DNA of 64,000 nucleotides from Limnohabitans sp. (GTDB taxonomy: Bacteria; Pseudomonadota; Gammaproteobacteria; Burkholderiales; Burkholderiaceae_C), in contig VERE01000007.1 of NCBI GenBank assembly GCA_018882835.1, forward strand, positions 1 through 64,000. Reading direction: 5' to 3'. Under the pieces are notes generated by a model. It saw nothing but the letters and a program-made list of their open reading frames with translations, searched no databases and was not told the DNA's origin. The position numbers and the translations under genes were made by a program. Positions 1 through 64,000 of this stretch are shown here, piece after piece (the first letter of the stretch is position 1; every line of letters starts with the position of its first letter).

Positions 1-56
1 AGCACCCTGGATGCTATCGGGAAAAAATCGCGTTTCCAAGGGGAAAAACGTTTTTT

Positions 57-980
57 TCACTCTGAAATGTTGTTTTTTTCACGTTCTGGCCGAGGGGAGG
101 CCAGTGCGACCCCCAGAAATGCCATCAACCAGGCGACGCCTTGCCAGCGATCCGGGGCTTCGCCCATCACCCAGCCGGTGATGGATGCAGCCACCGGCAA
201 CATCACTGTGAAGATGCCCGCCTGAGACGCCTTCACCTGTTGCAGGCCTGTCATCCAGAGCCAAACGCTCCAGACGCTGGCGGCCAGACCATAAAAAAGC
301 AGCAACGCCCAGGTGCTGGCTGCAACCCCCGACCAGCTGACCGCTGGCCAATACCACAGGGCCAACGGTGTCATCAGCGCGCAGCCCCACAGGTTGATGA
401 CGGCCGTGATGCGGCGTGGGGTCATGACATCCGACAAGCGCTTGCCCAACACGACGTAGGCCGCCTCGCAGAACACAGCCGCCAGCACCAGCGCATTTCC
501 CCAGAGTTGGCTTTCGCGTGCCGCGCCATCGCGGGGGGCCGTGTTCAGCAGCAACATGCCCGTGGCAGCAAACACCAGCGCCAGCAGCAACCGCCCCGAC
601 AGCCGCTCTCTCAACACGATCACGCTCAGCATGGCCACCACAACCGGCAGCATCGACAAAATGATGCCCGCCGCCATGGCACTGGTTTGGCTAACGCCGT
701 ACAGCATGCAAATCGAAAAAAGAAAATTGCCCAGAAAAGACTCGAGGAACAGCAGCCCTTTCATTCGAAGATTCAAGACGGGCTCTTGCTCGGGCTTGCG
801 CAACCAGTGGGGCACGGCCAAAGCGCCAATCACAAAGCGCAACCAAGCCAAGGCAAATACGCCGAACACACTGACCAAGGGCTTGGCCAAGGCCACATAG
901 CAGCCAACCAGGGCCATGCTCAAGCCCAGGCAAAAGCAGGCTTGCCAATAGGCGTTGCGTGTGTCGGAATTGTTTTGCAT
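57..980 (-). CDS. EamA/DMT-family membrane transporter
   Basis: A 307-residue, strongly hydrophobic protein with about ten predicted membrane segments in two repeated halves, as in the drug/metabolite transporter (EamA) family of inner-membrane exporters. Motifs typical of the family are visible at the end of the first half (VIVLRERLSGR) and of the second (GEAPDRWQG). An in-frame start lies 45 bases further upstream, but the ATG at 980 is preferred because it begins at the usual N-terminus and leaves room for the divergent neighbour, whose start is only 22 bases away. The two genes therefore share a very short divergent promoter region. Family assignment is firm; the substrate cannot be read from the sequence. 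Confidence 0.85.
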   Translation of the reverse strand: MQNNSDTRNAYWQACFCLGLSMALVGCYVALAKPLVSVFGVFALAWLRFVIGALAVPHWLRKPEQEPVLNLRMKGLLFLESFLGNFLFSICMLYGVSQTSAMAAGIILSMLPVVVAMLSVIVLRERLSGRLLLALVFAATGMLLLNTAPRDGAARESQLWGNALVLAAVFCEAAYVVLGKRLSDVMTPRRITAVINLWGCALMTPLALWYWPAVSWSGVAASTWALLLFYGLAASVWSVWLWMTGLQQVKASQAGIFTVMLPVAASITGWVMGEAPDRWQGVAWLMAFLGVALASPRPEREKNNISE

Positions 981-1002
981 AAACAGTGGGCTAACTGTAA
1001 CA

Positions 1003-1407
1003 ATGCAGCCCATGCCCTGTCCCACGCCACCCCGACGTGTCTTTGTCTACGGCACCTTGCGCAAAGGCCAAAGCAACGACATCAATCGCATGTTGCCTGC
1101 ACCGCGTTATTTGGGGCGGACGCGTTTGAATGGCGTGATGTACCACTTGGGAAGCTATCCGGGCGTTGTCCTGGGCGGCCCACGCTGGGTTCAGGGCGAG
1201 GTCTACGAAGTGACCAGTGCCCTGGAGCAAGCGCTGGATGTCCTCGAGGGCGTATTGCCATCGCCCACAGGCGAGTACTTCAAGCGAGAGGTGCCCGTGA
1301 GCTGGGCAGGGCAATCAGCGCGCTGCCTGGTGTATGAAATCAACCCTGCATTTTTGAGCGGCTGCCGGGAAATTCCCAGCGGTGATTGGTGCGCTGCATC
1401 AACTTAG
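1003..1407 (+). CDS. Gamma-glutamylcyclotransferase-like (GGCT/AIG2) family protein
   Basis: A 134-residue protein opening with the family hallmark VFVYGTLRKG near residue 10, the substrate-binding loop of the gamma-glutamylcyclotransferase/AIG2 fold. The region around VLEGV...YFKREVPV carries the acidic position expected for the catalytic glutamate (residues about 75-95). Such enzymes release 5-oxoproline from gamma-glutamyl dipeptides or gamma-glutamylamines, but many bacterial members are uncharacterised. The ATG at 1003 was chosen over an in-frame start 48 bases upstream because the conserved YGTL strand then lies near the N-terminus, as usual, and because the upstream start would overlap the divergent transporter start. 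Confidence 0.8.
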   Translation: MQPMPCPTPPRRVFVYGTLRKGQSNDINRMLPAPRYLGRTRLNGVMYHLGSYPGVVLGGPRWVQGEVYEVTSALEQALDVLEGVLPSPTGEYFKREVPVSWAGQSARCLVYEINPAFLSGCREIPSGDWCAAST

Positions 1408-1578
1408 CGCATGCCTTGCACCTGAGGGGTGCAAGCTGTTTCATTTTGGTAAAAATATGTTTCGTGATATGAAATATTACGATGTTGCGGCGCAATATTT
1501 TTTCTCAATATGAGAGAAGGAATTTCACAATTCAATATCAATACCATAAGTCATTGATTTTATTTGTGAAAAAATAAT

Positions 1579-1624
1579 TCTTCTATAAGACATAAGAGGT
1601 GGAATAAGTCTTCTATAAGACTTA
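1579..1624. promoter_or_regulatory. Two phased palindromic sites upstream of aceA
   Basis: The 13-mer TCTTCTATAAGAC occurs twice, at 1579-1591 and 1609-1621, exactly 30 bases apart, close to three helical turns. The downstream copy extends to a perfect palindrome with 8-base arms and a 4-base centre (TAAGTCTT-CTAT-AAGACTTA, 1605-1624). Both sit 73-118 bases before the aceA start in an AT-rich 289-base gap with no other gene. This is the layout expected for a dimeric regulator binding side by side on one DNA face, so control of the glyoxylate shunt by carbon source is a reasonable inference. The binding protein is not identifiable from the site alone, and no clean -35/-10 pair was recognised. 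Confidence 0.6.
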
Positions 1625-1696
1625 AACTTGTGGCACCGGCACCGAACTTGCACACGCAACGTGCCGAAATGTTTCAACAACCTCAGGAGTGATCTC

Positions 1697-3028
1697 ATGC
1701 CGCAATCTCTGACCGAACAACTCAGCCGTGAACAACAAATCGCTGCCCTCGAAAAAGACTGGGCTACCAACCCCCGTTGGAAAGGCGTGAAGCGTGGCTA
1801 CAGCGCCGCCGATGTCGTGCGTTTGCGTGGCAGCTTGCAAATTGAAAACACCCTGGCCCGTCGCGGCGCAGAAAAACTGTGGCGCCTGATCAATGGCGAA
1901 GCCAAAAAAGGCTATGTGAATTCCTTCGGCGCCATCTCTGCGGGCCAAGCCATGCAGCAAGCCAAGGCCGGCCTCGAAGCCGTGTACTTGTCGGGTTGGC
2001 AAGTGGCCGCTGATGGCAACACCTCGGAAACCATGTACCCCGACCAGTCGCTGTACGCCTACGACTCGGTGCCCACCATGGTGCGTCGCATCAATAACAC
2101 CTTCAAGCGTGCTGACGAAATCCAGTGGGGTCGTGGCATCGAGCCGGGCAACAAAGACTTCATCGATTACTTCCTGCCCATCGTGGCCGATGCCGAAGCC
2201 GGTTTCGGCGGCGTGCTCAATGCCTTTGAGCTGATGAAGAACATGATTTCTGCCGGCGCTGCTGGCGTGCACTTCGAAGACCAGCTGGCTGCCGTGAAAA
2301 AGTGCGGCCACATGGGCGGCAAAGTGCTGGTCCCCACCCACGAAGCCTGCGAGAAGCTGATTGCAGCGCGTTTCGCTGCCGACGTCATGGGCGTGCCCAC
2401 CATTGTGCTGGCCCGTACCGATGCTGAAGCAGCCAACCTGCTGACCTCTGACCACGATGCCAACGACAAGCCTTTCCTGACAGGCGAGCGCACCCCCGAG
2501 GGCTTCTACCGCGTCAAGAACGGCCTGGAGCAAGCCATCAGCCGCGGCGTTGCCTACGCTGCCTACGCCGACCTGGTGTGGTGTGAAACCGGCACCCCCG
2601 ACCTCGGCTTTGCACGCGAGTTTGCGCAAGCAGTGCACGCCAAGCACCCTGGCAAGCTGCTGTCCTACAACTGCTCGCCCTCCTTCAACTGGAAGAAAAA
2701 CCTGGACGACAAGACCATCGCTGCGTTCCAGGACGAGTTGTCCGCACTGGGTTACAAGTACCAATTCATCACCTTGGCCGGCATCCACGTCAACTGGTAC
2801 AACACCTTCCAGTTCGCCCACGCCTATGCCCGCGGCGAAGGCATGAAGCACTACGTCAACATGGTGCAAGAGCCCGAGTTCGCAGCCCGTGAAAAGGGTT
2901 ACACCTTCGTGTCGCACCAGCAAGAAGTGGGTGCAGGTTACTTCGACGACGTGACCACCGTGATCCAGGGCGGCCAGTCCAGCGTGAAAGCGCTGACCGG
3001 GTCGACCGAAGAAGAGCAGTTCCACTGA
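1697..3028 (+). CDS. aceA: Isocitrate lyase
   Basis: A 443-residue isocitrate lyase, the first enzyme of the glyoxylate shunt, cleaving isocitrate to succinate and glyoxylate in the cytoplasm. The catalytic-loop motif KKCGHMGGK is present with the active-site cysteine at about residue 203. The Mg-binding stretch [10 protein letters not shown] and the conserved tail GSTEEEQF are also visible. Length matches the family. The ATG at 1697 is chosen over an in-frame ATG 69 bases upstream because CAGGAG lies 8 bases before it and the N-terminus then matches known enzymes. The last 223 coding bases are repeated 4.45 kb downstream as a truncated copy. Two palindromic sites upstream suggest transcriptional control. 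Confidence 0.96.
2800..3022 (+). repeat. 223-bp direct repeat, left copy (3' end of aceA)
   Basis: Bases 2800-3022 recur in the same orientation at 7251-7473 with three mismatches only: 2881/7332 (C/G, Phe to Leu), 2932/7383 (T/C, silent) and 3001/7452 (G/T, silent). The match starts and stops abruptly on both sides. The left copy is the intact end of aceA; the right copy has no start and no stop of its own. The pair brackets about 4.2 kb of accessory genes. Confidence 0.95.
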
Positions 3029-3061
3029 GCTGACCGATCACAGTCAACACCTGGCGCCCTT

Positions 3062-3085
3062 GGGTGGGTGCTGGGTGGGTGAGGG
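3062..3085 (+). other. G-quadruplex-type motif in the aceA 3' region
   Basis: Five runs of three G (3062-3064, 3066-3068, 3073-3075, 3077-3079, 3083-3085) are separated by loops of 1, 4, 1 and 3 bases, meeting the usual G3N1-7 definition of an intramolecular quadruplex. It lies 34 bases after the aceA stop, just before the terminator hairpin and close to the left edge of the repeat-bracketed block. Folding is not demonstrated. Confidence 0.55.
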
Positions 3086-3097
3086 CCATCCGGGGTG

Positions 3098-3118
3098 AAA
3101 GCCTTGGGTGGCTTTTTT
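3098..3118 (+). terminator. Rho-independent terminator of aceA
   Basis: AAAGCC (3098-3103) can pair with GGCTTT (3110-3115) across a six-base loop, and the 3' arm runs into a string of six T. It is the first such structure after the aceA stop and lies before the next gene's GTG start. Confidence 0.75.
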
Positions 3119-3163
3119 GCTTTTCACCTTGTTGTTATCAGAGATTCGTAGAATCATTGTGCT

Positions 3164-3823
3164 GTGAAAAACTATTCAATCATTCTTGGTGCTGTCGCAC
3201 TAGGGGGCTTGTTGGGCTACGGTCTTGGCCGTTATCGCGCTGAGTTGTTTCAGAAGCGAGTGACGACATTCCAAAATCGTGGCGAGTCTCTGGTTTCTGA
3301 GACTATTGCAAACAATTTCGGCCCACCTGACTATCACTTGTTCAACCATCTGACCTTGAAGTTGAACGAGAGCACGACTCAGATTGACCACGTATTGGTC
3401 TCACGCTTTGGCGTTTTTGTTATCGAGACCAAAGACTACAAAGGTTGGATTTTTGCTAACCCTGAGCAGGCTCAATGGACGCAAGTCCTCTTTAACGGAA
3501 AGCGCAGATTTCAAAACCCCATCGTTCAAAACAAACTTCACGTCCAAGCGGTGTCAAGTCTTCTGGATTTTTTGCCAACAGAGGCGATCCAGTCCGTGGT
3601 TGTGTTTGCTGGTGAAGCCGAATTCAAGAGCGATGTTCCGCGAGGGGTGTTCACCTTGTCCGAAATGATTAACTATCTGCGTGGTTGTCAGGGCGAGGTG
3701 ATGTCAATCAATCGAATGCAATTTTGTGTGGGCCGTTTAGAGGCTGAGCGGCTTGCGATCAGTGGCGAGACTGATGTGGCGCATGTGGCTCATTTAAAGC
3801 AGAGGCGTAGGCTTCGCGAGTGA
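3164..3823 (+). CDS. NERD-domain (nuclease-related) membrane-anchored protein
   Basis: A 219-residue protein with one N-terminal membrane segment (residues about 5-22) followed by a NERD domain (about 38-150). The PD-(D/E)XK-like core is visible as GE at 40-41, D75-H76 in TQIDHVLV, and E88-x-K90 in VIETKDYKG, so the putative nuclease residues are intact. NERD domains are found alone or fused to helicases and kinases, and roles in DNA processing are suspected; the job of lone membrane-anchored forms is not established. The start is GTG with no strong ribosome site. It is the first gene in the block bracketed by the aceA repeat, with a more AT-rich, less biased codon use than aceA, consistent with transfer. 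Confidence 0.75.
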   Translation: MKNYSIILGAVALGGLLGYGLGRYRAELFQKRVTTFQNRGESLVSETIANNFGPPDYHLFNHLTLKLNESTTQIDHVLVSRFGVFVIETKDYKGWIFANPEQAQWTQVLFNGKRRFQNPIVQNKLHVQAVSSLLDFLPTEAIQSVVVFAGEAEFKSDVPRGVFTLSEMINYLRGCQGEVMSINRMQFCVGRLEAERLAISGETDVAHVAHLKQRRRLRE

Positions 3824-4505
3824 ATTTGAAGATGAAGAGAGAGTTGCAACTCAGCGTGAAGTGACCCATTCGATCGATCGTAGCAAGCATTCCAAAGTTT
3901 TATCTACACCTTGTATCGAATCCTTTTTCATCTAATCATTCTAGGCAACAGAGTTGCGAGGGCAGTGATGGGTTTTTTGTGAATTTTTTGTCTTGATGTC
4001 CAAACTCTTCCACATCATTTGCAATCAGGTAAAAAATGGCAGACAAGCAGGCATCTTGCAAGTGCGCTTCGAGCGACATAATGAATTGCATAACATTGAT
4101 CGTTCTGTGACTAATCTTTAGGTAACCTCTTTCAATTCCAGGATGGAGTCATGTCCAACGAGTCTAGTCGTCCCGTCTGCTTTTTTTACACGATCAGTTT
4201 CTGGGCATGTGTGGTGGTGAAGACCTTGTGATGATCTCGTGCAAGCTTATCGCTGCACCCTCGAAAAATGTACATCCAACGGCTGCTATCGGGAATGACC
4301 ATGGCTGACCCCTTCTGGCCGGAGCCAGCCGCGATAAGCCAGCTGTATCTGACTCGCGAGTAGACCCGCAAGGGTAATATGAATACGACAACCACTTACC
4401 AAAGTTACGTCGCCCATTCTGAGCGTTCGATGATCAAAAATGCCTGCACTTGGGCACCCAAGCTGCAACATGGATTAGTCGTGTGACTGAGTTACTTGTG
4501 GCACC
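3824..4505. other. 682-base stretch with no recognisable gene
   Basis: Frames on both strands are short and interrupted. Minus-strand frames of 61-69 codons in 4186-4471 overlap one another and have no recognisable motif. The composition is visibly more AT-rich than the flanking core genes. No transposase motif or terminal inverted repeat was found. It may be degraded coding sequence or the upstream region of the GntR gene; nothing more can be supported. Confidence 0.5.
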
Positions 4506-5201
4506 ATGTTGCGCATGACTCGTCAATCCCGCCCTCTTTCTAAATCGGCACCACCCGGCCAAGCACCAGCCTCACTCAATGAAGAAGCCTATCGGCGCAT
4601 CGAAGAGATGATCGTGACTCTTGAGCTTGCGCCAGGTAGCGTGGTGTCGGAGGCCATGCTCAGCGATCGCATTGGTATTGGTCATACCCCGATTCGAGAG
4701 GCCTTGCAACGCCTCGCCCGAGAACATCTGGTTCAGATTCTGCCGCGACGTGGTGTTGTGGTGACCGCCATAGATGTTGGCCATCAACTGCAGATTCTGG
4801 AGACGCGACGAGAGCTCGACCGTCTGATTGCTCGTTCTGCAGCCAGCCGCGCCAACGCGTCAGAACGCGATGCGATGACAGCCATTGCGCAGAGCATGGA
4901 GACAGCAGTGAAGTCCGGCGACCTAGTGGCTTTCCTGCAATGGGACAACGAAATGAACCGGCAAGCTGCACTCAGCGCTCGCAACACGGTGGCGGCTTCA
5001 GCCGTGGCGGCCCTCCATTCGGCTTCGCGACGTTTCTGGTTTTACCACCATCAGGGCCAAGCCAACGCGACACTGCGGCTGCACGTAGCCTTGGCGCGTG
5101 CGATGGCTTCTGGCAAACCTGAGAGGGCTGCAGAGGCCAGTGATCGCCTGATTGACGATCTTTTTGACTTCGCTACCAGGACCCTGATCACCCGCACTTG
5201 A
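4506..5201 (+). CDS. GntR-family transcriptional regulator (FadR/FCD type)
   Basis: A 231-residue regulator with an N-terminal winged helix-turn-helix (about residues 25-90; typical core TPIREALQRLAREHLV) and an all-helical effector domain of the FCD type from about residue 95 (histidine in LRLHVALARAM). These proteins bind small carboxylic acids or sugars acids and usually repress neighbouring catabolic genes. It lies 51 bases before two dioxygenase genes in the same direction, with a palindrome of the GntR type between them, so those genes are its likely targets. The ATG at 4506 is used; an in-frame ATG at 4515 is possible. The ligand is unknown. Confidence 0.85.
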   Translation: MLRMTRQSRPLSKSAPPGQAPASLNEEAYRRIEEMIVTLELAPGSVVSEAMLSDRIGIGHTPIREALQRLAREHLVQILPRRGVVVTAIDVGHQLQILETRRELDRLIARSAASRANASERDAMTAIAQSMETAVKSGDLVAFLQWDNEMNRQAALSARNTVAASAVAALHSASRRFWFYHHQGQANATLRLHVALARAMASGKPERAAEASDRLIDDLFDFATRTLITRT

Positions 5202-5204
5202 CAT

Positions 5205-5226
5205 CTGGTATGCCAGTCACATACCA
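5205..5226. promoter_or_regulatory. Candidate GntR operator before the dioxygenase genes
   Basis: Two overlapping inverted repeats occur in the GntR-dioxygenase gap: CTGG-TATG-CCAG at 5205-5216, and TGGTATG at 5206-5212 facing CATACCA at 5220-5226 across seven bases. The TGGTAT...ACCA form resembles FadR-type operators. The position, 27 bases before the dioxygenase start, would suit repression. Assignment to the adjacent regulator is inference. Confidence 0.5.
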
Positions 5227-5252
5227 TGAACTCCTGTTCAAGGAGTTTGCCT

Positions 5253-6068
5253 GTGCGCCTCACCCATCAGCAAGTCGAAGCCTATAACCGTGATGGATTC
5301 CTCATCCTTGCGGATCTCTTTTCAGCTGCTGAGGTAGCTGCCATGCGAGCCGAGCTCGGACGGGTTCAAACGATAGATACCGATCATTTGGTCCGTGAGA
5401 ACGGTAGCCACATCGCCAAGACCATTTACCGCGTTCACGAAGCAGACGGCCCAACGGCTTCTCCAGTTTTTCATGCCGTCTCGCGTTCTCCGCGGATGCT
5501 AGAGCCCGCTCAGGACCTGCTCTGCGATCAGCGGCTCTACATCCATCACACCAAATGCAACCTGAAGACCGCAATTGACGGTTCGGTGTGGGCATGGCAC
5601 CAAGACTACGGCACCTGGAAGCGCGATGGTATGCCTGAACCACTTCCAACAACGGCCTTGATCATGCTTGACGAGCCAACTGAAATGAATGGCTGCCTCT
5701 ACTTCATTCCGGGCAGTCACAAGGAGGGCAGCTTGGAGCCTGAGTTCAACGACGCCACAGGCTACAAGTTTTATGTCACGCCAAAAGAAAAGCTGCTCGA
5801 AGTCATGGCGCGAAGCCCTGAACCGGTTCCGATAGTTGGCAAGCCTGGCACAGTGGTTTTTTTCGACTGCAACATCCTGCATGCATCGGGACACAACTTA
5901 TCCCGACACAACCGCTGGGCGATCTATGTGGTCTATAACCCGGTCGAGAACCGGTGTCGCGATGTTCCTAACCCTCGCCCTGATTACGTGCGATCTGTTA
6001 ACACGAATCCACTCATGGTCGGAAGCGACAACATCCTTGCATCCACCAACATAGTGCAGGAGGCTTGA
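5253..6068 (+). CDS. Phytanoyl-CoA dioxygenase (PhyH) family Fe(II)/2-oxoglutarate oxygenase, EctD-like
   Basis: A 271-residue non-haem iron oxygenase. The iron-binding triad is H116-x-D118 in WAWHQDYG and H210 in NILHASGHN; the 2-oxoglutarate-binding arginine lies in LSRHNRW. The stretch WHQDYGTWKRDGMPEP followed by NGCLYFIPGSHKEG resembles ectoine hydroxylase (EctD), so a small zwitterionic or acidic substrate is plausible. The GTG at 5253 is preferred to an in-frame ATG at 5226: AAGGAG lies 7 bases before the GTG and the protein then opens with the family pattern RLTHQQVEAYNRDGFLIL. No ectABC genes are nearby, so true ectoine hydroxylation is not supported. Its stop overlaps the start of the second oxygenase by one base. 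Confidence 0.85.
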   Translation: MRLTHQQVEAYNRDGFLILADLFSAAEVAAMRAELGRVQTIDTDHLVRENGSHIAKTIYRVHEADGPTASPVFHAVSRSPRMLEPAQDLLCDQRLYIHHTKCNLKTAIDGSVWAWHQDYGTWKRDGMPEPLPTTALIMLDEPTEMNGCLYFIPGSHKEGSLEPEFNDATGYKFYVTPKEKLLEVMARSPEPVPIVGKPGTVVFFDCNILHASGHNLSRHNRWAIYVVYNPVENRCRDVPNPRPDYVRSVNTNPLMVGSDNILASTNIVQEA

Positions 6069-6934
6069 TGAAGATTCGCCATCAACGTGTCCTGAGCGAT
6101 GAGCAGATCAGGGACTATCACGAAACCGGTTACCTCAATATTCGTCAAATACTGGATCCCGCACTGCTGGCGAGGCTCATCGCCACCACAGAGCGACTCT
6201 ACGACGAGGGCCGTTCACTCAAGCAAAAGACCAAACATTACGATCTGGAACCTGAGCACACTGTCCAGAATCCGCGCATTCGGCGAATTTCCAGCCCTAC
6301 CGAACTGGATTCGGTGTACGTTGAAACCGCTTTCGATTCGATTCTGGGTGACATCGCTGCAGATCTGATCGGCGGGGCAGTCAAGTTTTACCACTCTAAG
6401 ATCAATTTCAAGCTGCCCCACGGCGGCGCTGAGATCGGCTGGCATCAGGACTGGCCGGTGTTTCCGCATACCAACACCAATCTCGTGGCTCTGAGCGTGC
6501 CATTGAACGCATCACGCTCAATCAATGGCTGTCTCCAGACGATTCCCGGCAGCCACAAGCGTGGGTCACGCAGCCATTGGGAAAACGGCATCTACAAACT
6601 CAATTGCAACCACACGATGACCCCCGAAGACTACACGAATGTGGTCGATAACGAGTTGGACGTCGGAGACGTGGTGGCACACCATGGCCTTGCGGTACAC
6701 GGCTCCAGTCAAAACCGATCGGATACCTTGCGCACGACCTACATCATCCAGTACGCTGCCGCGGACGCATTCGCCTACACCGCACCAGTTGTAGACAGCA
6801 CTCATCGCAACCAGATGGTCAGGGGCGAGCCTGCGACTCACGCACGCGTGGAAGCTGGTGTGATCGAGTTACCGCCAGATTTTTCAGCCGGATACTCAGG
6901 CATTTATGCACTGCAGACAGCGGGTAAGAACTAG
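6068..6934 (+). CDS. Second PhyH-family Fe(II)/2-oxoglutarate oxygenase
   Basis: A 288-residue PhyH-family oxygenase with the facial triad H126-x-D128 (IGWHQDWPVF) and H211 (LAVHGSSQN), and an arginine (about 222) for 2-oxoglutarate. The conserved NGCLQTIPGSHKRG strand is present. It shares the fold but little direct sequence with the preceding oxygenase, so this is not a recent tandem duplication. The start is set by the TGATG junction with the upstream gene and by AGGAGG six bases before, implying translational coupling. Two paired oxygenases suggest consecutive oxidations of one substrate or a heteromeric enzyme; both ideas are inference and the substrate is not recognisable. Confidence 0.82.
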   Translation: MKIRHQRVLSDEQIRDYHETGYLNIRQILDPALLARLIATTERLYDEGRSLKQKTKHYDLEPEHTVQNPRIRRISSPTELDSVYVETAFDSILGDIAADLIGGAVKFYHSKINFKLPHGGAEIGWHQDWPVFPHTNTNLVALSVPLNASRSINGCLQTIPGSHKRGSRSHWENGIYKLNCNHTMTPEDYTNVVDNELDVGDVVAHHGLAVHGSSQNRSDTLRTTYIIQYAAADAFAYTAPVVDSTHRNQMVRGEPATHARVEAGVIELPPDFSAGYSGIYALQTAGKN

Positions 6935-7250
6935 CGATTCTTCCGCAAGGCTGTCAGTGTCAATGAGGTGCTCGACTGCTACCAGGTCCGCACCGCGAAG
7001 GGCAGGTAATGGCCGACAGCTGAAGTTCCACTTGTGACGATCGATGACCGCAATCGCTGCAAAGCAGTCCATGCCAATCTCAGAACTCCAACCAGCCAGC
7101 CGAAACATCGGAATCCAGTGATAATTTCAAGAACCTACCGCGCAGAGTCCTGCCTGCAGTTGGGAGGTCGGTGGGTTGCCAAAGCTACAGCCCCTTCGAA
7201 GGCTACTATCCACATGATTTCAATAGTTTTTTCCTGAAACTTTGCAGATT
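6935..7250. other. 316-base stretch without a supported gene
   Basis: This separates the second oxygenase from the truncated aceA copy. A minus-strand frame of 70 codons (6896-7108) overlaps the oxygenase end, lacks a recognised domain and may be a decayed remnant. No hairpin followed by a T-run was found after the oxygenase stop. The match to aceA begins abruptly at 7251. Confidence 0.5.
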
Positions 7251-7473
7251 CAACACCTTCCAGTTCGCCCACGCCTATGCCCGCGGCGAAGGCATGAAGC
7301 ACTACGTCAACATGGTGCAAGAGCCCGAGTTGGCAGCCCGTGAAAAGGGTTACACCTTCGTGTCGCACCAGCAAGAAGTGGGCGCAGGTTACTTCGACGA
7401 CGTGACCACCGTGATCCAGGGCGGCCAGTCCAGCGTGAAAGCGCTGACCGGTTCGACCGAAGAAGAGCAGTTC
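7251..7473 (+). pseudogene. Truncated second copy of the aceA 3' end
   Basis: Encodes the last 74 or so residues of isocitrate lyase, from [10 protein letters not shown] to GSTEEEQF, almost identical to the functional gene, but without the first five-sixths of the protein. The reading frame is still open and runs past the lost stop to 7548 into sequence antisense to the FAD oxidase end. With three differences in 223 bases the copy is recent, gene-converted or under some constraint. It marks the right boundary of the accessory block. The original His codon and stop of aceA are replaced at 7474. Confidence 0.93.
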
Positions 7474-7489
7474 GCAGGCCGTCAGAGTC

Positions 7490-8902
7490 TTACACCGACA
7501 CCACCTTGCCGGGATTCAAGAGATTGCCAGGGTCCAGTGCTTTCTTGAGGGTTTGCATCAGCGCGATTTCTTCGGCACTGCGCGAATGGCCCAGCCATTT
7601 CTTCTTCTGGGTGCCGATGCCATGCTCCGCGGAGATCGAGCCACCGCAGGTCTTGACCAGACCATAGATGACGTCATCCATCGCTGCCTTGGGCTGTTCG
7701 ATCAGGCTGGCCCCATCCAGCCAGGCCACCAGGTGCAGGTTGCCGTCACCCACGTGGCCGTAGTAAATGCTTTGCACGCCCCCCGCCGCCAGCAGACCGG
7801 CCTTGCACTGGCGTACAAAGTCGGCCATCTGCCCAATGGGCATGGCGACGTCGTAGGAAACATGCGGTCCGATCACCTGAAAAAATTCGGCGCAGGCGTC
7901 ACGCAAGGCCCAAAAGCCCTGCACATCAGCCAGGCTCTGGGCCACCGCCGCATCTGACAGCAAGCCTTGCGCCATGACTGTTTCGAGCCAGGCCTGAAAG
8001 CGGGGAGGATCGGTCTTTTCGTCCGTGCCTTGTGCTTCGATCAAAACATATTGGGCATGGCCCTTTCCCACGGCAGCTTTCACTTTGGCGCGTTCTGTCA
8101 CCACATGCCAATAGTCTGGCCACATGACCTCAAAGGCCGAGAGCGTCGGCCCCAGCCCAGTGCGTGCCGCCTTGAGCAAACCCACCAAGGCCTCGAAATC
8201 GCTTACGGCGCACAGCGCGGCCATGGTGCATTGGGGCTTGGGGTGCAGGCGCAAGACCACCCGTGTGATCACCCCCAGCGTGCCCTCGCTGCCAATGAAC
8301 AACTGCTTGAGGTCGTAACCGGCATTGTTCTTGAGCATCTTGTTCAGACTGGTGAGAACCGTGCCGTCGGGCAACACCACCTCGATGCCCAGCACCAGCT
8401 CGCGGGCCATGCCATAGCGGATAACCCGGTTGCCACCCGCATTGGTCGAGAGATTGCCGCCAATCGCACACGATCCGCGCGCGCCCAGATCCAGAGAAAA
8501 AAACAGGCCCGCTTGATCGGCTTCGCGTTGCACCACCTCCAGCGGCGTCCCCGCCCAGACCGTCATGGTGCTGCCTGCTGTATCGATTTCTTCCACGCCG
8601 ACCATGCGTTCCATGGACAAGGCGACCCAGCCATCTTCGGGGCGTGCGCCACCGCAAAGCCCCGTGAGTCCGCCTTGCGGCACCACCTTCAAACCGGCCT
8701 GGGCACAGGCTTTGAGCGCTGCACTGACTTCGCCGGCATCCTTGGGTCGGATCACAGCGATCGGGTTCGCCGGTGCCTGGCTGCTCCAGTCATTGCGATT
8801 GCGTTCAGGGACGGCGTCGCCAATCAATACCGTCTGCGAACCCAGTTGTTCTTGCAAGGCCAGCAAGCCCGCAGGCAGGCCCATTGTGTGTGTCTTGGTC
8901 AT
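7490..8902 (-). CDS. FAD-binding oxidase/dehydrogenase (D-2-hydroxyglutarate / D-lactate dehydrogenase family)
   Basis: A 470-residue flavoprotein of the vanillyl-alcohol-oxidase superfamily. The N-terminal PCMH FAD domain (about residues 40-220) shows PQGGLTGLCGGA and NLSTNAGGNRVIRYGM. The C-terminal domain has YYGHVGDGNLHL and SAEHGIGTQKKKWL, the paired histidine motifs seen in D-lactate, glycolate (GlcD) and D-2-hydroxyglutarate dehydrogenases. It probably oxidises a D-2-hydroxyacid and passes electrons to a quinone or flavoprotein acceptor. The start MTKTHTMG is used because a 96-base upstream extension has no family similarity; an ATG at 8884 is an alternative. The gene sits immediately right of the truncated aceA copy, on the opposite strand. 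Confidence 0.87.
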   Translation of the reverse strand: MTKTHTMGLPAGLLALQEQLGSQTVLIGDAVPERNRNDWSSQAPANPIAVIRPKDAGEVSAALKACAQAGLKVVPQGGLTGLCGGARPEDGWVALSMERMVGVEEIDTAGSTMTVWAGTPLEVVQREADQAGLFFSLDLGARGSCAIGGNLSTNAGGNRVIRYGMARELVLGIEVVLPDGTVLTSLNKMLKNNAGYDLKQLFIGSEGTLGVITRVVLRLHPKPQCTMAALCAVSDFEALVGLLKAARTGLGPTLSAFEVMWPDYWHVVTERAKVKAAVGKGHAQYVLIEAQGTDEKTDPPRFQAWLETVMAQGLLSDAAVAQSLADVQGFWALRDACAEFFQVIGPHVSYDVAMPIGQMADFVRQCKAGLLAAGGVQSIYYGHVGDGNLHLVAWLDGASLIEQPKAAMDDVIYGLVKTCGGSISAEHGIGTQKKKWLGHSRSAEEIALMQTLKKALDPGNLLNPGKVVSV

Positions 8903-9001
8903 GCGATGATTATTTGCAGGTGGGTCTGGCACGGCATCATGAAATACCCTACGCCTATGTGTCGCTCCGTGCCGCGTGCTCTTGGACGGATTGCGCATTC
9001 G

Positions 9002-10162
9002 TCACTGAGACTCGAGCCAGAGCTTTGCCATGCGGTGGATCTCTCTGGCGGAGGTCGAGTTGCTGAACACAATGATGTATTTGTCGTTCGTCGTACTCCA
9101 CACGATGGCCTGTCCGCCGTAGCCAAGCGCCGAGTAGCTGTTGGGTATGTCCTGGTTATCGGTCCAGGTGAAATAGCCGTAGCCGTTGTACATCTTTGCA
9201 AAGCGTCTGTCGCTTTGGATCTGCGTGCTCGTAGCCTCTCGGATGAAGTCTCCATAGCACCCCGTTGATTTGCGGCTTGCCTGAATAAACACCGCCAGCC
9301 GTGCCCAGTCCTTGAGCGTCATTCGCGTATTGCCATCGGATTGGGCGTAGGCAAAGCGATCGGTGCCCTGGATTCGACGGTCACTGGTCTGCACCTTCGG
9401 GAAGAAATACTCGGTTTGCCATTCTCTGAATTTTTTTCCGTGCATGCCGTAGGCCGCCGTCACCATCATTCCCACCAGCAAAGGGTCCTGAGACTTGTAA
9501 TCAAAGCGCTCACCAGGCTTGGTCCAGAAACGCGCCACCCCCAGCCTGCCTTTGAGAAAATCCATGAAACTCTTGCGGCCCGACTGCATGTCAGCCGTCT
9601 CCTCAGCGGTCAGGCTCTGTGAGTCGTCAAAGGCACGGGTGGTCCCCGATGCCATCTTCAGGTTGTCACGCAGGGTCGTTTTGCCGATGTCCGTTCCTGC
9701 CAATTCAGGAAGGACGTCACTGGCCAGGGTGTCCAGTGCAATCTTGCCATCACACACGGCAATTCCGGCGCTGAAAGCCGTCACCGATTTGTCTATGCTG
9801 GCGCTTAACAGCAACCCATCCTCGCGAGCGGGCGCCTTCAGACGCATATCAACAATCTCGCTCCCGTCACCCAGCAGCAGTACCTTGCTCTCCGACGCCG
9901 CGAAAAGCTCGCTGATCCGGTCGACGGCATTGCGCTCGCCCCTTGTGGGCTCCCGGGATCCCAGGGGGCGGCCACCGGAAGTGGCAGGCACGCGATAGTG
10001 GAAGGTCTGTCCCGATCCGAGCAGCCACTCGTCAGGAAGGTAGAACTGACCATTCTTCTGCGGCATATAAGTCTGGGCATGGCCATGCTGCGCCAGGGTG
10101 ACTATCAGGCTGGCAGCGATGCAGTTGAATACAGTCAAGCGCAAAGAGATTTTGTAATTCAC
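9002..10162 (-). CDS. Secreted serine hydrolase of the beta-lactamase/PBP-like (SxxK) family
   Basis: A 386-residue protein with a signal peptide (hydrophobic stretch about 9-24, cleavage near AQHGHAQ). The nucleophile motif is S122-I-D-K125, a later Y-K-S (in FDYKSQDPLL) fits the Y-x-N/S position, and GYGGQAIV near the C-terminus replaces the KTG strand. This pattern matches class C beta-lactamase-related hydrolases such as esterases, D-aminopeptidases and 6-aminohexanoate-dimer hydrolase rather than resistance enzymes. It is predicted to be periplasmic. It stands alone, oriented away from thrS. The true substrate cannot be told. Confidence 0.8.
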   Translation of the reverse strand: MNYKISLRLTVFNCIAASLIVTLAQHGHAQTYMPQKNGQFYLPDEWLLGSGQTFHYRVPATSGGRPLGSREPTRGERNAVDRISELFAASESKVLLLGDGSEIVDMRLKAPAREDGLLLSASIDKSVTAFSAGIAVCDGKIALDTLASDVLPELAGTDIGKTTLRDNLKMASGTTRAFDDSQSLTAEETADMQSGRKSFMDFLKGRLGVARFWTKPGERFDYKSQDPLLVGMMVTAAYGMHGKKFREWQTEYFFPKVQTSDRRIQGTDRFAYAQSDGNTRMTLKDWARLAVFIQASRKSTGCYGDFIREATSTQIQSDRRFAKMYNGYGYFTWTDNQDIPNSYSALGYGGQAIVWSTTNDKYIIVFSNSTSAREIHRMAKLWLESQ

Positions 10163-10346
10163 AACGACTCCCAGGACGGACGCTTAAGTTTGATTCGTTC
10201 ACCTGTCGGGACAAAATCGCGTCAACAGAATACCTGATGAACAGAGTAGGGTGGGCTAAGCGCTCCCACATTGCACCACGGCGCATGGTTGCACTTTGAA
10301 TTGTGAGAAAATGATCCTTTTCCTACTTCACAAGAGCGAGAAAGGC

Positions 10347-10397
10347 ATGTCGGTTATGACACCGCGAACTACTTTGGAGATTTCTCCTGGCCGCTGA
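10347..10397 (+). CDS. Candidate threonine leader peptide of thrS
   Basis: A 16-codon frame starting with ATG and ending in TGA contains three Thr codons (ACA at 10359, then ACT-ACT at 10368-10373). It is preceded by GAGAAAGG at a spacing suited to ribosome binding and followed, 38 bases after its stop, by a perfect terminator hairpin placed just before thrS. This arrangement is that of ribosome-mediated attenuation: stalling at Thr codons when charged tRNA-Thr is scarce would prevent the terminator. Short competing pairings can be drawn (CGCG 363-366 with CGCG 409-412; CGCGC 409-413 with GCGCG 437-441, offsets from 10000). The role is inferred, not established here. Confidence 0.5.
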
Positions 10398-10434
10398 GGC
10401 CTGCAGCACGCGCCTGCCTGACATACTTTCTTCC

Positions 10435-10463
10435 AAGCGCGGTCACCACCGCGCTTTTTCTTT
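10435..10463 (+). terminator. Terminator/attenuator hairpin directly upstream of thrS
   Basis: AAGCGCGGT (10435-10443) pairs perfectly with ACCGCGCTT (10448-10456) across the loop CACC and is followed by TTTTTCTTT. It lies 17-24 bases before the thrS start, too close to be the end of a separate gene, so it most likely acts as a transcription attenuator for thrS and the genes behind it. Confidence 0.75.
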
Positions 10464-10479
10464 GTTACGACACACAATC

Positions 10480-12387
10480 ATGCTTCACATCACACTTCCT
10501 GACGGTTCTCAACGCGAATTTCCTGGCCCGGTCACCGTGGCGGAAGTGGCCGCCTCCATTGGCACGGGTTTGGCCAAGGCGGCGTTGGCGGGCAAGGTGG
10601 ATGGCCGTCTGGTGGACACCAGCTACCGTATGGAAAAGGATTCGGCGCTGGCCATTGTGACGGCCAAGGATGCCGATGGCCTGGAAGTCATCCGGCACTC
10701 CACCGCACATTTGCTGGCCTATGCCGTCAAGGAGCTTTTCCCCGAGGCACAAGTCACCATTGGTCCGGTCATCGAGCATGGCTTCTATTACGATTTCTCT
10801 TATTCACGCCCGTTCACGCCGGAAGACCTCGAGGCCATTGAAAAGCGCATGACCGCGCTGGCCTCCAAAGATGAGCCGGTGTTGCGCAAGGTTCTGCCGC
10901 GTGATGAAGCCATTCAGTATTTCAAAGGCCTGGGCGAGCACTACAAGGCAGAAATCATTGGCAGCATCCCCGCAGGCGAAGATGTTTCGCTGTACAGCGA
11001 GGGCAGCTTCACCGACCTGTGCCGTGGCCCCCACGTGCCCAGCACCGGCAAGCTCAAGCATTTCAAGCTGATGAAGGTGGCCGGCGCCTATTGGCGCGGC
11101 GATCACCGCAATGAAATGTTGCAGCGTGTCTACGGCACGGCATGGGCCAGCAAGGAAGACTTGCAGCAATACCTGACCATGCTGGAAGAGGCCGAGAAGC
11201 GCGACCACCGCAAGCTTGGCCGTGAATTGGATTTGTTCCACATTGACGACCACGCCCCCGGCCTGGTGTTTTGGCATCCCAAGGGGTGGACCGTCTGGCA
11301 GGGCGTCGAGCAGTACATGCGCCAGGTTTATCGCGACAACGACTACCTGGAAGTGAAGGGCCCGCAAATTCTGGACAAAACCTTGTGGGAAAAAACCGGC
11401 CACTGGGACAAGTACCGCGAGAACATGTTCACCACCGAGAGTGAAAAGCGCGACTACGCCCTCAAGCCCATGAATTGCCCGGGCCACATTCTGATTTACA
11501 AGCAGGGCATCAAGAGCTACCGCGACCTGCCGCTGCGCTTTGGCGAATTTGGCCAGTGCCATCGCAACGAGCCCTCGGGTGGTTTGCACGGCATCATGCG
11601 CGTGCGCGGCTTCACCCAGGACGATGGCCATATCTTTTGCACCGAAGACCAGATTCAAGCCGAGGTGAAGTCTTTCACCACCTTGCTGCGCAAGGTCTAT
11701 CAAGACTTTGGCTTCACCGAAATTTTGTACAAACTGTCTACCCGGCCGGAAAAGCGCATCGGCACCGATGAAAGCTGGGATCGTGCAGAAAGCGCGTTGG
11801 CCGAAGGCCTGCGTGCCTCGGGCTGCGAGTTTGAATACCTGCCGGGCGAGGGCGCCTTCTACGGCCCGAAGATCGAGTACACCCTGAAAGACGCTCTGGG
11901 CCGCCAATGGCAATGCGGCACGATCCAGGTCGATCCCAACCTGCCTGAGCGCCTGGACGCCGAATTTGTGGCAGAAGATGGCTCGCGTCAGCGACCCGTG
12001 ATGCTGCACCGCGCTATCGTGGGAAGCCTCGAGCGTTTCATCGGCATCCTGATCGAGCAGCACGCCGGGGCCTTGCCGACCTGGCTGGCACCGGTGCAGG
12101 TGGCGGTGCTGAACATCACCGATTCCCAGGCCGAATATGCCCAAAGTGTCGCGAAAAAGCTGAAAAATCAAGGGCTTAGGGTCGATTTGGACCTGCGCAA
12201 CGAGAAAATTACGTATAAAATACGCGAGCATTCGATGCAGAAGCTGCCTTACATCCTTGTCGTTGGCGAGAAAGAGAAGGCAGCGGGTGCCGTCGCAGTG
12301 CGCGCCCGAGGTAACCAAGACCTCGGTGCGATGTCTCTAGAAGCATTCGCTGAAAAGATTGCTTCCGACATCGCCCACAAGAGCTGA
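10480..12387 (+). CDS. thrS: Threonine-tRNA ligase
   Basis: A 635-residue threonyl-tRNA synthetase charging tRNA-Thr in the cytoplasm. Domains in order: TGS (about 1-62), the SAD editing domain with [11 protein letters not shown] (about 63-225), the class II catalytic core and the C-terminal anticodon-binding domain (about 535-635). Zinc and ATP site motifs MNCPGH (331-336), [12 protein letters not shown] and [13 protein letters not shown] are present. The ATG at 10480 is chosen over a TTG 18 bases upstream because [10 protein letters not shown] is the usual TGS beginning. No clear Shine-Dalgarno precedes it; instead a terminator hairpin and a Thr-containing leader frame do. It begins the conserved run infC-rpmI-rplT-pheST. 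Confidence 0.97.
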
Positions 12388-12480
12388 TTTCCCTGGAGAC
12401 TGGCCCCAAGTGCGCGTCACTGCGTTGGCGTTTTGTGGCCTCGTTCATTCGAGGCTTCGTGTTGATGAAGGATTCTCACC

Positions 12481-13083
12481 ATCGCTACTGAATTTCGCGA
12501 TCGCCGCCAGCGCGAGGAACGCAAACACCGCCTGAACCGGGAAATCATGGCCCCGGAAGTCCGACTGTCCGGCCCTGAAAATGAGCCCATTGGAATCGTT
12601 AGCCTGGCAGAAGCCCTGCGCATGGCCGGTGATCTGGACGTCGATCTGGTTGAAATTGCCGCCACTGCCAATCCGCCCGTGTGCCGATTGATGGATTACG
12701 GCAAGTTCAAGTACCAAGAGCAGAAGAAGGCAGCGGAAGCGAAAGCCAAGCAGAAGGTCATCGAGGTCAAGGAAATCAAATTCCGCCCCGGTACCGACGA
12801 TGGTGACTACAACATCAAGTTGCGCAACATCAAGCGCTTCTTGGACGAGGGTGACAAGTGCAAGATCACGCTGCGTTTTCGCGGTCGTGAAATCACGCAC
12901 CAGGAATTGGGGATGGCGCTGTTGCAGCGCATCCGTGACGAGTTGGCGGACCTGATCGTTGTCGAGCAGTTCCCCAAGCTGGAAGGCCGGCAAATGATCA
13001 TGATGATCGCGCCGGGCAAGAAGAAATCGGGTGGCGCCGCCAAACCCGCTGCAGACACCGCGCAACCCGCGGCGGCTGCATAA
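12481..13083 (+). CDS. infC: Translation initiation factor IF-3 (non-AUG start)
   Basis: IF-3 keeps ribosomal subunits apart and monitors the start codon. The N-domain ([13 protein letters not shown]..., about residues 20-90), the lysine-rich linker and the C-domain ([13 protein letters not shown]...) are all present. The first ATG (12547) would remove 22 conserved residues; the frame is open upstream through [19 protein letters not shown]. The likely start is ATC at 12481, 9 bases after AAGG, giving about 200 residues with M-ATEF at the N-terminus; ATT at 12472 is a less well-spaced alternative. Rare start codons are the known basis of IF-3 autoregulation in Escherichia coli (AUU), so the same control is likely here. 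Confidence 0.93.
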
Positions 13084-13171
13084 AAGGCGACGCAACAGAA
13101 GTGACTCAGGGCCCCTACAAGTCTGCGTAAGGTTCGCAGCGCCTCGTGAGCACAACAAAAGGAGCATACAA

Positions 13172-13375
13172 ATGCCCAAAATGAAGACCAAGAGCAGCGC
13201 GAAAAAGCGCTTTCGTGTTCGTCCAGGTGGTTCCGTCAAGCGCGGCCAAGCCTTCAAGCGTCACATCCTGACCAAGAAGACCACCAAGAACAAGCGTCAC
13301 CTGCGCGGCGCTGTGGCTGTGCATGAGACCAACATGGGTCACATGGCCCAGATGCTGCCCATGGCAGGCCTGTAA
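13172..13375 (+). CDS. rpmI: 50S ribosomal protein L35
   Basis: A 67-residue, lysine- and arginine-rich protein beginning [16 protein letters not shown] and containing [16 protein letters not shown], the standard L35 sequence. It is a component of the large ribosomal subunit. AAAGGAG precedes the ATG at about 8 bases, which separates this start from longer in-frame possibilities. It sits between infC and rplT, the usual arrangement, and in many bacteria L20 represses translation of this pair. Confidence 0.97.
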
Positions 13376-13401
13376 CCCATAGACGAACAAGGAGTAATCA
13401 C

Positions 13402-13761
13402 ATGCCTCGCGTAAAACGTGGTGTAACGGCTCGCGCCCGCCATAAAAAAGTTCTCGCCCTTGCCAAAGGTTTCCGCGGTCGCCGCGGCAATGTCTTCCGC
13501 ATCGCCAAAGAAGCGGTGATGAAGGCCGGGCAATATGCCTACCGTGACCGTCGCGCCAAGAAGCGCGTGTTCCGCCAGCTCTGGATTGCCCGTATCAATG
13601 CGGCAGCCCGTGAGTGCGGTCTGACCTACAGCCAATTCGCCAATGGCCTGAAAAAGGCTGCCATCGCCATCGACCGCAAGGTGTTGGCCGATCTGGCAGT
13701 CCATGACAAGGCGGCTTTTGGCAGCATCGTGGAACAAGTCAAAGCCAAGCTGGCTGCTTGA
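13402..13761 (+). CDS. rplT: 50S ribosomal protein L20
   Basis: A 119-residue basic protein with the L20 signature [18 protein letters not shown] and the core [19 protein letters not shown]. It binds 23S rRNA early in large-subunit assembly and can act as a translational repressor of rpmI-rplT. AAGGAG lies before the ATG. The gene is followed by a terminator hairpin before pheS. Confidence 0.98.
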
Positions 13762-13785
13762 TCCCCGCTGCGGGCTAACCCAAAG

Positions 13786-13823
13786 AAGGGGTTGAGGCTT
13801 CCACAGGCTTCAATCCCTTTTTT
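13786..13823 (+). terminator. Terminator or attenuator between rplT and pheS
   Basis: A 13-base arm (13786-13798) pairs with 13807-13819, including two G-U pairs, across an eight-base loop, and six T follow. pheS begins 22 bases later. In Escherichia coli this interval holds the pheM leader and attenuator; no Phe-rich short frame was found here, so it may act as a partial terminator without a leader peptide. Confidence 0.75.
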
Positions 13824-13844
13824 CATTCCAAACCAAGAGACACC

Positions 13845-14882
13845 ATGAACGAGCTGGATTCCCTGGTGGTCCAGGCGCAAGCGCTTTTCGCACAAAGCGC
13901 CACCCCTGCCGACCTTGAAAATGCCAAGGCCCAATTCTTGGGCAAAGCTGGCCGCATCACCGAGCTGATGAAAGGCATGGCGAGCCTGAGCGTGGACGAA
14001 AAGAAGTCTCGCGGCGCAGCCATCAATTTGGCCAAACAAGCCATTGAAGCCGCCTTGAATGCGCGCCGCCAGGCCCTGGCCGATGCCGAGTTGGATGCCC
14101 AACTCAAGGCCGAGGCGCTCGATGTCTCCTTGCCCGGTCGCACCCATGCAGGCGGCGGCTTGCATCCAGTGAGTCTCACGCTGGAGCGCATTGAGGCCAT
14201 TTTCGGGTCGATGGGTTTCGATGTGGCACAGGGCCCTGAAATTGAAACCGACTGGTTCAATTTCACCGCGCTCAACACCCCCGAAGACCATCCGGCGCGC
14301 TCGATGCATGACACTTTTTATGTGGAAGGCGGCTATTTGCTGCGCACCCATACCAGCCCCATGCAAATTCGCCATGCCGTGCAACACGTCAAGCGCTACA
14401 AGACGCAGCTGGATGCGGGGCAGGGCATGCCTGAAATTCGCGTCATTGCCCCTGGCCGAACCTACCGTGTCGACAGCGACGCAACCCACTCTCCCATGTT
14501 TCACCAGTGCGAAGGCCTGTGGATTGGCGAGAACGTGAGCTTCAAGGATTTGAAGGTGGTGTTCACCGATTTTTGCCGCACTTTCTTCGAGAGCGACGAT
14601 CTGACGCTGCGTTTCCGCCCCAGCTTTTTTCCGTTCACCGAGCCCAGTGCCGAGATCGACATTCAATTCGCCAGCGGCCCGCTGGCGGGGCGTTGGCTCG
14701 AGGTGGCGGGCTCGGGGCAAGTTCATCCGAATGTGGTGCGCAACATGGGGCTGGACCCCGAGCGCTTCATTGGCTTTGCCTTCGGCATGGGACCCGACCG
14801 CTTGACCATGTTGCGTTATGGTGTGAACGACCTTCGCCTGTTTTTCGACGGCGACATTCGTTTCCTTCGCCAGTTCCAGTAA
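13845..14882 (+). CDS. pheS: Phenylalanine-tRNA ligase alpha subunit
   Basis: A 345-residue catalytic subunit of the (alpha-beta)2 phenylalanyl-tRNA synthetase. The N-terminal coiled-coil for tRNA binding (about 1-85) precedes the class II core with [25 protein letters not shown]-like motif ([10 protein letters not shown]), [18 protein letters not shown] and [19 protein letters not shown]. The alanine or glycine in the last motif relates to amino acid specificity. The gene is 15 bases before pheT, so the two are co-transcribed. A terminator-like hairpin lies just upstream. Confidence 0.97.
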
Positions 14883-14897
14883 GCCGCGAGACCTGAC

Positions 14898-17324
14898 ATG
14901 CAATTCCCTGAATCCTGGTTGCGCGAATTCTGCAACCCCCCACTTTCAACCCAGCAACTGGCCGACACGCTCACCATGGCGGGGCTGGAAGTTGAAGAAC
15001 TTCAGCCTGTGGCACCGCCCTTTTCCAAAGTGGTGGTGGGCGAGATCAAAGAGGCTGTGCAACACCCCAATGCCGATCGCCTGCGCGTGTGCCAGGTTGA
15101 CGTGGGACAAGGCAGCTTGTTGAACATCGTGTGTGGCGCGCCCAATGCGCGTGCCGGTATCAAAATTCCCTGTGCCTTGGTGGGCGCCGAGTTGCCACCG
15201 GGTGACGATGGCAAGCCTTTTCAGATCAAGCTGGGCAAGCTGCGCGGCGTTGAAAGTCAGGGCATGCTGTGCTCCGCCCGTGAGCTCAAGCTCAGCGAGG
15301 ACCATGGCGGCCTGCTGGAGTTGAGTTCAGAGGCTCCACTGGGGCAAGACATTCGCGCGCATTTGAATCTGGATGACACGCTGTTCACCCTGAAGCTCAC
15401 ACCCAATCTGGCCCATTGCCTGAGCGTTTATGGCATTGCCCGCGAGTTGTCTGCCCTGACCGGCACGCCGCTCACAACGCCTGACTTCCCAGCCGTGCCG
15501 TCCTCGCTGACAGACCGCCTGGCCGTCAACATCAGTGCACCTGATTTGTGTGGCCGTTTCAGTGGCCGCGTGGTCAAAGGCGTCAACCCGAAAGCAGCCA
15601 CGCCATCCTGGATGGTGGACCGCCTGGCCCGTTGCGGCCAGCGAAGTGTCAGCCCGTTGGTGGATATTTCGAACTATGTGATGTTCGAATACGGACGCCC
15701 ATCGCATATTTTCGACCTGGACAAAATCCACGGTGGCCTGGAGGTGCGTTGGGGGCGCGCGGGCGAGCAAATCAAGCTGCTCAACGGCAACACGGTGACC
15801 GTGGACGACAAAGTTGGCGTCATTGCGGACGAGGTGCAAGTCGAGTCGTTGGCCGGCATCATGGGGGGTGATGCCACCGCTGTCTCTGATGACACGCGCA
15901 ACATCTACATCGAGGCCGCGTTCTGGTGGCCCACCTCGGTAGCTGGCCGCTCACGCCGTTACAACTTTTCGACCGATGCCGGGCACCGTTTCGAGCGCGG
16001 TGTCGACCCGCAACAGACAGTGGCGCACATCGAGCGCATCACCCAGTTGGTGATCGATATTTGCGGCACGGCCGACACAGCCTGCGGGCCGATCGACGAC
16101 CAGCAAGTGAAAATGCCCGAACGCGCGCCGGTGACGCTGCGCGTGGCCCGAGCAGTCAAGGTCATTGGCATGGCGTTGACTCAAGAGCGCATGGCCCAAG
16201 CCCTGCGTGGCCTGGGTTTGCCTGTGACCGAAGGAGAGGGCACCCTGACAGTGAAGCCTCCCTCGTTCCGCTTTGACTTGCAGATCGAAGAAGACCTGAT
16301 TGAAGAAATTGCGCGCATGGTGGGCTATGAACAATTACCCATCACGCCACCGAACGCACCGATCACCGCGCGTTTACGCGCAGAGGCCAGCCGCAGCCCC
16401 TATGCGGTGCGGCGCCAATTGGCGGGCCTGGGCTACCAGGAAACCATCAACTACAGCTTTGTGGAAGAGCGCTGGGAGCATGAACTCGCTGGCAATACCG
16501 ACCCGATTCGACTGCTCAACCCCATTGCCAGCCAGATGAGCGTCATGCGCTCCTCGCTGCTGGGCAATTTGCTGCAAGTCGTGAAATTCAACACCGACCG
16601 CAAAGCCACCCGTGTGCGGGTGTTCGAGGTCGGTCGTGTGTTCCGCAAAGACGCGAGCGTCAAGGGCAGCGACGTAACGGTGGAAGGTTTCGACCAACCC
16701 ATGCGCATTGCGGGCATGGCCTATGGCCCAGCGCAACCCCTGCAGTGGGGGGTGAAAGAGCAGGCCGTGGATTTTTATGACATCAAAGCCGACGTGCAGG
16801 CCTTGTTGGCACCCGCTGTGCCGAGCTTTGAGCCGGCGGACCATCCCAGCATGCATCCTGGGCGCTGTGCGCGTGTGTTGTTGGGCGAGCGCGTTATCGG
16901 GCATGTCGGAGAGTTGCATCCCCGCTGGCGCCAAGCCTGGGATTTGCCTCAGGCCCCGGTGATGTTCGAGCTCGAGCTCGATGCGGTGTTGCAGCGCACC
17001 GTCCCAAGTTTCCAAAATGTTTCTCGTTTCCAGGCCGTCGAGCGCGACATTGCGGTCATTGTCAACGAATCGGTGACGCATGCAGCGCTCATGCAGGCCA
17101 TTCACGAAGCGCCCACGCAAGGGCTGCTGCGCGATGCCTTGCTGTTTGACGTTTACCGACCCAAACAGGCCGCAGCCGGCCTGTCTGAAGGCGAGAAAAG
17201 CCTGGCCGTTCGCCTGACACTCAATAGCGATGAGGCCACGCTGACCGATGCGCAAATCGAATCGGCAATGCAGGCCATTGTTGAGCAATTGGCGCGAGAC
17301 GTGGGCGCACGTTTGCGCGGTTAA
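14898..17324 (+). CDS. pheT: Phenylalanine-tRNA ligase beta subunit
   Basis: An 808-residue beta subunit with the domains expected: an N-terminal tRNA-binding OB fold (about 40-150, VVVGEIKEAVQHPNADRL), the B3/B4 editing domain (about 210-390), B5, the inactive class II-like core, and the C-terminal ferredoxin-like anticodon-binding domain (about 710-808, FQAVERDIAVIV). It edits mischarged Tyr-tRNA and completes the heterotetramer with PheS. The start MQFPESWLREF is typical. The gene is followed after 10 bases by ihfA, as in many proteobacteria. Confidence 0.97.
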   Translation: MQFPESWLREFCNPPLSTQQLADTLTMAGLEVEELQPVAPPFSKVVVGEIKEAVQHPNADRLRVCQVDVGQGSLLNIVCGAPNARAGIKIPCALVGAELPPGDDGKPFQIKLGKLRGVESQGMLCSARELKLSEDHGGLLELSSEAPLGQDIRAHLNLDDTLFTLKLTPNLAHCLSVYGIARELSALTGTPLTTPDFPAVPSSLTDRLAVNISAPDLCGRFSGRVVKGVNPKAATPSWMVDRLARCGQRSVSPLVDISNYVMFEYGRPSHIFDLDKIHGGLEVRWGRAGEQIKLLNGNTVTVDDKVGVIADEVQVESLAGIMGGDATAVSDDTRNIYIEAAFWWPTSVAGRSRRYNFSTDAGHRFERGVDPQQTVAHIERITQLVIDICGTADTACGPIDDQQVKMPERAPVTLRVARAVKVIGMALTQERMAQALRGLGLPVTEGEGTLTVKPPSFRFDLQIEEDLIEEIARMVGYEQLPITPPNAPITARLRAEASRSPYAVRRQLAGLGYQETINYSFVEERWEHELAGNTDPIRLLNPIASQMSVMRSSLLGNLLQVVKFNTDRKATRVRVFEVGRVFRKDASVKGSDVTVEGFDQPMRIAGMAYGPAQPLQWGVKEQAVDFYDIKADVQALLAPAVPSFEPADHPSMHPGRCARVLLGERVIGHVGELHPRWRQAWDLPQAPVMFELELDAVLQRTVPSFQNVSRFQAVERDIAVIVNESVTHAALMQAIHEAPTQGLLRDALLFDVYRPKQAAAGLSEGEKSLAVRLTLNSDEATLTDAQIESAMQAIVEQLARDVGARLRG

Positions 17325-17334
17325 GAAAGACCTT

Positions 17335-17661
17335 ATGGAACTGTCATTCGACACGCTGGAAACGCCCGCGCTGACCAAAGCCCAACTGGCTGAGTTGTTG
17401 TTTGAGCAAATTGGCTTGAACAAGCGCGAATCCAAAGACATGATTGATGCCTTCTTCGATCTGATTGCTCAGCGGTTGGTCGAAGGCGAGGATGTCAAGA
17501 TTTCAGGCTTCGGTAATTTTCAGATCCGAACCAAGGCGCCTCGCCCCGGGCGCAACCCCCGCACGGGTGAGGAAGTGGCCATCGGCGCACGGCGCGTGGT
17601 GACCTTTCATGCCAGCCACAAACTGAAGGAACAAATTCAGGGCGACACGTCAGAGGGCTGA
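17335..17661 (+). CDS. ihfA: Integration host factor alpha subunit
   Basis: A 108-residue member of the HU/IHF family that bends DNA as a heterodimer with IhfB. The DNA-binding arm and signature VKISGFGNFQIRTKAPRPGRNP-type region are present, followed by GEEVAIGARRVVTFHAS. The ATG at 17335 was chosen because MELSFDTLETPALTKAQLAE matches the family; a longer in-frame beginning would overlap pheT. It lies directly behind pheT, the conserved place of ihfA, which separates it from plain HU genes. Confidence 0.95.
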   Translation: MELSFDTLETPALTKAQLAELLFEQIGLNKRESKDMIDAFFDLIAQRLVEGEDVKISGFGNFQIRTKAPRPGRNPRTGEEVAIGARRVVTFHASHKLKEQIQGDTSEG

Positions 17662-17767
17662 CAAGCACCTGACGCAGAGGATTTCGGTCAAATATTTTGG
17701 CCACCCCCTTACGTTTTTTCCTATCTTCGTGTAACCTCTGCGCTCCCTCAAGGAAGCTACTGATTTC

Positions 17768-18211
17768 ATGGAGATTTCTCTCCCTCCCATTCCAGCCAAA
17801 CGCTACTTCACCATTGGTGAGGTGAGCGAGTTGTGCGGCGTCAAGCCGCACGTGCTGCGCTATTGGGAGCAGGAATTCACGCAACTTCGCCCCATGAAGC
17901 GCCGTGGCAACCGCCGCTACTACCAGCATCACGAGGTGCTGATGATTCGCCGCATCCGTGACCTGCTGTATGACCAGGGCTTCACCATCAGCGGCGCTCG
18001 CAACAAGCTTCAGGAAATCGTGCAGCACGAGCGTGACAAGCGCCGCGCGGGCGAAGTGATGCTCAGTGGCGTGGAGGTGCTCGAAGAAGAGAAGGGGCTG
18101 GATGAAAGCACCTTGATCGACACCTGGAGCCTGGTGGGGATGACCACCGACCTGCCCAAGCTGCAACTGCTGCGCCGCGAACTTCGTGAAATTCGCGAGC
18201 TGCTGGTTTGA
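17768..18211 (+). CDS. MerR-family transcriptional regulator of the ihfA-linked type
   Basis: A 147-residue protein with an N-terminal MerR helix-turn-helix (about 13-80; FTIGEVSELCGVKPHVLRYWEQEF) and a short helical tail without metal-binding cysteines. This small MerR-like gene is a usual follower of ihfA in proteobacteria. Its regulon is not known. It is separated from ihfA by 106 bases that contain a long-range inverted repeat (17673-17680 and 17735-17742) of uncertain meaning. Confidence 0.87.
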   Translation: MEISLPPIPAKRYFTIGEVSELCGVKPHVLRYWEQEFTQLRPMKRRGNRRYYQHHEVLMIRRIRDLLYDQGFTISGARNKLQEIVQHERDKRRAGEVMLSGVEVLEEEKGLDESTLIDTWSLVGMTTDLPKLQLLRRELREIRELLV

Positions 18212-18247
18212 ACAGGCTTTCTCTCAGGTTATAATTTCAGTCTTGAT

Positions 18248-18324
18248 CGGCGTGTAGCGCAGCCTGGTAGCGCACTTGCATGGGGTGCAAGGGGTCGCGA
18301 GTTCGAATCCCGCCACGCCGACCA
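18248..18324 (+). tRNA. tRNA-Pro (anticodon GGG)
   Basis: A 77-nucleotide tRNA with an encoded CCA end. The acceptor arms CGGCGTG and CACGCCG pair fully, the anticodon arm is CTTGC-ATGGGGT-GCAAG giving anticodon GGG, and the T arm carries GTTCGAATC. It reads CCC and CCU proline codons. It stands after the MerR-like gene and is followed by a strong terminator. Confidence 0.97.
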
Positions 18325-18332
18325 TTTATTCC

Positions 18333-18367
18333 AAGGGTTAGCAGATGCATGTCTGCTAACCCTTTTT
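18333..18367 (+). terminator. Rho-independent terminator after tRNA-Pro
   Basis: A perfect 13-base stem (18333-18345 with 18352-18364) has a six-base loop TGCATG and ends in five T. It begins 9 bases after the tRNA. Confidence 0.9.
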
Positions 18368-18395
18368 GCATCCCTGGCGGTATTGCTTGGAAAGT

Positions 18396-20312
18396 ATGTC
18401 CACTGCTCCGTTTCGCGTGCTGTCCGTCATCCCTCCGATGACGCAATTGAACACACCTTACCCGTCAACAGCTTATTTGACGGGCTTTTTACGCTCGCGC
18501 GGCGTCGATGCAGTTCAGGAAGACCTGGCGCTGGCGCTTGTCTTGCGCTTGCTCTCCAAAGAAGGCCTGCATCGGATTGCTGACGCAGTGAAGGCGTCTC
18601 GGGCGGATGTGTCATCGCCCAGCGTTCAAGCCTTCATGGCACAAGAGGCGCGCTATCTGCAAACCATTGAGCCGGTCATTGCCTTCCTTCAGGGTCGTGA
18701 CGCCACCTTGGCGCATCGCATTGTGGGCAGGCAGTTTTTGCCTGAAGGCCCGCGCTTTGCCGCACTTGAAGTGTATGTGGATGAAGAGGGCGGCGATCCG
18801 TTGGGTTGGGCTTTTGGCGCGCTGGGGCAAGCAGACCGCGCCAAGCACCTGGCAACGCTGTATCTGAATGACCTGGCCGATGTCTTGCGCGATGCCGTTG
18901 ACGAGCGCTTCGAATTCGTGCGCTATGCCGAGTCTTTGGCAGGCAGTCAACCAAGCTTTGAGCCTTTGGCCGAGGCGTTGGCGGCGCCTCCCACGCTGGT
19001 GGATGAGACATTGCAAACCTTGGCCTTGTCGGCTTTGCAACGACACACGCCGGACCTGGTGGTGTTGTCGGTGCCGTTTCCCGGGACCGTTTATGCAGCG
19101 CTTCGCATTGCCCAAACCATCAAGCGCCATGCGCCTCAGACACGCATTGTGTTGGGCGGCGGGTTTGTCAACACCGAATTGAGGTCTTTGGGCGAACCCC
19201 GTCTTTTCGATTTTGTGGACTATGTGACCCTTGACGCTGGAGAACGGCCCTTGCTGGCCCTGATCGAGCACCTCAAAGGACAACGCGCCATGCAACGCCT
19301 GGTCCGCACATTTGTGCGCGAGGCTGAATCCGGCGAGGTGCGCTACATCAACATGATGGAGGCAGACATCGCTTTTGCCGAGGTGGGCACGCCAACCTGG
19401 GACGGCTTGCCCTTGTCAAAATACTTGTCGCTGCTGGACATGCTCAATCCGATGCACCGCCTGTGGAGCGACGGTCGCTGGAACAAGCTGACGGTGGCAC
19501 ATGGCTGCTATTGGAAAAAATGCAGCTTCTGTGATGTGTCGCTGGATTACATTTCGCGCTATGAAGGCGCCTCGGCTTCCGTGCTGGTTGACCGTATCGA
19601 TGCGATCGTTGCAGAAACCGGGCAAACGGGCTTTCACTTTGTCGATGAGGCCGCCCCTCCCAAAGCGCTGAAAGCGCTGGCCAACGAACTGATTGCGCGC
19701 CAGACGGGTATTTCCTGGTGGGGCAATATTCGGTTTGAAAAAACTTTTACACCTGAGCTGTGCCAGCGGTTGGCAGACAGTGGCTGCATCGCGGTGTCAG
19801 GCGGCTTGGAGGTTGCATCGGACCGGTTGCTGGCGCTGATGAAGAAGGGCGTGTCAGTGGACCAGGTGGCTTGCGTGACCCGCGCATTCTCAGAGGCAGG
19901 CGTACTGGTGCATGCGTATCTGATGTACGGTTTTCCGACGCAAACGGTGCAAGACACGGTCGACGCTTTGGAGTTGGTGCGACAGTTGTTTGTGAACGGT
20001 TGCATTCAAAGTGGCTTTTTTCATCGCTTTGCATGCACTGTCCACTCCCCGGTCGGCTTGCACCCTGAAGACTATGGCGTGACGCTGAAGCCCTTGCCAC
20101 CTGGGCGCTTCGCCAAAAACGACATCGCGTTTGTGGACCCCACCGGGGTTGACCACGATGCCTTGGGCGTGGGCTTGAAGAAAGCGATTTACAACTACAT
20201 GCACGGCATCGGTCTTGAAGAAGACGTTCGTGCCTGGTTCCCTTTTGCCGTGCCCAAAACCACCATTCGCCGAAACCGGATTGCCCGCGCCTTGGCGCAG
20301 GGAGTCAATTGA
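18396..20312 (+). CDS. B12-binding-type radical SAM protein with CX4CX2C cluster motif
   Basis: A 638-residue protein whose N-terminal part (about 1-290) fits a cobalamin-binding Rossmann domain (PDLVVLSVPFPGTVYAALRIA; RIVLGGGFVNTELR) and whose central part (about 360-560) is a radical SAM domain. The cluster cysteines are C371, C376 and C379 in GCYWKKCSFCD, spaced CX4CX2C rather than the common CX3CX2C. Later motifs (GFHFVDEAAPP, SGGLEVASDRLLALMKKG) match the SAM barrel. Relatives include methyltransferases and thiolation enzymes, but the product here is unknown. The ATG at 18396 is preferred to an in-frame TTG 30 bases upstream, which overlaps the terminator. Its stop overlaps the convergent gene by 8 bases. 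Confidence 0.82.
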   Translation: MSTAPFRVLSVIPPMTQLNTPYPSTAYLTGFLRSRGVDAVQEDLALALVLRLLSKEGLHRIADAVKASRADVSSPSVQAFMAQEARYLQTIEPVIAFLQGRDATLAHRIVGRQFLPEGPRFAALEVYVDEEGGDPLGWAFGALGQADRAKHLATLYLNDLADVLRDAVDERFEFVRYAESLAGSQPSFEPLAEALAAPPTLVDETLQTLALSALQRHTPDLVVLSVPFPGTVYAALRIAQTIKRHAPQTRIVLGGGFVNTELRSLGEPRLFDFVDYVTLDAGERPLLALIEHLKGQRAMQRLVRTFVREAESGEVRYINMMEADIAFAEVGTPTWDGLPLSKYLSLLDMLNPMHRLWSDGRWNKLTVAHGCYWKKCSFCDVSLDYISRYEGASASVLVDRIDAIVAETGQTGFHFVDEAAPPKALKALANELIARQTGISWWGNIRFEKTFTPELCQRLADSGCIAVSGGLEVASDRLLALMKKGVSVDQVACVTRAFSEAGVLVHAYLMYGFPTQTVQDTVDALELVRQLFVNGCIQSGFFHRFACTVHSPVGLHPEDYGVTLKPLPPGRFAKNDIAFVDPTGVDHDALGVGLKKAIYNYMHGIGLEEDVRAWFPFAVPKTTIRRNRIARALAQGVN

Positions 20313-21504
20313 TCTCGGTGTCCATTGCGTTGTAGTGGAACAGCCAGTCGTAGCGGCTGCCAATGGCCGATTGTTGCCACTCTTTGTTGATGAAGGCTTC
20401 GGCGGTGTCTTGTTGCGCCAGTGCGCGGTTGTGAAAGCGGTAAGTGTTGTCGCTGGCCCCGCGCACCATCCGATAAGCTCGCTCCATTCGGGCTTGCTCG
20501 TATTTCACCAGCGCCAGCGGAAGGTGGTGCGCATAGGCAGACACGCAGCGTTGCAACACAATGGCATCTTCCAGCGTGAACACCGCCCCTTGCGCCAGAA
20601 AGGGCAAGGTGGGATGGCAGGCATCGCCCATGAGGGTGACGCGGCCCTCTGACCAACGCGGCAAGAACGGGCGTCCGCACATGGCCCATTTGAGAACCGA
20701 GGGAGCACAGCGAATGAGGGTTTGCACGTCTTCGTGCCAGCCCTGGAAAGCGCGGCTGCAATCTTCGATCGTGCCGGGCTGGCTCCAGGGTGGGCCATCC
20801 CAGGTGTTGCCCTCCAGGATTCCGACAAAGTTCATCACACTGCCGCAGTTCAAAGGATAGTGCACCACGTGGCCGCCGGGTCCCACCCAATTGGTGGCGA
20901 CATTTCGCACCATATGCGCTGGCAACGCTGTCATTGGAATCAGGGCGCGCCAAGCGATCATGCCTGTGAAAAGAGTGGGCTCGGCGCCGAACATGGCCGT
21001 TCTGATTTTGGAATGAACCCCGTCCGCGCCAATCAACATGTCACCCGTCACGGAGGGGCGGTTTTCAAAGCTCAGGGTGACGTGCTCAGAGCTTTGTGAG
21101 TAGCCCAGGCAACGGGCGTTGAGTTGGATGGCGTCTGGCTTCAGTGCCCGCACCCCATCGGCCAGCACCTGCAGCAAGGCGGGACGAAACGCGGTCATGT
21201 AGGGGTAGCCATATTTTTGGATGGCCGCGGCGCCCAGGTCGAACAGTTTCCACATTTGGCCCGTGTTCCAGAGGCGAATTTCTTTACCATCGGTCGGGCT
21301 GGACAAGGCTTGCAAATTTTGAAGAACGCCCAGATGGTCCAAAATTCGGTTGCCATTGGGGCTGATCTGAATGCCCGCCCCAACTTCGCGCAATTCGCTG
21401 GACTGCTCGTACACCTCGACGTCAATGCCGGCCCTGAGCAAGGCCAGGGCCGCCGCCAAACCGCCTATGCCGCCCCCCGCAATCAATACTTTTCTCGGCG
21501 TCAT
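20305..21504 (-). CDS. FAD-dependent aromatic hydroxylase (salicylate / 3-hydroxybenzoate hydroxylase-like)
   Basis: A 399-residue class A flavoprotein monooxygenase: FAD-binding GxGxxG as IAGGGIGGLAAAL at the N-terminus, the DG motif in LIGADGVHSKIR (about 160), and GDACHPTLPFLAQGA (about 285). Such enzymes hydroxylate phenolic acids with NAD(P)H and oxygen. Resemblance to salicylate 1-hydroxylase and 3-hydroxybenzoate 6-hydroxylase is by motif only. It is divergent from a cupin gene across a 226-base gap with several inverted repeats and lies near an AhpD-like protein and a luciferase-like oxidoreductase, so it probably belongs to one ring-degradation cluster. The C-terminus overlaps the convergent radical SAM gene. 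Confidence 0.83.
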   Translation of the reverse strand: MTPRKVLIAGGGIGGLAAALALLRAGIDVEVYEQSSELREVGAGIQISPNGNRILDHLGVLQNLQALSSPTDGKEIRLWNTGQMWKLFDLGAAAIQKYGYPYMTAFRPALLQVLADGVRALKPDAIQLNARCLGYSQSSEHVTLSFENRPSVTGDMLIGADGVHSKIRTAMFGAEPTLFTGMIAWRALIPMTALPAHMVRNVATNWVGPGGHVVHYPLNCGSVMNFVGILEGNTWDGPPWSQPGTIEDCSRAFQGWHEDVQTLIRCAPSVLKWAMCGRPFLPRWSEGRVTLMGDACHPTLPFLAQGAVFTLEDAIVLQRCVSAYAHHLPLALVKYEQARMERAYRMVRGASDNTYRFHNRALAQQDTAEAFINKEWQQSAIGSRYDWLFHYNAMDTEIN

Positions 21505-21590
21505 GGCTGGGCCTCTCGGTCACAATTCAATTTTTTCATTCTGGGTTGATCGTTGACTTGCATGTCTGAAGATACAACGCAGGGTAGACC

Positions 21591-21683
21591 CTAGTCTGTC
21601 CGGTAGTTGACCTCTGGTCAGGCTATCTTGCCTTAGATTGGGCGCTGGCAGAGGGCAAGCTGGCGTGCACCTGGGAGCAGGTG
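21591..21683. promoter_or_regulatory. Three inverted repeats in the hydroxylase-cupin divergent gap
   Basis: AGGGT-AG-ACCCT at 21591-21602, TGACC-TCT-GGTCA at 21618-21630 and CACCTG-GGAG-CAGGTG at 21668-21683 are all perfect. They lie between two divergent catabolic genes. The TGACC/GGTCA pair has the look of a GntR- or IclR-type operator. No regulator gene is adjacent, so the binding proteins are unknown. Confidence 0.45.
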
Positions 21684-21730
21684 ATCGAACGCTCGCAGCT
21701 TCAACCCGAAAAATCAAGGAGAAAAGCAAC

Positions 21731-22219
21731 ATGGAAAACGTCCCCAAAATCCGCCGCGTCGTGACCGGCCACGATGACAGCGGGCGCGCCGTCGTTAAGA
21801 TTGATGAGGTGTGCTCACATTTCAGGCCAGGGCGTGGCAACGCCTTTGTGTGCAATGTCTGGACCACCGATACCTCGCCCGCCAGCAATGATGGGGACGA
21901 TGATGGCGGCAAACGCCCCGGAAAATTTTCAACGATCGAGAACGGCAGCGTGTTTCGAATTCTGGATTTTCGTCCTGGCCTGGAGCGTCGCGTCCACCGA
22001 ACCAACAGCATCGACTACATCGTGGTGATGTCTGGCGAAATTGACATGGAATTAGAGACGGGCGAAGAGGTGCATCTTCGGGCCGGGGATGTCATGGTCC
22101 AGCGCGGCACCGTTCACAACTGGATCAACCGGGGCACTGAAACCTGCGTGTTGGCCGTCATCCTGATTCATGCCAACCCTGTGCAGGCCGGCGGCCAGGT
22201 TCTTGAGGCCTTTGGCTGA
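21731..22219 (+). CDS. Cupin-domain protein
   Basis: A 162-residue single-domain cupin. The second half shows the two cupin motifs: RVHRTNSIDYIVVMSGEIDMEL and GDVMVQRGTVHNWINRG, with histidines and glutamates positioned for metal binding, although the first motif begins with RVHR rather than the usual HxH. Similar proteins appear beside aromatic hydroxylases and may act as dioxygenases, isomerases or sensors. AAGGAG precedes the ATG at 21731; longer starts have no ribosome site. It is divergent from the flavin hydroxylase and convergent with the AhpD-like gene, two bases apart. Confidence 0.8.
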   Translation: MENVPKIRRVVTGHDDSGRAVVKIDEVCSHFRPGRGNAFVCNVWTTDTSPASNDGDDDGGKRPGKFSTIENGSVFRILDFRPGLERRVHRTNSIDYIVVMSGEIDMELETGEEVHLRAGDVMVQRGTVHNWINRGTETCVLAVILIHANPVQAGGQVLEAFG

Positions 22220-22221
22220 GC

Positions 22222-22812
22222 TTAACCCGGGAAGGGTTTGAGTCCCGAGGTGGCACCGCCTGGCAAAGCCGTGCGGGCCACGTTCATGACCATGGCCAGC
22301 AGGCTGTAATACCCATAGTGAGCCACCAGGTCAATCACGCCTTGCTCGCCGAAACGGGTCAAGGCTTTTTGGTAGGTGACGTCGCTGATGGAGCGATTGG
22401 TGCGCAGTTCTTCCAGGGCGTCGTAGATGAGGGTTTCATCCGCGTTCATGCCTTCGGGCCGGCGGCCTTCGGCAATCGCATCGCAAATGGCTGGTGCAAT
22501 GCCTTCGCGCTCTGCAATGGGGCGGTGAATAGACCACTCAATCGGTTGCGACCAATGGCGGGCCGCCACGAGCACCGCAAACTCTGAGTTTCTCAGGCCC
22601 ATGGTGTTGTGGTAGCGAAGGTATTCGCCGACCTTTTGCAAACGATTCATGAGCTCTGGGCTGCGCATCAAAGGGATGAACGGGCCGCCGATGCGACCGC
22701 GCGGGCCGCTGGCAATTTCGTCCATCACAGCCTTTTGTTCGGCGGTCATTTGCGCATCGGGAATTTCGGGCAAGCGATCAAGGGCAGCGTCGCCCAAAGG
22801 GAGATGACTCAT
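22222..22812 (-). CDS. Carboxymuconolactone decarboxylase / AhpD-like family protein
   Basis: A 196-residue, mainly helical protein. The core NSEFAVLVAARHWSQPIEW matches the carboxymuconolactone decarboxylase/AhpD fold, but the CxxC redox pair of AhpD is missing, so an alkylhydroperoxidase role is unlikely. Related proteins are common next to ring-cleavage enzymes and some act as decarboxylases or lactone hydrolases. The gene lies 25 bases after the luciferase-like gene in the same direction and is probably co-transcribed with it. Confidence 0.75.
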   Translation of the reverse strand: MSHLPLGDAALDRLPEIPDAQMTAEQKAVMDEIASGPRGRIGGPFIPLMRSPELMNRLQKVGEYLRYHNTMGLRNSEFAVLVAARHWSQPIEWSIHRPIAEREGIAPAICDAIAEGRRPEGMNADETLIYDALEELRTNRSISDVTYQKALTRFGEQGVIDLVAHYGYYSLLAMVMNVARTALPGGATSGLKPFPG

Positions 22813-22837
22813 GGTTTGTCCAGATGTGAAGGAGGGT

Positions 22838-23935
22838 TTATTGTCCCAAAGCCTGGCGCACGCGCGGCATGACTTGTTCGGCCATCAGCACCATGGAGCG
22901 GCGCGCCAGTACCGGGTCGGTCCAATCCAGGCCGGCGTAAACCAGTTCGCCAAAACCACCCAACTGTTCGTGCAGGGCAAGAATTTTTTCAACCACTTCG
23001 CCCACGCCCCCGGCAATCACCAGGTTGTCCAGAATATCGTCCAGCGGGGTGGGGTTCTCCGGGACTTGTCCGTCCATCGAAAAAACAGCGTCGCGCTTGC
23101 CTTTGCGCAGTTTGTGGTGCAGGTTGCGGTAATAAAAACGGTAGGGGCTTTGCTCGGAGTCACGGCCATAGTTCTTGGCGACTTTTTCGTCGTCGTGAAC
23201 CATGATGGTTCGTGCCACACGCCAATCGCTGCGCGAAGCAACCTGCCCAACGTTGGCTTTGCCTTGTGAGTAGTTGTCCCAATGGGACTTCAGCCATTTG
23301 TCGTAAAGGAAGTTGGCCGACATGGGGTGAAAATCTTTTTCGCCCATGGCAATCACGCCCTTGGAGTAGGGCGCAACCACGGTGCCCACAATTTCAGGCC
23401 GTGGCCGTTGGTAGGGTTTGTACATTTTCCCCGTATGAGAAAAATCATCCAGTGTCTTCAGGGTGGACACTTTGAAGCGGTTGTCAGGCAAGTCGATGTT
23501 GAACGGCGGGTCAGACTCCCAAATTTTCAGAATCACTTCAATGGATTCGGCAAACATTTTGTTGCGGTCTTCATCAAAGATGCCCAAGGCTTCGGCATCA
23601 GACGGCAGAGCGCCAGGGCTCACGCCCAGGATGAAACGGCCTTCCGAGAGATGGTCAAACATGGCAGCATGACAGGCCACCAGCACCGGGTGCAGGTGTG
23701 ACAAATTGGTGGTGCCCGTGCCGAGGCGGATATTTTTCGTGGAATGAATCAGGGTGGCCTGGAAGACCATGCTGCTGGTCACGTTCTCAATCAGGTCGGT
23801 CAGGTGCTCGCCCACAAAGGCATCATGAAAACCAAGCTCATCCGCCAAAATGATGATCTCGCGGTCCTCGCGCAAGGTGTCGGTCGGGTTGCGCGTGGCG
23901 GGGTGCACGGGCATGGTGAAATAGCCAAGTCTCAT
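22838..23935 (-). CDS. LLM-class flavin-dependent oxidoreductase (luciferase-like)
   Basis: A 365-residue bacterial luciferase-like protein. The TIM barrel features MRLGYFTMPVHP at the N-terminus, FVGEHLTD, LGTGTTNLSHLHP and GRFILGVSPGALPSD are characteristic. These enzymes use FMNH2 or F420 to oxygenate or reduce organic substrates; a role in ring opening or side-chain oxidation within this small catabolic cluster is a guess. A palindrome CTTGATCAAG sits 9 bases before the start. Confidence 0.85.
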   Translation of the reverse strand: MRLGYFTMPVHPATRNPTDTLREDREIIILADELGFHDAFVGEHLTDLIENVTSSMVFQATLIHSTKNIRLGTGTTNLSHLHPVLVACHAAMFDHLSEGRFILGVSPGALPSDAEALGIFDEDRNKMFAESIEVILKIWESDPPFNIDLPDNRFKVSTLKTLDDFSHTGKMYKPYQRPRPEIVGTVVAPYSKGVIAMGEKDFHPMSANFLYDKWLKSHWDNYSQGKANVGQVASRSDWRVARTIMVHDDEKVAKNYGRDSEQSPYRFYYRNLHHKLRKGKRDAVFSMDGQVPENPTPLDDILDNLVIAGGVGEVVEKILALHEQLGGFGELVYAGLDWTDPVLARRSMVLMAEQVMPRVRQALGQ

Positions 23936-23943
23936 GGTTTTAT

Positions 23944-23953
23944 CTTGATCAAG
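23944..23953. promoter_or_regulatory. 10-bp palindrome upstream of the luciferase-like gene
   Basis: CTTGATCAAG is a perfect palindrome 9 bases before the start of the minus-strand gene, with another TTATCAA nearby. It could be an operator, but a ten-base palindrome can arise by chance in 64 kb. Confidence 0.25.
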
Positions 23954-24146
23954 TTATCAACAAACGCGAGCTTAGAGGAAAAAAGCCCCCGGGTAAACAG
24001 CCTGACGCAATCCTTGTTCAATTTGGAGGGACTTTGCAGACACAAGAACACCCCCTGGATCTGGCTGCTACCAAAGTATTCACCAGGCGCAGGTTCAAAT
24101 TATCTGGCTTGATGTCGATCAATGGATGTGATGAGTCGATTTGCCC

Positions 24147-25454
24147 ATGCTTAGCCACCTCTTTCGTTGGTTCATTGCCGTTTCATGCATGACTTTGATG
24201 TCCTGCGGCGGCAGCTCTGGCGCTGACACATCGGTTGTTCGTGGGCAATTCATTGACAGCCCGGTGTCAGGGCTGGCTTATGTCACGGCCAGTCAATCAG
24301 GCTTGACGGCGGACGATGGCAGTTTTGACTATGCCAAGGGCGAGCAAGTGACTTTTTCAATGGGCGCGATTGTCTTTCCGACCGTGAAGGCTGCCTTGAT
24401 CGTGACGCCATTGACCATGGCGGCCAGCAGCAACATAGACGCCAACGAAGCCCAGAATATTGCCTACCTTTTGCAAGCGCTGGACGATGACGGCATTCCG
24501 GCCAATGGCATCCGTATTCCCTCATCGATTCCGCCTCTGGCGACCACGCCTGTAGATTTTTCAATCGACCCTGGCCTTTTCGTTGCACTGCCGCAAGTTT
24601 CTTTGCTTGTGGCTGCAGCGGCAAAACTGCGCCTGCCTGGTACAGCACCCACCACACTGGAAAGCGCCAGCGCACACATGTCGAGCAGCCTTACCGGCAT
24701 GCTCGACAGTCGGCTGCTCACTTTGGGGCTGAATGGGTGTACCCTGCCCAGAGCGACGGACCCCGTTCAACAGTTGTCCAGGTCTTTGTGGGCCAGCCTC
24801 TATGCACAACCCGTCAACAATTGGTTTTATGGTGCGAGTGTTGCGGGCAGGCTGACCAACCCGATGGGCGCGCTGATGCGTTACAAACCGGAACTCGGAT
24901 CGCTGGAAATGCGATCTGCACGCCTCAGTGCCGACTGGGATGGGAGCTACTCGGCCACGCAGGACCATTGGTACCGGCACCAAGAGAACAAAAATGTCGT
25001 GGTTCGGATCGCAGCCAAAAAGGGTGCTCAGGAATCCACAAATTACCCCGCTTACATGGGGGTCGCGATTTATTTGCACTACATCGCCAGTGACGAAAGT
25101 TACCTGGAAGTGGAACTCGAGTCCGGCGATGCCAGCACGGCCTACTTTTCTTTCCTGGGCCCGAATGAGGCGACTTTCTACAAGGCCAATGCAGAGGGCG
25201 CACCGATCGCAAAAATGCACTGGGGTGGCACAACGCCTGAGGGGCGACAGTTGGGTGCTTACAACTGCCTGCTTTCACCTGGCAGTTCCATCTTGCTGTG
25301 GCGTCGCCCGACGGGACGGACCGATTTGTTTTTCAGCCCTGACAGCCAGTCGAATCCGCAAGGTTTTCAAATCCCTGTGTATGAAAGCGGTAAGGGCTAC
25401 GCCGGCTCTGCGGGTTTGCGCTCAGGCGTGAAGAAGCTGAACATTGTGCGCTGA
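24147..25454 (+). CDS. Predicted lipoprotein of unknown function
   Basis: A 435-residue protein with a lipoprotein signal: hydrophobic residues 5-18 and a lipobox ending at C20 (TLMSC-GGSSG), so it should be lipid-anchored in the envelope. The beginning of the mature part, GQFIDSPVSGLAYVTASQSG followed by DDGSFDYAKGEQVTFSMG, is a repeat-like beta module seen in other secreted proteobacterial proteins. The remainder is not recognised. A TTG two codons upstream is an alternative start. It is convergent with the serine protease gene, with 4 bases between the stops. Confidence 0.7.
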   Translation: MLSHLFRWFIAVSCMTLMSCGGSSGADTSVVRGQFIDSPVSGLAYVTASQSGLTADDGSFDYAKGEQVTFSMGAIVFPTVKAALIVTPLTMAASSNIDANEAQNIAYLLQALDDDGIPANGIRIPSSIPPLATTPVDFSIDPGLFVALPQVSLLVAAAAKLRLPGTAPTTLESASAHMSSSLTGMLDSRLLTLGLNGCTLPRATDPVQQLSRSLWASLYAQPVNNWFYGASVAGRLTNPMGALMRYKPELGSLEMRSARLSADWDGSYSATQDHWYRHQENKNVVVRIAAKKGAQESTNYPAYMGVAIYLHYIASDESYLEVELESGDASTAYFSFLGPNEATFYKANAEGAPIAKMHWGGTTPEGRQLGAYNCLLSPGSSILLWRRPTGRTDLFFSPDSQSNPQGFQIPVYESGKGYAGSAGLRSGVKKLNIVR

Positions 25455-25458
25455 GGCC

Positions 25459-26262
25459 TCAGGGCGTGCTGGGGGCACTTGGCAGGTTTTCTGGAAGCGT
25501 CAGCCCTTTGATGACCACCACGGTCCAGATGCTGCCTTGCGTTTGCGCAAAAATTTTATAGGGCCGTTGGTGGCTCTCTGGATTCAACGCCCTGAGCTGA
25601 GGTGTCAGGCCAGCCTTTTGCAGGAATGCCAGAAGCTCTGAAGATTTGAGGGCGTAATTGACATTGACGGGTAGGTCGTGGCCTTTGGCGGCAACGCTCA
25701 GTGCATCCAGTTTTTTTTGCACCATGCCAACCACCAAACCCTCAGGCGATAAAACAGGTGAACCCGAATTTCCTTTGGATATTTCAGCACTTAGTTGAAA
25801 GAAGCCCGCGTCGAAGCTTTCATTGCGGTCGCTGCGATTGCCATTGATGATGCCTTGCGTTATTTTTTTGCTGAGACCTTGCAGGCGCGGTTGCGGGTAG
25901 CCGATGACCGAAACCTCCAGCCCCACTGGAACTTCAGACCAGGAGGCGAATGACAAGGGGGGTGCAGAAAATTTGGCACGCAATAGCGCCAAGTCCAGGG
26001 CGCTGTCACTTGATACCAACTCGGCCTTTGACCAGCGTTTGCCTTCAAAAGGCCCGACCCACACGCTGCTTGGGTCACGCACAACGTGCAGGGCTGTGAG
26101 CAAGTAGCCCTCGGCAACAACGAAAGCAGTGCCGATTCCGCTGACGCTGATGCTGGATGCGGTGCTTTGCGAAGCGCTGCTGGAAATGCCGGCTGGGGTC
26201 TGCGCGCTCGAGAAGCCAGCAAGGCAAGCCAGCATGAACAAGCCGAGATGGCGCCAGCTCAT
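25459..26262 (-). CDS. Secreted trypsin-like serine protease
   Basis: A 267-residue S1-family protease with a signal peptide (about 1-20, cleavage near FSSAQ). The catalytic triad is readable as H59 (TALHVV), D90 (SALDLALL) and S166 (KGNSGSPV). No PDZ domain follows, unlike DegP/DegQ. It probably acts in the periplasm. Its ATG overlaps the stop of the CoA-ester lyase gene by four bases, so the two are translationally coupled, an unusual pairing. Confidence 0.85.
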   Translation of the reverse strand: MSWRHLGLFMLACLAGFSSAQTPAGISSSASQSTASSISVSGIGTAFVVAEGYLLTALHVVRDPSSVWVGPFEGKRWSKAELVSSDSALDLALLRAKFSAPPLSFASWSEVPVGLEVSVIGYPQPRLQGLSKKITQGIINGNRSDRNESFDAGFFQLSAEISKGNSGSPVLSPEGLVVGMVQKKLDALSVAAKGHDLPVNVNYALKSSELLAFLQKAGLTPQLRALNPESHQRPYKIFAQTQGSIWTVVVIKGLTLPENLPSAPSTP

Positions 26263-27155
26263 TTGGCCTGCACGGCCTGGTGTCGCCGCATGATTTGCTG
26301 TGCCTGGTAGACCACTGGCAAATCCACCATGCGGCCTTTGAAAGAAAAAGCAGCCTTGCCATGGCTCATTTGGGCTTCATAGGCTTCGACGACAGCTTGC
26401 GCATGCGCAACTTCAGCCTCTGACGGCGCAAATTCTTCATTGAGCACACTGACCTGACTGGGATGGACACAAAATGCGCTTTCAAAGCCGAGCTTTCTTG
26501 CACGCCGGATGCGTGCCCGGAACTGGTCTGTATCCTTGAAGTCAGCCACCGAACCGATAAAGCCGATCGGCAAGATACCAGCGCGCCGGGCGGCGGTCAC
26601 TGCCATGACATTCGGTACATAAAGGCCATCGTCGTCCACGCTCATCTGGAGTGACACGGCCAAATCCTCGGCGCCCACAATCAGCCCGATCACGCGCGGA
26701 TGGGCCGAGGCGATTTCATGGATGCATGCCAGCCCTTGCGCATCCTCCACCATCGCAATGATGCGGGTATGGCCGCGCTGCATGCCGCTTTCATGCTCCA
26801 GCTCGTCCAGGACTTCGCTCACCGACTGGATGAAGGCCGCATCCGGCACTTTGGGCAAAGCGATCGCCTGCACAGCCGGTCGCACGACCGCTTCCAGATC
26901 ACGAACCAGCAGGCGCCAGGGCCGGTTGACGCGCACCGACACCTGTCGCCCAGCCTGCGCGAATCGATCCGCAATGGCCGCCACGCGCTCACGCGCAAAA
27001 GCCTTTTGATCGGGGCCGACACTGTCCTCCAGGTCGATTTGCAAAACATCAGCGGCTTGCTTGAGTGCGCTTTCCACAAACCGATCGCTGACCGCGGGTA
27101 CGAACAGGATGGAGCGCCACACAGGCAAAGCTTGGGTCGAAGGCGTGATTCGCAT
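26259..27155 (-). CDS. HpcH/HpaI-CitE family CoA-ester lyase
   Basis: A 298-residue TIM-barrel enzyme of the citrate lyase beta-subunit-like family: RSILFVPAVSDRFVESAL, DLEDSVGPDQKAFAR (Mg-binding acid), MVEDAQGL and GLIVGAEDLAVSL are present. Members cleave malyl-CoA, citramalyl-CoA or related beta-hydroxyacyl-CoA esters to acetyl-CoA, pyruvate or glyoxylate. Placed behind a CaiB/BaiF CoA-transferase and a Bug receptor, it would fit activation and cleavage of a C4-C6 dicarboxylic acid such as itaconate or mesaconate; the substrate is inference. The start at MRITPSTQ is used; 14 extra codons are open upstream. Confidence 0.82.
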   Translation of the reverse strand: MRITPSTQALPVWRSILFVPAVSDRFVESALKQAADVLQIDLEDSVGPDQKAFARERVAAIADRFAQAGRQVSVRVNRPWRLLVRDLEAVVRPAVQAIALPKVPDAAFIQSVSEVLDELEHESGMQRGHTRIIAMVEDAQGLACIHEIASAHPRVIGLIVGAEDLAVSLQMSVDDDGLYVPNVMAVTAARRAGILPIGFIGSVADFKDTDQFRARIRRARKLGFESAFCVHPSQVSVLNEEFAPSEAEVAHAQAVVEAYEAQMSHGKAAFSFKGRMVDLPVVYQAQQIMRRHQAVQAK

Positions 27156-27217
27156 AAAGGAATGTGCTTTAAGGGGTGGGTGAGAGGACGCGCTCAAAAG
27201 GATTCAGTGGCGCAAGC

Positions 27218-28378
27218 TTACATGCCCAGCTCATCCAATATTTCACGTGTGTGTTGCCCCAGGCTGGGGGCGGGCCTGCGGAAACCGCCAGGGCTTTCAC
27301 TGAGTCGGGGCACGATGTTGTGCATGGGCACGCTGCCCATGTCAGCATCTTCAAGATCGACGAGGGCTTCGCGTCCTCGGGTGTAGGGGTGCTCCATCAG
27401 GTCTGCCATCGAGTAAACCGGCCCCACGGTGACATGCGCAGCTTCGAACAATGCCAGGTTGTCTGCAGTGCTGCGCGCCGCAATGAAATCGCCAATCAAT
27501 TGGTCAAGCGCCTCGCGATGGACCACGCGCGCATCGTTGGTCGAGAAGCGTGGGTCGTCTTTTAGCTCAGGCCGTCCTATGGTGTCGAAAATGCGCATGG
27601 CCATGGATTGCATGGAGCCGCTCAAGGCCACAAAGCCACCGTCGCTGCAAGCGTAGACGTTGCGTGGCGCTGTGTGAGTTGACTGGTTGCCCGCTCTTAA
27701 TGTGGGTTCGCCAGTCAAACGAATCTTGGCAGCCTCTGAGGAAATCACCGAAAAAATGGGCTCAAACAACGACAGGTCAACCACCTGGCCGAGGCCTTTG
27801 CGTTCTGCCACGCGCAAGGCTGTCAGAACACCTGCGGCACCATAGACGCCTGCAATCATGTCGGCCAGGGCCAGCGGTGGCAGTGCAGGGGGGTTGTCTG
27901 GAAAGCCATTCATGTAGGCGAAGCCTGACATGGCTTCCACCAAAGTGCCAAAGCCCGGCTTGTGGCGGTAGGGCCCGGTCTGTCCCCAGCCTGAAATGCG
28001 CACAATCACCAGGGCTGGGTTCAACGCATGAAGGACATCGGGCGCCAGCCCCATTTTTTCGAGGCCGCCAGGGACGAAGTTTTCAACCAGGATCTGCGCG
28101 CTTTGAATGAGTTTTTTCAGCGCGGCCATGCCTTGGTCAGACTTCAGGTCCAAAGCCATGGAGCGTTTGTTTCGGCCATAGACTTTCCAGTAAATGGCTT
28201 GGCCGCTTTCGCGCCAGCGACGCAAATCATCTCCATCGCCAGCGCGCTCGATCTTGATCACATCGGCGCCAAAGTCGCCCAGGTAGGCGGTCAGCATGTT
28301 GCCGGCCACCAGCCGCGACATGTCAACCACCCGCACGTCTGTCAGGGGGCCTTCCAGGTGGGGGTCAAACCGGATCAT
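27218..28378 (-). CDS. CaiB/BaiF family (class III) CoA-transferase
   Basis: A 386-residue class III CoA-transferase. The N-terminal VVDMSRLVAGNMLTAYLGDFGADVIKIE and the GRNKRSMALDL motif are typical, and the catalytic aspartate fits LALADMIAGVYGAAG (about residue 170). It transfers CoA from a donor such as succinyl-CoA to an organic acid. It lies between the CitE-like lyase and a Bug receptor in one minus-strand run, consistent with take-up, activation and cleavage of the same acid. Confidence 0.88.
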   Translation of the reverse strand: MIRFDPHLEGPLTDVRVVDMSRLVAGNMLTAYLGDFGADVIKIERAGDGDDLRRWRESGQAIYWKVYGRNKRSMALDLKSDQGMAALKKLIQSAQILVENFVPGGLEKMGLAPDVLHALNPALVIVRISGWGQTGPYRHKPGFGTLVEAMSGFAYMNGFPDNPPALPPLALADMIAGVYGAAGVLTALRVAERKGLGQVVDLSLFEPIFSVISSEAAKIRLTGEPTLRAGNQSTHTAPRNVYACSDGGFVALSGSMQSMAMRIFDTIGRPELKDDPRFSTNDARVVHREALDQLIGDFIAARSTADNLALFEAAHVTVGPVYSMADLMEHPYTRGREALVDLEDADMGSVPMHNIVPRLSESPGGFRRPAPSLGQHTREILDELGM

Positions 28379-28389
28379 GGTGAGCTTTC

Positions 28390-29358
28390 TCAGTCAATGG
28401 TGGCGCCAGATTCTTTGACCGTTTTGGACCAGCGCGCCAGGTCCTCCTGCAGCAAGCTGGCCAACTGAGCAGGGGTTGCGTTGGACAACTCGACGCCCTG
28501 GGACGTCAGTTTTTCCTTGAGGTCGGGATTTTCCAGCGCCTTTTTCATGGCGGCCTGCAACTGTGCCTCAATGTCTGAAGGTATGCCGCGAGGCGCGTAC
28601 ATGGCAATCCACAAAGAGCCGCTGTAGCCTGGTAACAGTTCACCAATCGCTGGAACCTGCGGCAAGCTGGGCGAGCGCTGGGGCGTGCTCACGCCCAGGG
28701 CAATGAGCTTGCCTGAGCGGATGTGCTGAAGGACCGAGGCTGGCGTTGCAAAAGCAATCGGAACTTGACCGCCCAGCACATCGTTGATGGCCGGTGCCAC
28801 GCCTTTGTAGGGGACATGCTGCAGGCTGACACCTGCGTAACTGCCCAGCATTTCACCCAATAAATGGTTGAGGGTCCCATTGCCAGCGGAAGCATACTGG
28901 TAGTGCCGGGCTGGTTTGGATTTCACTGTCTCAAAGAATTCCTTGAGCGTTTTTGCAGGAAAAGAAGGATGCACGACCAGCACATTCGGGACGGCGCCGA
29001 TGAGTGCAATGGGCGTGAAGTCTTTGACAGGGTCAAACCCCGGCGACTTGTACAACCAGGGGTTGATGGCTTGGGCCGAAGACACCGTGAGCATGAGCGT
29101 GTGGCCATCTTTGGGTGCCTTGGCAACATAGCTGGTGCCGATGTTGCCACCGGCGCCGGGTTTGTTTTCCACCACCACGCTGGCACCCATCACTTCTGCC
29201 AGTTTTTGTGACACCATGCGCCCGACGATGTCGTTGGTGCCGCCGGTGGCTTGGGGCACCACCACGGTGATGGGGCGAGTGGGGTAGTCTGCGGAAAGGC
29301 TCCAGCCGGACCATGACAAAAGAATGGGCAAGGCCAGTAGCCCCAAACGTTGACGCAT
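28390..29358 (-). CDS. Bug-type (TctC) periplasmic solute receptor
   Basis: A 322-residue extracytoplasmic receptor of the tripartite tricarboxylate transporter family, with a signal peptide (about 1-22). Family features: YPTRPITVVVPQATGGTNDIVGR at the start of the mature protein, VENKPGAGGNIGTSYVAKAPKDG and YASAGNGTLNHLLGEML. It binds carboxylates. No TctA or TctB membrane gene is near. AGGAG precedes the ATG. It is divergent from the GntR regulator across an 87-base gap containing an operator-like palindrome. Confidence 0.88.
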   Translation of the reverse strand: MRQRLGLLALPILLSWSGWSLSADYPTRPITVVVPQATGGTNDIVGRMVSQKLAEVMGASVVVENKPGAGGNIGTSYVAKAPKDGHTLMLTVSSAQAINPWLYKSPGFDPVKDFTPIALIGAVPNVLVVHPSFPAKTLKEFFETVKSKPARHYQYASAGNGTLNHLLGEMLGSYAGVSLQHVPYKGVAPAINDVLGGQVPIAFATPASVLQHIRSGKLIALGVSTPQRSPSLPQVPAIGELLPGYSGSLWIAMYAPRGIPSDIEAQLQAAMKKALENPDLKEKLTSQGVELSNATPAQLASLLQEDLARWSKTVKESGATID

Positions 29359-29426
29359 GAAAGTCTCCTGAGATTCAGGCCGGAATTATGGAATTGGCAG
29401 GCGATAGCGTCAAGAATATTGACAAA

Positions 29427-29437
29427 TTGTCTGACAA
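29427..29437. promoter_or_regulatory. Candidate GntR operator TTGTC-T-GACAA
   Basis: A perfect 5+1+5 palindrome lies 9 bases before the GntR start and 69 bases before the divergent receptor gene, with a further TTGACAA at 29419. FadR-subfamily regulators commonly bind such sites. One site could control both directions. Confidence 0.55.
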
Positions 29438-29445
29438 AAAATAGC

Positions 29446-30135
29446 ATGCGCTGTATGACCTTGCTGCTGCCCCAAGTCAAAGCTGAAACCTTGCGTTCGC
29501 AGGTTGAGCATCAGTTGCGTCAAGCCATCGTGCGGGGTCTGCTCAAGCCCGGCCAAAAGTTGGTGGAGCGTGAGCTTTGCGAAAAGCTGGGTGTTAGCCG
29601 GCCTTCTTTGCGCGAGGCTTTGCGTCGCCTGGAAGCCGAAAAGCTGATCGTCAATGTGCCGCACCGCGGCCCCGAAGTGGCCAGCATGACCCTGGCGCAA
29701 GCCCGTGACTTGTACGCCATGCGCCGTTTGCTCGAAGGATTTGCTGCACGCGAGTTCACCCGACTGGCGACGGACGAGCAAGTGAAGGCGCTGACAAAAG
29801 CTGTGAAGCGTTTGCGCGAGGCGGGCCATAAAAACAACCAGGCAGGTGTACTGGAGGCGAAATCCGAGTTCTACGACATCTTGCTCGGTGGCTGTGGCAA
29901 TGCACTGGTGCAAGAAATTTTGGGATCGCTGCTGTCGCGCGTCAGCTTGTTGCGGGCCACTTCCTTGATGCTGCCCGAGCGTTTACCGCAAAGCCTGGAT
30001 GAAATCGATGCCATGCTTCACTGCATCCAGTCCAAGGATGCCGCAGGCGCCCAAACCCTCGCCGACAGGCATGTCCAGAACGCTGAACAAGCGGCGCTGG
30101 GCGTGTTTGAAAAAATTTCCCATCCCTCTCACTAG
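29446..30135 (+). CDS. GntR-family regulator (FadR/FCD type) of the acid-CoA cluster
   Basis: A 229-residue regulator with an N-terminal winged helix (core ERELCEKLGVSRPSLREALRRLEAEKL, about 35-65) and a helical FCD effector domain containing AKSEFYDILLGGCGN and the later DRHVQNAEQ, which supply ligand- or metal-binding side chains. It sits at the divergent centre of two catabolic runs and next to a matching palindrome, so it is the likely local regulator of both. The ATG at 29446 follows that operator; a second ATG three codons later is possible. Confidence 0.85.
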   Translation: MRCMTLLLPQVKAETLRSQVEHQLRQAIVRGLLKPGQKLVERELCEKLGVSRPSLREALRRLEAEKLIVNVPHRGPEVASMTLAQARDLYAMRRLLEGFAAREFTRLATDEQVKALTKAVKRLREAGHKNNQAGVLEAKSEFYDILLGGCGNALVQEILGSLLSRVSLLRATSLMLPERLPQSLDEIDAMLHCIQSKDAAGAQTLADRHVQNAEQAALGVFEKISHPSH

Positions 30136-30145
30136 GAGTTATTGC

Positions 30146-30523
30146 ATGAACAAAGAATCTTTTGACAAAGGCCTGAAAACCCGCCGCGAAGTGCTGGGGG
30201 CCGAGTATGTCGACAACGCCATCAAAAATGCGGATGCCTTCAACCAGCCAATGCAGGAACTGGTCACAGAATATTGCTGGAACGAAATCTGGAACCGTCC
30301 TGGCCTGGACCGTCGCACCCGCAGCATCATCAATCTGTCGATGCTGACCGCGCTGAACCGCCCCCACGAATTGAAGCTTCATGTGCGTGGGGCGCTCAAC
30401 AATGGCCTCAGCAAAGAGGATATTCAGGAAGTGTTCTTGCAAACGGCCATTTACTGCGGCGTACCCGCGGCCATTGACAGCTTCCGCAATGCCAAGGAAG
30501 TGTTCAAAGAGATGGGGATTTAA
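30146..30523 (+). CDS. 4-carboxymuconolactone decarboxylase-like protein (PcaC family)
   Basis: A 125-residue protein of PcaC length. GLKTRREVLGAEYVDNAI at the N-terminus and RTRSIINLSMLTALNRPHELKLHVRGALNNGL are the family core, with the His of the active site in HELKLH. PcaC decarboxylates 4-carboxymuconolactone in the protocatechuate branch, but no other pca genes are present, so a related lactone or keto acid is possible. TAGGAG precedes the ATG; only two bases separate it from the next gene. Confidence 0.8.
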   Translation: MNKESFDKGLKTRREVLGAEYVDNAIKNADAFNQPMQELVTEYCWNEIWNRPGLDRRTRSIINLSMLTALNRPHELKLHVRGALNNGLSKEDIQEVFLQTAIYCGVPAAIDSFRNAKEVFKEMGI

Positions 30524-30525
30524 GC

Positions 30526-31401
30526 GTGGCAGCGCTTCGCATTGGCTTTTTAGGCCTTGGCCAAATGGGGCAGCCGATGGTGCGCAACCTCTTGCGCGCG
30601 GGCTTTGCCGTGACGGGTTACGACCTGAGCGAGGCCGCGCTGGCAACGCTGTCCCAAGAGGCCGGATTTCGTGCCGCCACCAGCGTTCAGGCCGCAGCCG
30701 CTGACGCCGATGTGCTGATACTGATGCTGCCCGATAGCAAAGTGATCGATGCCTTGTTGTGGCAGCAAGGCCTGGCCAAGCAATTGCGACAAGGCCTGAC
30801 ATTGCTGGACATGAGCTCATCCGACCCCGTCTGCTCGCGTGAGAATGCCAGCCGCCTGGCCGCCCTGGGCGTTCACTTTGTCGATGCGCCGGTCTCGGGC
30901 GGCGTCAAGCGTGCGGTGGATGGCAGCTTGTCGATCATGATCGGTGGCGAGGCGGCCCATGTCGATCCCATCCGGCCCGTGCTCCAGGCCATGGGCAAGA
31001 CACTGGTGCATGTCGGGGGCGCAGGTTCTGGCCATGCCGTCAAAGCCTTGAACAACTATGTGTCGGCCTCCGGCCTGGTGGCCGTGTGCGAAGCCTTGGT
31101 AGCTGCGGAAAAATTTGGCATCGACCCCCACTTGGTGAATCAGGTGTTCAATGCCTCGACCGGCAAGAACAACACCACCGAGCTGAAGGTGGAAAACTTC
31201 ATGCTGTCCGAGGCCTACAACTCGGGTTTTGCGCTTGCCCTGATGCGCAAGGATTTGCAAACGGCACAGAGCTTCATTGAGCGCATGGGCACCCCCGGCG
31301 GCTTTGCCAAAGTGTGTTTGCAGACTTGGGCCGAGGCTGAGCAATCCCTGGAGAAGGGCGCAGACCACACCGCCATGCACAAATTTGTGCGCTCGCATTA
31401 A
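30526..31401 (+). CDS. 3-hydroxyisobutyrate dehydrogenase-family NAD(P) oxidoreductase
   Basis: A 291-residue beta-hydroxyacid dehydrogenase. The dinucleotide motif GFLGLGQMGQPM opens the protein, the substrate motif VDAPVSGGVKRAVDG lies near 120, and the catalytic lysine fits GSGHAVKALNNYVSA (about 175). It likely interconverts a 3-hydroxyacid and its semialdehyde or keto acid. The start is GTG, two bases after the preceding stop. It belongs to the GntR-led plus-strand run. Confidence 0.87.
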   Translation: MAALRIGFLGLGQMGQPMVRNLLRAGFAVTGYDLSEAALATLSQEAGFRAATSVQAAAADADVLILMLPDSKVIDALLWQQGLAKQLRQGLTLLDMSSSDPVCSRENASRLAALGVHFVDAPVSGGVKRAVDGSLSIMIGGEAAHVDPIRPVLQAMGKTLVHVGGAGSGHAVKALNNYVSASGLVAVCEALVAAEKFGIDPHLVNQVFNASTGKNNTTELKVENFMLSEAYNSGFALALMRKDLQTAQSFIERMGTPGGFAKVCLQTWAEAEQSLEKGADHTAMHKFVRSH

Positions 31402-31425
31402 GCCATTGCCAAAGGAGTGTTTCGC

Positions 31426-32220
31426 ATGCCAACGCCTATCTGGGAAGCCTATGCCCTGCGGTATGCCACGGTGCAACGCCGTCGCCAGGAAAATTTCATC
31501 GCCGATGACCTGCACGACCAGGCCTCGTCCATGGATTACTTTGTCTGGTTTTTGCGCTCAGGTGATGAAACGATTTTGGTGGACACGGGCTTTGGTGAAG
31601 AGGCCGCCCGCTTGCGCAAGCGCACCTTTCTGCGTTGCCCCATCGACGCCTTGGCTGCGGCAGGGGTGCGGCTGGAGGATGTCAAGGACACCATCATCAC
31701 CCATGCGCACTATGACCATGCTGGCAACACCCGAAAATTGCCACAGACTTCGTTTCACTTGCAAGAGCGCGAAATGGCCTTTGCCACAGGCAAGGAAATG
31801 CGCCACGCCTTCATGCGCCGCGCCTACGACCCCAGTGACGTGTGCGACCTGGTCTATGCCAACTTCCAGGAGCGCCTGGCATTTCACGAGGGCGCCTACG
31901 AGCTTCGGCCCGGCATCACGGTGCATTGGGTCGGTGGTCACACCCGTGGTTTGCAAATCGTGCGCGTGCACACGCGACGGGGTTGGATCGTGCTGGCCTC
32001 TGACGCATCGCATTACCTGGAAAACCTGCGCAAACGCTCGCCGTTTCCCATCGTGGCGGATGCGGGCGAAATGCTGAGAGCCTTCGAGTTGGTGGAAACC
32101 TTGGCCGAGACCCCCGACCACATCATTGCCGGCCACGACCCCATCACCACACGCCTTTACAAGCCCTCCGGTCCTGAAGGACTGGAAATTTATTCACTCT
32201 CTGACCCGATATCCACATGA
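31426..32220 (+). CDS. Metallo-beta-lactamase-fold hydrolase (lactonase-like)
   Basis: A 264-residue MBL-fold protein with the zinc motif THAHYDHAGN, a later GGHTRGLQ, and IAGHDP near the C-terminus, giving the two-zinc set of AHL-lactonase-type enzymes. It probably hydrolyses a lactone or thioester from the same pathway; quorum-signal hydrolysis is an alternative. AAGGAG lies 8 bases before the ATG at 31426, which is preferred to a start three codons upstream. Its stop overlaps the next start (ATGA). Confidence 0.83.
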   Translation: MPTPIWEAYALRYATVQRRRQENFIADDLHDQASSMDYFVWFLRSGDETILVDTGFGEEAARLRKRTFLRCPIDALAAAGVRLEDVKDTIITHAHYDHAGNTRKLPQTSFHLQEREMAFATGKEMRHAFMRRAYDPSDVCDLVYANFQERLAFHEGAYELRPGITVHWVGGHTRGLQIVRVHTRRGWIVLASDASHYLENLRKRSPFPIVADAGEMLRAFELVETLAETPDHIIAGHDPITTRLYKPSGPEGLEIYSLSDPIST

Positions 32221-33221
32221 ACATGCTTACTTTGAACCGTCCCCGCAACTTGTTGCGATCCTTGTCAGCTGCCCTCTTAGCGCTGAGCTTGCAGGGGGCT
32301 GCCCTTGCCCAGGCAGATTTTCCCAGCAAGTCTGTGGCCATGGTGGTCCCGTTTCCGCCTGCCGGGTCCACAGATGTGATTGGTCGCCTGCTGGCGCAAA
32401 CCATGGGCAAGCACCTGGGGCAAAGCGTGCTGGTGGAAAACGTCGGCGGGGCAGGAGGCACGATCGGCGCGGCCAAGGCCGCTCGCGCCCCTGGCGATGG
32501 GTACACCTTGTTGTTCAACAACATGGCACAAGCCAGTGCGCCGTCCCTGTATGCCAAATTGCCATTCGACCCTCTGGTGGACTTTGAGCCCGTGGGGCCC
32601 CTGGTGGAAGTGCCCATGATTTTGGTTGCACGCAAAAATTTCCCCGGTGACACGCTTCAGGCTGTGTTCGATTACGCCAAGGCCAACCCAGGCAAGTTGA
32701 ACTTTGCCACTGCGGGCGTGGGCGCCACCACGCATTTGTGCGAGGTTCTGCTGCAATTTTCAACAGGCTTGAAATGGACCGCCGTGCCTTACAAGGGCAC
32801 TGGCCCCGCGCTCAATGATTTACTCGGTGGGCAAGTCGATGTCATATGCGATCAGCCCGCCAGCACGCTGGGCCACATCAAATCGGGCAACCTCAAGCCC
32901 ATTGCCGTGGCCACCAAGGCGCGCCTGAAGTCACTGCCCGAGGTGCCGACTTTTGAAGAGTCAGGCATGCCCGGATTCCAGCTGGCAGTCTGGCATGGCC
33001 TGTATGCCAGCAAGGGGACCCCCAAGCCAGTGATCGACAAGCTGTCGGCAGCGTTGCGTCAGTCTTTGTCAGATCCGGCGTTCACACAACGCCTGCAAGA
33101 AATGAGCGGTTTGGTGGTTCCGCCCGAGCAGGCCACGCCCGATGCCCTGCGCCAGCTTTTGAAAAGCGAAGTCGAGCGTTGGCGCAACGCCCTGCGCAGC
33201 GCAGGGGTGAAGCCGGAGTGA
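32217..33221 (+). CDS. Bug-type (TctC) periplasmic solute receptor
   Basis: A 334-residue receptor with a signal peptide ending near GAALAQADF. The motifs VVPFPPAGSTDVIGRLLAQTM, VENVGGAGGTIGAAKAARAPGDG and FATAGVGATTHL mark the family. It overlaps the MBL hydrolase by four bases, so it is co-translated with the enzymes and probably collects their substrate. Convergent with the crotonase gene, one base apart. Confidence 0.88.
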   Translation: MNMLTLNRPRNLLRSLSAALLALSLQGAALAQADFPSKSVAMVVPFPPAGSTDVIGRLLAQTMGKHLGQSVLVENVGGAGGTIGAAKAARAPGDGYTLLFNNMAQASAPSLYAKLPFDPLVDFEPVGPLVEVPMILVARKNFPGDTLQAVFDYAKANPGKLNFATAGVGATTHLCEVLLQFSTGLKWTAVPYKGTGPALNDLLGGQVDVICDQPASTLGHIKSGNLKPIAVATKARLKSLPEVPTFEESGMPGFQLAVWHGLYASKGTPKPVIDKLSAALRQSLSDPAFTQRLQEMSGLVVPPEQATPDALRQLLKSEVERWRNALRSAGVKPE

Positions 33222-33222
33222 C

Positions 33223-34017
33223 TCAGTCTTTGAATTTCGGTGGGCGCTTTTCCACGAAGGCGCGCACGGCTTCATGGTGGTCATCGGTCATGTGTGCAAT
33301 GGCTTGGTAGCCAGCCGATATTTCCAGCAGCGACTCCAGGGTGCTGCGCTCGCCCTCGCGCAACAAGCGCTTGGTCATGCGCAACACGCCACCGGGATTG
33401 GCGGCAATTTTTTGTGCCAGGGCCAATGCCTCATGCATCAGGTTTTCTGGCGCCACCACCCGCGACACCAAGCCACAGGCCAGGGCTTGCTGGGCGTTCA
33501 GTGCCTCGCCCGTGAAGGCCATCTCAGACGCTTTGGACATGCCCACCACCCGAGGCAACAACCAAGCGCCGCCGTCTCCGGGGACGATACCCACTTTCAC
33601 GAAGCTCTCGGCAAAGGTCGCCTTTTCTGAGGCGATGCGAATGTCGCACATGCAGGTCAAATCCAGGCCAGCGCCAATGGCCGGACCATTCACAGCCGCG
33701 ATCACGGGCACGTCCAGGTTGAAGAGCGCTTTGGGCAGGCGTTGTATGCCTTGGCGGTACTCTTCCCGAATGACATCGGGCGTGAGTTGTTGCGTTTGAT
33801 AGCGCAACATGTCTTTCACGTTGCCCCCAGAACTGAACACCGGCCCATGGCCTGTCAGGATCACCACGCGGATGCTGTTGTCTTTGGACACCATCGCGCA
33901 GGCCTGCACCAATTCCTCGACCGCCGTGTTGCCGGTCAGGGCATTGCGGGTTTCGGGTTGGTTCATGGTCAAGGTCAGAATGGGCCCTTGGCGTTCAATG
34001 GTCAAAAAAGTGCTCAT
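33223..34017 (-). CDS. Crotonase-superfamily protein (enoyl-CoA hydratase/isomerase-like) lacking the canonical glutamates
   Basis: A 264-residue crotonase. The oxyanion-hole strands GHGPVFSSGGNVKDM and NGPAIGAGLDLTCMCDIRIAS are clear. The two catalytic glutamates of enoyl-CoA hydratase are replaced: D119 stands in the first position (GAGLDL) and F139 in the second (FAESFVKVG), with the usual 20-residue spacing. This is not the set of a standard hydratase; a single acid fits an isomerase or another crotonase reaction. It is the last of a long minus-strand run behind two acyl-CoA dehydrogenase genes. Confidence 0.85.
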   Translation of the reverse strand: MSTFLTIERQGPILTLTMNQPETRNALTGNTAVEELVQACAMVSKDNSIRVVILTGHGPVFSSGGNVKDMLRYQTQQLTPDVIREEYRQGIQRLPKALFNLDVPVIAAVNGPAIGAGLDLTCMCDIRIASEKATFAESFVKVGIVPGDGGAWLLPRVVGMSKASEMAFTGEALNAQQALACGLVSRVVAPENLMHEALALAQKIAANPGGVLRMTKRLLREGERSTLESLLEISAGYQAIAHMTDDHHEAVRAFVEKRPPKFKD

Positions 34018-34032
34018 GTGCGATTCCTTTGT

Positions 34033-35031
34033 TCAGTGAACATCCGACACTTCGCGGATGAGTTCCAAAACCTGGGCTTGGGGGCGATCCAGCAGGGCCT
34101 GACCCAGGACAGTGTGCCAATACGATTCGGACCCTGCGGCTTGGCGCCAGACATGCAGGCGACGCGTCAACAACTGCAAGTCGAACTCGGCGGTGAAACC
34201 AATGGCGCCGTGAATGGCATGGCCCAGTGCTGCGACTTCCAGTGCGGCCTCGCTGGTGCGCGCCTTGGCCACCGCGACGCGCAAGGGGTCGGGGTTCACG
34301 GTCGCAGACTGACAGCCCAGTTGGGCGGCCATGCGCGCTGCAAAGGCATGCTCGGACATGACACTCAAATGGTGCTGAATCGCTTGAAATTTACCGATGG
34401 GGCGGCCAAACTGCTGGCGATCGTTGGCATATTGCAAGGTGCGCTCAAACACCGCCATCAAGGCGCCAGACAATTGCGCCGCGTAGAGGCAGGCTTGCAG
34501 GGTTCGCACATCCGGGACGAAGGGCAAGGGCAGCGCTTGCGCCAGGGCGGCGCCGGGCCATGTCAAGCTGGCATCCAGGGGAAATCCTGCCGCCGATTTC
34601 GCGGCGCTCGCGGTGGCCAACAACCAGGCCTGCGTGCCGTCCGTCACGATGGCGTGGTCGGCGACTTGTCCCATGCGCACGGTGTCCGCATGCAATTCGC
34701 CTTGTGGCCGACGCTGCCCACTGGCCCACGTGATGCTGCCTTGGGGAAGGGACACCTGGTGTTGGCCTAAAAGTGCGCGCGCCCACATGGTTTCGCCGAG
34801 CGGCACGGGAACGCAATGCCCGCCGCACATGGCAAACAAGTGAAAAGCCTCGGTCAGGCCCAGGCCAGCGCCACCCTGTGACTCACTGAGCATGGCATCG
34901 GCAAAGCCCGAGGACTCAAGCGCATCCCACAAGGGGCGGTTTTGGGGTTGTGACTCGATGGCGCGCACCACCTGCGGTGTGCATTGATCGGCCAACAAAT
35001 CACGCAAGGCATCAGAGAAAAGTGTGTCCAT
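34033..35031 (-). CDS. Short acyl-CoA dehydrogenase-family protein (possible partner subunit)
   Basis: A 332-residue protein, about 50 shorter than usual acyl-CoA dehydrogenases. The C-terminal helical domain is recognisable (YANDRQQFGRPIGKFQAIQHHL; ALGHAIHGAIGFTAEFDLQLLTRRL), but the central beta domain is shortened and the end lacks the TREI-R-IAR motif of the neighbour. Together with the full-length dehydrogenase 20 bases upstream this resembles heteromeric pairs such as those in sterol side-chain degradation, where one subunit supplies the FAD site residues missing in the other. That partnership is inference. Confidence 0.82.
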   Translation of the reverse strand: MDTLFSDALRDLLADQCTPQVVRAIESQPQNRPLWDALESSGFADAMLSESQGGAGLGLTEAFHLFAMCGGHCVPVPLGETMWARALLGQHQVSLPQGSITWASGQRRPQGELHADTVRMGQVADHAIVTDGTQAWLLATASAAKSAAGFPLDASLTWPGAALAQALPLPFVPDVRTLQACLYAAQLSGALMAVFERTLQYANDRQQFGRPIGKFQAIQHHLSVMSEHAFAARMAAQLGCQSATVNPDPLRVAVAKARTSEAALEVAALGHAIHGAIGFTAEFDLQLLTRRLHVWRQAAGSESYWHTVLGQALLDRPQAQVLELIREVSDVH

Positions 35032-35051
35032 GAGGGCTCCCCAAAAAAAGG

Positions 35052-36209
35052 TCAGCGCAAACCAAGGCCGCGCGCAATCATGCCGCGCAGAATTTCCCGG
35101 GTGCCACCACGCAATGAGAATGAAGGCGCCACCTGGGTGACATAGTTGAGCGTATTCAGCAATTCCAGGGGAACTTGTCCCTCGGCGCGTGAGAACAAGT
35201 CATCTGCAATCAAGGCGGGAATGGATTGCTCGATACCGGTCCCAATGTCCTTGACCAATGCCGCCTCGATGACCGGGCTTTCGCCACGTGTGAGTTTTTC
35301 CGTGATGGCCACCGACATGGCGCGTATGGGCGCGAGTTGGCTCAAAATCTTGCCCGCCAGGCGGGTAGACGCTTCGCTGCGCCCCTGCGGCGTGCGGACA
35401 AAGGCGAGCCATTCGTCGAACAACACAATGCTGGCATAGATGCGCTCTGGGCCGCTGCGCTCAAAAGCCAATTCAGCCGTGACTTGCGACCATCCTTGGC
35501 CCTCTTCGCCAATCAGTGCATCGGCAGGCAAGGCCACATTGTCGAAAAAAACCTCACAAAAGTGCTGATCGCCAGAAAGGTCGGTGATCGGGCGAACCGT
35601 CACGCCGGGCAATGACAAGTCAACGATGAGCTGCGACAAGCCTTGGTGACGGTCCTCGGTGGTGCCAGAGGTCCGTACCAGGGCAATCATGTAGTGACAG
35701 TTGTGGGCGTTGGTGGTCCAGATCTTCTGGCCATTGAGCAGCCACCCTTTGTCGGTGCGAGTGGCCCGGGTTTTCACGCCAGCCAGGTCAGAGCCGGAGT
35801 TGGGCTCGCTCATGCCGATGCAAAAGAAAGCCTCGCCCCGGCAAATCCGGGGGATGTAGAACTGTTGTTGTTCGGGCGTGCCGTATTTCAGAATCAAGGG
35901 GCCACTTTGGCGATCGGCGATCCAGTGCGAACCCACGGGGGCGCCGGCATTCAAAAACTCCTCTACCAAAACATACCGGGCAAAGGCGCTGCGACCACCG
36001 CCACCCAAAGACTTGGGCAAGGTGATGCCCAACCAACCGCGCCGCCCCAGCTCGCGACTGAATTCCTGGTTGTAGCCCGACCAGGATTTGGCCCGGACAT
36101 GCGCCGGCATGTCTCGCAGGGCTTCCTTGAGAAAGGCGCGCACTGGCTCGCGCAGCGCTTCATCCTCGGCAGGGATGGGGTAGGGGGACAGTGAGGTCAG
36201 TGTGCTCAT
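35052..36209 (-). CDS. Acyl-CoA dehydrogenase (full length)
   Basis: A 385-residue flavoprotein with FFCIGMSEPNSGSDLAGVKTRA and GWLLNGQKIWTTNAHNCHYM of the FAD-binding middle domain and FSLRGGTREILRGMIARGLGLR-type ending. It forms the alpha,beta double bond in an acyl-CoA. It overlaps the CaiB/BaiF gene by four bases and is followed by the shorter dehydrogenase, so the CoA ester made by the transferase is its probable substrate. Confidence 0.88.
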   Translation of the reverse strand: MSTLTSLSPYPIPAEDEALREPVRAFLKEALRDMPAHVRAKSWSGYNQEFSRELGRRGWLGITLPKSLGGGGRSAFARYVLVEEFLNAGAPVGSHWIADRQSGPLILKYGTPEQQQFYIPRICRGEAFFCIGMSEPNSGSDLAGVKTRATRTDKGWLLNGQKIWTTNAHNCHYMIALVRTSGTTEDRHQGLSQLIVDLSLPGVTVRPITDLSGDQHFCEVFFDNVALPADALIGEEGQGWSQVTAELAFERSGPERIYASIVLFDEWLAFVRTPQGRSEASTRLAGKILSQLAPIRAMSVAITEKLTRGESPVIEAALVKDIGTGIEQSIPALIADDLFSRAEGQVPLELLNTLNYVTQVAPSFSLRGGTREILRGMIARGLGLR

Positions 36210-37438
36210 CCGAACACTCCTTGTTGCTTCAAATCGTTGAGGTTGTCTTCGGTCATTCCAAGAACTTCGGACAGCACTTCGCGTGTGTGTTGCCCAAGCA
36301 TGGGAGGAGCGTGACGATAAGCCACGGGCGTCTCAGACATGCGGATCGGGCTGGCCACCAGGGGGATGGGGCCTGCGGTGGGATGCTGCATTTCAAACGT
36401 CATGTCCCGTGCTCGCACTTGGGGGTCCTGGTAAACCTGGTCCACGGTGTGGATGGGGCCACACGGCACCCCCAAATTTTCCAGCAGCGACACCCATGCG
36501 CTGGTGTTGCGCGTCCGGGTAACCGCCTGGATCATGGGGATGAGTGCCTGGCGGTGCGTCACGCGCGCGGCATTGGTGGCAAAGCGCTCATCGCTTGCCC
36601 ACTCTGCACGCTCTGCTGCAGCACAAAATTTGGCAAATTGCCCATCGTTTCCAATGGCCAGAATCATGTGCCCATCCGCGGTGGGGAAATCTTGGTAGGG
36701 CACCGTGTTGGGGTGGGCATTGCCCATGCGCTGGGGCAATTGCCCGCTGTAAAGGTAGTTCATGCCCTGGTTGGCCAGGCCAGCCACCTGAACATCCAGC
36801 AACGCCAGGTCAATGTGCTGGCCTTCGCCCGTGCTGTGACGCGCTTGCAGGGCCGCCAGGATGGCGGTGCTGGCGTACAAGCCGGTCATGATGTCGGTGA
36901 GTGCCACGCCCACCTTCATGGGGCCGGCACCCGGTTGGTCATCGCCACGGCCAGTGACGCTCATCAAGCCACCCATGCCCTGGATCAAAAAATCGTAGCC
37001 GGCGCGGTGCGCATAAGGCCCAGTTTGGCCGAAGCCTGTGATGGAGCAATAAATCAGCCGGGGGTTCAAGGCGCGCAGGGATTCGGCATCCAGCCCATAG
37101 GCTTTCAGGCCGCCCACCTTGAAGTTTTCAATGACCACATCACACCGCAGAGCCAGCTGGCGAATCAAGGCCTGTCCCGCGGGCAGCGCCATGTCGATGG
37201 TCAGAGAGCGCTTGTTGCGGTTGGTGCACAGGTAGTATGCCGATTCGCCCGTAGGCTGGCCTTGCGGGTCTTTAAGAAACGGCGGCCCCCACAGGCGGGT
37301 GTCATCGCCGGCGCCGGGCCGCTCCACTTTCAAAATGTCTGCGCCCAGGTCGCCCAAAATTTGACTGGCCCAGGGCCCTGCCAGCACGCGCGATAAATCG
37401 AGCACGCGAATGTTGGACAGGGCGCCAGGTAAGCTCAC
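36206..37438 (-). CDS. CaiB/BaiF family (class III) CoA-transferase
   Basis: A 410-residue class III CoA-transferase: VLDLSRVLAGPWASQILGDLGADILKVE at the N-terminus, TNRNKRSLTIDMA, and the catalytic aspartate in GVALTDIMTGLYAST (about 180). The start is GTG, overlapping the upstream Bug gene (GTGA). Its own stop overlaps the dehydrogenase start. Such overlaps on both sides show one transcription unit for receptor, CoA-transferase and dehydrogenases. Confidence 0.88.
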   Translation of the reverse strand: MSLPGALSNIRVLDLSRVLAGPWASQILGDLGADILKVERPGAGDDTRLWGPPFLKDPQGQPTGESAYYLCTNRNKRSLTIDMALPAGQALIRQLALRCDVVIENFKVGGLKAYGLDAESLRALNPRLIYCSITGFGQTGPYAHRAGYDFLIQGMGGLMSVTGRGDDQPGAGPMKVGVALTDIMTGLYASTAILAALQARHSTGEGQHIDLALLDVQVAGLANQGMNYLYSGQLPQRMGNAHPNTVPYQDFPTADGHMILAIGNDGQFAKFCAAAERAEWASDERFATNAARVTHRQALIPMIQAVTRTRNTSAWVSLLENLGVPCGPIHTVDQVYQDPQVRARDMTFEMQHPTAGPIPLVASPIRMSETPVAYRHAPPMLGQHTREVLSEVLGMTEDNLNDLKQQGVFG

Positions 37439-38418
37439 TGCTGTTCCACTTTGGCTTGTGCTGCGATGCGCTTCCAGAGCTTGATTTCATCGGCCTGGAA
37501 ATGGCGCATTTCTTCGGGCCCGCCGCGCATCACCTCCGCACCGATGCGCTCGTAAAACTCGCGGGTTTCGGGCAAGGTTTCAATGCGGGTGAACAAGGCC
37601 GCCAGTTTCTCGGTTTCGTCTTTGGGTGTTTTGGCAGAAACCGCTGCGGCTACCCAGGTGTAAGCCGAGAAGCCGGGCAGACCCGCTTCGCTGGCCGTGG
37701 GCACCTGTGGCAGGGCGGGCGAGCGCTTGTCGGAAGCGACAGCCATTGCACGCAGCTTGCCACTCTTGACCAACTCTTGCGCGCTGGTCATTTCTGCAAA
37801 GGCAAATTGCACAGTACCAGCAGCGACAGCGGTCACGGCTTCGGAGGCCCCCTTGAAGGGCACGCCCGCGGTTTGAACTTTGGCCGCATCGTTGAACAAC
37901 TCGGCCATCAACTGGTAGCCGGCAGAGCCCGCCCCATAGTTCAGCGTACCGGGTTGGGCCTTGGCGCTGCCAATCAGCTCAGACAGATTTTTGTGGGCGC
38001 CTTGCCCGGGCACGATCAACAAGGCGGGCGAGCGCATCAACATGCTCAAGGGCGAAAAGTCGCCAACCGGGTCATACGGCAAGGACTTGAAGAGGGCTGC
38101 GTTGACGGCAAGCGTCGAGTTGCTGCCGACAAAAACGGTGTAGCCGTCGGCGGGGGCTGACAAAACGGCGCGCACCGCGATAAAGCCATTGGCGCCTGGC
38201 TTGTTGTCTACCACCACCGTTTGGCCTGTGATTTCAGTGAACTTTTTGGCAAAGTACCGGGCCGAGGTATCGGTGCCACTGCCTGGTGGGAAGGGCACCA
38301 CGAATTTCAGCGGTTTGGAGGGAAAGTCTTGCGCTTGCGCGGCAGCAGTTCCCAGGATGGCCCAGCACAGCAGGCTGGCAGCAAGCAATGGTTGAACGAA
38401 GCGACGACGCAGGCTCAT
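37435..38418 (-). CDS. Bug-type (TctC) periplasmic solute receptor
   Basis: A 327-residue receptor with a signal peptide (about 1-28, ending AAAQAQDF). FVVPFPPGSGTDTSARYFAKK, VDNKPGANGFIAVRAVLSAPADG and NYGAGSAGYQLMAELFN are the family motifs. It lies between another Bug gene and a CoA-transferase. No membrane components of a tripartite transporter are linked. Confidence 0.88.
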   Translation of the reverse strand: MSLRRRFVQPLLAASLLCWAILGTAAAQAQDFPSKPLKFVVPFPPGSGTDTSARYFAKKFTEITGQTVVVDNKPGANGFIAVRAVLSAPADGYTVFVGSNSTLAVNAALFKSLPYDPVGDFSPLSMLMRSPALLIVPGQGAHKNLSELIGSAKAQPGTLNYGAGSAGYQLMAELFNDAAKVQTAGVPFKGASEAVTAVAAGTVQFAFAEMTSAQELVKSGKLRAMAVASDKRSPALPQVPTASEAGLPGFSAYTWVAAAVSAKTPKDETEKLAALFTRIETLPETREFYERIGAEVMRGGPEEMRHFQADEIKLWKRIAAQAKVEQQ

Positions 38419-38441
38419 GCAATTTTCCTTTCTGAAAAAAC

Positions 38442-39425
38442 TTATTCGAGCGATGCGCCCGTGAGTTTCACCACCTGGCCCCAGCGCGCGATCTCTGACT
38501 GAATGTACTGTCCGTATTCTTCTGGAGTCGACCCCAGGGGCTCGGCACCTTGCACCGCCAGCTTGGCTTTGACATCTGGCGAGTTGAGGGCTTTCATCAC
38601 CTCCGCATTCAAGCGCTTGACAATGTCGGCGGGCGTTTTGGCGGGCACCAGCATGCCTTGCCAGGCCCCAACTTCAAATTTTGGCATCACGGTTTCGTTC
38701 AGCGTAGGCGCCTCGGGCAGCACGCTGGTGCGCTTCAAGCTGGTGACAGCCAGGGCGCGCAAACGATTGTCACGAATGAAAGGCAGTGCCGAGTTGATGG
38801 TGTCGGTCATGAATTGGGTTTGTCCGCCGACCAGATCGGTCAACGCGGGGGCGCTGCCTTTGTAGGGGACATGGGTGGCTTGCAAGCCACGGCTGTGCAG
38901 CAGCAAATAGGCGCCCAGGTGGGTGATGTTGCCATTGCCCGCCGAGCCATAGGTCAGCTTGCCTGGGTTGGCTTTCACATAGCTCAAAAACTCTTGCACG
39001 TTGTTCACGGGCAAGGAAGGGTGAACGGCCAGGACCAGGGGTATCACGGCTGTCAGTGCGATGGGCGCAAAATCTGTGCGCACGTCGTAGTTCAGCTTTT
39101 TGTAGAGCGTTGCGCTCAGCGCAATCGAAGACGTGTTGTACAACACCGTGTACCCATCGGCCGGGGCTTTGGCCACCATGTCGGCAGCAATGTTGCCATT
39201 GGCGCCAGGCTTGTTTTCTACCAGCACGGATTGGCCCATTTGTTCGCCCACTTTTTGAGCCAGCACGCGAGCCACCAAATCTGTGGGCCCGCCCGGTGGG
39301 AAGGGCAGCACCCATCGGATGGGTTTGTCCGGGTAGGTGGCTTGCGCATGCGCGCTTGAAAAACTGAACAGCCCACTCAGTGCCAAAAGCGCACTGTAAA
39401 CAAACCTGCAACGGTACAAATTCAT
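38442..39425 (-). CDS. Bug-type (TctC) periplasmic solute receptor
   Basis: A 327-residue receptor with a signal peptide ending near SSAHAQATY. The family motifs WVLPFPPGGPTDLVARVLAQKV, VENKPGANGNIAADMVAKAPADG and TYGSAGNGNITHLGAYLL are present. The ATG at 39425 is preferred over TTG at 39431 because CAGGAG lies six bases before it. It differs clearly from the adjacent receptor, so they probably bind different ligands. Confidence 0.88.
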   Translation of the reverse strand: MNLYRCRFVYSALLALSGLFSFSSAHAQATYPDKPIRWVLPFPPGGPTDLVARVLAQKVGEQMGQSVLVENKPGANGNIAADMVAKAPADGYTVLYNTSSIALSATLYKKLNYDVRTDFAPIALTAVIPLVLAVHPSLPVNNVQEFLSYVKANPGKLTYGSAGNGNITHLGAYLLLHSRGLQATHVPYKGSAPALTDLVGGQTQFMTDTINSALPFIRDNRLRALAVTSLKRTSVLPEAPTLNETVMPKFEVGAWQGMLVPAKTPADIVKRLNAEVMKALNSPDVKAKLAVQGAEPLGSTPEEYGQYIQSEIARWGQVVKLTGASLE

Positions 39426-39446
39426 CTGCAACTCCTGAAAAGCGTT

Positions 39447-39914
39447 TCAATCGGGACGACCCGCCAGCAAGCGCTTGGCGGTGTAGGTCATCACCAGGGT
39501 GTCGTGTTGGTTGTAGACCTCGATGCTCGAGGTCACGACCGCGCGTCCGCGCTGTGAAGTGGGTTTGATGTCATTGACCGTGACGACACCCTGAATCGTG
39601 TCGCCCACACAAACGGGGTGCAGAATTTTTTGGGTCAACTCCAGCATGGCCAGGCCCGTACCTTGAATCATGGACTGAAGAATGAAGCCTTCTATCAATG
39701 TGTAAGTGAGTGCCCCCGGAACAGGGCGGCCCTGCATGGCGCTGCCCGCATAGTTCTCTTCAATGAAGATGGCTTCGAGCATGCCTGTGCAGGAAATGAA
39801 GTTGACGAGGTCGGTTTCGGTGATGGTGCGGCGGTAGGTGTCGAAGACTTGGCCGACTTCCAAATCTTGCCAGTAGAAGCCCTGGCCTAGGCGTTTCGGG
39901 GGTGGGGTGCTCAT
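39447..39914 (-). CDS. MaoC-family (hot-dog) dehydratase
   Basis: A 155-residue hot-dog protein. The hydratase-2 motif region DLEVGQVFDTYRRTITETDLVNF is present; it is followed by PGALTYTLIEGF, while the typical D-x-N-P-H-x-D loop appears altered, so an acyl-CoA hydratase or mesaconyl-CoA/beta-methylmalyl-CoA-type dehydratase role is only probable. The start MSTPPPKRL is chosen because the longer frame overlaps the upstream CoA-transferase. Confidence 0.75.
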   Translation of the reverse strand: MSTPPPKRLGQGFYWQDLEVGQVFDTYRRTITETDLVNFISCTGMLEAIFIEENYAGSAMQGRPVPGALTYTLIEGFILQSMIQGTGLAMLELTQKILHPVCVGDTIQGVVTVNDIKPTSQRGRAVVTSSIEVYNQHDTLVMTYTAKRLLAGRPD

Positions 39915-39958
39915 GCCCTGATTCTCAGCAAGTTTGGCGCTGTCAGGGCCCTGGGCTG

Positions 39959-41158
39959 TCACGTTGGTTTCAAGCCCACCGCACCCTCGGCTTTCCAGCG
40001 CTGAAGTTGATCTTCGTCAATGCCAGCCTGTCGGAGCACCGCCTCGGTGTCTGCACCCAGCCGGGGGGGTGTGCGCGTGGGGGGGCGCTGCCCATCAAAC
40101 TGCACAGGCACCCCAGGGAAGCGCAAGGTTCCCATGGACGGGTCTTCCAGGGTTTCGAAGAAGCCGATAGCCTCCAAATGCGGGTCGTGTGGCAGATCTG
40201 CCAGCTGGTTCATGCGGGCGGCAGGCACATCGATTTTTTCGCACAACGCCAGCCAATAGGCTGAGTCTTGCTTGGCCACCAATTGCCCGGTGATTTCGTA
40301 CAAGGCGTCGATGTGGCGAGTTCGCGCTGCCATGGTGACAAAGCGCGCGTCTGTGGCCAATGCCGTTTCCCCCAGGGAGGTGAAAAATCGCTGCCAGTGC
40401 GCGTCGGTATAAGGCATCATGCAGACATGGCCATCGCGGGTCTTGTAGGGCCGCCGCCAGGGCGCCAAAACGCGGGGGTAGCCGGACGGGGATTGCGCCG
40501 GCTCGAAGTGCGAGCCGTAGAAATGTTCCACCAAGTTGAACGACACCATGGTTTCAAACATGGGAACCTCGACCAGGGAGCCCTCGCCTGTGGTTTGACG
40601 CTGTGTCAGGGCAGCCAGAATTGCCATCGCGGCGACCAGGCCACTGGTTTTGTCTGCCGCCACCGTTGGAAAGTAGCGGGCTGTGCCACTTTGCGACTCG
40701 ACCAGTGCGGCGTTGCCCGACATGCCTTGAATGATGTCGTCATAGGCGGGTTTGCCGCCATAGGGCCCGTGCTGGTGGAAGCCCAACAGATTGGCCAATA
40801 CCAGACGCGGGTAACGGGCACGCAAGGTCTGCGAGGCCAAGCCTAAACTTTCAAGCTTCTGGGGGCGAATGTTGTGCATGAACACATCGCTGCCAGCGAT
40901 CAGCGCCTGCATCGCCTCTTGGCCTGCGGGCTTTTTCAGGTCGATGACGATGCTCTTCTTGTTTCGGTTCACGCCCAGAAACACCGGCGACATGCCGCGT
41001 TCCGTGGTCGGGCCTGTTTGTCGCGTTGAGTCCCCCTCGGGCGGTTCAACCTTGATGACCTCGGCGCCAAAATCCGCCAGCCACTGGCTGGCGTAGGGCC
41101 CCATGAGCACGGCGCTGGCGTCGATGACGCGGATGCCTGTCAGCGGTAATCGGTTCAT
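39959..41158 (-). CDS. CaiB/BaiF family (class III) CoA-transferase
   Basis: A 399-residue class III CoA-transferase with VIDASAVLMGPYASQWLADFGAEVIKVE, VNRNKKSIVIDL and the aspartate in TVAADKTSGLVAA (about 175). It starts one base after the stop of the ABC ATPase gene, so it is tied to that transporter as well as to the MaoC gene behind it. The acid substrate is not identifiable. Confidence 0.87.
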   Translation of the reverse strand: MNRLPLTGIRVIDASAVLMGPYASQWLADFGAEVIKVEPPEGDSTRQTGPTTERGMSPVFLGVNRNKKSIVIDLKKPAGQEAMQALIAGSDVFMHNIRPQKLESLGLASQTLRARYPRLVLANLLGFHQHGPYGGKPAYDDIIQGMSGNAALVESQSGTARYFPTVAADKTSGLVAAMAILAALTQRQTTGEGSLVEVPMFETMVSFNLVEHFYGSHFEPAQSPSGYPRVLAPWRRPYKTRDGHVCMMPYTDAHWQRFFTSLGETALATDARFVTMAARTRHIDALYEITGQLVAKQDSAYWLALCEKIDVPAARMNQLADLPHDPHLEAIGFFETLEDPSMGTLRFPGVPVQFDGQRPPTRTPPRLGADTEAVLRQAGIDEDQLQRWKAEGAVGLKPT

Positions 41159-41159
41159 G

Positions 41160-41930
41160 TCAGTGGACCCCCATCACTTCGATGCGAATTTCTTCTGTGA
41201 GACGGGCCTTCAATTCGGCGAACGGGGGCGTGGTTTTCACCGAGTAATGGCGGGGATAGGACAGGGCAACCGGCCAATCGCATTTGATGCGGCCGGGGCG
41301 GGCACTCATGACCACCACCCGGTTGCCCATGAAGATGGCTTCGTCGATGTCATGGGTGACAAACAATACGGTTTTGCGTTCCGCTTCCCAGATGTCTTGC
41401 AACAACTCTTGCATCATCTCTCGGGTCTGGTGGTCCAGCGCGCCGAAGGGCTCATCCATCAGCAGAATGCGGGGGTTGTTGGCCAGGGCACGTGCCAGCG
41501 CGGTACGTTGTTGCATGCCGCCAGACAGTTGTTTGGGAAAGTGTTGCTCAAACCCCTTCAAGCCCACTTTGCCAATGAAGTGCGCTGCGATGTCACGTTG
41601 CTCGGCCAGGGGCATTTTCTTTTCGCGCAGGCCAAAGCACACATTCTGTTCCACAGTCAGCCACGGGAAGAGGGTGTAACTCTGAAACACCATGCCACGG
41701 TCTGCACCTGGCCCTGAAACGGCGCGCCCATCCAGGGTGATGGTGCCAGAGGTGGGCGTGTCCAGACCCGCGACCATGCGCAACAAAGTGGATTTGCCGC
41801 ACCCCGAAGGCCCCAGGATGGTGATGAAGTCGTTTTCGGCCACAGACAAATCTGTAGCCAACAGGGCCTGCGTGCTGTGGCCCTGGGAGGCAAAGGTCTT
41901 GCTGACCTGCGAGATCTGAAGAATGGTCAT
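41160..41930 (-). CDS. ABC transporter ATP-binding protein (SsuB/TauB type)
   Basis: A 256-residue ATPase with Walker A GPSGCGKST, signature LSGGMQQR, Walker B ILLMDEPFGALD and the H-loop VTHDIDEA. The sequence style is that of the nitrate/sulfonate/taurine transporter family. It follows the permease gene by three bases and precedes a CoA-transferase by one. Confidence 0.92.
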   Translation of the reverse strand: MTILQISQVSKTFASQGHSTQALLATDLSVAENDFITILGPSGCGKSTLLRMVAGLDTPTSGTITLDGRAVSGPGADRGMVFQSYTLFPWLTVEQNVCFGLREKKMPLAEQRDIAAHFIGKVGLKGFEQHFPKQLSGGMQQRTALARALANNPRILLMDEPFGALDHQTREMMQELLQDIWEAERKTVLFVTHDIDEAIFMGNRVVVMSARPGRIKCDWPVALSYPRHYSVKTTPPFAELKARLTEEIRIEVMGVH

Positions 41931-41933
41931 GGG

Positions 41934-42710
41934 TCAGGCCAATCGTGCCCAGGGGAACAACCAGCGGTTGAACGATTTGAAAACAAAGTCGGTGACCAGT
42001 CCGATGGCGCCAATCACGATGATGCCGAAAATGATCTGGTCAGTGGCCATCAGGGCTTGGCTGTCAGTGATCATGTGGCCAATGCCGCTGGAGGCGCCAA
42101 TGAGCTCGGCCACGATCACATAGGTCCAGGCCCAGCCCAGAACCATGCGCAGGGTTTCGGCAATGTCAGGTGCTGCGCTGGGTAACAGCACACGCGTGAC
42201 CACGCCGCGGTCTTGCGAGCCCAGGGTGTAGGCGGCTTCGACCAGGTCACGCCGGGTGTTGCCTACTGAAACGGCGATCATGAGCACGAGTTGAAAGAAC
42301 GAGCCGATGAAAATGACGGCGAGTTTTTGGGTCTCGCCAATACCAGCCCACAAGATCAGCAAAGGAATGAAGGCCGAGGCTGGCAAATAGCGCGCAAAGC
42401 TCACGAACGGCTCAAAGAAAGCCTCGATCGGTTTGTAGGCGCCCATGAGCACGCCCAGTGGCACCGCCAGCAAGGCCGCAATGACAAAGCCTCCCAGCAC
42501 GCGCCACACGGTCATGCCGATGTCCGCCGCGAAGCCTTGGTTGAACAACAAGTCCAGGCCCGATCGCACCATGGTGATGGGATCGGCCAGGAATGTTTTG
42601 GACACATAGCCACCCAGGGTGGCAAACGCCCAAACCGCGAAAAACAACACGAAAAAGGCAATCCCCAGCACGACGCGCGTGCCGGGGGATACAGCCTGCA
42701 AAGGACGCAT
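41934..42710 (-). CDS. ABC transporter permease (SsuC/TauC type)
   Basis: A 258-residue inner-membrane permease with about six membrane segments. The EAA-like coupling loop is visible near EAAYTLGSQDRGVVTRVLLPSA, followed by PDIAETLRMVLGWAWTYVIVAEL, typical of the sulfonate/taurine group. The genes for the receptor and ATPase flank it at 5 and 3 bases. Confidence 0.9.
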   Translation of the reverse strand: MRPLQAVSPGTRVVLGIAFFVLFFAVWAFATLGGYVSKTFLADPITMVRSGLDLLFNQGFAADIGMTVWRVLGGFVIAALLAVPLGVLMGAYKPIEAFFEPFVSFARYLPASAFIPLLILWAGIGETQKLAVIFIGSFFQLVLMIAVSVGNTRRDLVEAAYTLGSQDRGVVTRVLLPSAAPDIAETLRMVLGWAWTYVIVAELIGASSGIGHMITDSQALMATDQIIFGIIVIGAIGLVTDFVFKSFNRWLFPWARLA

Positions 42711-42715
42711 GCGGC

Positions 42716-43660
42716 TTACTTGAGGAAGCGTGTGTCTGCCAGCTTGCTCAGGTCAGGAATCTGCTTGATGATGCCAGCCTCCAACAGCAGTTCTGCAGCC
42801 TCTTTGCTGAACTGTGCATGCTCGCCCGCAAAAAACTTTTGGTTGGCGGCGCGGTCTTGCCAGCGCAGGAACTTCTGGCTGGCTTCAAATTTGTCGGCGG
42901 GTTGTTTCACATCGGCGCCCATGATCTCGAAGCTCTTGGCGGGCTCTTTGGCGATCAAGTCCAGGGCTTCGAAGTAGCTGTCGGCCAAGGCCTTGGCGGC
43001 TTTGGGGTTGTCTGCCAGAAACTTCGGCGTGCAGCCAAAGGTGTCCATGATCATGGGATAGTCCAGCGTGGTGGCAATGATCTTGCCGGCTTCCGGCTTG
43101 GCGCGCACCGCACCCAGGTAGGGCTCGTAGGTCATGGCTGCATCGATGCCAGCGGTTCCGGCAATCATGGCGTTGGCGGCCGCTTGGGGTTCCAGGTTGA
43201 CCACTTTCACGTCTTTCACGGACAGGCCGTTTTTCTTCAGCATCCAGGCCAGGGTGAAGTAGGGAGCCGTACCGGGCGCACTGGCCGCAACGGTTTTGCC
43301 TTTCAGGTCACTGATTTTTTGAATGTCCCCTTTGACCACCATGCCATCGGCGCCATAGCTTTTGTCCAGCTGGAAAATCTGGGTGGTGGCCACGCCATTG
43401 GCATTCCAGACCACCCAGGTTTCTACCGTGGTGGCCGCACATTGCACATCACCCGAGGCAATCGCCAGATGGCGGTCTTTCTGGGGAATTTTTTTCAGGG
43501 ATACATCCAGGCCGTTCTTCTTGAAGATGCCCGCTTCTTTGGCCAGGGTCAGCGGCGCAAAGCCGGTCCAGCCGGAGAAACCAATGCCCACCTTGGTTTC
43601 TTGTGCCAAAGCGGTGCAAGCAAACAGGGCAGAAAGGGTGAGGGTAGCCAGTTTTTTCAT
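42716..43660 (-). CDS. ABC transporter substrate-binding protein (SsuA/TauA/NMT1-like)
   Basis: A 314-residue periplasmic receptor with a signal peptide ending ACTALAQE. GWTGFAPLTLAKEAGIFKKNGLDV and the GTAPYFTLAWMLKKNGL region are characteristic of the NMT1/SsuA group. The ATG at 43660 is preferred to longer frames since AGGAG precedes it and the signal peptide then starts the protein. It is 40 bases behind hutU, so uptake of histidine, urocanate or a related imidazole is possible; the downstream CoA-transferase suggests a carboxylate instead. Confidence 0.87.
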   Translation of the reverse strand: MKKLATLTLSALFACTALAQETKVGIGFSGWTGFAPLTLAKEAGIFKKNGLDVSLKKIPQKDRHLAIASGDVQCAATTVETWVVWNANGVATTQIFQLDKSYGADGMVVKGDIQKISDLKGKTVAASAPGTAPYFTLAWMLKKNGLSVKDVKVVNLEPQAAANAMIAGTAGIDAAMTYEPYLGAVRAKPEAGKIIATTLDYPMIMDTFGCTPKFLADNPKAAKALADSYFEALDLIAKEPAKSFEIMGADVKQPADKFEASQKFLRWQDRAANQKFFAGEHAQFSKEAAELLLEAGIIKQIPDLSKLADTRFLK

Positions 43661-43700
43661 GAAAACTCCTAGGTCAAGGTGGAAGGGGCAGGGATCAATC

Positions 43701-45407
43701 TCAAGCAGAGAGCATGGGCAGTTGCAAATGGTTTTCTGTGGCGCAAGCCAGGGCCTCATCGTAGCCGGCATCGGCATGGCGCATCACGCCTGTGGCAGGA
43801 TCGTTGAACAGCACGCGTGCCAGTTTTTCATCGGCTTGGGCCGTGCCGTCACAGACGATGACCACGCCAGCATGCTGAGAATAGCCCATGCCAACACCGC
43901 CACCGTGGTGCAAGCTCACCCAGGTAGCGCCACTGGCAGTGTTCAGCAATGCGTTGAGCAAAGGCCAGTCGCTGACCGCGTCGGAGCCATCACGCATGGC
44001 CTCGGTTTCGCGGTTGGGGGAGGCCACTGAGCCGCTGTCCAGGTGGTCACGTCCAATGACGATGGGGCCTTTGAGCTCGCCCTTGCGGACCATTTCGTTG
44101 AATGCCAATCCAGCGCGATGGCGCTCGCCCAGGCCAATCCAGCAGATGCGGGCAGGCAAGCCCTGGAAGCTGATGCGTTCTTCGGCCATGTCCAGCCAAC
44201 GGTGCAGGTGCTTGTGCTCTGGAAACAGCGCTTTCATCTTGGCATCGGTTTTCAAGATGTCCTCGGGGTCGCCGCTCAAAGCCACCCAACGGAAGGGGCC
44301 CACGCCTCGGCAGAACAACGGCCGGATGTAGGCCGGCACAAAGCCGGGATAGTCAAAGGCATTGGACACGCCAAAATCTTTGGCCACCTGGCGCAGGTTG
44401 TTGCCATAGTCGACTGTGGGAATGCCCATGTGGTGAAAGTCCAGCATGGCACGCACATGGGCTACGCAAGATTCGCCCGCAGCCTGCTTCAGCGCCGCAT
44501 GTTGTGCCGGGTCTTTTTGGGCGGCCTGCCAGCGTTCAACCGACCAGCCTGCGGGCAAGTAGCCATTGATGATGTCATGTGCCGAGGTCTGGTCCGTCAC
44601 GATGTCCGGGCGCAAGCCACCCTGTTGCGCGCGCTTGACCAGTTCTGGCAAAAGCTCTGCGGCATTGCCGCACACCGCAATCGACACAGCTTCCTTGCGC
44701 TGGGTGTGGTGGGCAATCCATTGCAGCGCCTCGTCCAGGTTGGCCGCTTGTTTGTCGACATAGCGTGTGCGCAGTCGGAAGTCGATGCGGGACTGTTGGC
44801 ACTCGATGTTGAGCGAACAGGCGCCGGCGAAAGTGGCCGCCAGGGGCTGTGCGCCCCCCATGCCACCCAAGCCAGCGGTCAAAACCCAGCGTCCCGACAG
44901 GTCGCCATTGAAATGTTGGCGACCCGCCTCGACAAAGGTTTCGTAAGTGCCTTGCACGATGCCCTGGCTGCCGATGTAAATCCAGCTGCCAGCGGTCATC
45001 TGGCCATACATCATCAAGCCTGCACGGTCCAGTTCGTTGAAGTGTTCCCAGGTGGACCACTTGGGCACCAGGTTCGAGTTGGCGATCAGCACCCGCGGGG
45101 CACCAGGGTGGGTGCGAAACACGCCCACCGGTTTGCCCGACTGCACCAACAGGGTTTGATCGGGCTGGAGTTTGCGCAGTGAATCCAGAATGGCATCGAA
45201 ACAAGCCCAATTGCGGGCCGCTTTGCCAATGCCGCCGTAGACCACCAGCTCATCGGGGTTCTCTGCCACGGCCGGGTCCAGGTTGTTCTGGATCATTCGA
45301 TAGGCTGCCTCGATTTCCCAATTCGCGCAATGCAGGGTGCTGCCCTGCGGCGCCCGCACGGGCCGCGCTTTGGCATTCAGGTGTTGTGACAAGGACAGGT
45401 CGGACAT
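43701..45407 (-). CDS. hutU: Urocanate hydratase
   Basis: A 568-residue urocanase, converting urocanate to 4-imidazolone-5-propionate with tightly bound [18 protein letters not shown], the cysteine-bearing stretch [24 protein letters not shown] and [19 protein letters not shown] are present; length is as expected. [10 protein letters not shown] is chosen as the start because AAGGGA lies 8 bases before it. The gene is divergent from hutC across 84 bases holding a HutC-like palindrome, and it leads a long minus-strand run into an ABC transporter. Confidence 0.96.
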
Positions 45408-45447
45408 AGGGATTTCCCTTAAGTTGGCGATCGTTTGAAGAGATGCT

Positions 45448-45463
45448 AGTTGTCTATACAACT
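45448..45463. promoter_or_regulatory. Candidate HutC operator between hutU and hutC
   Basis: AGTTGT-CTAT-ACAACT is a perfect palindrome with 6-base arms. HutC repressors of other proteobacteria bind TTGTAT-ATACAA-type sites, which this closely resembles. It lies midway between the two divergent starts and could repress both, with urocanate as the known inducer in the family. Confidence 0.75.
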
Positions 45464-45491
45464 TGTGTCAACTGCGGTAAGCTCGCATGCC

Positions 45492-46202
45492 ATGGGCTCT
45501 TCCAAAACACCGATCTACGATCAGGTGAAAGCATTTGTCCGGCAACGCATCAGCCAGGGTTTGTGGAAACCGGGCGATCCCGTGCCCAGCGAAAGTGCGC
45601 TGATGCACCAGTTCGGTGTCAGTCGCATGACGGTCAACCGCGCTTTGCGCGAATTGGTCTCGGAAGGTTTGGTGCGGCGTGTGCAGGGCTCGGGCACGTT
45701 TGTGGCGGAGCTGTCCAGAATTTCGTCGCGGCTGGAAATCCGGGATATTTGCGAAGAGGTGAGCGAGCGTGGCCATCTCTATGCGGCACGTGTGCTCAAG
45801 GTGCAAAAGCAAAAGGCCACGGCGGAGCTGGGCCGACAGCTTGGGGTGCGATCAGGTGCGGTGGTTTTTCACTCGTTGGTGATCCACTTCGAGAACGGCA
45901 TCCCCATTTTGTACGAAGACCGTTATGTGAACCCGGCGGCAGCCCCCGATTATTTGAAAGCCGATTTCACCAAAGTCACGCCCACGCGGCATTTGCTGGA
46001 GCACGCTCCCTTGACCGAGGCAAGTTACTCGATTGAAGCCAGCTTGCCCTCTGCTGAGGAGGCGCGACATTTGAAAATTTCACGCAGCCAGCCTTGTCTG
46101 GTGGTTGTCAGGCGAACCGTGAGTGGGCCGCGTGTGGCCAGCTTGGGGCGTTTGGTTTATCCGGGCAGCCGTCATAACTTCGCAGGAAAATTTCAAGCAT
46201 GA
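45492..46202 (+). CDS. hutC: Histidine utilisation repressor
   Basis: A 236-residue GntR-family repressor of the HutC subfamily: N-terminal winged helix (IYDQVKAFVRQRISQGLWKPGD; VSRMTVNRALRELVSEGLV) and a C-terminal UTRA ligand domain (about 90-230). Family members release DNA on binding urocanate. The ATG at 45492 starts at the usual MGSSKTPIYDQ; the earlier in-frame ATG would overlap the operator. The stop overlaps hutD by four bases. Confidence 0.93.
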   Translation: MGSSKTPIYDQVKAFVRQRISQGLWKPGDPVPSESALMHQFGVSRMTVNRALRELVSEGLVRRVQGSGTFVAELSRISSRLEIRDICEEVSERGHLYAARVLKVQKQKATAELGRQLGVRSGAVVFHSLVIHFENGIPILYEDRYVNPAAAPDYLKADFTKVTPTRHLLEHAPLTEASYSIEASLPSAEEARHLKISRSQPCLVVVRRTVSGPRVASLGRLVYPGSRHNFAGKFQA

Positions 46203-46792
46203 CCGTGCCTTCCGTGTCCTGGCAAATCCGTCGGTTGGCCGATGCAGCACCGGTGGCCTGGCGCAATGGGGGCGGCGTCACGCATGAGCTGGCTGCCTGG
46301 CCGAGCACAGCCGATTGGCGTTGGCGCATATCTGTTGCAGAGGTGGCCAAGGACGGGCCTTTCTCCCATTTTCCTGGTGTTGACCGGCGTTTTGCGGTGC
46401 TGTCAGGAGCGGGTGTCCGGCTGTGCTTTGCGGACCGGATCGTGCCACTGACCGCGCTGGATGCGCCCATTGCTTTTTCGGGTGAGGACGCCTGCGACTG
46501 TCAGCTGATTGGCGGCGCAACCCTGGATTTCAATCTCATGAGCCAGGGCTTGGTTGCCAGGCTGGATCGCTTTCAGCATGGACCGCATCTTTTTGAAGCG
46601 CCAATATCCGACACCCTTGGTTTTTTTGCCATGGACCCCCTTCAATTGACCTGGGGCGGCGAGGCGCTGAATGTGCCCGCGCAATCACTCTGCTGGTGTG
46701 TCGCAATGCAGCCGCTTTGCATCCAGGCCAAAGGGGCGTCGTTTTTGGGCTGGACCTTGTCATCCGCCATTGGACAAGGAGGTCCTGCATGA
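46199..46792 (+). CDS. hutD: HutD family protein
   Basis: A 197-residue bicupin-like protein. [15 protein letters not shown] and the [24 protein letters not shown] stretch are typical for HutD. It has been proposed to limit histidine breakdown by binding a pathway intermediate; its precise action is unsettled. It overlaps hutC and hutI by four bases each. Confidence 0.88.
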
Positions 46793-48012
46793 AGCCACAC
46801 CACATTTGGTCTCACTGTGACATTGCCACCTGTCTGCCCGATGCCAGCAGCGGCTATGGCTTGATCCGTGACGGCGCACTGGTGATTCAGGGAGACAAGG
46901 TGGCCTGGGTCGGTCCCCGGTCCCAGTTGCCCGAGATTTACCAGGGACCTGCGTCGGTTCACCATGATGCGCAAGGCACTTTGATGACCCCGGGTCTGAT
47001 CGATTGCCACACCCACCTGGTCTATGGCGGGCAGCGGGCCAATGAATTTGAGCTTCGGCTCAAGGGTGCCAGCTACGAGGAAGTCGCACGTGCAGGGGGT
47101 GGCATTGTGGCCACGGTGCGCGCAACACGCGAGGCCGATGAAGCAAGCTTGGCGGCGCAAAGTGCGCGCCGCTTGTCAGCGCTGCTGAAGGAGGGCGTCA
47201 CCACCGTTGAAATCAAGTCTGGTTACGGTTTGGCCTTTGAACACGAAGCCAAATGCTTGCGCGTTGCCCGCGCCTTGGGCGAACAATACCCTGTCACCGT
47301 GCGCACAACTTTTTTAGGCGCGCATGCCGTCCCGCCGGAGTTTGCGGGCCGTTCGGATGACTACATTGATGCCGTGGTGGCCATGATGCCTGCCCTGGTC
47401 CAGCAGGGCCTGGTCGATGCGGTGGACGCATTTTGCGATGGCATCGGCTTCAGTCCGGCACAAACCGAGCGCGTGTTTGCACAAGCCAAGCGCTTGGGAT
47501 TGCCCGTGAAACTGCATGCCGAGCAACTGAGTGACAGCGATGGTGCAGCCCTGGCGGCGCGTTACCAGGCACTGAGTTGTGATCACCTTGAATGGCTGAG
47601 CGAGCGTGGCTCTCAGGCCATGGCCGCTGCTGGGACCGTGGCTGTGCTGTTGCCAGGCGCTTTTTATTTCTTGCGAGAAACCCGTTTACCTCCGGTGGCG
47701 TTGCTGCGTGCACACCAGGTTCCCATGGCGATCTCTACCGACTGCAATCCTGGCAGCTCGCCCTGCACCTCGTTGTTGCTGATGCTGAACATGGCATGTA
47801 CCCTGTTTCGCTTGACACCCGAAGAAGCCCTGCAGGGTGTGACCCGCAACGCCGCCCGTGCCCTGGGGCTGGCCGATCGGGGCACCCTGGTGGCTGGGCA
47901 GCGCGCCGACGTGGTGCTGTGGGATGTTCAGTCACCGGCCGAGCTTTGTTACGCCATAGGTGCCAACCCAAGACGGCAAACGCTGGTGGGCGGCGTGGCA
48001 GTTCAAGTTTGA
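46789..48012 (+). CDS. hutI: Imidazolonepropionase
   Basis: A 407-residue amidohydrolase opening the imidazolone ring to N-formimidoyl-glutamate. The metal-binding [36 protein letters not shown] and the final aspartate region [10 protein letters not shown] are intact. AAGGAGG before the ATG and the ATGA overlap with hutD fix the start. Confidence 0.96.
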
Positions 48013-48027
48013 CAAGAGGATCACAGC

Positions 48028-48831
48028 ATGACAACTGTCTGCCAATTGCATGAGGGCCATGCGCCCCTTTTGGTGAGCATGCCGCATGTAGGCACGGCGA
48101 TTCCAGACGATTTGCGCGATGGCTTTGTGCCCAGGGCGCTGGCGACCGAAGATGCAGACTGGCACCTGGCAGCACTGTATGACTTTCTGGGTGAGTTGGG
48201 TGCCAGCGTGTTGCAACCGCATTACGCACGTTACGTCATCGACTTGAATCGTCCGCCTGATGACACCCCGATGTATCCGGGGGCATCGAACACTGAATTG
48301 TGCCCAACGCGGTTTTTCACGGGTGAACCCCTCTACCGTGAAGGGGCCGCCCCGGACAGCGCAGAGCAGTTGCGTCGTCGTCAACGTTATTGGCAGCCTT
48401 ACCACGATGCGTTGCAGGCTGAATTGCAGCGCTTGCTGAAACTGCATGGGCGGGTGCTGCTATGGGATGCACACAGCATTCGCAGTGAACTGCCCTGGCT
48501 GTTTGAAGGTAAATTGCCAGACCTCAATATTGGCACCGCCCAGGGGCGATCAGCCGACGACCGCATCGCTGCTGCCGTGGTGCAAGCTTGTGCACCTGCC
48601 TCGTTCATGACCCATGTGGTCAATGGCCGTTTCAAGGGGGGTTACATCACGCGTCACTATGGCCGGCCCGAGCAAGGCGTTCACGCCATTCAACTCGAAA
48701 AATGCCAATCGCTTTACATGCAGGAGTCTGCCCCATACACCTATTTGCCTGAAGTGGCCGCCCGTGTGCAACCCACCTTGCGCGCCATGGTCAGCGCAGC
48801 CCTGGACGCCTTGAAGGCGTTGCCCGCATGA
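48028..48831 (+). CDS. hutG: N-formylglutamate deformylase
   Basis: A 267-residue N-formylglutamate amidohydrolase, the last step of the five-step histidine route, releasing formate and glutamate. VSMPHVGTAIPDD near the N-terminus and DLNRPPDDTPMYPG, LWDAHSIRSELP and GGYITRHYG are characteristic of the metal-dependent family, unlike the arginase-like HutG of other bacteria. It overlaps hutF by four bases, and HutF provides its substrate. Confidence 0.94.
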   Translation: MTTVCQLHEGHAPLLVSMPHVGTAIPDDLRDGFVPRALATEDADWHLAALYDFLGELGASVLQPHYARYVIDLNRPPDDTPMYPGASNTELCPTRFFTGEPLYREGAAPDSAEQLRRRQRYWQPYHDALQAELQRLLKLHGRVLLWDAHSIRSELPWLFEGKLPDLNIGTAQGRSADDRIAAAVVQACAPASFMTHVVNGRFKGGYITRHYGRPEQGVHAIQLEKCQSLYMQESAPYTYLPEVAARVQPTLRAMVSAALDALKALPA

Positions 48832-50183
48832 AGTGGCTGGCAGAACATGCCTGGGTGGGTGGCCAGTGGTCTGCGAAGGTTTTGCTGGAAGCGGATGACA
48901 CAGGCCATTGGTCGCGCATTCAGCCCCATGCGCCGCTGCAAGCCTGTGAAGGTGCCCAGCCTTTGGGCATGGTGCTGCCCGGACTGACCAATGCGCACAG
49001 CCATGCTTTTCAACGCGCCATGGCCGGATTGGCCGAGCGCACTGAGCGGCCGCAGGATGATTTTTGGTCATGGCGCGAACGCATGTACCAAGTGGCTTTG
49101 CGCATGGGCCCTGAGGCATTGGAACAGGTTGCGGCCTGGCTGTATGCCGAAATGCTGCGTGCAGGCTATACCCAGGTGTGCGAGTTTCATTACGTCCACC
49201 ACGATCCGCAAGGCCATGCCTATGCCGACCCAGCAGAAATGGCCTGGGCTTTGGTGCGCGCAGCGCAGCGCACAGGCATCGGGCTGACCCTGCTGCCCAC
49301 CGTTTACATGCGTCAGGGTTTCGGACAAGACGGCCTGAGCGATTCGCAACGGCGATTCCGTGCCGACCCAGACTTCGTATTGGGCATCCAGTCGCGTTTG
49401 ACCCACTTTGCGCAATCGAACGCACCGGGCTTGCTGTATGCAGGCGTGGCGCTGCACTCGCTGCGCGCCGTGCCCCCGGAGGCTTTGCATGAGGTCGAGC
49501 AGGCATTGCCGCAGGCCCCCTTGCACATTCATGTGTCCGAGCAAACCAGAGAGGTGCAAGATTGCCTGCAATCCCATGGCCGCCGTCCGATCGAATGGCT
49601 GACCGAGCAAGTTTCGCTGAACAGTCGCTGGCATCTGGTCCATGCGACGCATGCAACGCCCCATGAGCTGAAGCTGATCCGGGACGCGGGTGCCACGGTC
49701 GTTCTGTGCCCGACCACCGAGGCCAATTTGGGCGATGGCCGGTTTGACTGGACCACAGCCTTGTCGCTGGGGGTGAAAGGGTCGGTCGGTACCGACAGCC
49801 ATGTCAATCGCAATTGGACCGAAGAGTTGCGCTGGCTGGAGTATGTTCAGCGCTTGCAGTGGCAACAGCGCAACGTGAGCTTGCAGCACCAGGCGGGCGA
49901 CACTGCGGGCCGACTGCTGGGGTGGGCTTTGGAAGGTGGAGCCGCCGCCAGTGGCTTGCCTTTGGGGGGACTCGCTGTCGGGCAACGTGCTGACATGGTG
50001 GAGTTGGACTTGGGTTGCGATGCCTTGCTGGGCTTGCCAGCCTCGCATGTGCTTGACGCCTGGGTGTTTTCCACGCCATCATCGCCGGCACGACGCGTTT
50101 TTGTGGGAGGACAGGCAGTGCCGGATCGGCGCGAAGAGCTGGCTCCCGGTTTTGTTCAGGCCATGGCGTCCTTGGTGTCCTGA
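48828..50183 (+). CDS. hutF: Formimidoylglutamate deiminase
   Basis: A 451-residue amidohydrolase of the HutF type that removes ammonia from N-formimidoyl-glutamate to give N-formylglutamate. The motif GLTNAHSHAFQRAMAGL supplies the first metal histidines, with HIHVSEQTREVQDC and GTDSHVNRNWTEELRWLEY later. Its presence with HutG defines the five-enzyme pathway. It is the last hut gene of the run. Confidence 0.94.
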   Translation: MKWLAEHAWVGGQWSAKVLLEADDTGHWSRIQPHAPLQACEGAQPLGMVLPGLTNAHSHAFQRAMAGLAERTERPQDDFWSWRERMYQVALRMGPEALEQVAAWLYAEMLRAGYTQVCEFHYVHHDPQGHAYADPAEMAWALVRAAQRTGIGLTLLPTVYMRQGFGQDGLSDSQRRFRADPDFVLGIQSRLTHFAQSNAPGLLYAGVALHSLRAVPPEALHEVEQALPQAPLHIHVSEQTREVQDCLQSHGRRPIEWLTEQVSLNSRWHLVHATHATPHELKLIRDAGATVVLCPTTEANLGDGRFDWTTALSLGVKGSVGTDSHVNRNWTEELRWLEYVQRLQWQQRNVSLQHQAGDTAGRLLGWALEGGAAASGLPLGGLAVGQRADMVELDLGCDALLGLPASHVLDAWVFSTPSSPARRVFVGGQAVPDRREELAPGFVQAMASLVS

Positions 50184-50214
50184 GCTGGTCACGCAATGCA
50201 CAGGAGCGTATGAG

Positions 50215-51150
50215 ATGCTGGATCCCCAGGCCCAAGAACTTTTAAAACTCATCCAGGATCGCGGTGTGCCAGCTGTAGAAACGCAGACACCCACCGACGC
50301 CCGAGAGTCTTACCGCGCCCGGCGCTTGTTCACGCAACCTGACCCGCCGCCGATTTGGGGGGTGCGCGACCACACCGTTGCCACACCGCAGGCCAATTTT
50401 CTGGTGCGTGAGTATCAGCCCACGGACCGTGACGGTGGCCCTGTTCGCCCCGCGTTGGTTTATTTTCATGGCGGCGGCTGGACCATTGGTGACTTGGACA
50501 CGCACGATACGCTGTGCCGCACATTGAGTTTGGAAACCGGTTACGTGGTGGTTTCGGTGGATTACCGCATGGGGCCCGAGCACCGTTTCCCTGCGGCCTA
50601 TGAAGACTGTGTGGCCGCATTTCAGTGGACCGTTCGCCACGCCGAGGCGCTGGGCATCGACCCCCAAAGAATTGCCGTCGGCGGTGACAGTGCCGGGGGC
50701 AACCTGGCCGCAGCCGTGGCCCTGGGCTTGCGTGGCCAAGCGGTTTCACCCGCTTACCAGTTACTGATCTATCCGGCGGTGGACATGCATTGCAGCGCAC
50801 CGTCGCACACTCACAATGGGCAAGGGTACTTGCTCACGAAAAATTCGATCACCTGGTTTGTCGGCAACTATTTGTCACAGCCACAAGATGCCGCAGATTG
50901 GCGAGCGTCCCCTTTGCTGGCGAAATCGCATGCAGACCTGCCGCCTGCGTTGGTGCTGACTGCAGGCTTTGATCCCTTGCGCGATGAAGGCCTGCAGTAT
51001 GCGGACGCCCTGTCACAGGCCGGCGTGCCGACCGAGTACATCTGTTTTGAGCGCCAGATCCATGGCTTTATCACGATGGGGCGCGTGCTGCGAGAGTCCC
51101 ACACGGCGGTGAGCTTGTGCGCTCAAAGCCTGCGCCGTGCTTTGGGCTGA
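50215..51150 (+). CDS. Alpha/beta hydrolase of the hormone-sensitive lipase family
   Basis: A 311-residue esterase: oxyanion motif FHGGGWTIGD, nucleophile GDSAGGNLAA, an acid in FDPLRDEG and His in QIHGFITM. These enzymes hydrolyse short-chain esters. CAGGAG lies eight bases before the ATG at 50215, which rules out the longer frame overlapping hutF. The last 138 bases are also the antisense end of the caspase-like gene. Confidence 0.88.
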   Translation: MLDPQAQELLKLIQDRGVPAVETQTPTDARESYRARRLFTQPDPPPIWGVRDHTVATPQANFLVREYQPTDRDGGPVRPALVYFHGGGWTIGDLDTHDTLCRTLSLETGYVVVSVDYRMGPEHRFPAAYEDCVAAFQWTVRHAEALGIDPQRIAVGGDSAGGNLAAAVALGLRGQAVSPAYQLLIYPAVDMHCSAPSHTHNGQGYLLTKNSITWFVGNYLSQPQDAADWRASPLLAKSHADLPPALVLTAGFDPLRDEGLQYADALSQAGVPTEYICFERQIHGFITMGRVLRESHTAVSLCAQSLRRALG

Positions 51151-51858
51151 GGGGGCTCTCAGCTTGGCCAGGGCGTCGTTCATGACGCACAGCATTTCGC
51201 GCCCATGGCCTTGTGACACAAAGAAAGGCGTTTGGTCGGCATTGCCCTCGAAGGCTTTGGCCAGGTAGGCGCCAATGTCGCTGTAATAAATGGGCCCCGC
51301 CTGTGTGCCCACGACCGCCTCTATCCATTTCAGGGTGAAGTCGCTGCCCTCGAGGTTCACGTAGGAAGGCTGATCACATTGGCTTGAGGCCATGCTGATA
51401 AAGGACGGCAAGACACTGCGGCTCAGGGCGAGCTTGAAGGCGTCTTGCTCGCCCTTGATGTAGGGCATGCCCGACTGGCAAGCGTCAATCACCTTGACCA
51501 TCACCCGAGGCTTGAGTTGGCGAAGCAGCAGGTCGATTTCTGCGTTGCTGACGGAGGTGCTGTGCCGTCGGCTTGACTCAAAGTCGTAGCCACAAAATCG
51601 TGCATCACCTTGGTAATAGCCATGCCCTGAAAAATACAGCATGACTTCCTCGATTTTTTTGTCCTGGTGTTCAGCAACAAACGCCATCAGGCTTTGCCAG
51701 AGATCGGAGGCACTTGTTTTTTCGGTGATTTCCAGAATGTGGTCGTACTTGTGGCAGGCCACAAGCAGTTGCCGCATGTTGCGCGCGTCTTGCGTGCAGC
51801 CGGGAAGATCGTGGGCGTGATCGTAGCGAGAGATGGCGATGAGTATGGCCAGATTCAT
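51013..51858 (-). CDS. Caspase-like protease (peptidase C14 fold), apparently with an altered 3' end
   Basis: A 281-residue caspase/metacaspase-type protein. NLAILIAISRYDHAHDLPGC forms the first strand and DARNMRQLL the helix; the catalytic pair is H79 in LYFSGHGYY and C127 in VIDACQSG, both intact. The last 45 or so residues are read antisense to the alpha/beta hydrolase end, are low in hydrophobic pattern and look non-native, so the original C-terminus is probably lost. AAAGGA before the ATG at 51858 supports this start. Bacterial caspases are found in cell-death and anti-phage pathways, often fused to other domains; no partner gene is recognised here. Confidence 0.78.
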   Translation of the reverse strand: MNLAILIAISRYDHAHDLPGCTQDARNMRQLLVACHKYDHILEITEKTSASDLWQSLMAFVAEHQDKKIEEVMLYFSGHGYYQGDARFCGYDFESSRRHSTSVSNAEIDLLLRQLKPRVMVKVIDACQSGMPYIKGEQDAFKLALSRSVLPSFISMASSQCDQPSYVNLEGSDFTLKWIEAVVGTQAGPIYYSDIGAYLAKAFEGNADQTPFFVSQGHGREMLCVMNDALAKLRAPSAQSTAQALSAQAHRRVGLSQHAPHRDKAMDLALKTDVLGRHAGL

Positions 51859-51980
51859 GGCATGTCCTTTGTGCAATGTGGCGCTGCCTGCAGCAGGCCA
51901 AGCAACGTTCGGGAAAGGCCCCGAAGGACAAGCTTAGGCGCAAGTGGTGTGCACAGGTTGTGCGCTGTGCACGCTGGGGT

Positions 51981-52529
51981 TTATTGGATATCGACCTGGT
52001 GCAAAGGGAAGCTGCCGCGCTGGCGATCTTCAAAAAAGCATTTGAGCGTTTCGCGAACGGTGCGAAAGGCGATGTCGTCCCAGGGGATGTCTTGCTCGCT
52101 GAAAAGCCTGGCTTCAATCGTTTCATGGCCAGGATTGAAATGGGGGCTCAGCAATTTGGCCCGGTAAAAAAAATGAACCTGTCCGACACGCACCACGTTC
52201 ATCAGGGTGTACAAATCGAGCAGCTCAATTTGAGCGCCAGCTTCCTCGTCGGTTTCCCGTGCTGCGCCTTGGGCCACCGTTTCACCCAACTCCATGAAGC
52301 CAGCCGGCAATGTCCATTTGCCAAAGCGTGGCTCAATGTTGCGCTTGCACAAGAGAACCTTGTCTTCCCAAATCGGCAAGGTCCCCACCACATTCAACGG
52401 GTTCTCATAGTGAACCAAGTGACAGGATGGGCAAATGGCGCGCTCACGGGTATCGCCATCATCGGGCAGTCGATAGGCGACGGCCGTGCCGCAATTCTTG
52501 CAGTGTTTGAGGGGGTGGCGAAACAGCAT
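51981..52529 (-). CDS. Nudix hydrolase with N-terminal zinc ribbon
   Basis: A 182-residue protein with a zinc ribbon (CKNCG near residue 10, CPSC near 34) and a complete Nudix box GFMELGETVAQGAARETDEEAG. This arrangement is that of NudC-like or ADP-ribose/NADH pyrophosphatase relatives, which clean up nucleotide derivatives. It may be co-transcribed after no clear partner; the caspase-like gene lies downstream. Confidence 0.85.
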   Translation of the reverse strand: MLFRHPLKHCKNCGTAVAYRLPDDGDTRERAICPSCHLVHYENPLNVVGTLPIWEDKVLLCKRNIEPRFGKWTLPAGFMELGETVAQGAARETDEEAGAQIELLDLYTLMNVVRVGQVHFFYRAKLLSPHFNPGHETIEARLFSEQDIPWDDIAFRTVRETLKCFFEDRQRGSFPLHQVDIQ

Positions 52530-52549
52530 GCTGGCAAGTGTAGGGCAAA

Positions 52550-52572
52550 AGAAATGGGCCCCGAAGGGCCCT
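52550..52572 (-). terminator. Terminator of the TRAP operon
   Basis: Read on the minus strand, GGGCCC-TTCG-GGGCCC forms a six-base stem with a stable tetraloop, followed by ATTTCTTTT. It lies about 22 bases after the dctP-like stop. Confidence 0.6.
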
Positions 52573-52593
52573 GGCCATTGCGCTCGTGGCGTC

Positions 52594-53637
52594 TTATGCC
52601 TTGCCGTGTTTGGCGATCAGCGCTTTGGCGGTGTCCAGAAGTTTCGCGCCGTCAAAGCCGCGCTTGTTCATGTCGGCCACCCACTCATCGTCGATTTGGC
52701 TGGAGCGCTTCACAAAGTCTTGGACGTCGTTGGGGGCAATCGTGTAGATGCTGTTGCCACGGTCAACCGCAGTTTTGCGTCCAGGAACATCGCTGCTCTG
52801 CTGAACCTTGCCCAACCATGCGGATGCTGCCATACCGGAGTTGTTGTCGATCACTTTTTTCAGGTCGGGCGCCATCGACTCGTACTTGGCCTTGTTCATG
52901 GCCATGACGAAGGTGGTGGTGTAAAGCGCCGTGCTGTTGGCTGGGAACTCACTGTGGAACTTGGTCAGTTCGTGCACCTTCACGGCAGGCACCACTTCCC
53001 AGGGAATGATGCAGCCGTTGATGGTCCCCTTCGACAAAGCGTCGGGAATGCCTGGCAAAGGCATGCCCACCGGGGTTGCCCCAAGAGAGGCCAGCAGCTT
53101 GGTGGACTGACGCGTGGGACCGCGCAGCTTCAAGCCTTTGAGGTCGGCTGCGGTTTTGATCTGTTTGTCCACCGTGTGGAACATGCCAGGGCCATGGACA
53201 TGCAAAGCCAGCACATGGGTGTCCTTGAACTCGTCGGGGGCAACGGTTTGCACGTACTCCCAGTAGGCTTTGGAGGTGGCCTCGGCATTGTTCATCATGA
53301 ATGGAAGCTCAAACACCTCCACGCGCGGGAAGCGGCCGGCCGTATTGCCGGGAAGCGTCCAGATGATGTCCACCACGCCATCTTTGGCCTGGTCATACAG
53401 TTGCACGGGGGTGCCGCCCAGTTGCATCGCAGGGTAGGCTTCAAACTTGATGCGGCCGCCGGATTCTTTCTCCACTTTTTCCATCCAGGGTTTGTGCATG
53501 CTCAGCCAAACGCTGGATTGGGGGGCCATGAACGTGTGGAACTTGAGGGTGACGCTTTGCTGCGCCAGCCCGCTGAGTGCGGGGGCGCCCATGGCCACGG
53601 CTGCGCCAGTTTTCAGAAGGGTACGGCGTTGGAACAT
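52594..53637 (-). CDS. TRAP transporter periplasmic receptor (DctP family)
   Basis: A 347-residue substrate receptor with a twin-arginine-like signal (MFQRRTLLKTGAAVAMG) ending near GLAQQ. The DctP motif ADLKGLKLRGPTRQSTKLLASLG carries the arginine that normally binds the ligand carboxylate. The linked membrane subunits are upstream. Placement beside a fumarylacetoacetase-family hydrolase suggests uptake of an aromatic or keto acid. Confidence 0.88.
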   Translation of the reverse strand: MFQRRTLLKTGAAVAMGAPALSGLAQQSVTLKFHTFMAPQSSVWLSMHKPWMEKVEKESGGRIKFEAYPAMQLGGTPVQLYDQAKDGVVDIIWTLPGNTAGRFPRVEVFELPFMMNNAEATSKAYWEYVQTVAPDEFKDTHVLALHVHGPGMFHTVDKQIKTAADLKGLKLRGPTRQSTKLLASLGATPVGMPLPGIPDALSKGTINGCIIPWEVVPAVKVHELTKFHSEFPANSTALYTTTFVMAMNKAKYESMAPDLKKVIDNNSGMAASAWLGKVQQSSDVPGRKTAVDRGNSIYTIAPNDVQDFVKRSSQIDDEWVADMNKRGFDGAKLLDTAKALIAKHGKA

Positions 53638-53703
53638 ATCAGTCTCCTATGGAATGGGGTGAACTTTAACGGCGCAAGGTAAGTGAAAAGCCCCGTATTT
53701 GCC

Positions 53704-55023
53704 CTAGCTCAGGTATTGAACCAGCCAGAGGCATACGCCCGGGAAGAACAGCAACAGCAGGGTGCGCAAAGTGTCGCTGATCAGAAAGGGCATGACGCCC
53801 CGATAGCTTTCCGCAATCGGCACGTCTTTGGCCATGCCGTTGACGACATACACGTTGAGCCCCACCGGTGGCGCGAGCAACCCGAATTCCACCACCATCA
53901 GAACCATGATGCCAAACCAGATGGCCACAGATTCTTTGGGCATGCCAAAGTCAAGGCCCATGACCATCGGGAAAAAGATCGGGATGGTCAGCAAGATCAT
54001 GGAAAGCTCGTCCATGACCGCACCCAGCACCACATAGAACAACAGAATGGCAGAAACCACCATCAGCGGCGACAACCCCCAGCTGCCCACCACCGCAGCC
54101 AATTGGTTGGGGACCTGTGTCAGCGCCAGCGCCGAGTTCATGAGGTCCGCACCGATGAAGATGAGGAAAATCATGGCGGAGCTTTCAGCTGTCGCGTAGA
54201 AGCACTGTTTGAATTTGGCCCAAGTGATTTCACGCTTGAGCAGGGCTGCCACAAACGTGGTTGCAGCACCTACCGCCGCACCTTCGGTGGGCGTGAAGAA
54301 GCCGCCATAAATGCCACCAAACACAATCACGAAGATGATCATGATGGGCGCGATGCCAGTCACCGCTGCCAGCGTCAATTTGGCAGGATTTTTGTCGACA
54401 TCGGGGGCCTGACCCGGCACCAGGCGAACGTAGATGGCAATGGCCACCATGTAGCCGAACATGGCGATGATCCCGGGCAGCATCGCAGCGGCGAATAATT
54501 TTGCAATGTTTTGCTCAGTCAGGATGGCATAAATCACCAGCGGCACAGAGGGTGGAATCAGAATGCCCAAGGTGCCGGCAGCGGCCAGCGTCCCGGTGGA
54601 GAGTCGGCCCGAATACCCGTGACGCTTCATCTCGGGCATGGCGACCCCGGTGATGGTGGCCGCCGTGGCGACCGAGGAGCCGCAAATTGCGCCGAAAGCC
54701 GCGCAGGCCAGCACGGCCGCCATCGCCAGGCCCCCTTTGAAGCGTCCCATGACCCCCGCCGCGAAATCAAACAAAGCTTTGCTGATGCCGCCCTGGGTGG
54801 CGAAATGCCCCATGAGAATGAACAGCGGGATCACGGAGAGGTCATAGCTGGCGAACCTGGCAAAAGCCTGGCTGTTCAAAAAGTTGGCAAAGGGCGTCCA
54901 GCCCGTTTGCATCACATACCCGATGCTCCCTGCTGCAAACATGGCCACGGAGATTGGCACCCGTATGGCCATGAACGCCAGCATGATGCCAAAAATAAGC
55001 AGGGTCAGTTGCAGTGCGCTCAT
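53704..55023 (-). CDS. TRAP transporter large membrane subunit (DctM family)
   Basis: A 439-residue protein with about twelve membrane segments. GSSVATAATITGVAMPEMKRHGYS and GTLAAAGTLGILIPPSVPLVIYA are DctM hallmarks. It drives Na+-dependent uptake with the receptor and the small subunit, whose stop overlaps its start by four bases. Confidence 0.92.
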   Translation of the reverse strand: MSALQLTLLIFGIMLAFMAIRVPISVAMFAAGSIGYVMQTGWTPFANFLNSQAFARFASYDLSVIPLFILMGHFATQGGISKALFDFAAGVMGRFKGGLAMAAVLACAAFGAICGSSVATAATITGVAMPEMKRHGYSGRLSTGTLAAAGTLGILIPPSVPLVIYAILTEQNIAKLFAAAMLPGIIAMFGYMVAIAIYVRLVPGQAPDVDKNPAKLTLAAVTGIAPIMIIFVIVFGGIYGGFFTPTEGAAVGAATTFVAALLKREITWAKFKQCFYATAESSAMIFLIFIGADLMNSALALTQVPNQLAAVVGSWGLSPLMVVSAILLFYVVLGAVMDELSMILLTIPIFFPMVMGLDFGMPKESVAIWFGIMVLMVVEFGLLAPPVGLNVYVVNGMAKDVPIAESYRGVMPFLISDTLRTLLLLFFPGVCLWLVQYLS

Positions 55024-55502
55024 GCCGAGGTTCCCTCTTCGCCATCAAAACCGAAGAAGGTTTGGTACAGCGCAATGAAGGTTGTCAGAATGAAAGGGGG
55101 AACCATTGCGGCGTAGACATACCACTCTGGCAAGCCCAGCATCATGGTTCCGGATTGTGTTTGAAAGGCGTTCAAGCCACCCAGCCAGGTGCGCCAGGCC
55201 AGCAACGCAAAACACAAAGCCAGCAACAAGGCGCCAAAGCGATCCAGTCGGGCATTGATCTGATCAGGAACTTTCGCTGTGAAAAAGTCGACGATGATGT
55301 TGCCCCGTTTCAGTTGGCACCAGGGCATGAAGAGGGCGATGGCCGCGCCCGTGGCGACGCCAGAGAGTTCAAAATCGCCGGAGATGGTCTGCCCGATGGT
55401 TTCGCGGCCCAGAATGCTGCCGCAGGTAAGAAGGGTGATGAAGGTCATCAGCAGACCCGCCAAAATGGCGCTGAGCTGTGCCAGCGAACGAAGCAATGTC
55501 AT
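55020..55502 (-). CDS. TRAP transporter small membrane subunit (DctQ family)
   Basis: A 160-residue protein with four predicted membrane segments; the strand QLKRGNIIVDFFTAKVP in the centre fits the conserved loop of DctQ. It overlaps the DctM gene by four bases and follows the hydrolase gene by 24 bases. Confidence 0.88.
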   Translation of the reverse strand: MTLLRSLAQLSAILAGLLMTFITLLTCGSILGRETIGQTISGDFELSGVATGAAIALFMPWCQLKRGNIIVDFFTAKVPDQINARLDRFGALLLALCFALLAWRTWLGGLNAFQTQSGTMMLGLPEWYVYAAMVPPFILTTFIALYQTFFGFDGEEGTSA

Positions 55503-55526
55503 GGATATCTCCGGCCAAGGGGTTGT

Positions 55527-56222
55527 TCAGGCCACGCGAATTCGCAATTCGCCCAAGCCGGCCACGCTGCCCACCAGGGTGTCGCCGCTGACAACAGCGG
55601 CCACGCCCTCCGGTGTGCCTGTGTAAATCAGGTCGCCGGGTTGCAGTTCCCAAGCCGCTGACAGGTGTTCAATGGTTTCAGCGACGTTCCAGATCAACTT
55701 GCTGACGTTGCTGCGTTGGCGGTCCTGCCCATTGACTTGCACATAAATTTCGGCATTCATCACATCACCCGCTTGCGCTGCAGGGGTGATGGGGCCAATC
55801 GGGGCGCTGTGGTCAAAGGCTTTGCCGATGCACCAGGGGCGCCCTTGCTTTTTCATGTCGTTTTGCAGGTCGCGCCGTGTCATGTCGAGCCCGACCGCGT
55901 AGCCATAGATATGGTTTAAAGCGTCGGCCGCTTGAATGTTTTTGCCACCTTTGCCAATCGCCACGACCAGTTCGATCTCATGGTGCAGGTTTTTGGTTTG
56001 ACTGGGGTAGGGCATGCTGCCGGTGTGTCCAGCCTCTACCACCACAATCGCGTCTGCAGGCTTCAGAAAAAAGAAGGGGGGCTCACGGCCCGTGAAGCCC
56101 ATTTCTTTGGCATGCTCTTCGTAGTTCCGACCCACGCAATAAATGCGGTGTACCGGGTAGCGTGCAGGACTGCCCAGCACGGGAATTGAAACGGTGGGGC
56201 TGGGACTGAAAACAAAACTCAT
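55527..56222 (-). CDS. Fumarylacetoacetate hydrolase-family enzyme (fumarylpyruvate hydrolase-like)
   Basis: A 231-residue FAH-fold hydrolase. IYCVGRNYEEHAKEMG with the catalytic His, metal-binding E-x-E in LHHEIELVVAIG, and YTGTPEGVAAV are present. In the gentisate route such an enzyme cleaves fumarylpyruvate. A zeta-class isomerase gene is divergent from it, which supports a shared gentisate- or homogentisate-type pathway. No gentisate dioxygenase is in the window. Confidence 0.85.
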   Translation of the reverse strand: MSFVFSPSPTVSIPVLGSPARYPVHRIYCVGRNYEEHAKEMGFTGREPPFFFLKPADAIVVVEAGHTGSMPYPSQTKNLHHEIELVVAIGKGGKNIQAADALNHIYGYAVGLDMTRRDLQNDMKKQGRPWCIGKAFDHSAPIGPITPAAQAGDVMNAEIYVQVNGQDRQRSNVSKLIWNVAETIEHLSAAWELQPGDLIYTGTPEGVAAVVSGDTLVGSVAGLGELRIRVA

Positions 56223-56267
56223 GGTGCTTCTTTCTTGGCGCGGTGAATCAAGTGCGCTTGTATTCTA

Positions 56268-56374
56268 GGGACGCAAAGTCCCGGATGACAGGGTGCAAAT
56301 CGTTCAGCCTGATTATTGTAAGTGCGCTGATAGTTGCGCAACACGCACGAGAAATTCGGCAGAGGGTTAACCCT
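56268..56374. promoter_or_regulatory. Divergent gap with two inverted repeats
   Basis: GGGAC-GCAAA-GTCCC at 56268-56282 and the 12-base palindrome AGGGTTAACCCT at 56363-56374 lie between the hydrolase and isomerase starts. Either could be an operator for the divergent pair; no regulator gene is adjacent. Confidence 0.4.
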
Positions 56375-56418
56375 TGAATGCAGCCGCCCACGCCATCACT
56401 CCAAGGTATGCTTGGCGA

Positions 56419-57057
56419 ATGAAGCTCTACAACTACTTTCGCTCTTCGGCATCGTTTCGTGTGCGCATTGCCTTGAACATCAAAGGCCTCAGCTATGACT
56501 ACTTCCCGGTTCATCTGGTTCGGGGAGAGCACAAGTTACCGCCCTTCACAGACCTTTCTGCGGATGGCCTGTTACCGATGCTCGAAGATGAGGGCAACCG
56601 CTTGGGGCAGTCGATGGCCATCATCGAGTACCTGGACGAAAAGCACCCAGCACCGCCTTTGTTGCCTCCCGATGCGCTCGGGCGCGCCCGGGTGCGCGCA
56701 CTGGCGCAGTCCATAGCCTGTGAAATACACCCCTTGAACAACCTGCGGGTCCTGAAATACCTGGTGCGCGAATTGAAAGTGGACGAGGAGGCTAAAAACA
56801 CGTGGTATCGCCACTGGGTACGCGATGGCTTGTTGAGTTTTGAAAAACAACTGTCACAGGGGCCTCTGAGCCCATTCTGCTTTGGCAACACACCGACGCT
56901 GGCCGACTGTTGTCTGGTGCCCCAAATTTTCAATGGGCAACGTTTCAAAGTCGACTTTGACGGCATGCCGCGCACCATGAAAGTGTTTGAGCATTGCATG
57001 AAACAGGACGCTTTTTTGCAGGCGCAGCCCTCGGCTTGTCCTGACAATGAACCCTGA
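56419..57057 (+). CDS. Maleylacetoacetate/maleylpyruvate isomerase (zeta-class GST family)
   Basis: A 212-residue zeta-class glutathione transferase. The hallmark SSASFRVRIALNIKGL near the N-terminus and QSMAIIEYLDEKHP of the glutathione site are present. It isomerises maleylacetoacetate or maleylpyruvate to the fumaryl form, the reaction just before the divergent FAH-family hydrolase. MKLYNYFRSSAS at 56419 is the natural start. Confidence 0.9.
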   Translation: MKLYNYFRSSASFRVRIALNIKGLSYDYFPVHLVRGEHKLPPFTDLSADGLLPMLEDEGNRLGQSMAIIEYLDEKHPAPPLLPPDALGRARVRALAQSIACEIHPLNNLRVLKYLVRELKVDEEAKNTWYRHWVRDGLLSFEKQLSQGPLSPFCFGNTPTLADCCLVPQIFNGQRFKVDFDGMPRTMKVFEHCMKQDAFLQAQPSACPDNEP

Positions 57058-57065
57058 GGTGAAGC

Positions 57066-57848
57066 GTGCATGACACCTGGCTTCGGCCTGACTGGCCCAC
57101 AGATTCGGTGCAATCAGTTTGCACCACGCGGGCACAAGGCCACTCGCAAGCGCCTTACGACGGCTTTAACCTGGGCGATCATGTGGGTGACCAACCAGAG
57201 GCCGTTGCTGCCAACCGCCGCCATTTGACGCAGGCTTTGGGCGTGCGCCCCGTTTTCTTGCAACAAGTCCATGGTTGGGACGTCGCCCCACTCACAGCGA
57301 ATACGCCCGATGGCACCGTCGCCGATGCCTGTTGGACCACAGAACCTGGCGTGGCTTGCACCATCATGGTGGCCGATTGCTTGCCCGTTTTGTTGACTGA
57401 TCCCCAAGGCCAGGTGGTCGCGGCGGCACACGCAGGATGGCGGGGCTTGGCCGGTGTGCAGGGCCATGGCGTTCTAGAGGCCACGGTTGCGGCCATGCGT
57501 GCCCAACTCAGCAACATGGCCTTGCCGCAAACCCTTTGGGCCTGGCTGGGTCCATGCATCGGACCTGCGCGGTTTGAAGTGGGCAAGGAGGTCAGGGATG
57601 CTTTCGTTGGTGAGCGTGCCGAGGCCGATGAGGCCTTCACAGCGCACGCTGCAGCGCCGGGAAAATACTGGGCTGACCTGGCATTGCTGGCCCGCCAGCG
57701 CCTGAAAAGATTGGGCATTGCCCAGATTGGCGGCAACGACAGCAGCCCGGGCTGGTGCACATTTCTGAACGCGGATGTGTTTTTTTCCCATCGCCGCGAT
57801 CGTGTCAGCGGTCGCTTCGCGGCTGCCATCTGGCGTCAAAAAACTTGA
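57066..57848 (+). CDS. pgeF: Laccase-domain (YfiH/PgeF) purine nucleoside-processing protein
   Basis: A 260-residue YfiH-family protein. The zinc site is readable as His in FLQQVHGWD, Cys in MVADCLPVLL and His in AAAHAGWRGL. Members have phosphorolytic and deaminating activity on purine nucleosides and help edit peptidoglycan precursors; the older laccase name is unlikely to describe the main role. The start is GTG, eight bases after the isomerase stop, with GAGG before it. Confidence 0.88.
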   Translation: MHDTWLRPDWPTDSVQSVCTTRAQGHSQAPYDGFNLGDHVGDQPEAVAANRRHLTQALGVRPVFLQQVHGWDVAPLTANTPDGTVADACWTTEPGVACTIMVADCLPVLLTDPQGQVVAAAHAGWRGLAGVQGHGVLEATVAAMRAQLSNMALPQTLWAWLGPCIGPARFEVGKEVRDAFVGERAEADEAFTAHAAAPGKYWADLALLARQRLKRLGIAQIGGNDSSPGWCTFLNADVFFSHRRDRVSGRFAAAIWRQKT

Positions 57849-57917
57849 GCCTTGTCAGTTAAATGAAGGCATTTCCCTGCGATACTCTTCACCCTAAAGT
57901 CACCGAGGAGACAATCA

Positions 57918-59618
57918 ATGGGGCCCAACGCAATGCCGTCCTGGAATGAAGCAGCCGAGCAATTCAAAAAAAGCTTTGGCGACAGTTGGACCCGCGCGTT
58001 GGCATCCTTCCAGGGGCTGGAGGGCAGCGAGCCCGGCCTCAAAGGTCTCAGTTTTTCTCCCTCCAAGCTGGAAGAGATCCAGCAAAAGTATTTGCAAGAG
58101 GCCACGCAACTCTGGAACCAGGGTTTGCAAGCCAACCCGACGCTGAAAGACCGGCGTTTCAATGGCGAAGCCTGGTCACAAAACCCCATCGCTGCCTTCT
58201 CTGCCGCGTCTTACCTATTGAACGCGCGCACCCTCATGGCCTTGGCCGATGCGGTTGATGCCGACGCCAAAACCCGTGCCCGCATCAATTTTGCGGTCGA
58301 ACAATGGGTGGCTGCTTCGGCGCCCAGCAATTACCTGGCCTTCAATGCAGAAGCGCAAAAGAAAGCCATCGACACGCAAGGTGAAAGCATCTCCAAAGGC
58401 ATCCAAAACCTGATGCACGACATGCGCCAAGGCCATGTGTCCATGACCGATGAGAGCCTGTTCGAAGTAGGCAAGAATGTGGCCACCACCGAGGGGCAGG
58501 TGGTTTTCGAAAACGACTATTTCCAGCTCATCGAGTACAAGCCCCTGACGTCCAAGGTTTACGAAAAGCCCTTCTTGCTGATTCCGCCTTGCATCAACAA
58601 GTTCTACATCCTGGACTTGCAGCCCGAGAATTCATACATCCGCTACTGTGTGGCCCAGGGGCACCGAACCTTTGTGGTCAGTTGGCGCAACCCCGACAAC
58701 AGCATGGCCCAGGCCACCTGGGACGACTACATCGAGCATGCCGCCATCAAGGCGATTGAAGTCACCCGTGAGATTGGCGGAGCTTCTCAAATCAATGCCC
58801 TGGGTTTCTGCGTGGGAGGCACCATCCTGACCAATGCCTTGGCCGTGCTGGCTGCACGCGGTGAAAAGCCTGTGGCCAGTGCCACACTGCTGACCACCCT
58901 GATTGATTTCAGCGACACCGGCATTCTGGATGTGTTCATTGATGAAAACTTTGTGCGTTTCCGCGAAATGCAATTCGCTGCAGGTGGCCTCATGCCAGGC
59001 CGCGACATGGCACAAACCTTCAGCTTCCTGCGCCCCAACGACCTGGTCTGGAACTATGTGGTGGGCAATTACCTGAAGGGCGAAACCCCGCCACCCTTTG
59101 ACTTGCTGTACTGGAACAGCGACTCCACCAACTTGCCGGGCCCTTTGTATGCCTGGTACCTGCGCAACACTTATCTTGAAAACCGCTTGATCAAGCCGCA
59201 AGCGGCCACGGTATGCGGCGAAAAAATCGACCTGCGCAAAGTGGACATGCCGATTTACTTGTATGGTTCTCGCGAAGACCACATCGTTCCCATCACCGGC
59301 TCTTATGCCTCGACGCAGGTATTCCCTGGCAAAAAACGTTTCATGATGGGCGCCTCTGGACACATCGCTGGTGTGATCAATCCCCCTGCAGCAAAGAAGC
59401 GCAGCCACTGGGTCCGCAACGATGGCAAGTTCCCGAAAGACGTGAACGACTGGATTGCCGGCGCCAAAGAAACCCCAGGCAGCTGGTGGGAAGATTGGGC
59501 TGGTTGGCTCAAAAGCCACGCTGGCAAACAAGTGGCCGCACCCAAGAGCTATGGGCGTGGCAAATACAAAGCGATCGAAGCCGCACCTGGACGCTACGTC
59601 AAGGCAAAAGCGGCGTGA
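57918..59618 (+). CDS. phaC: Class I polyhydroxyalkanoate synthase
   Basis: A 566-residue synthase polymerising 3-hydroxybutyryl-CoA to polyhydroxybutyrate granules. The lipase-like box LGFCVGGT holds the catalytic C298, and D454 (SREDHIVP) and H482 (GASGHIAG) complete the triad with the spacing of known class I enzymes. GAGGAG lies before the ATG. It leads the phaCAB operon. Confidence 0.95.
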   Translation: MGPNAMPSWNEAAEQFKKSFGDSWTRALASFQGLEGSEPGLKGLSFSPSKLEEIQQKYLQEATQLWNQGLQANPTLKDRRFNGEAWSQNPIAAFSAASYLLNARTLMALADAVDADAKTRARINFAVEQWVAASAPSNYLAFNAEAQKKAIDTQGESISKGIQNLMHDMRQGHVSMTDESLFEVGKNVATTEGQVVFENDYFQLIEYKPLTSKVYEKPFLLIPPCINKFYILDLQPENSYIRYCVAQGHRTFVVSWRNPDNSMAQATWDDYIEHAAIKAIEVTREIGGASQINALGFCVGGTILTNALAVLAARGEKPVASATLLTTLIDFSDTGILDVFIDENFVRFREMQFAAGGLMPGRDMAQTFSFLRPNDLVWNYVVGNYLKGETPPPFDLLYWNSDSTNLPGPLYAWYLRNTYLENRLIKPQAATVCGEKIDLRKVDMPIYLYGSREDHIVPITGSYASTQVFPGKKRFMMGASGHIAGVINPPAAKKRSHWVRNDGKFPKDVNDWIAGAKETPGSWWEDWAGWLKSHAGKQVAAPKSYGRGKYKAIEAAPGRYVKAKAA

Positions 59619-59641
59619 AGTTTTTTTGGGAGACGACGTAA

Positions 59642-60820
59642 ATGGAAGATATTGTCATTGTTTCAGCCGCCCGCACGGCTGTGGGTAAATTTGGTGGCTC
59701 GCTCGCCAAGGTTTCTGCCACCGAGCTTGGCAGCATCGCGATTCGCGAAGCCATTGCACGTGCGGGAATCGAAGCCGCACAGGTGGGCGAGGTCATCATG
59801 GGCCAGGTGCTGGCCGCAGGCGCAGGCCAGAACCCGGCGCGCCAGGCCCTGATGAAAGCCGGTGTGCCCAAAGAAGTGCCTGGTTTGACCATCAACGCCG
59901 TTTGTGGCTCAGGCTTGAAGTCGGTCATGTTGGCTGCACAGGCCATTGCCTACGGAGACAGCGAAATCGTGGTGGCTGGCGGCCAGGAAAACATGAGCGC
60001 ATCGCCGCATGTGTTGCTGGGCTCGCGCGATGGCCAGCGCATGGGTGACTGGAAAATGATCGACTCCATGATCGTGGACGGCCTGTGGGATGTTTACAAC
60101 CAATACCACATGGGCATCACGGCTGAAAACGTGGCCAAAGCCCACGGCATCACCCGTGACATGCAAGACGCATTGGCCCTGGCCAGTCAGCAAAAAGCTT
60201 CGGCAGCCCAGGACGCTGGCAAGTTCAAGGACGAAATCGTGTCGGTTTCTTTGCCGCAGCGCAAAGGCGATCCCATTCTGTTCAACACCGACGAGTTCAT
60301 CAACAAGAAAACCAATGCTGAAGCCTTGGCAGGCCTGCGTCCGGCGTTTGACAAAGCGGGCTCGGTCACGGCAGGCAACGCCTCGGGCATCAATGACGGC
60401 GCCGCTGCCGTGGTGGTGATGAGCGCCAAGAAGGCTGCTGCGCTCGGGCTGAAGCCCCTGGCGCGCATAGCCGCCTTCGGCACCAGCGGTTTGGACCCTG
60501 CCACCATGGGCATGGGGCCGGTTCCTGCCTCGCGCAAAGCCTTGCAGCGCGCTGGCTGGAACGCCGCCGATGTGGACCTGTTCGAATTGAACGAAGCCTT
60601 TGCGGCCCAAGCATGCGCGGTGAACAAAGAGTTGGGCATCGACCCCGCCAAAGTCAACGTCAACGGCGGTGCCATCGCCATTGGCCACCCGATTGGCGCC
60701 TCCGGTTGCCGCATTCTGGTGACCTTGCTCCATGAAATGCAGCGGCGTGATGCCAAGAAAGGCCTGGCCGCGTTATGCATTGGCGGTGGCATGGGCGTGT
60801 CCCTGGCCATTGAGCGCTGA
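59642..60820 (+). CDS. phaA: Acetyl-CoA acetyltransferase (beta-ketothiolase)
   Basis: A 392-residue biosynthetic thiolase condensing two acetyl-CoA to acetoacetyl-CoA. The acyl-carrying C88 is in [12 protein letters not shown]; the His of [11 protein letters not shown] and the final Cys in LCIGGGMG complete the site. It lies between phaC and phaB, with GGGAGACG before its ATG. Confidence 0.95.
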
Positions 60821-60867
60821 ATCTTTTTTATCCAGAACAACTCATTCAACAACAGAGGAGACTGAAC

Positions 60868-61605
60868 ATGAGTCAAAAAGTAGCTTACGTCACGGGTGGC
60901 ATGGGTGGCATCGGAACCGCCATTTGCCAACGTCTGCACAAGGATGGCTTCACCGTCATCGCCGGCTGCGGCCCCACGCGCGATTTCACCAAGTGGCTCG
61001 ATGAGCAAAAGGCGTTGGGCTACACCTTCTACGCCTCTGTCGGCAACGTCAGCTCCTGGGAGTCCACGGTAGACGCCTTCACCAAAGCCAAAGCAGACCA
61101 TGGCCCTATTGATGTGCTGGTGAACAATGCGGGCATTACCCGTGACCGCATGTTCTTGAAAATGACCCGCGATGATTGGGACGCCGTCATCGACACCAAC
61201 CTCAACTCCATGTTCAACGTGACCAAGCAGGTCGTGCCTGACATGGTCGAGCGGGGTTGGGGCCGCATCATTCAAATTTCTTCTGTGAACGGTGAAAAGG
61301 GCCAGGCGGGGCAGACCAACTACTCTGCCGCCAAAGCCGGCATGCACGGGTTCACCATGGCCCTGGCCCAGGAAATGGCCAACAAGGGCGTGACGGTCAA
61401 CACAGTCAGCCCGGGTTACATTGGCACCGACATGGTCAAGGCCATTCGCCCTGACGTCCTGGAGAAAATTGTCGGCACCGTGCCCGTCAAGCGCCTGGGC
61501 GAGCCCAGCGAGATTGCCTCCATCGTGGCCTGGTTGGCCAGCCAGGAGGGCGGCTACGCCACGGGCGCCGACTTCTCCGTGAACGGCGGCCTGCACATGG
61601 GCTGA
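60868..61605 (+). CDS. phaB: Acetoacetyl-CoA reductase
   Basis: A 245-residue short-chain dehydrogenase making (R)-3-hydroxybutyryl-CoA. The NADPH motif VTGGMGGIGTAIC, NNAG at VLVNNAGITRD and the catalytic Y-x3-K in NYSAAKAG are present, with serine in ISSVNGEKGQ. GAGGAG precedes the ATG. A strong terminator ends the operon after it. Confidence 0.95.
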   Translation: MSQKVAYVTGGMGGIGTAICQRLHKDGFTVIAGCGPTRDFTKWLDEQKALGYTFYASVGNVSSWESTVDAFTKAKADHGPIDVLVNNAGITRDRMFLKMTRDDWDAVIDTNLNSMFNVTKQVVPDMVERGWGRIIQISSVNGEKGQAGQTNYSAAKAGMHGFTMALAQEMANKGVTVNTVSPGYIGTDMVKAIRPDVLEKIVGTVPVKRLGEPSEIASIVAWLASQEGGYATGADFSVNGGLHMG

Positions 61606-61629
61606 AGCCTGTTCATGCGAGGCCCAAGG

Positions 61630-61663
61630 GCCGCGGCAACCTTCGGGTTCCGCGGCTTTTTTT
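61630..61663 (+). terminator. Rho-independent terminator of phaCAB
   Basis: GCCGCGG-C-AACC pairs with GGTT-CCGCGGC around a TTCG tetraloop, leaving a single bulged C, and is followed by seven T. Confidence 0.92.
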
Positions 61664-61707
61664 CGTTGCAACCGATGGCCGTCGATCATCAAATGAATGC
61701 GTTACTG

Positions 61708-61732
61708 TAGAATGCATGCATCGAATGCATTC
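61708..61732. promoter_or_regulatory. Operator-like repeats and -10 site before the toxin-antitoxin pair
   Basis: GAATGCAT at 61710-61717 faces ATGCATTC at 61725-61732 with a seven-base spacer; GAATGCAT also repeats directly at 61723. A -10-like TAGAAT overlaps the first arm (61708-61713). Ribbon-helix-helix antitoxins of the FitA type repress their own operon at such inverted repeats, so autoregulation is expected. Confidence 0.6.
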
Positions 61733-61744
61733 GAGGAGATCGCC

Positions 61745-61999
61745 GTGGCCATGCTGACAGTTCGCAACCTTTCCGAGGAAGTGCACCGGGCTCTGCGCGT
61801 CCGTGCTGCCCAGCACGGCCAGAGCATGGAGGCCGAAGTGCGCGAGATTTTGGAGTCAGCGATCAGCCCCAAGGGGCGCGTGAAGCTGGGCTCGCTGCTG
61901 GCGGATATGGGCCGCCAGGCCAAGCTGAGCGATGAAGAATTTGCGGTATTCGAGCTGGTGCGTGACAAGACGCCTGCGCGTCCGGTGAGCTTCGAATGA
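61745..61999 (+). CDS. FitA/VapB-type ribbon-helix-helix antitoxin
   Basis: An 84-residue antitoxin. The beginning AMLTVRNLSEEVHRALRVRA followed by AAQHGQSMEAEVREIL is the FitA ribbon-helix-helix. The C-terminal tail would wrap the toxin. The GTG at 61745 is used because GAGGAG lies six bases before it; an ATG two codons later is spaced too far. It overlaps the toxin gene by four bases. Confidence 0.87.
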   Translation: MAMLTVRNLSEEVHRALRVRAAQHGQSMEAEVREILESAISPKGRVKLGSLLADMGRQAKLSDEEFAVFELVRDKTPARPVSFE

Positions 62000-62454
62000 T
62001 CCTGCTCGACACCAATGTGATGTCGGAGCCGCTCCGCCAGGCGCCTGAGCCCCGGGTGATCGAGTGGATCGACGCCCAAGCCATGGAGACCTTGTTCCTT
62101 TCCGCCATCACGGTTGCAGAATTGCGGGCGGGTGTCTCCCTGCTGCCAGCGGGCAAGCGGCGCGCAAGCCTGCAAGAGAACCTGGAAAAGCGCGTACTGC
62201 CATTGTTCGCCGGCCGTGTGCTGCCCTTTGACATGGTCTGCACCCAGGCCTATGCGGCGCTGATGGCCAAGGCCCGCGGCGCAGGCCTGGCCGTTGCCAC
62301 GGCCGACGGCTACATCGCGGCGATCGCGGCGGCCAATGGGTTTGCTGTTGCCACCCGAGACACCCGCCCGTTCGAGGCGGCAGGCGTCACCGTCATCAAC
62401 CCATGGGCTCAGGTGTCCTCAATGCAACCACGGCCGGGAGCAAGGAATGCATGA
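61996..62454 (+). CDS. FitB/VapC-type PIN-domain toxin
   Basis: A 152-residue PIN nuclease. The acidic site is complete: D5 in LLDTNVMSE, the Glu in VAELRAG, and Asp residues in ATADGYIAAIA and ATRDTRPF. VapC/FitB proteins cut tRNA or rRNA when the antitoxin is lost. The ATGA overlaps with the antitoxin in front and with dusA behind tie the toxin to a tRNA-modification gene. Confidence 0.88.
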   Translation: MILLDTNVMSEPLRQAPEPRVIEWIDAQAMETLFLSAITVAELRAGVSLLPAGKRRASLQENLEKRVLPLFAGRVLPFDMVCTQAYAALMAKARGAGLAVATADGYIAAIAAANGFAVATRDTRPFEAAGVTVINPWAQVSSMQPRPGARNA

Positions 62455-63482
62455 GCACTAAAGAAAATCAACAAATTGACGCTCAATTTTTAAATTGGCG
62501 GTTAAGCGTCGCGCCCATGATGGACTGGACCGATCGACATTGCCGCTACTTCCACCGATTGATCACCCAGCACAGTTTGTTGTACACCGAAATGGTGACC
62601 ACAGGTGCGCTGCTGCATGGGGACGTGCCGCGCCATTTGCGCTTCAATGAAGAAGAGCATCCTGTGGCGCTGCAGCTGGGGGGAAGCGAGCCCGCAGACC
62701 TGGCACAGTGCGCCCGTTTGGGCGAAAGTTGGGGCTATGACGAAATCAACCTCAATTGCGGCTGTCCGTCCGAGCGCGTTCAACGCGGCGCATTTGGCGC
62801 CTGCCTGATGGCCGAGCCTCAGTTGGTGGCCGATTGTGTCAAGGCCATGTGCGATGCCACCCGCTTGCCAGTGACCGTCAAGCACCGCATTGGCATCGAC
62901 CAAAACGAGTCATACGACTTTGTGCGCGATTTTGTCGGCCAGGTCAGCCAGGCGGGTTGCCATGTTTTCATTGTGCATGCCCGCAACGCCTGGCTCAAGG
63001 GCTTGTCGCCCAAAGAAAATCGTGAGATTCCACCGTTGCGTTACGAGGTGGTGACCCGCTTGAAACAAGATTTTCCGTCCCTGTGCTTCGTCATCAATGG
63101 TGGCATCGCCACCGCGGAACAAGTGGATGCGCATTTGCAGCAGGCCGACGGTGTGATGGTGGGACGTGCCGCCTACCACAATCCCTGGCTGATGCATGAC
63201 TGGGATGCCAAGCTGGTGGCTGTGCCACCAGCGCCAACGACCCGAGACGCAGTGGAGGCAGCGATGGTGGCTTACATGCAAGCCGAGGCGCGCGCGCACG
63301 GCACTGCGTGGTATGCGATTGCGCGTCACATGCTGGGGCTGCGTCACGGTGAGACAGGCGCTCGCCGCTGGCGCCAGGTTTGGAGCGACCACCGATTGAA
63401 ACTTCAGGCGCCAGAGCAGGTGCATGCGCTGGCGCAGCGAGCGCTGCGGGGCGACGCGCAAGAGGTGCCGCTTGCTGCCTGA
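62451..63482 (+). CDS. dusA: tRNA-dihydrouridine synthase A
   Basis: A 343-residue FMN enzyme reducing uridine 20/20a in the tRNA D-loop. SVAPMMDWTDRHCRYF and LLYTEMVTTGALLHGD are DusA signatures; the catalytic Cys lies in NLNCGCPSERVQRGAFGACLM. The start overlaps the toxin stop (ATGA) and has AAGGA before it, so expression may depend on the toxin-antitoxin transcript or on an internal promoter. Confidence 0.93.
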   Translation: MSTKENQQIDAQFLNWRLSVAPMMDWTDRHCRYFHRLITQHSLLYTEMVTTGALLHGDVPRHLRFNEEEHPVALQLGGSEPADLAQCARLGESWGYDEINLNCGCPSERVQRGAFGACLMAEPQLVADCVKAMCDATRLPVTVKHRIGIDQNESYDFVRDFVGQVSQAGCHVFIVHARNAWLKGLSPKENREIPPLRYEVVTRLKQDFPSLCFVINGGIATAEQVDAHLQQADGVMVGRAAYHNPWLMHDWDAKLVAVPPAPTTRDAVEAAMVAYMQAEARAHGTAWYAIARHMLGLRHGETGARRWRQVWSDHRLKLQAPEQVHALAQRALRGDAQEVPLAA

Positions 63483-64000
63483 TCAACGTGTCCGTTTGGC
63501 CAAAGTGCTGATATGGCTGACCCCCGCTTTGTGGGCGGTCAATTCCATTGTGGCGCGCAAGGCCCCGGGTGTCGTCGATCCACACGTGCTGGCCTTGGGG
63601 CGATGGGCGCTGGCGGGGGCCATTTTGGGCTGGATCGCACGCCATGAGCTGTGGCAACACCGCAAAGACATATGGGCTGTCTGGCCGCAGTATTTGACGC
63701 TTGGCGCCTGCGGCATGCTGATTTGCGGTGCATGGCTTTATGTGGCCGCCCACACCACAGGGGTCATGAACATTGCCCTGATTTATGCGGCAGCCCCAGT
63801 GCTGATTTCTGTCGGGGCGGTTTTGTGGTTGGGTGAGCGCATGACAGTGCTGCAAGGCATGGGCGTTGGCATCGCCATTGTGGGCGTCTTGCATGTGGTG
63901 ACCAAAGGCGAATGGTCGGCCCTGGCGCGGGTGGAGTGGGTGGTCGGTGATTTGTTGATGGTGGCGGCAGCCACAGCGTGGGCTGCTTATGCGTTGTTGC
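63472..64000 (+). CDS. EamA/DMT-family transporter, 5' part only
   Basis: The open frame runs to the window edge, about 176 codons. Hydrophobic segments begin with VLIWLTPALWAVNSIVARKAPG and include ALIYAAAPVLISVGAVLWLGERMTVLQG, typical of an EamA first half. No ATG is available; TTG at 63472, TTG at 63496 and GTG at 63505 are possible starts, the first overlapping dusA by 11 bases. It is a different protein from the transporter at the left end. Confidence 0.78.
   Translation, partial: MLPDQRVRLAKVLIWLTPALWAVNSIVARKAPGVVDPHVLALGRWALAGAILGWIARHELWQHRKDIWAVWPQYLTLGACGMLICGAWLYVAAHTTGVMNIALIYAAAPVLISVGAVLWLGERMTVLQGMGVGIAIVGVLHVVTKGEWSALARVEWVVGDLLMVAAATAWAAYALL

Follow-up and report, generated by a model that had tools for sequence, protein, structure and literature searches.

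The question raised by this locus is how a Limnohabitans chromosome came to carry the end of its isocitrate lyase gene twice, a few kilobases apart. The window, that is, the whole 64,000-nucleotide stretch that was analysed, contains a full-length aceA gene (1697..3028, plus strand, 443 residues; NF011645 765.7 bits against a cut-off of 562), and the last 75 codons of this gene fall inside the left copy of a direct repeat (2800..3022, plus strand, the attL side), which starts at the third base of codon 368. The right copy (7251..7473, plus strand, the attR side) is partial, being cut before the last codon, and matches the left one at 220 of 223 bases (98.7%). The three differences are 2881 C/G, which produces F395L in the right copy, and the silent changes 2932 T/C and 3001 G/T. 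An earlier note, made from the sequence alone, had given the coordinates of the repeat and these differences exactly, and had correctly described the right copy as devoid of start and stop: the open reading frame at this point (7171-7548) lacks His443 and the stop codon, and runs 24 residues further. No aceA 3' end was found in the genome besides these two.

An additional, partial aceA 3' end with the identical start base (codon 368/369) is present in seven other genomes, three from the same genus and four from other genera of the family. All eight second copies examined, in eight genomes of five genera (G000, G634, G643, G638, G085, G169, G357 and G617), begin at CAACAC, which corresponds to 7251 in the window, indicating a fixed insertion base; the pair of weak matches in G401 (best E 3.1e-20) is not part of this count. 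In six of the seven other genomes, a complete aceA is located upstream of the partial copy in the same orientation, that side being missing from G638, and the inserts between the copies measure 2.6-18.3 kb and vary in cargo. The earlier note had considered that a gene order conserved across distant genera, with both aceA copies, would speak against insertion. No such conservation was found: although the two copies are seen again in other genera of the family, the intervening DNA is of variable length and cargo, an indication of repeated insertion. A further apparent double in the genus, G664, proved to be one aceA spread over two overlapping contig ends, and three IMG/VR contigs with aceA held no copy of the element.

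In G634, G643 and G169 the aceA-end repeats are 318-326 bp long and extend past the stop codon; for this reason, the aceA 3' untranslated region of the window (3029..3115, plus strand), in which a terminator-like stem was spotted by eye, could also be element-borne.

Four of the seven other genomes (G638, G085, G169 and G357) contain an intact tyrosine integrase of 390-394 residues. These four proteins are 62-79% identical and form one clade (100/100; 0/500 shuffles), and that of G638 shows both the PF00589 domain (1.1e-28) and the arm-binding domain PF13356 (3.2e-14). G634 retains an integrase remnant (PF00589, 2e-12), and the integrase of G617 is broken. The integrase end is found about 240 bp before the partial aceA copy in G638, G357 and G617 (the broken one), a position that would map near 7010 in the window, while the integrases of G169 and G085 lie 3.5 and 6 kb off the partial copy. 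In the window, tblastn with the four intact integrases revealed no recognisable counterpart (best E 0.12), including the stretch 6935..7159, where no integrase similarity was detected; judged by tblastn, the earlier note's remark that no integrase remains is thus correct for the window.

These observations bear directly on the two origins that the earlier note had left side by side. An integrase-independent event, either a single crossover by which a circle or fragment with the aceA end recombined by homology or an illegitimate duplication, would suit the long, 98.7% identical repeat and a block that has no integrase. However, random breaks would scatter, whereas one start base is shared by eight genomes from five genera and the intact integrases of those genomes belong to a single clade, neither of which is explained by a crossover, so that this origin appears very unlikely. 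The other option, an element that rebuilds the end of its target gene, gains support from the same entry base in the eight genomes and from the intact integrases in four of them. Judging from sequence comparison, the block 2800-7473 is very probably a decayed integrative element that was inserted into aceA through site-specific recombination.

The sequence preceding the right junction provided an additional clue. A motif, TTGGGAGGTCGGTGGGT (7160..7176, plus strand), occurs as an identical 17-mer in G634 at equal distance to the junction, and may possibly represent a candidate arm-type site of the integrase. The window and G634 arms scored 34, while the shuffles reached 30 at most; the G643 arm matches the 17-mer at 14 of 17 positions, with a window-G643 score of 19 that falls inside the shuffles (maximum 28), and the right arm of G638 lacks the motif. 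Short arm motifs were seen 11 times against 0.8 expected, for patterns picked after viewing the arms, and in four of eight right arms such a motif is placed at -78 to -82 bp relative to the junction. A similar spacing, for a motif of different sequence, is reported for HE-PICIs among the PICI/P4-like satellites, in which the distance between arm motif and att centre is 81 +/- 2 bp (PMC10111431).

The retention of the arm motif and of a junction at the identical base is also relevant to the suspicion of an assembly or library chimera, which would be natural for a draft of 107 contigs with 5.15% contamination, and in which a short right copy with three differing sites is what a fragment from another strain would be expected to give. 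Since the same architecture is present in the near-complete genomes of G634, G643 and G085, each consisting of 2-3 contigs, an artefact of this kind is extremely improbable.

The integrative element can be envisaged as follows. The tyrosine integrase would recombine the circular form of the element, in which the element end would be joined to CAACACCTTCCAG, with the fixed site at aceA codon 368/369. The element would carry its own last 75 aceA codons, to which the sequence beyond the stop is added in some relatives. The imported end would thereby keep aceA complete at the left, while a second gene end, presumably the original chromosomal one, would remain at the right edge. Only G634 hints at the import of the left end, which is 99.6% identical to that of G413, compared with 95.1% for the upstream part; for most genomes the identity comparison (in which the G169 rows were left out) did not decide which copy is native. 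The integrase of the window's element would have been lost by deletion, and because of its absence the block is classified as a remnant and not as a working element; the remnant should be immobile unless an integrase is supplied from elsewhere. The earlier note had suggested that the block could loop out by recombination between the repeats, leaving a functional aceA, which is wrong in detail: such a crossover would hand aceA the right-hand end, without His443, without a stop and with 24 additional residues, so no normal aceA would result.

Phage 21 and the e14 prophage both use icd as their site. In the case of e14 in E. coli, a replacement 3' end is supplied and a 163-bp icd fragment is left behind (PMC6379469), and identity blocks of up to ~250 bp, with the replacement sequence in attP, have been described as well (PMC10111431). 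The most fitting interpretation of the block in the window is that an e14/icd-type element, which brought a replacement gene end, has left a remnant here: in both cases the insertion falls well inside a central-carbon gene and the 3' end comes from the element. Here, in contrast, the target is aceA (isocitrate lyase), the integrase clade, hosts and cargo are others, and the window copy has no integrase. A second likeness is to the dusA-associated islands, with one integrase family, one main protein-coding target, diverse cargo and a replacement gene end (PMC4482086); these, however, use the 5' end of dusA and not the 3' end of aceA, and the block does not belong among them. Phage satellites have also been linked to the VapE and DUF3631 domains. 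Shortly before the integrase, VapE is encoded in G085 and DUF3631 in G169 and G357; a Pfam search found neither in the window.

The notion of a 4.2-kb block set among core genes had to be revised when the right flank was compared with relatives. The right copy is followed by an FAD-linked oxidase gene (7490..8908, minus strand), outside the element, whose best-scoring match among 60 relatives reached 44%, whereas six genomes from other genera gave 70-73%, and by a serine hydrolase gene of the beta-lactamase fold family (9002..10162, minus strand; PF00144, 5.8e-15), without a match in the relatives' aceA stretches. The native right neighbour, as recognised from the relatives' intergenic regions, is thrS with its leader and G+C-rich stem (10433..12387, plus strand); the stem is present in 11 of 13 such regions, the exceptions being G009 and G032. 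The uninterrupted site that the earlier note had recommended looking for does exist: among 19 stretches of a first set from relatives, 13 have thrS as the immediate downstream neighbour of aceA, with a gap of ~100-515 bp in 12 of the 13 and within 1.7 kb in G010, and a second set showed thrS downstream in 15 of 20, including the G634 and G643 loci with their insert. This direct succession of aceA and thrS thus applies to most of the same-genus relatives inspected. Since aceA normally abuts thrS, the right flank is not core, the oxidase and hydrolase genes were inserted too, and the foreign stretch amounts to ~7 kb. These two genes are probably a later, second insertion that cut the right aceA copy, which would have removed its end after the element had arrived. 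The abrupt stop of that copy, together with the several origins of cargo and right flank, could also be accommodated by an older tandem duplication from 2800 followed by a deletion, with the cargo arriving separately, but such a sequence of events would leave the shared start base, the arm motif and the integrases elsewhere unexplained and is scarcely credible.

The kind of element is already known; in the literature searched, no description of aceA serving as an integration site came up, though tables of mapped islands may mention it. The locus adds aceA and a distinct integrase clade to the protein-coding genes that serve as landing sites for islands. It also provides a simple rule for finding such islands, namely a second aceA end that begins at codon 368/369, which catches remnants without integrase too. 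The site looks useful for the discovery of defence islands, because SIR2-HerA and further candidates for phage defence are encoded in relatives. The locus also suggests that the C-terminal segment of a central enzyme is exchangeable between genomes by means of an integrase. A broader proposal, offered tentatively and with somewhat less than even confidence, is that in this betaproteobacterial family a lineage of satellite-like, defence-carrying islands uses the aceA 3' end as its dedicated landing site, each landing swapping the last 75 residues of this key enzyme of the glyoxylate shunt for the element's version and thereby re-alleling, and possibly tuning, the host enzyme.

As for the cargo of the window's block, Pfam confirmed the NERD, GntR and two PhyH genes named in the earlier note. 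In PADLOC, the NERD-domain protein (3164..3823, plus strand; PF08378, 2.2e-27) resembles defence proteins only weakly (PglW, 3.3e-05). The earlier note had also spoken of decayed sequence: the stretch 3824..4487 holds no recognisable gene, and neither 3824-4500 (best E outside the window 1.4e-3) nor 6935-7250 (best 4.0e-5 over 59 bp, 76%, G635) has a convincing relative in 81 genomes, while the part between them is intact. It encodes a GntR/FCD regulator (4506..5201; PF00392, PF07729), the first of three genes, and two PhyH-family oxygenases (5226..6068; PF05721, 3e-34; and 6068..6934; PF05721, 2.7e-30), all on the plus strand. The regulator shows 81-85% amino acid identity across eleven loci, mostly from Limnohabitans, and the second oxygenase 89-91% in 10 of the 11, being broken in L134; the nearest solved chain to the first oxygenase is a leucine hydroxylase (5nch; PDB, 1e-41). 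Of the 11 closest copies found, 10 share 80-84% DNA identity with the three genes, and the eleventh, L134, shares 76% over part of the length. They are a conserved operon that is also mobile among Limnohabitans genomes, where its loci have sharp edges with short boundary motifs and where Rfam gave tRNA and tmRNA matches only. In the window, the sole example of such a motif is one GCAGCGATTGC on the minus strand near 7060. An integron- or IS-type origin of the block was considered and discarded, as the boundary motifs are absent at the aceA repeats of the window. No plasmid replication or transfer genes were identified, Pfam matches in the four long open reading frames being restricted to NERD, GntR/FCD and PhyH. 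Comparison of the 7.4-kb insert with plasmids and phages gave gene-level matches only (FAD oxidase and PhyH/GntR, and isocitrate lyase for four of the phage records).

The end of aceA, the isocitrate lyase gene (1697-3028, forward strand, 443 residues), occurs twice in the window, and the coordinates that the earlier note had assigned to the two copies proved exact: bases 2800-3022, within the gene itself, match 7251-7473 at 220 of 223 positions. The left and right copies differ at 2881 (C/G), 2932 (T/C) and 3001 (G/T), and only the first of these differences changes a residue, turning Phe395 into Leu in the right copy, the other two being silent. At the silent sites, it is the right copy that carries the commonest state among relatives (13/28 at 2932 and 12/28 at 3001), and its Leu codon at position 395 was present in none of the 28 aligned relatives' sequences. 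Beyond these two, no aceA 3'-end copy was seen in the window's genome, an assembly of 107 contigs (97.97% complete, 5.15% contamination).

Second aceA ends were also found elsewhere. When 84 genomes of the genus were searched with the aceA 3' end, a match was obtained in 55 and two matches in four, namely, the window's genome, G634, G643 and G664, the last of which was rejected as a further double, its single aceA gene being divided between overlapping contig ends. G634 and G643, both two-contig genomes, present the order aceA, other DNA, second aceA end and thrS, with 3.6 and 2.6 kb, respectively, from repeat to repeat. The lone aceA match in G638, from the same genus, is a partial copy with an intact integrase gene ahead of it and thrS behind; because the contig starts inside the element, the full aceA lies outside the view. 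A search of 399 genomes of the family (six of them from the genus) with the last 75 AceA residues yielded a match in 379 and two matches in six: the window's genome, G401 and four genomes from other genera, in which the copies are 15.1 kb (G085), 18.3 kb (G169), 7.7 kb (G357) and 3.2 kb (G617) apart.

All eight second copies compared (G401 was left out) start at the same base. In a side-by-side print, those of the window's genome, G634, G643, G638, G085, G169, G357 and G617 open with CAACAC after unlike sequence, at the base corresponding to 7251 in the window, equivalent to 2800 and the third base of codon 368. Leftward of this start, identity continues for at most 4 bases in the seven genomes with both copies (4 in G169, 3 in G617, 1 in G085 and 0 in the others). 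The right ends of the repeat vary, lying at or near the stop codon in G085, G357 and G617, about 90 bp past it in G634, G643 and G169, and before the last aceA codon in the window.

A tyrosine recombinase of 390-394 residues is encoded in each of G638, G085, G169 and G357, with a mutual identity of 62-79%; in that of G638, both the catalytic domain (PF00589, 1.1e-28) and a domain for arm binding (PF13356, 3.2e-14) are recognised. When the four were placed in a tree with eight further integrases of the genus, three of viral contigs and one encoded on a Pseudomonas plasmid (16 in all), they grouped as a single clade (support 100/100), a degree of clustering that 500 label shuffles never reached; two long branches, both outside this clade, are uncertain. 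The integrase ends about 240 bp ahead of the second aceA end in G638 and G357, as does the broken integrase of G617, and it lies 6 kb from the partial copy in G085. The G169 island (L375) carries a direct repeat of about 200 bp around the integrase end (15774-15968 and 19025-19233, 81%), the second just before the partial copy, which suggests that two elements accumulated there. A piece of 132 residues is left in G634 (PF00589, 2e-12). In the window, where the earlier note had reported that no integrase remains, tblastn with the four intact proteins likewise found no trace (best E 0.12). The Pseudomonas plasmid pA62H2 (L382) encodes, near a VapE gene, an integrase that shares 59% identity with the aceA-island clade. 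Separately, an IMG/VR contig (L381, 1-2704) bears a distant aceA (62% amino acid identity) and, about 265 bp on, a distantly related tyrosine integrase (22-25%) with ORFs of phage-like character; this may be a prophage that independently settled at the 3' end of an aceA gene.

Site-specific integration with gene-end replacement is the simplest account of the block: the element would enter aceA and replace the gene end in the fashion of e14 in icd, for which PMC6379469 describes gene-end replacement with a 163-bp icd fragment left behind. For such integration sites, PMC10111431 describes blocks of identity that can reach about 250 bp, together with replacement sequence carried by attP. The kind of element is thus already known; no report of aceA as its landing site was found in the literature searched, the scope of which did not extend to supplementary tables. 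As to which of the two ends was imported, only G634 gave a hint, pointing to the left aceA end.

The right arm, just left of the junction at 7251, contains TTGGGAGGTCGGTGGGT (7160-7176), and the identical 17 bases are found at equal distance from the junction in G634, with 14/17 in G643. The local score between the window and G634 arms was 34, whereas the highest value among 300 shuffles was 30, the identical offset not being counted in the score; that between window and G643 was 19, inside the shuffle range, and that between G634 and G643 was 140 vs. a maximum of 24. Short arm motifs of this type, whose patterns were picked after viewing the arms, numbered 11 in the eight 300-bp right arms, where mononucleotide shuffles predict 0.8. 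Most of them lie near -80 and -165, and the arm of G638 has none. For a group of phage satellites, PMC10111431 describes an arm motif placed 81 ± 2 bp from the att centre, the sequence of which differs from that of the arms here.

The usual order in the genus is aceA, then thrS and infC. A first fetch of 20 stretches comprised 19 aceA loci of relatives. In 13 of these, all of the same genus, thrS lay directly downstream, the gap being 1.7 kb in G010 and about 100-515 bp in the other 12; the remaining six (four from other families) had no thrS within the stretch taken. A second fetch (20 stretches from 19 genomes) showed thrS downstream in 15, two with an insert (G634 and G643) and the others with gaps from less than 100 bp up to 3 kb. 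Since the window's gap is 7.4 kb, the FAD oxidase and serine hydrolase, which the earlier note took for core genes, must be considered inserted too. This pair (7490-10162) forms an insertion of its own between aceA and thrS, traced as far as homologues of the oxidase: among 60 related genomes the top-scoring match reaches 44% identity, and six genomes from other genera of the family hold homologues with 70-73% identity. The FAD oxidase insertion then probably cut the right aceA copy, so that homologous looping-out, rather than leaving a functional aceA as had been proposed, would replace His443 with a tail of 24 residues and restore no normal gene. The block is best seen as a remnant that is probably immobile.

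Its cargo consists of a NERD protein, with weak resemblance to parts of known defence proteins, and a GntR-PhyH-PhyH operon. The relatives' islands carry different cargo: DUF3631 is encoded in G169 and G357, in G169 alongside SIR2-HerA defence genes (PADLOC 4.7e-125 and 1.2e-241), whereas G085 (L374) has VapE and PDC-S11, a candidate defence gene. The G085 and G169 islands, with their candidate phage-defence genes, come from two other genera. Eleven close loci, mainly from Limnohabitans, hold the GntR-PhyH-PhyH operon with a DNA identity of 80-84% (76% over part in one); in G589, from the same family, the second PhyH oxygenase is 90% identical, as in the Limnohabitans loci, which suggests that the window comes from a member of the Comamonadaceae in the wide sense. 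Seven copies (L126-L132, about 7000-9800; 1400-4300 in L130), six in Limnohabitans records and the seventh in a bin whose title, Akkermansia muciniphila, is probably wrong, share about 99% identity with one another, and five of them have their left edge at CGACCCAAAGCGGTC. Their surroundings are mostly different, apart from a right flank common to L128 and L130, and their edges are sharp, so the operon moves by other routes too. In three of these loci (L129, 6267-6655; L127, 6469-6553; L131, 5499-6845), it lies near a tmRNA gene, a tRNA-Leu gene or an integrase-like ORF, the last judged by eye to resemble a tyrosine integrase and giving no match to the aceA-island integrases at E 1e-10.
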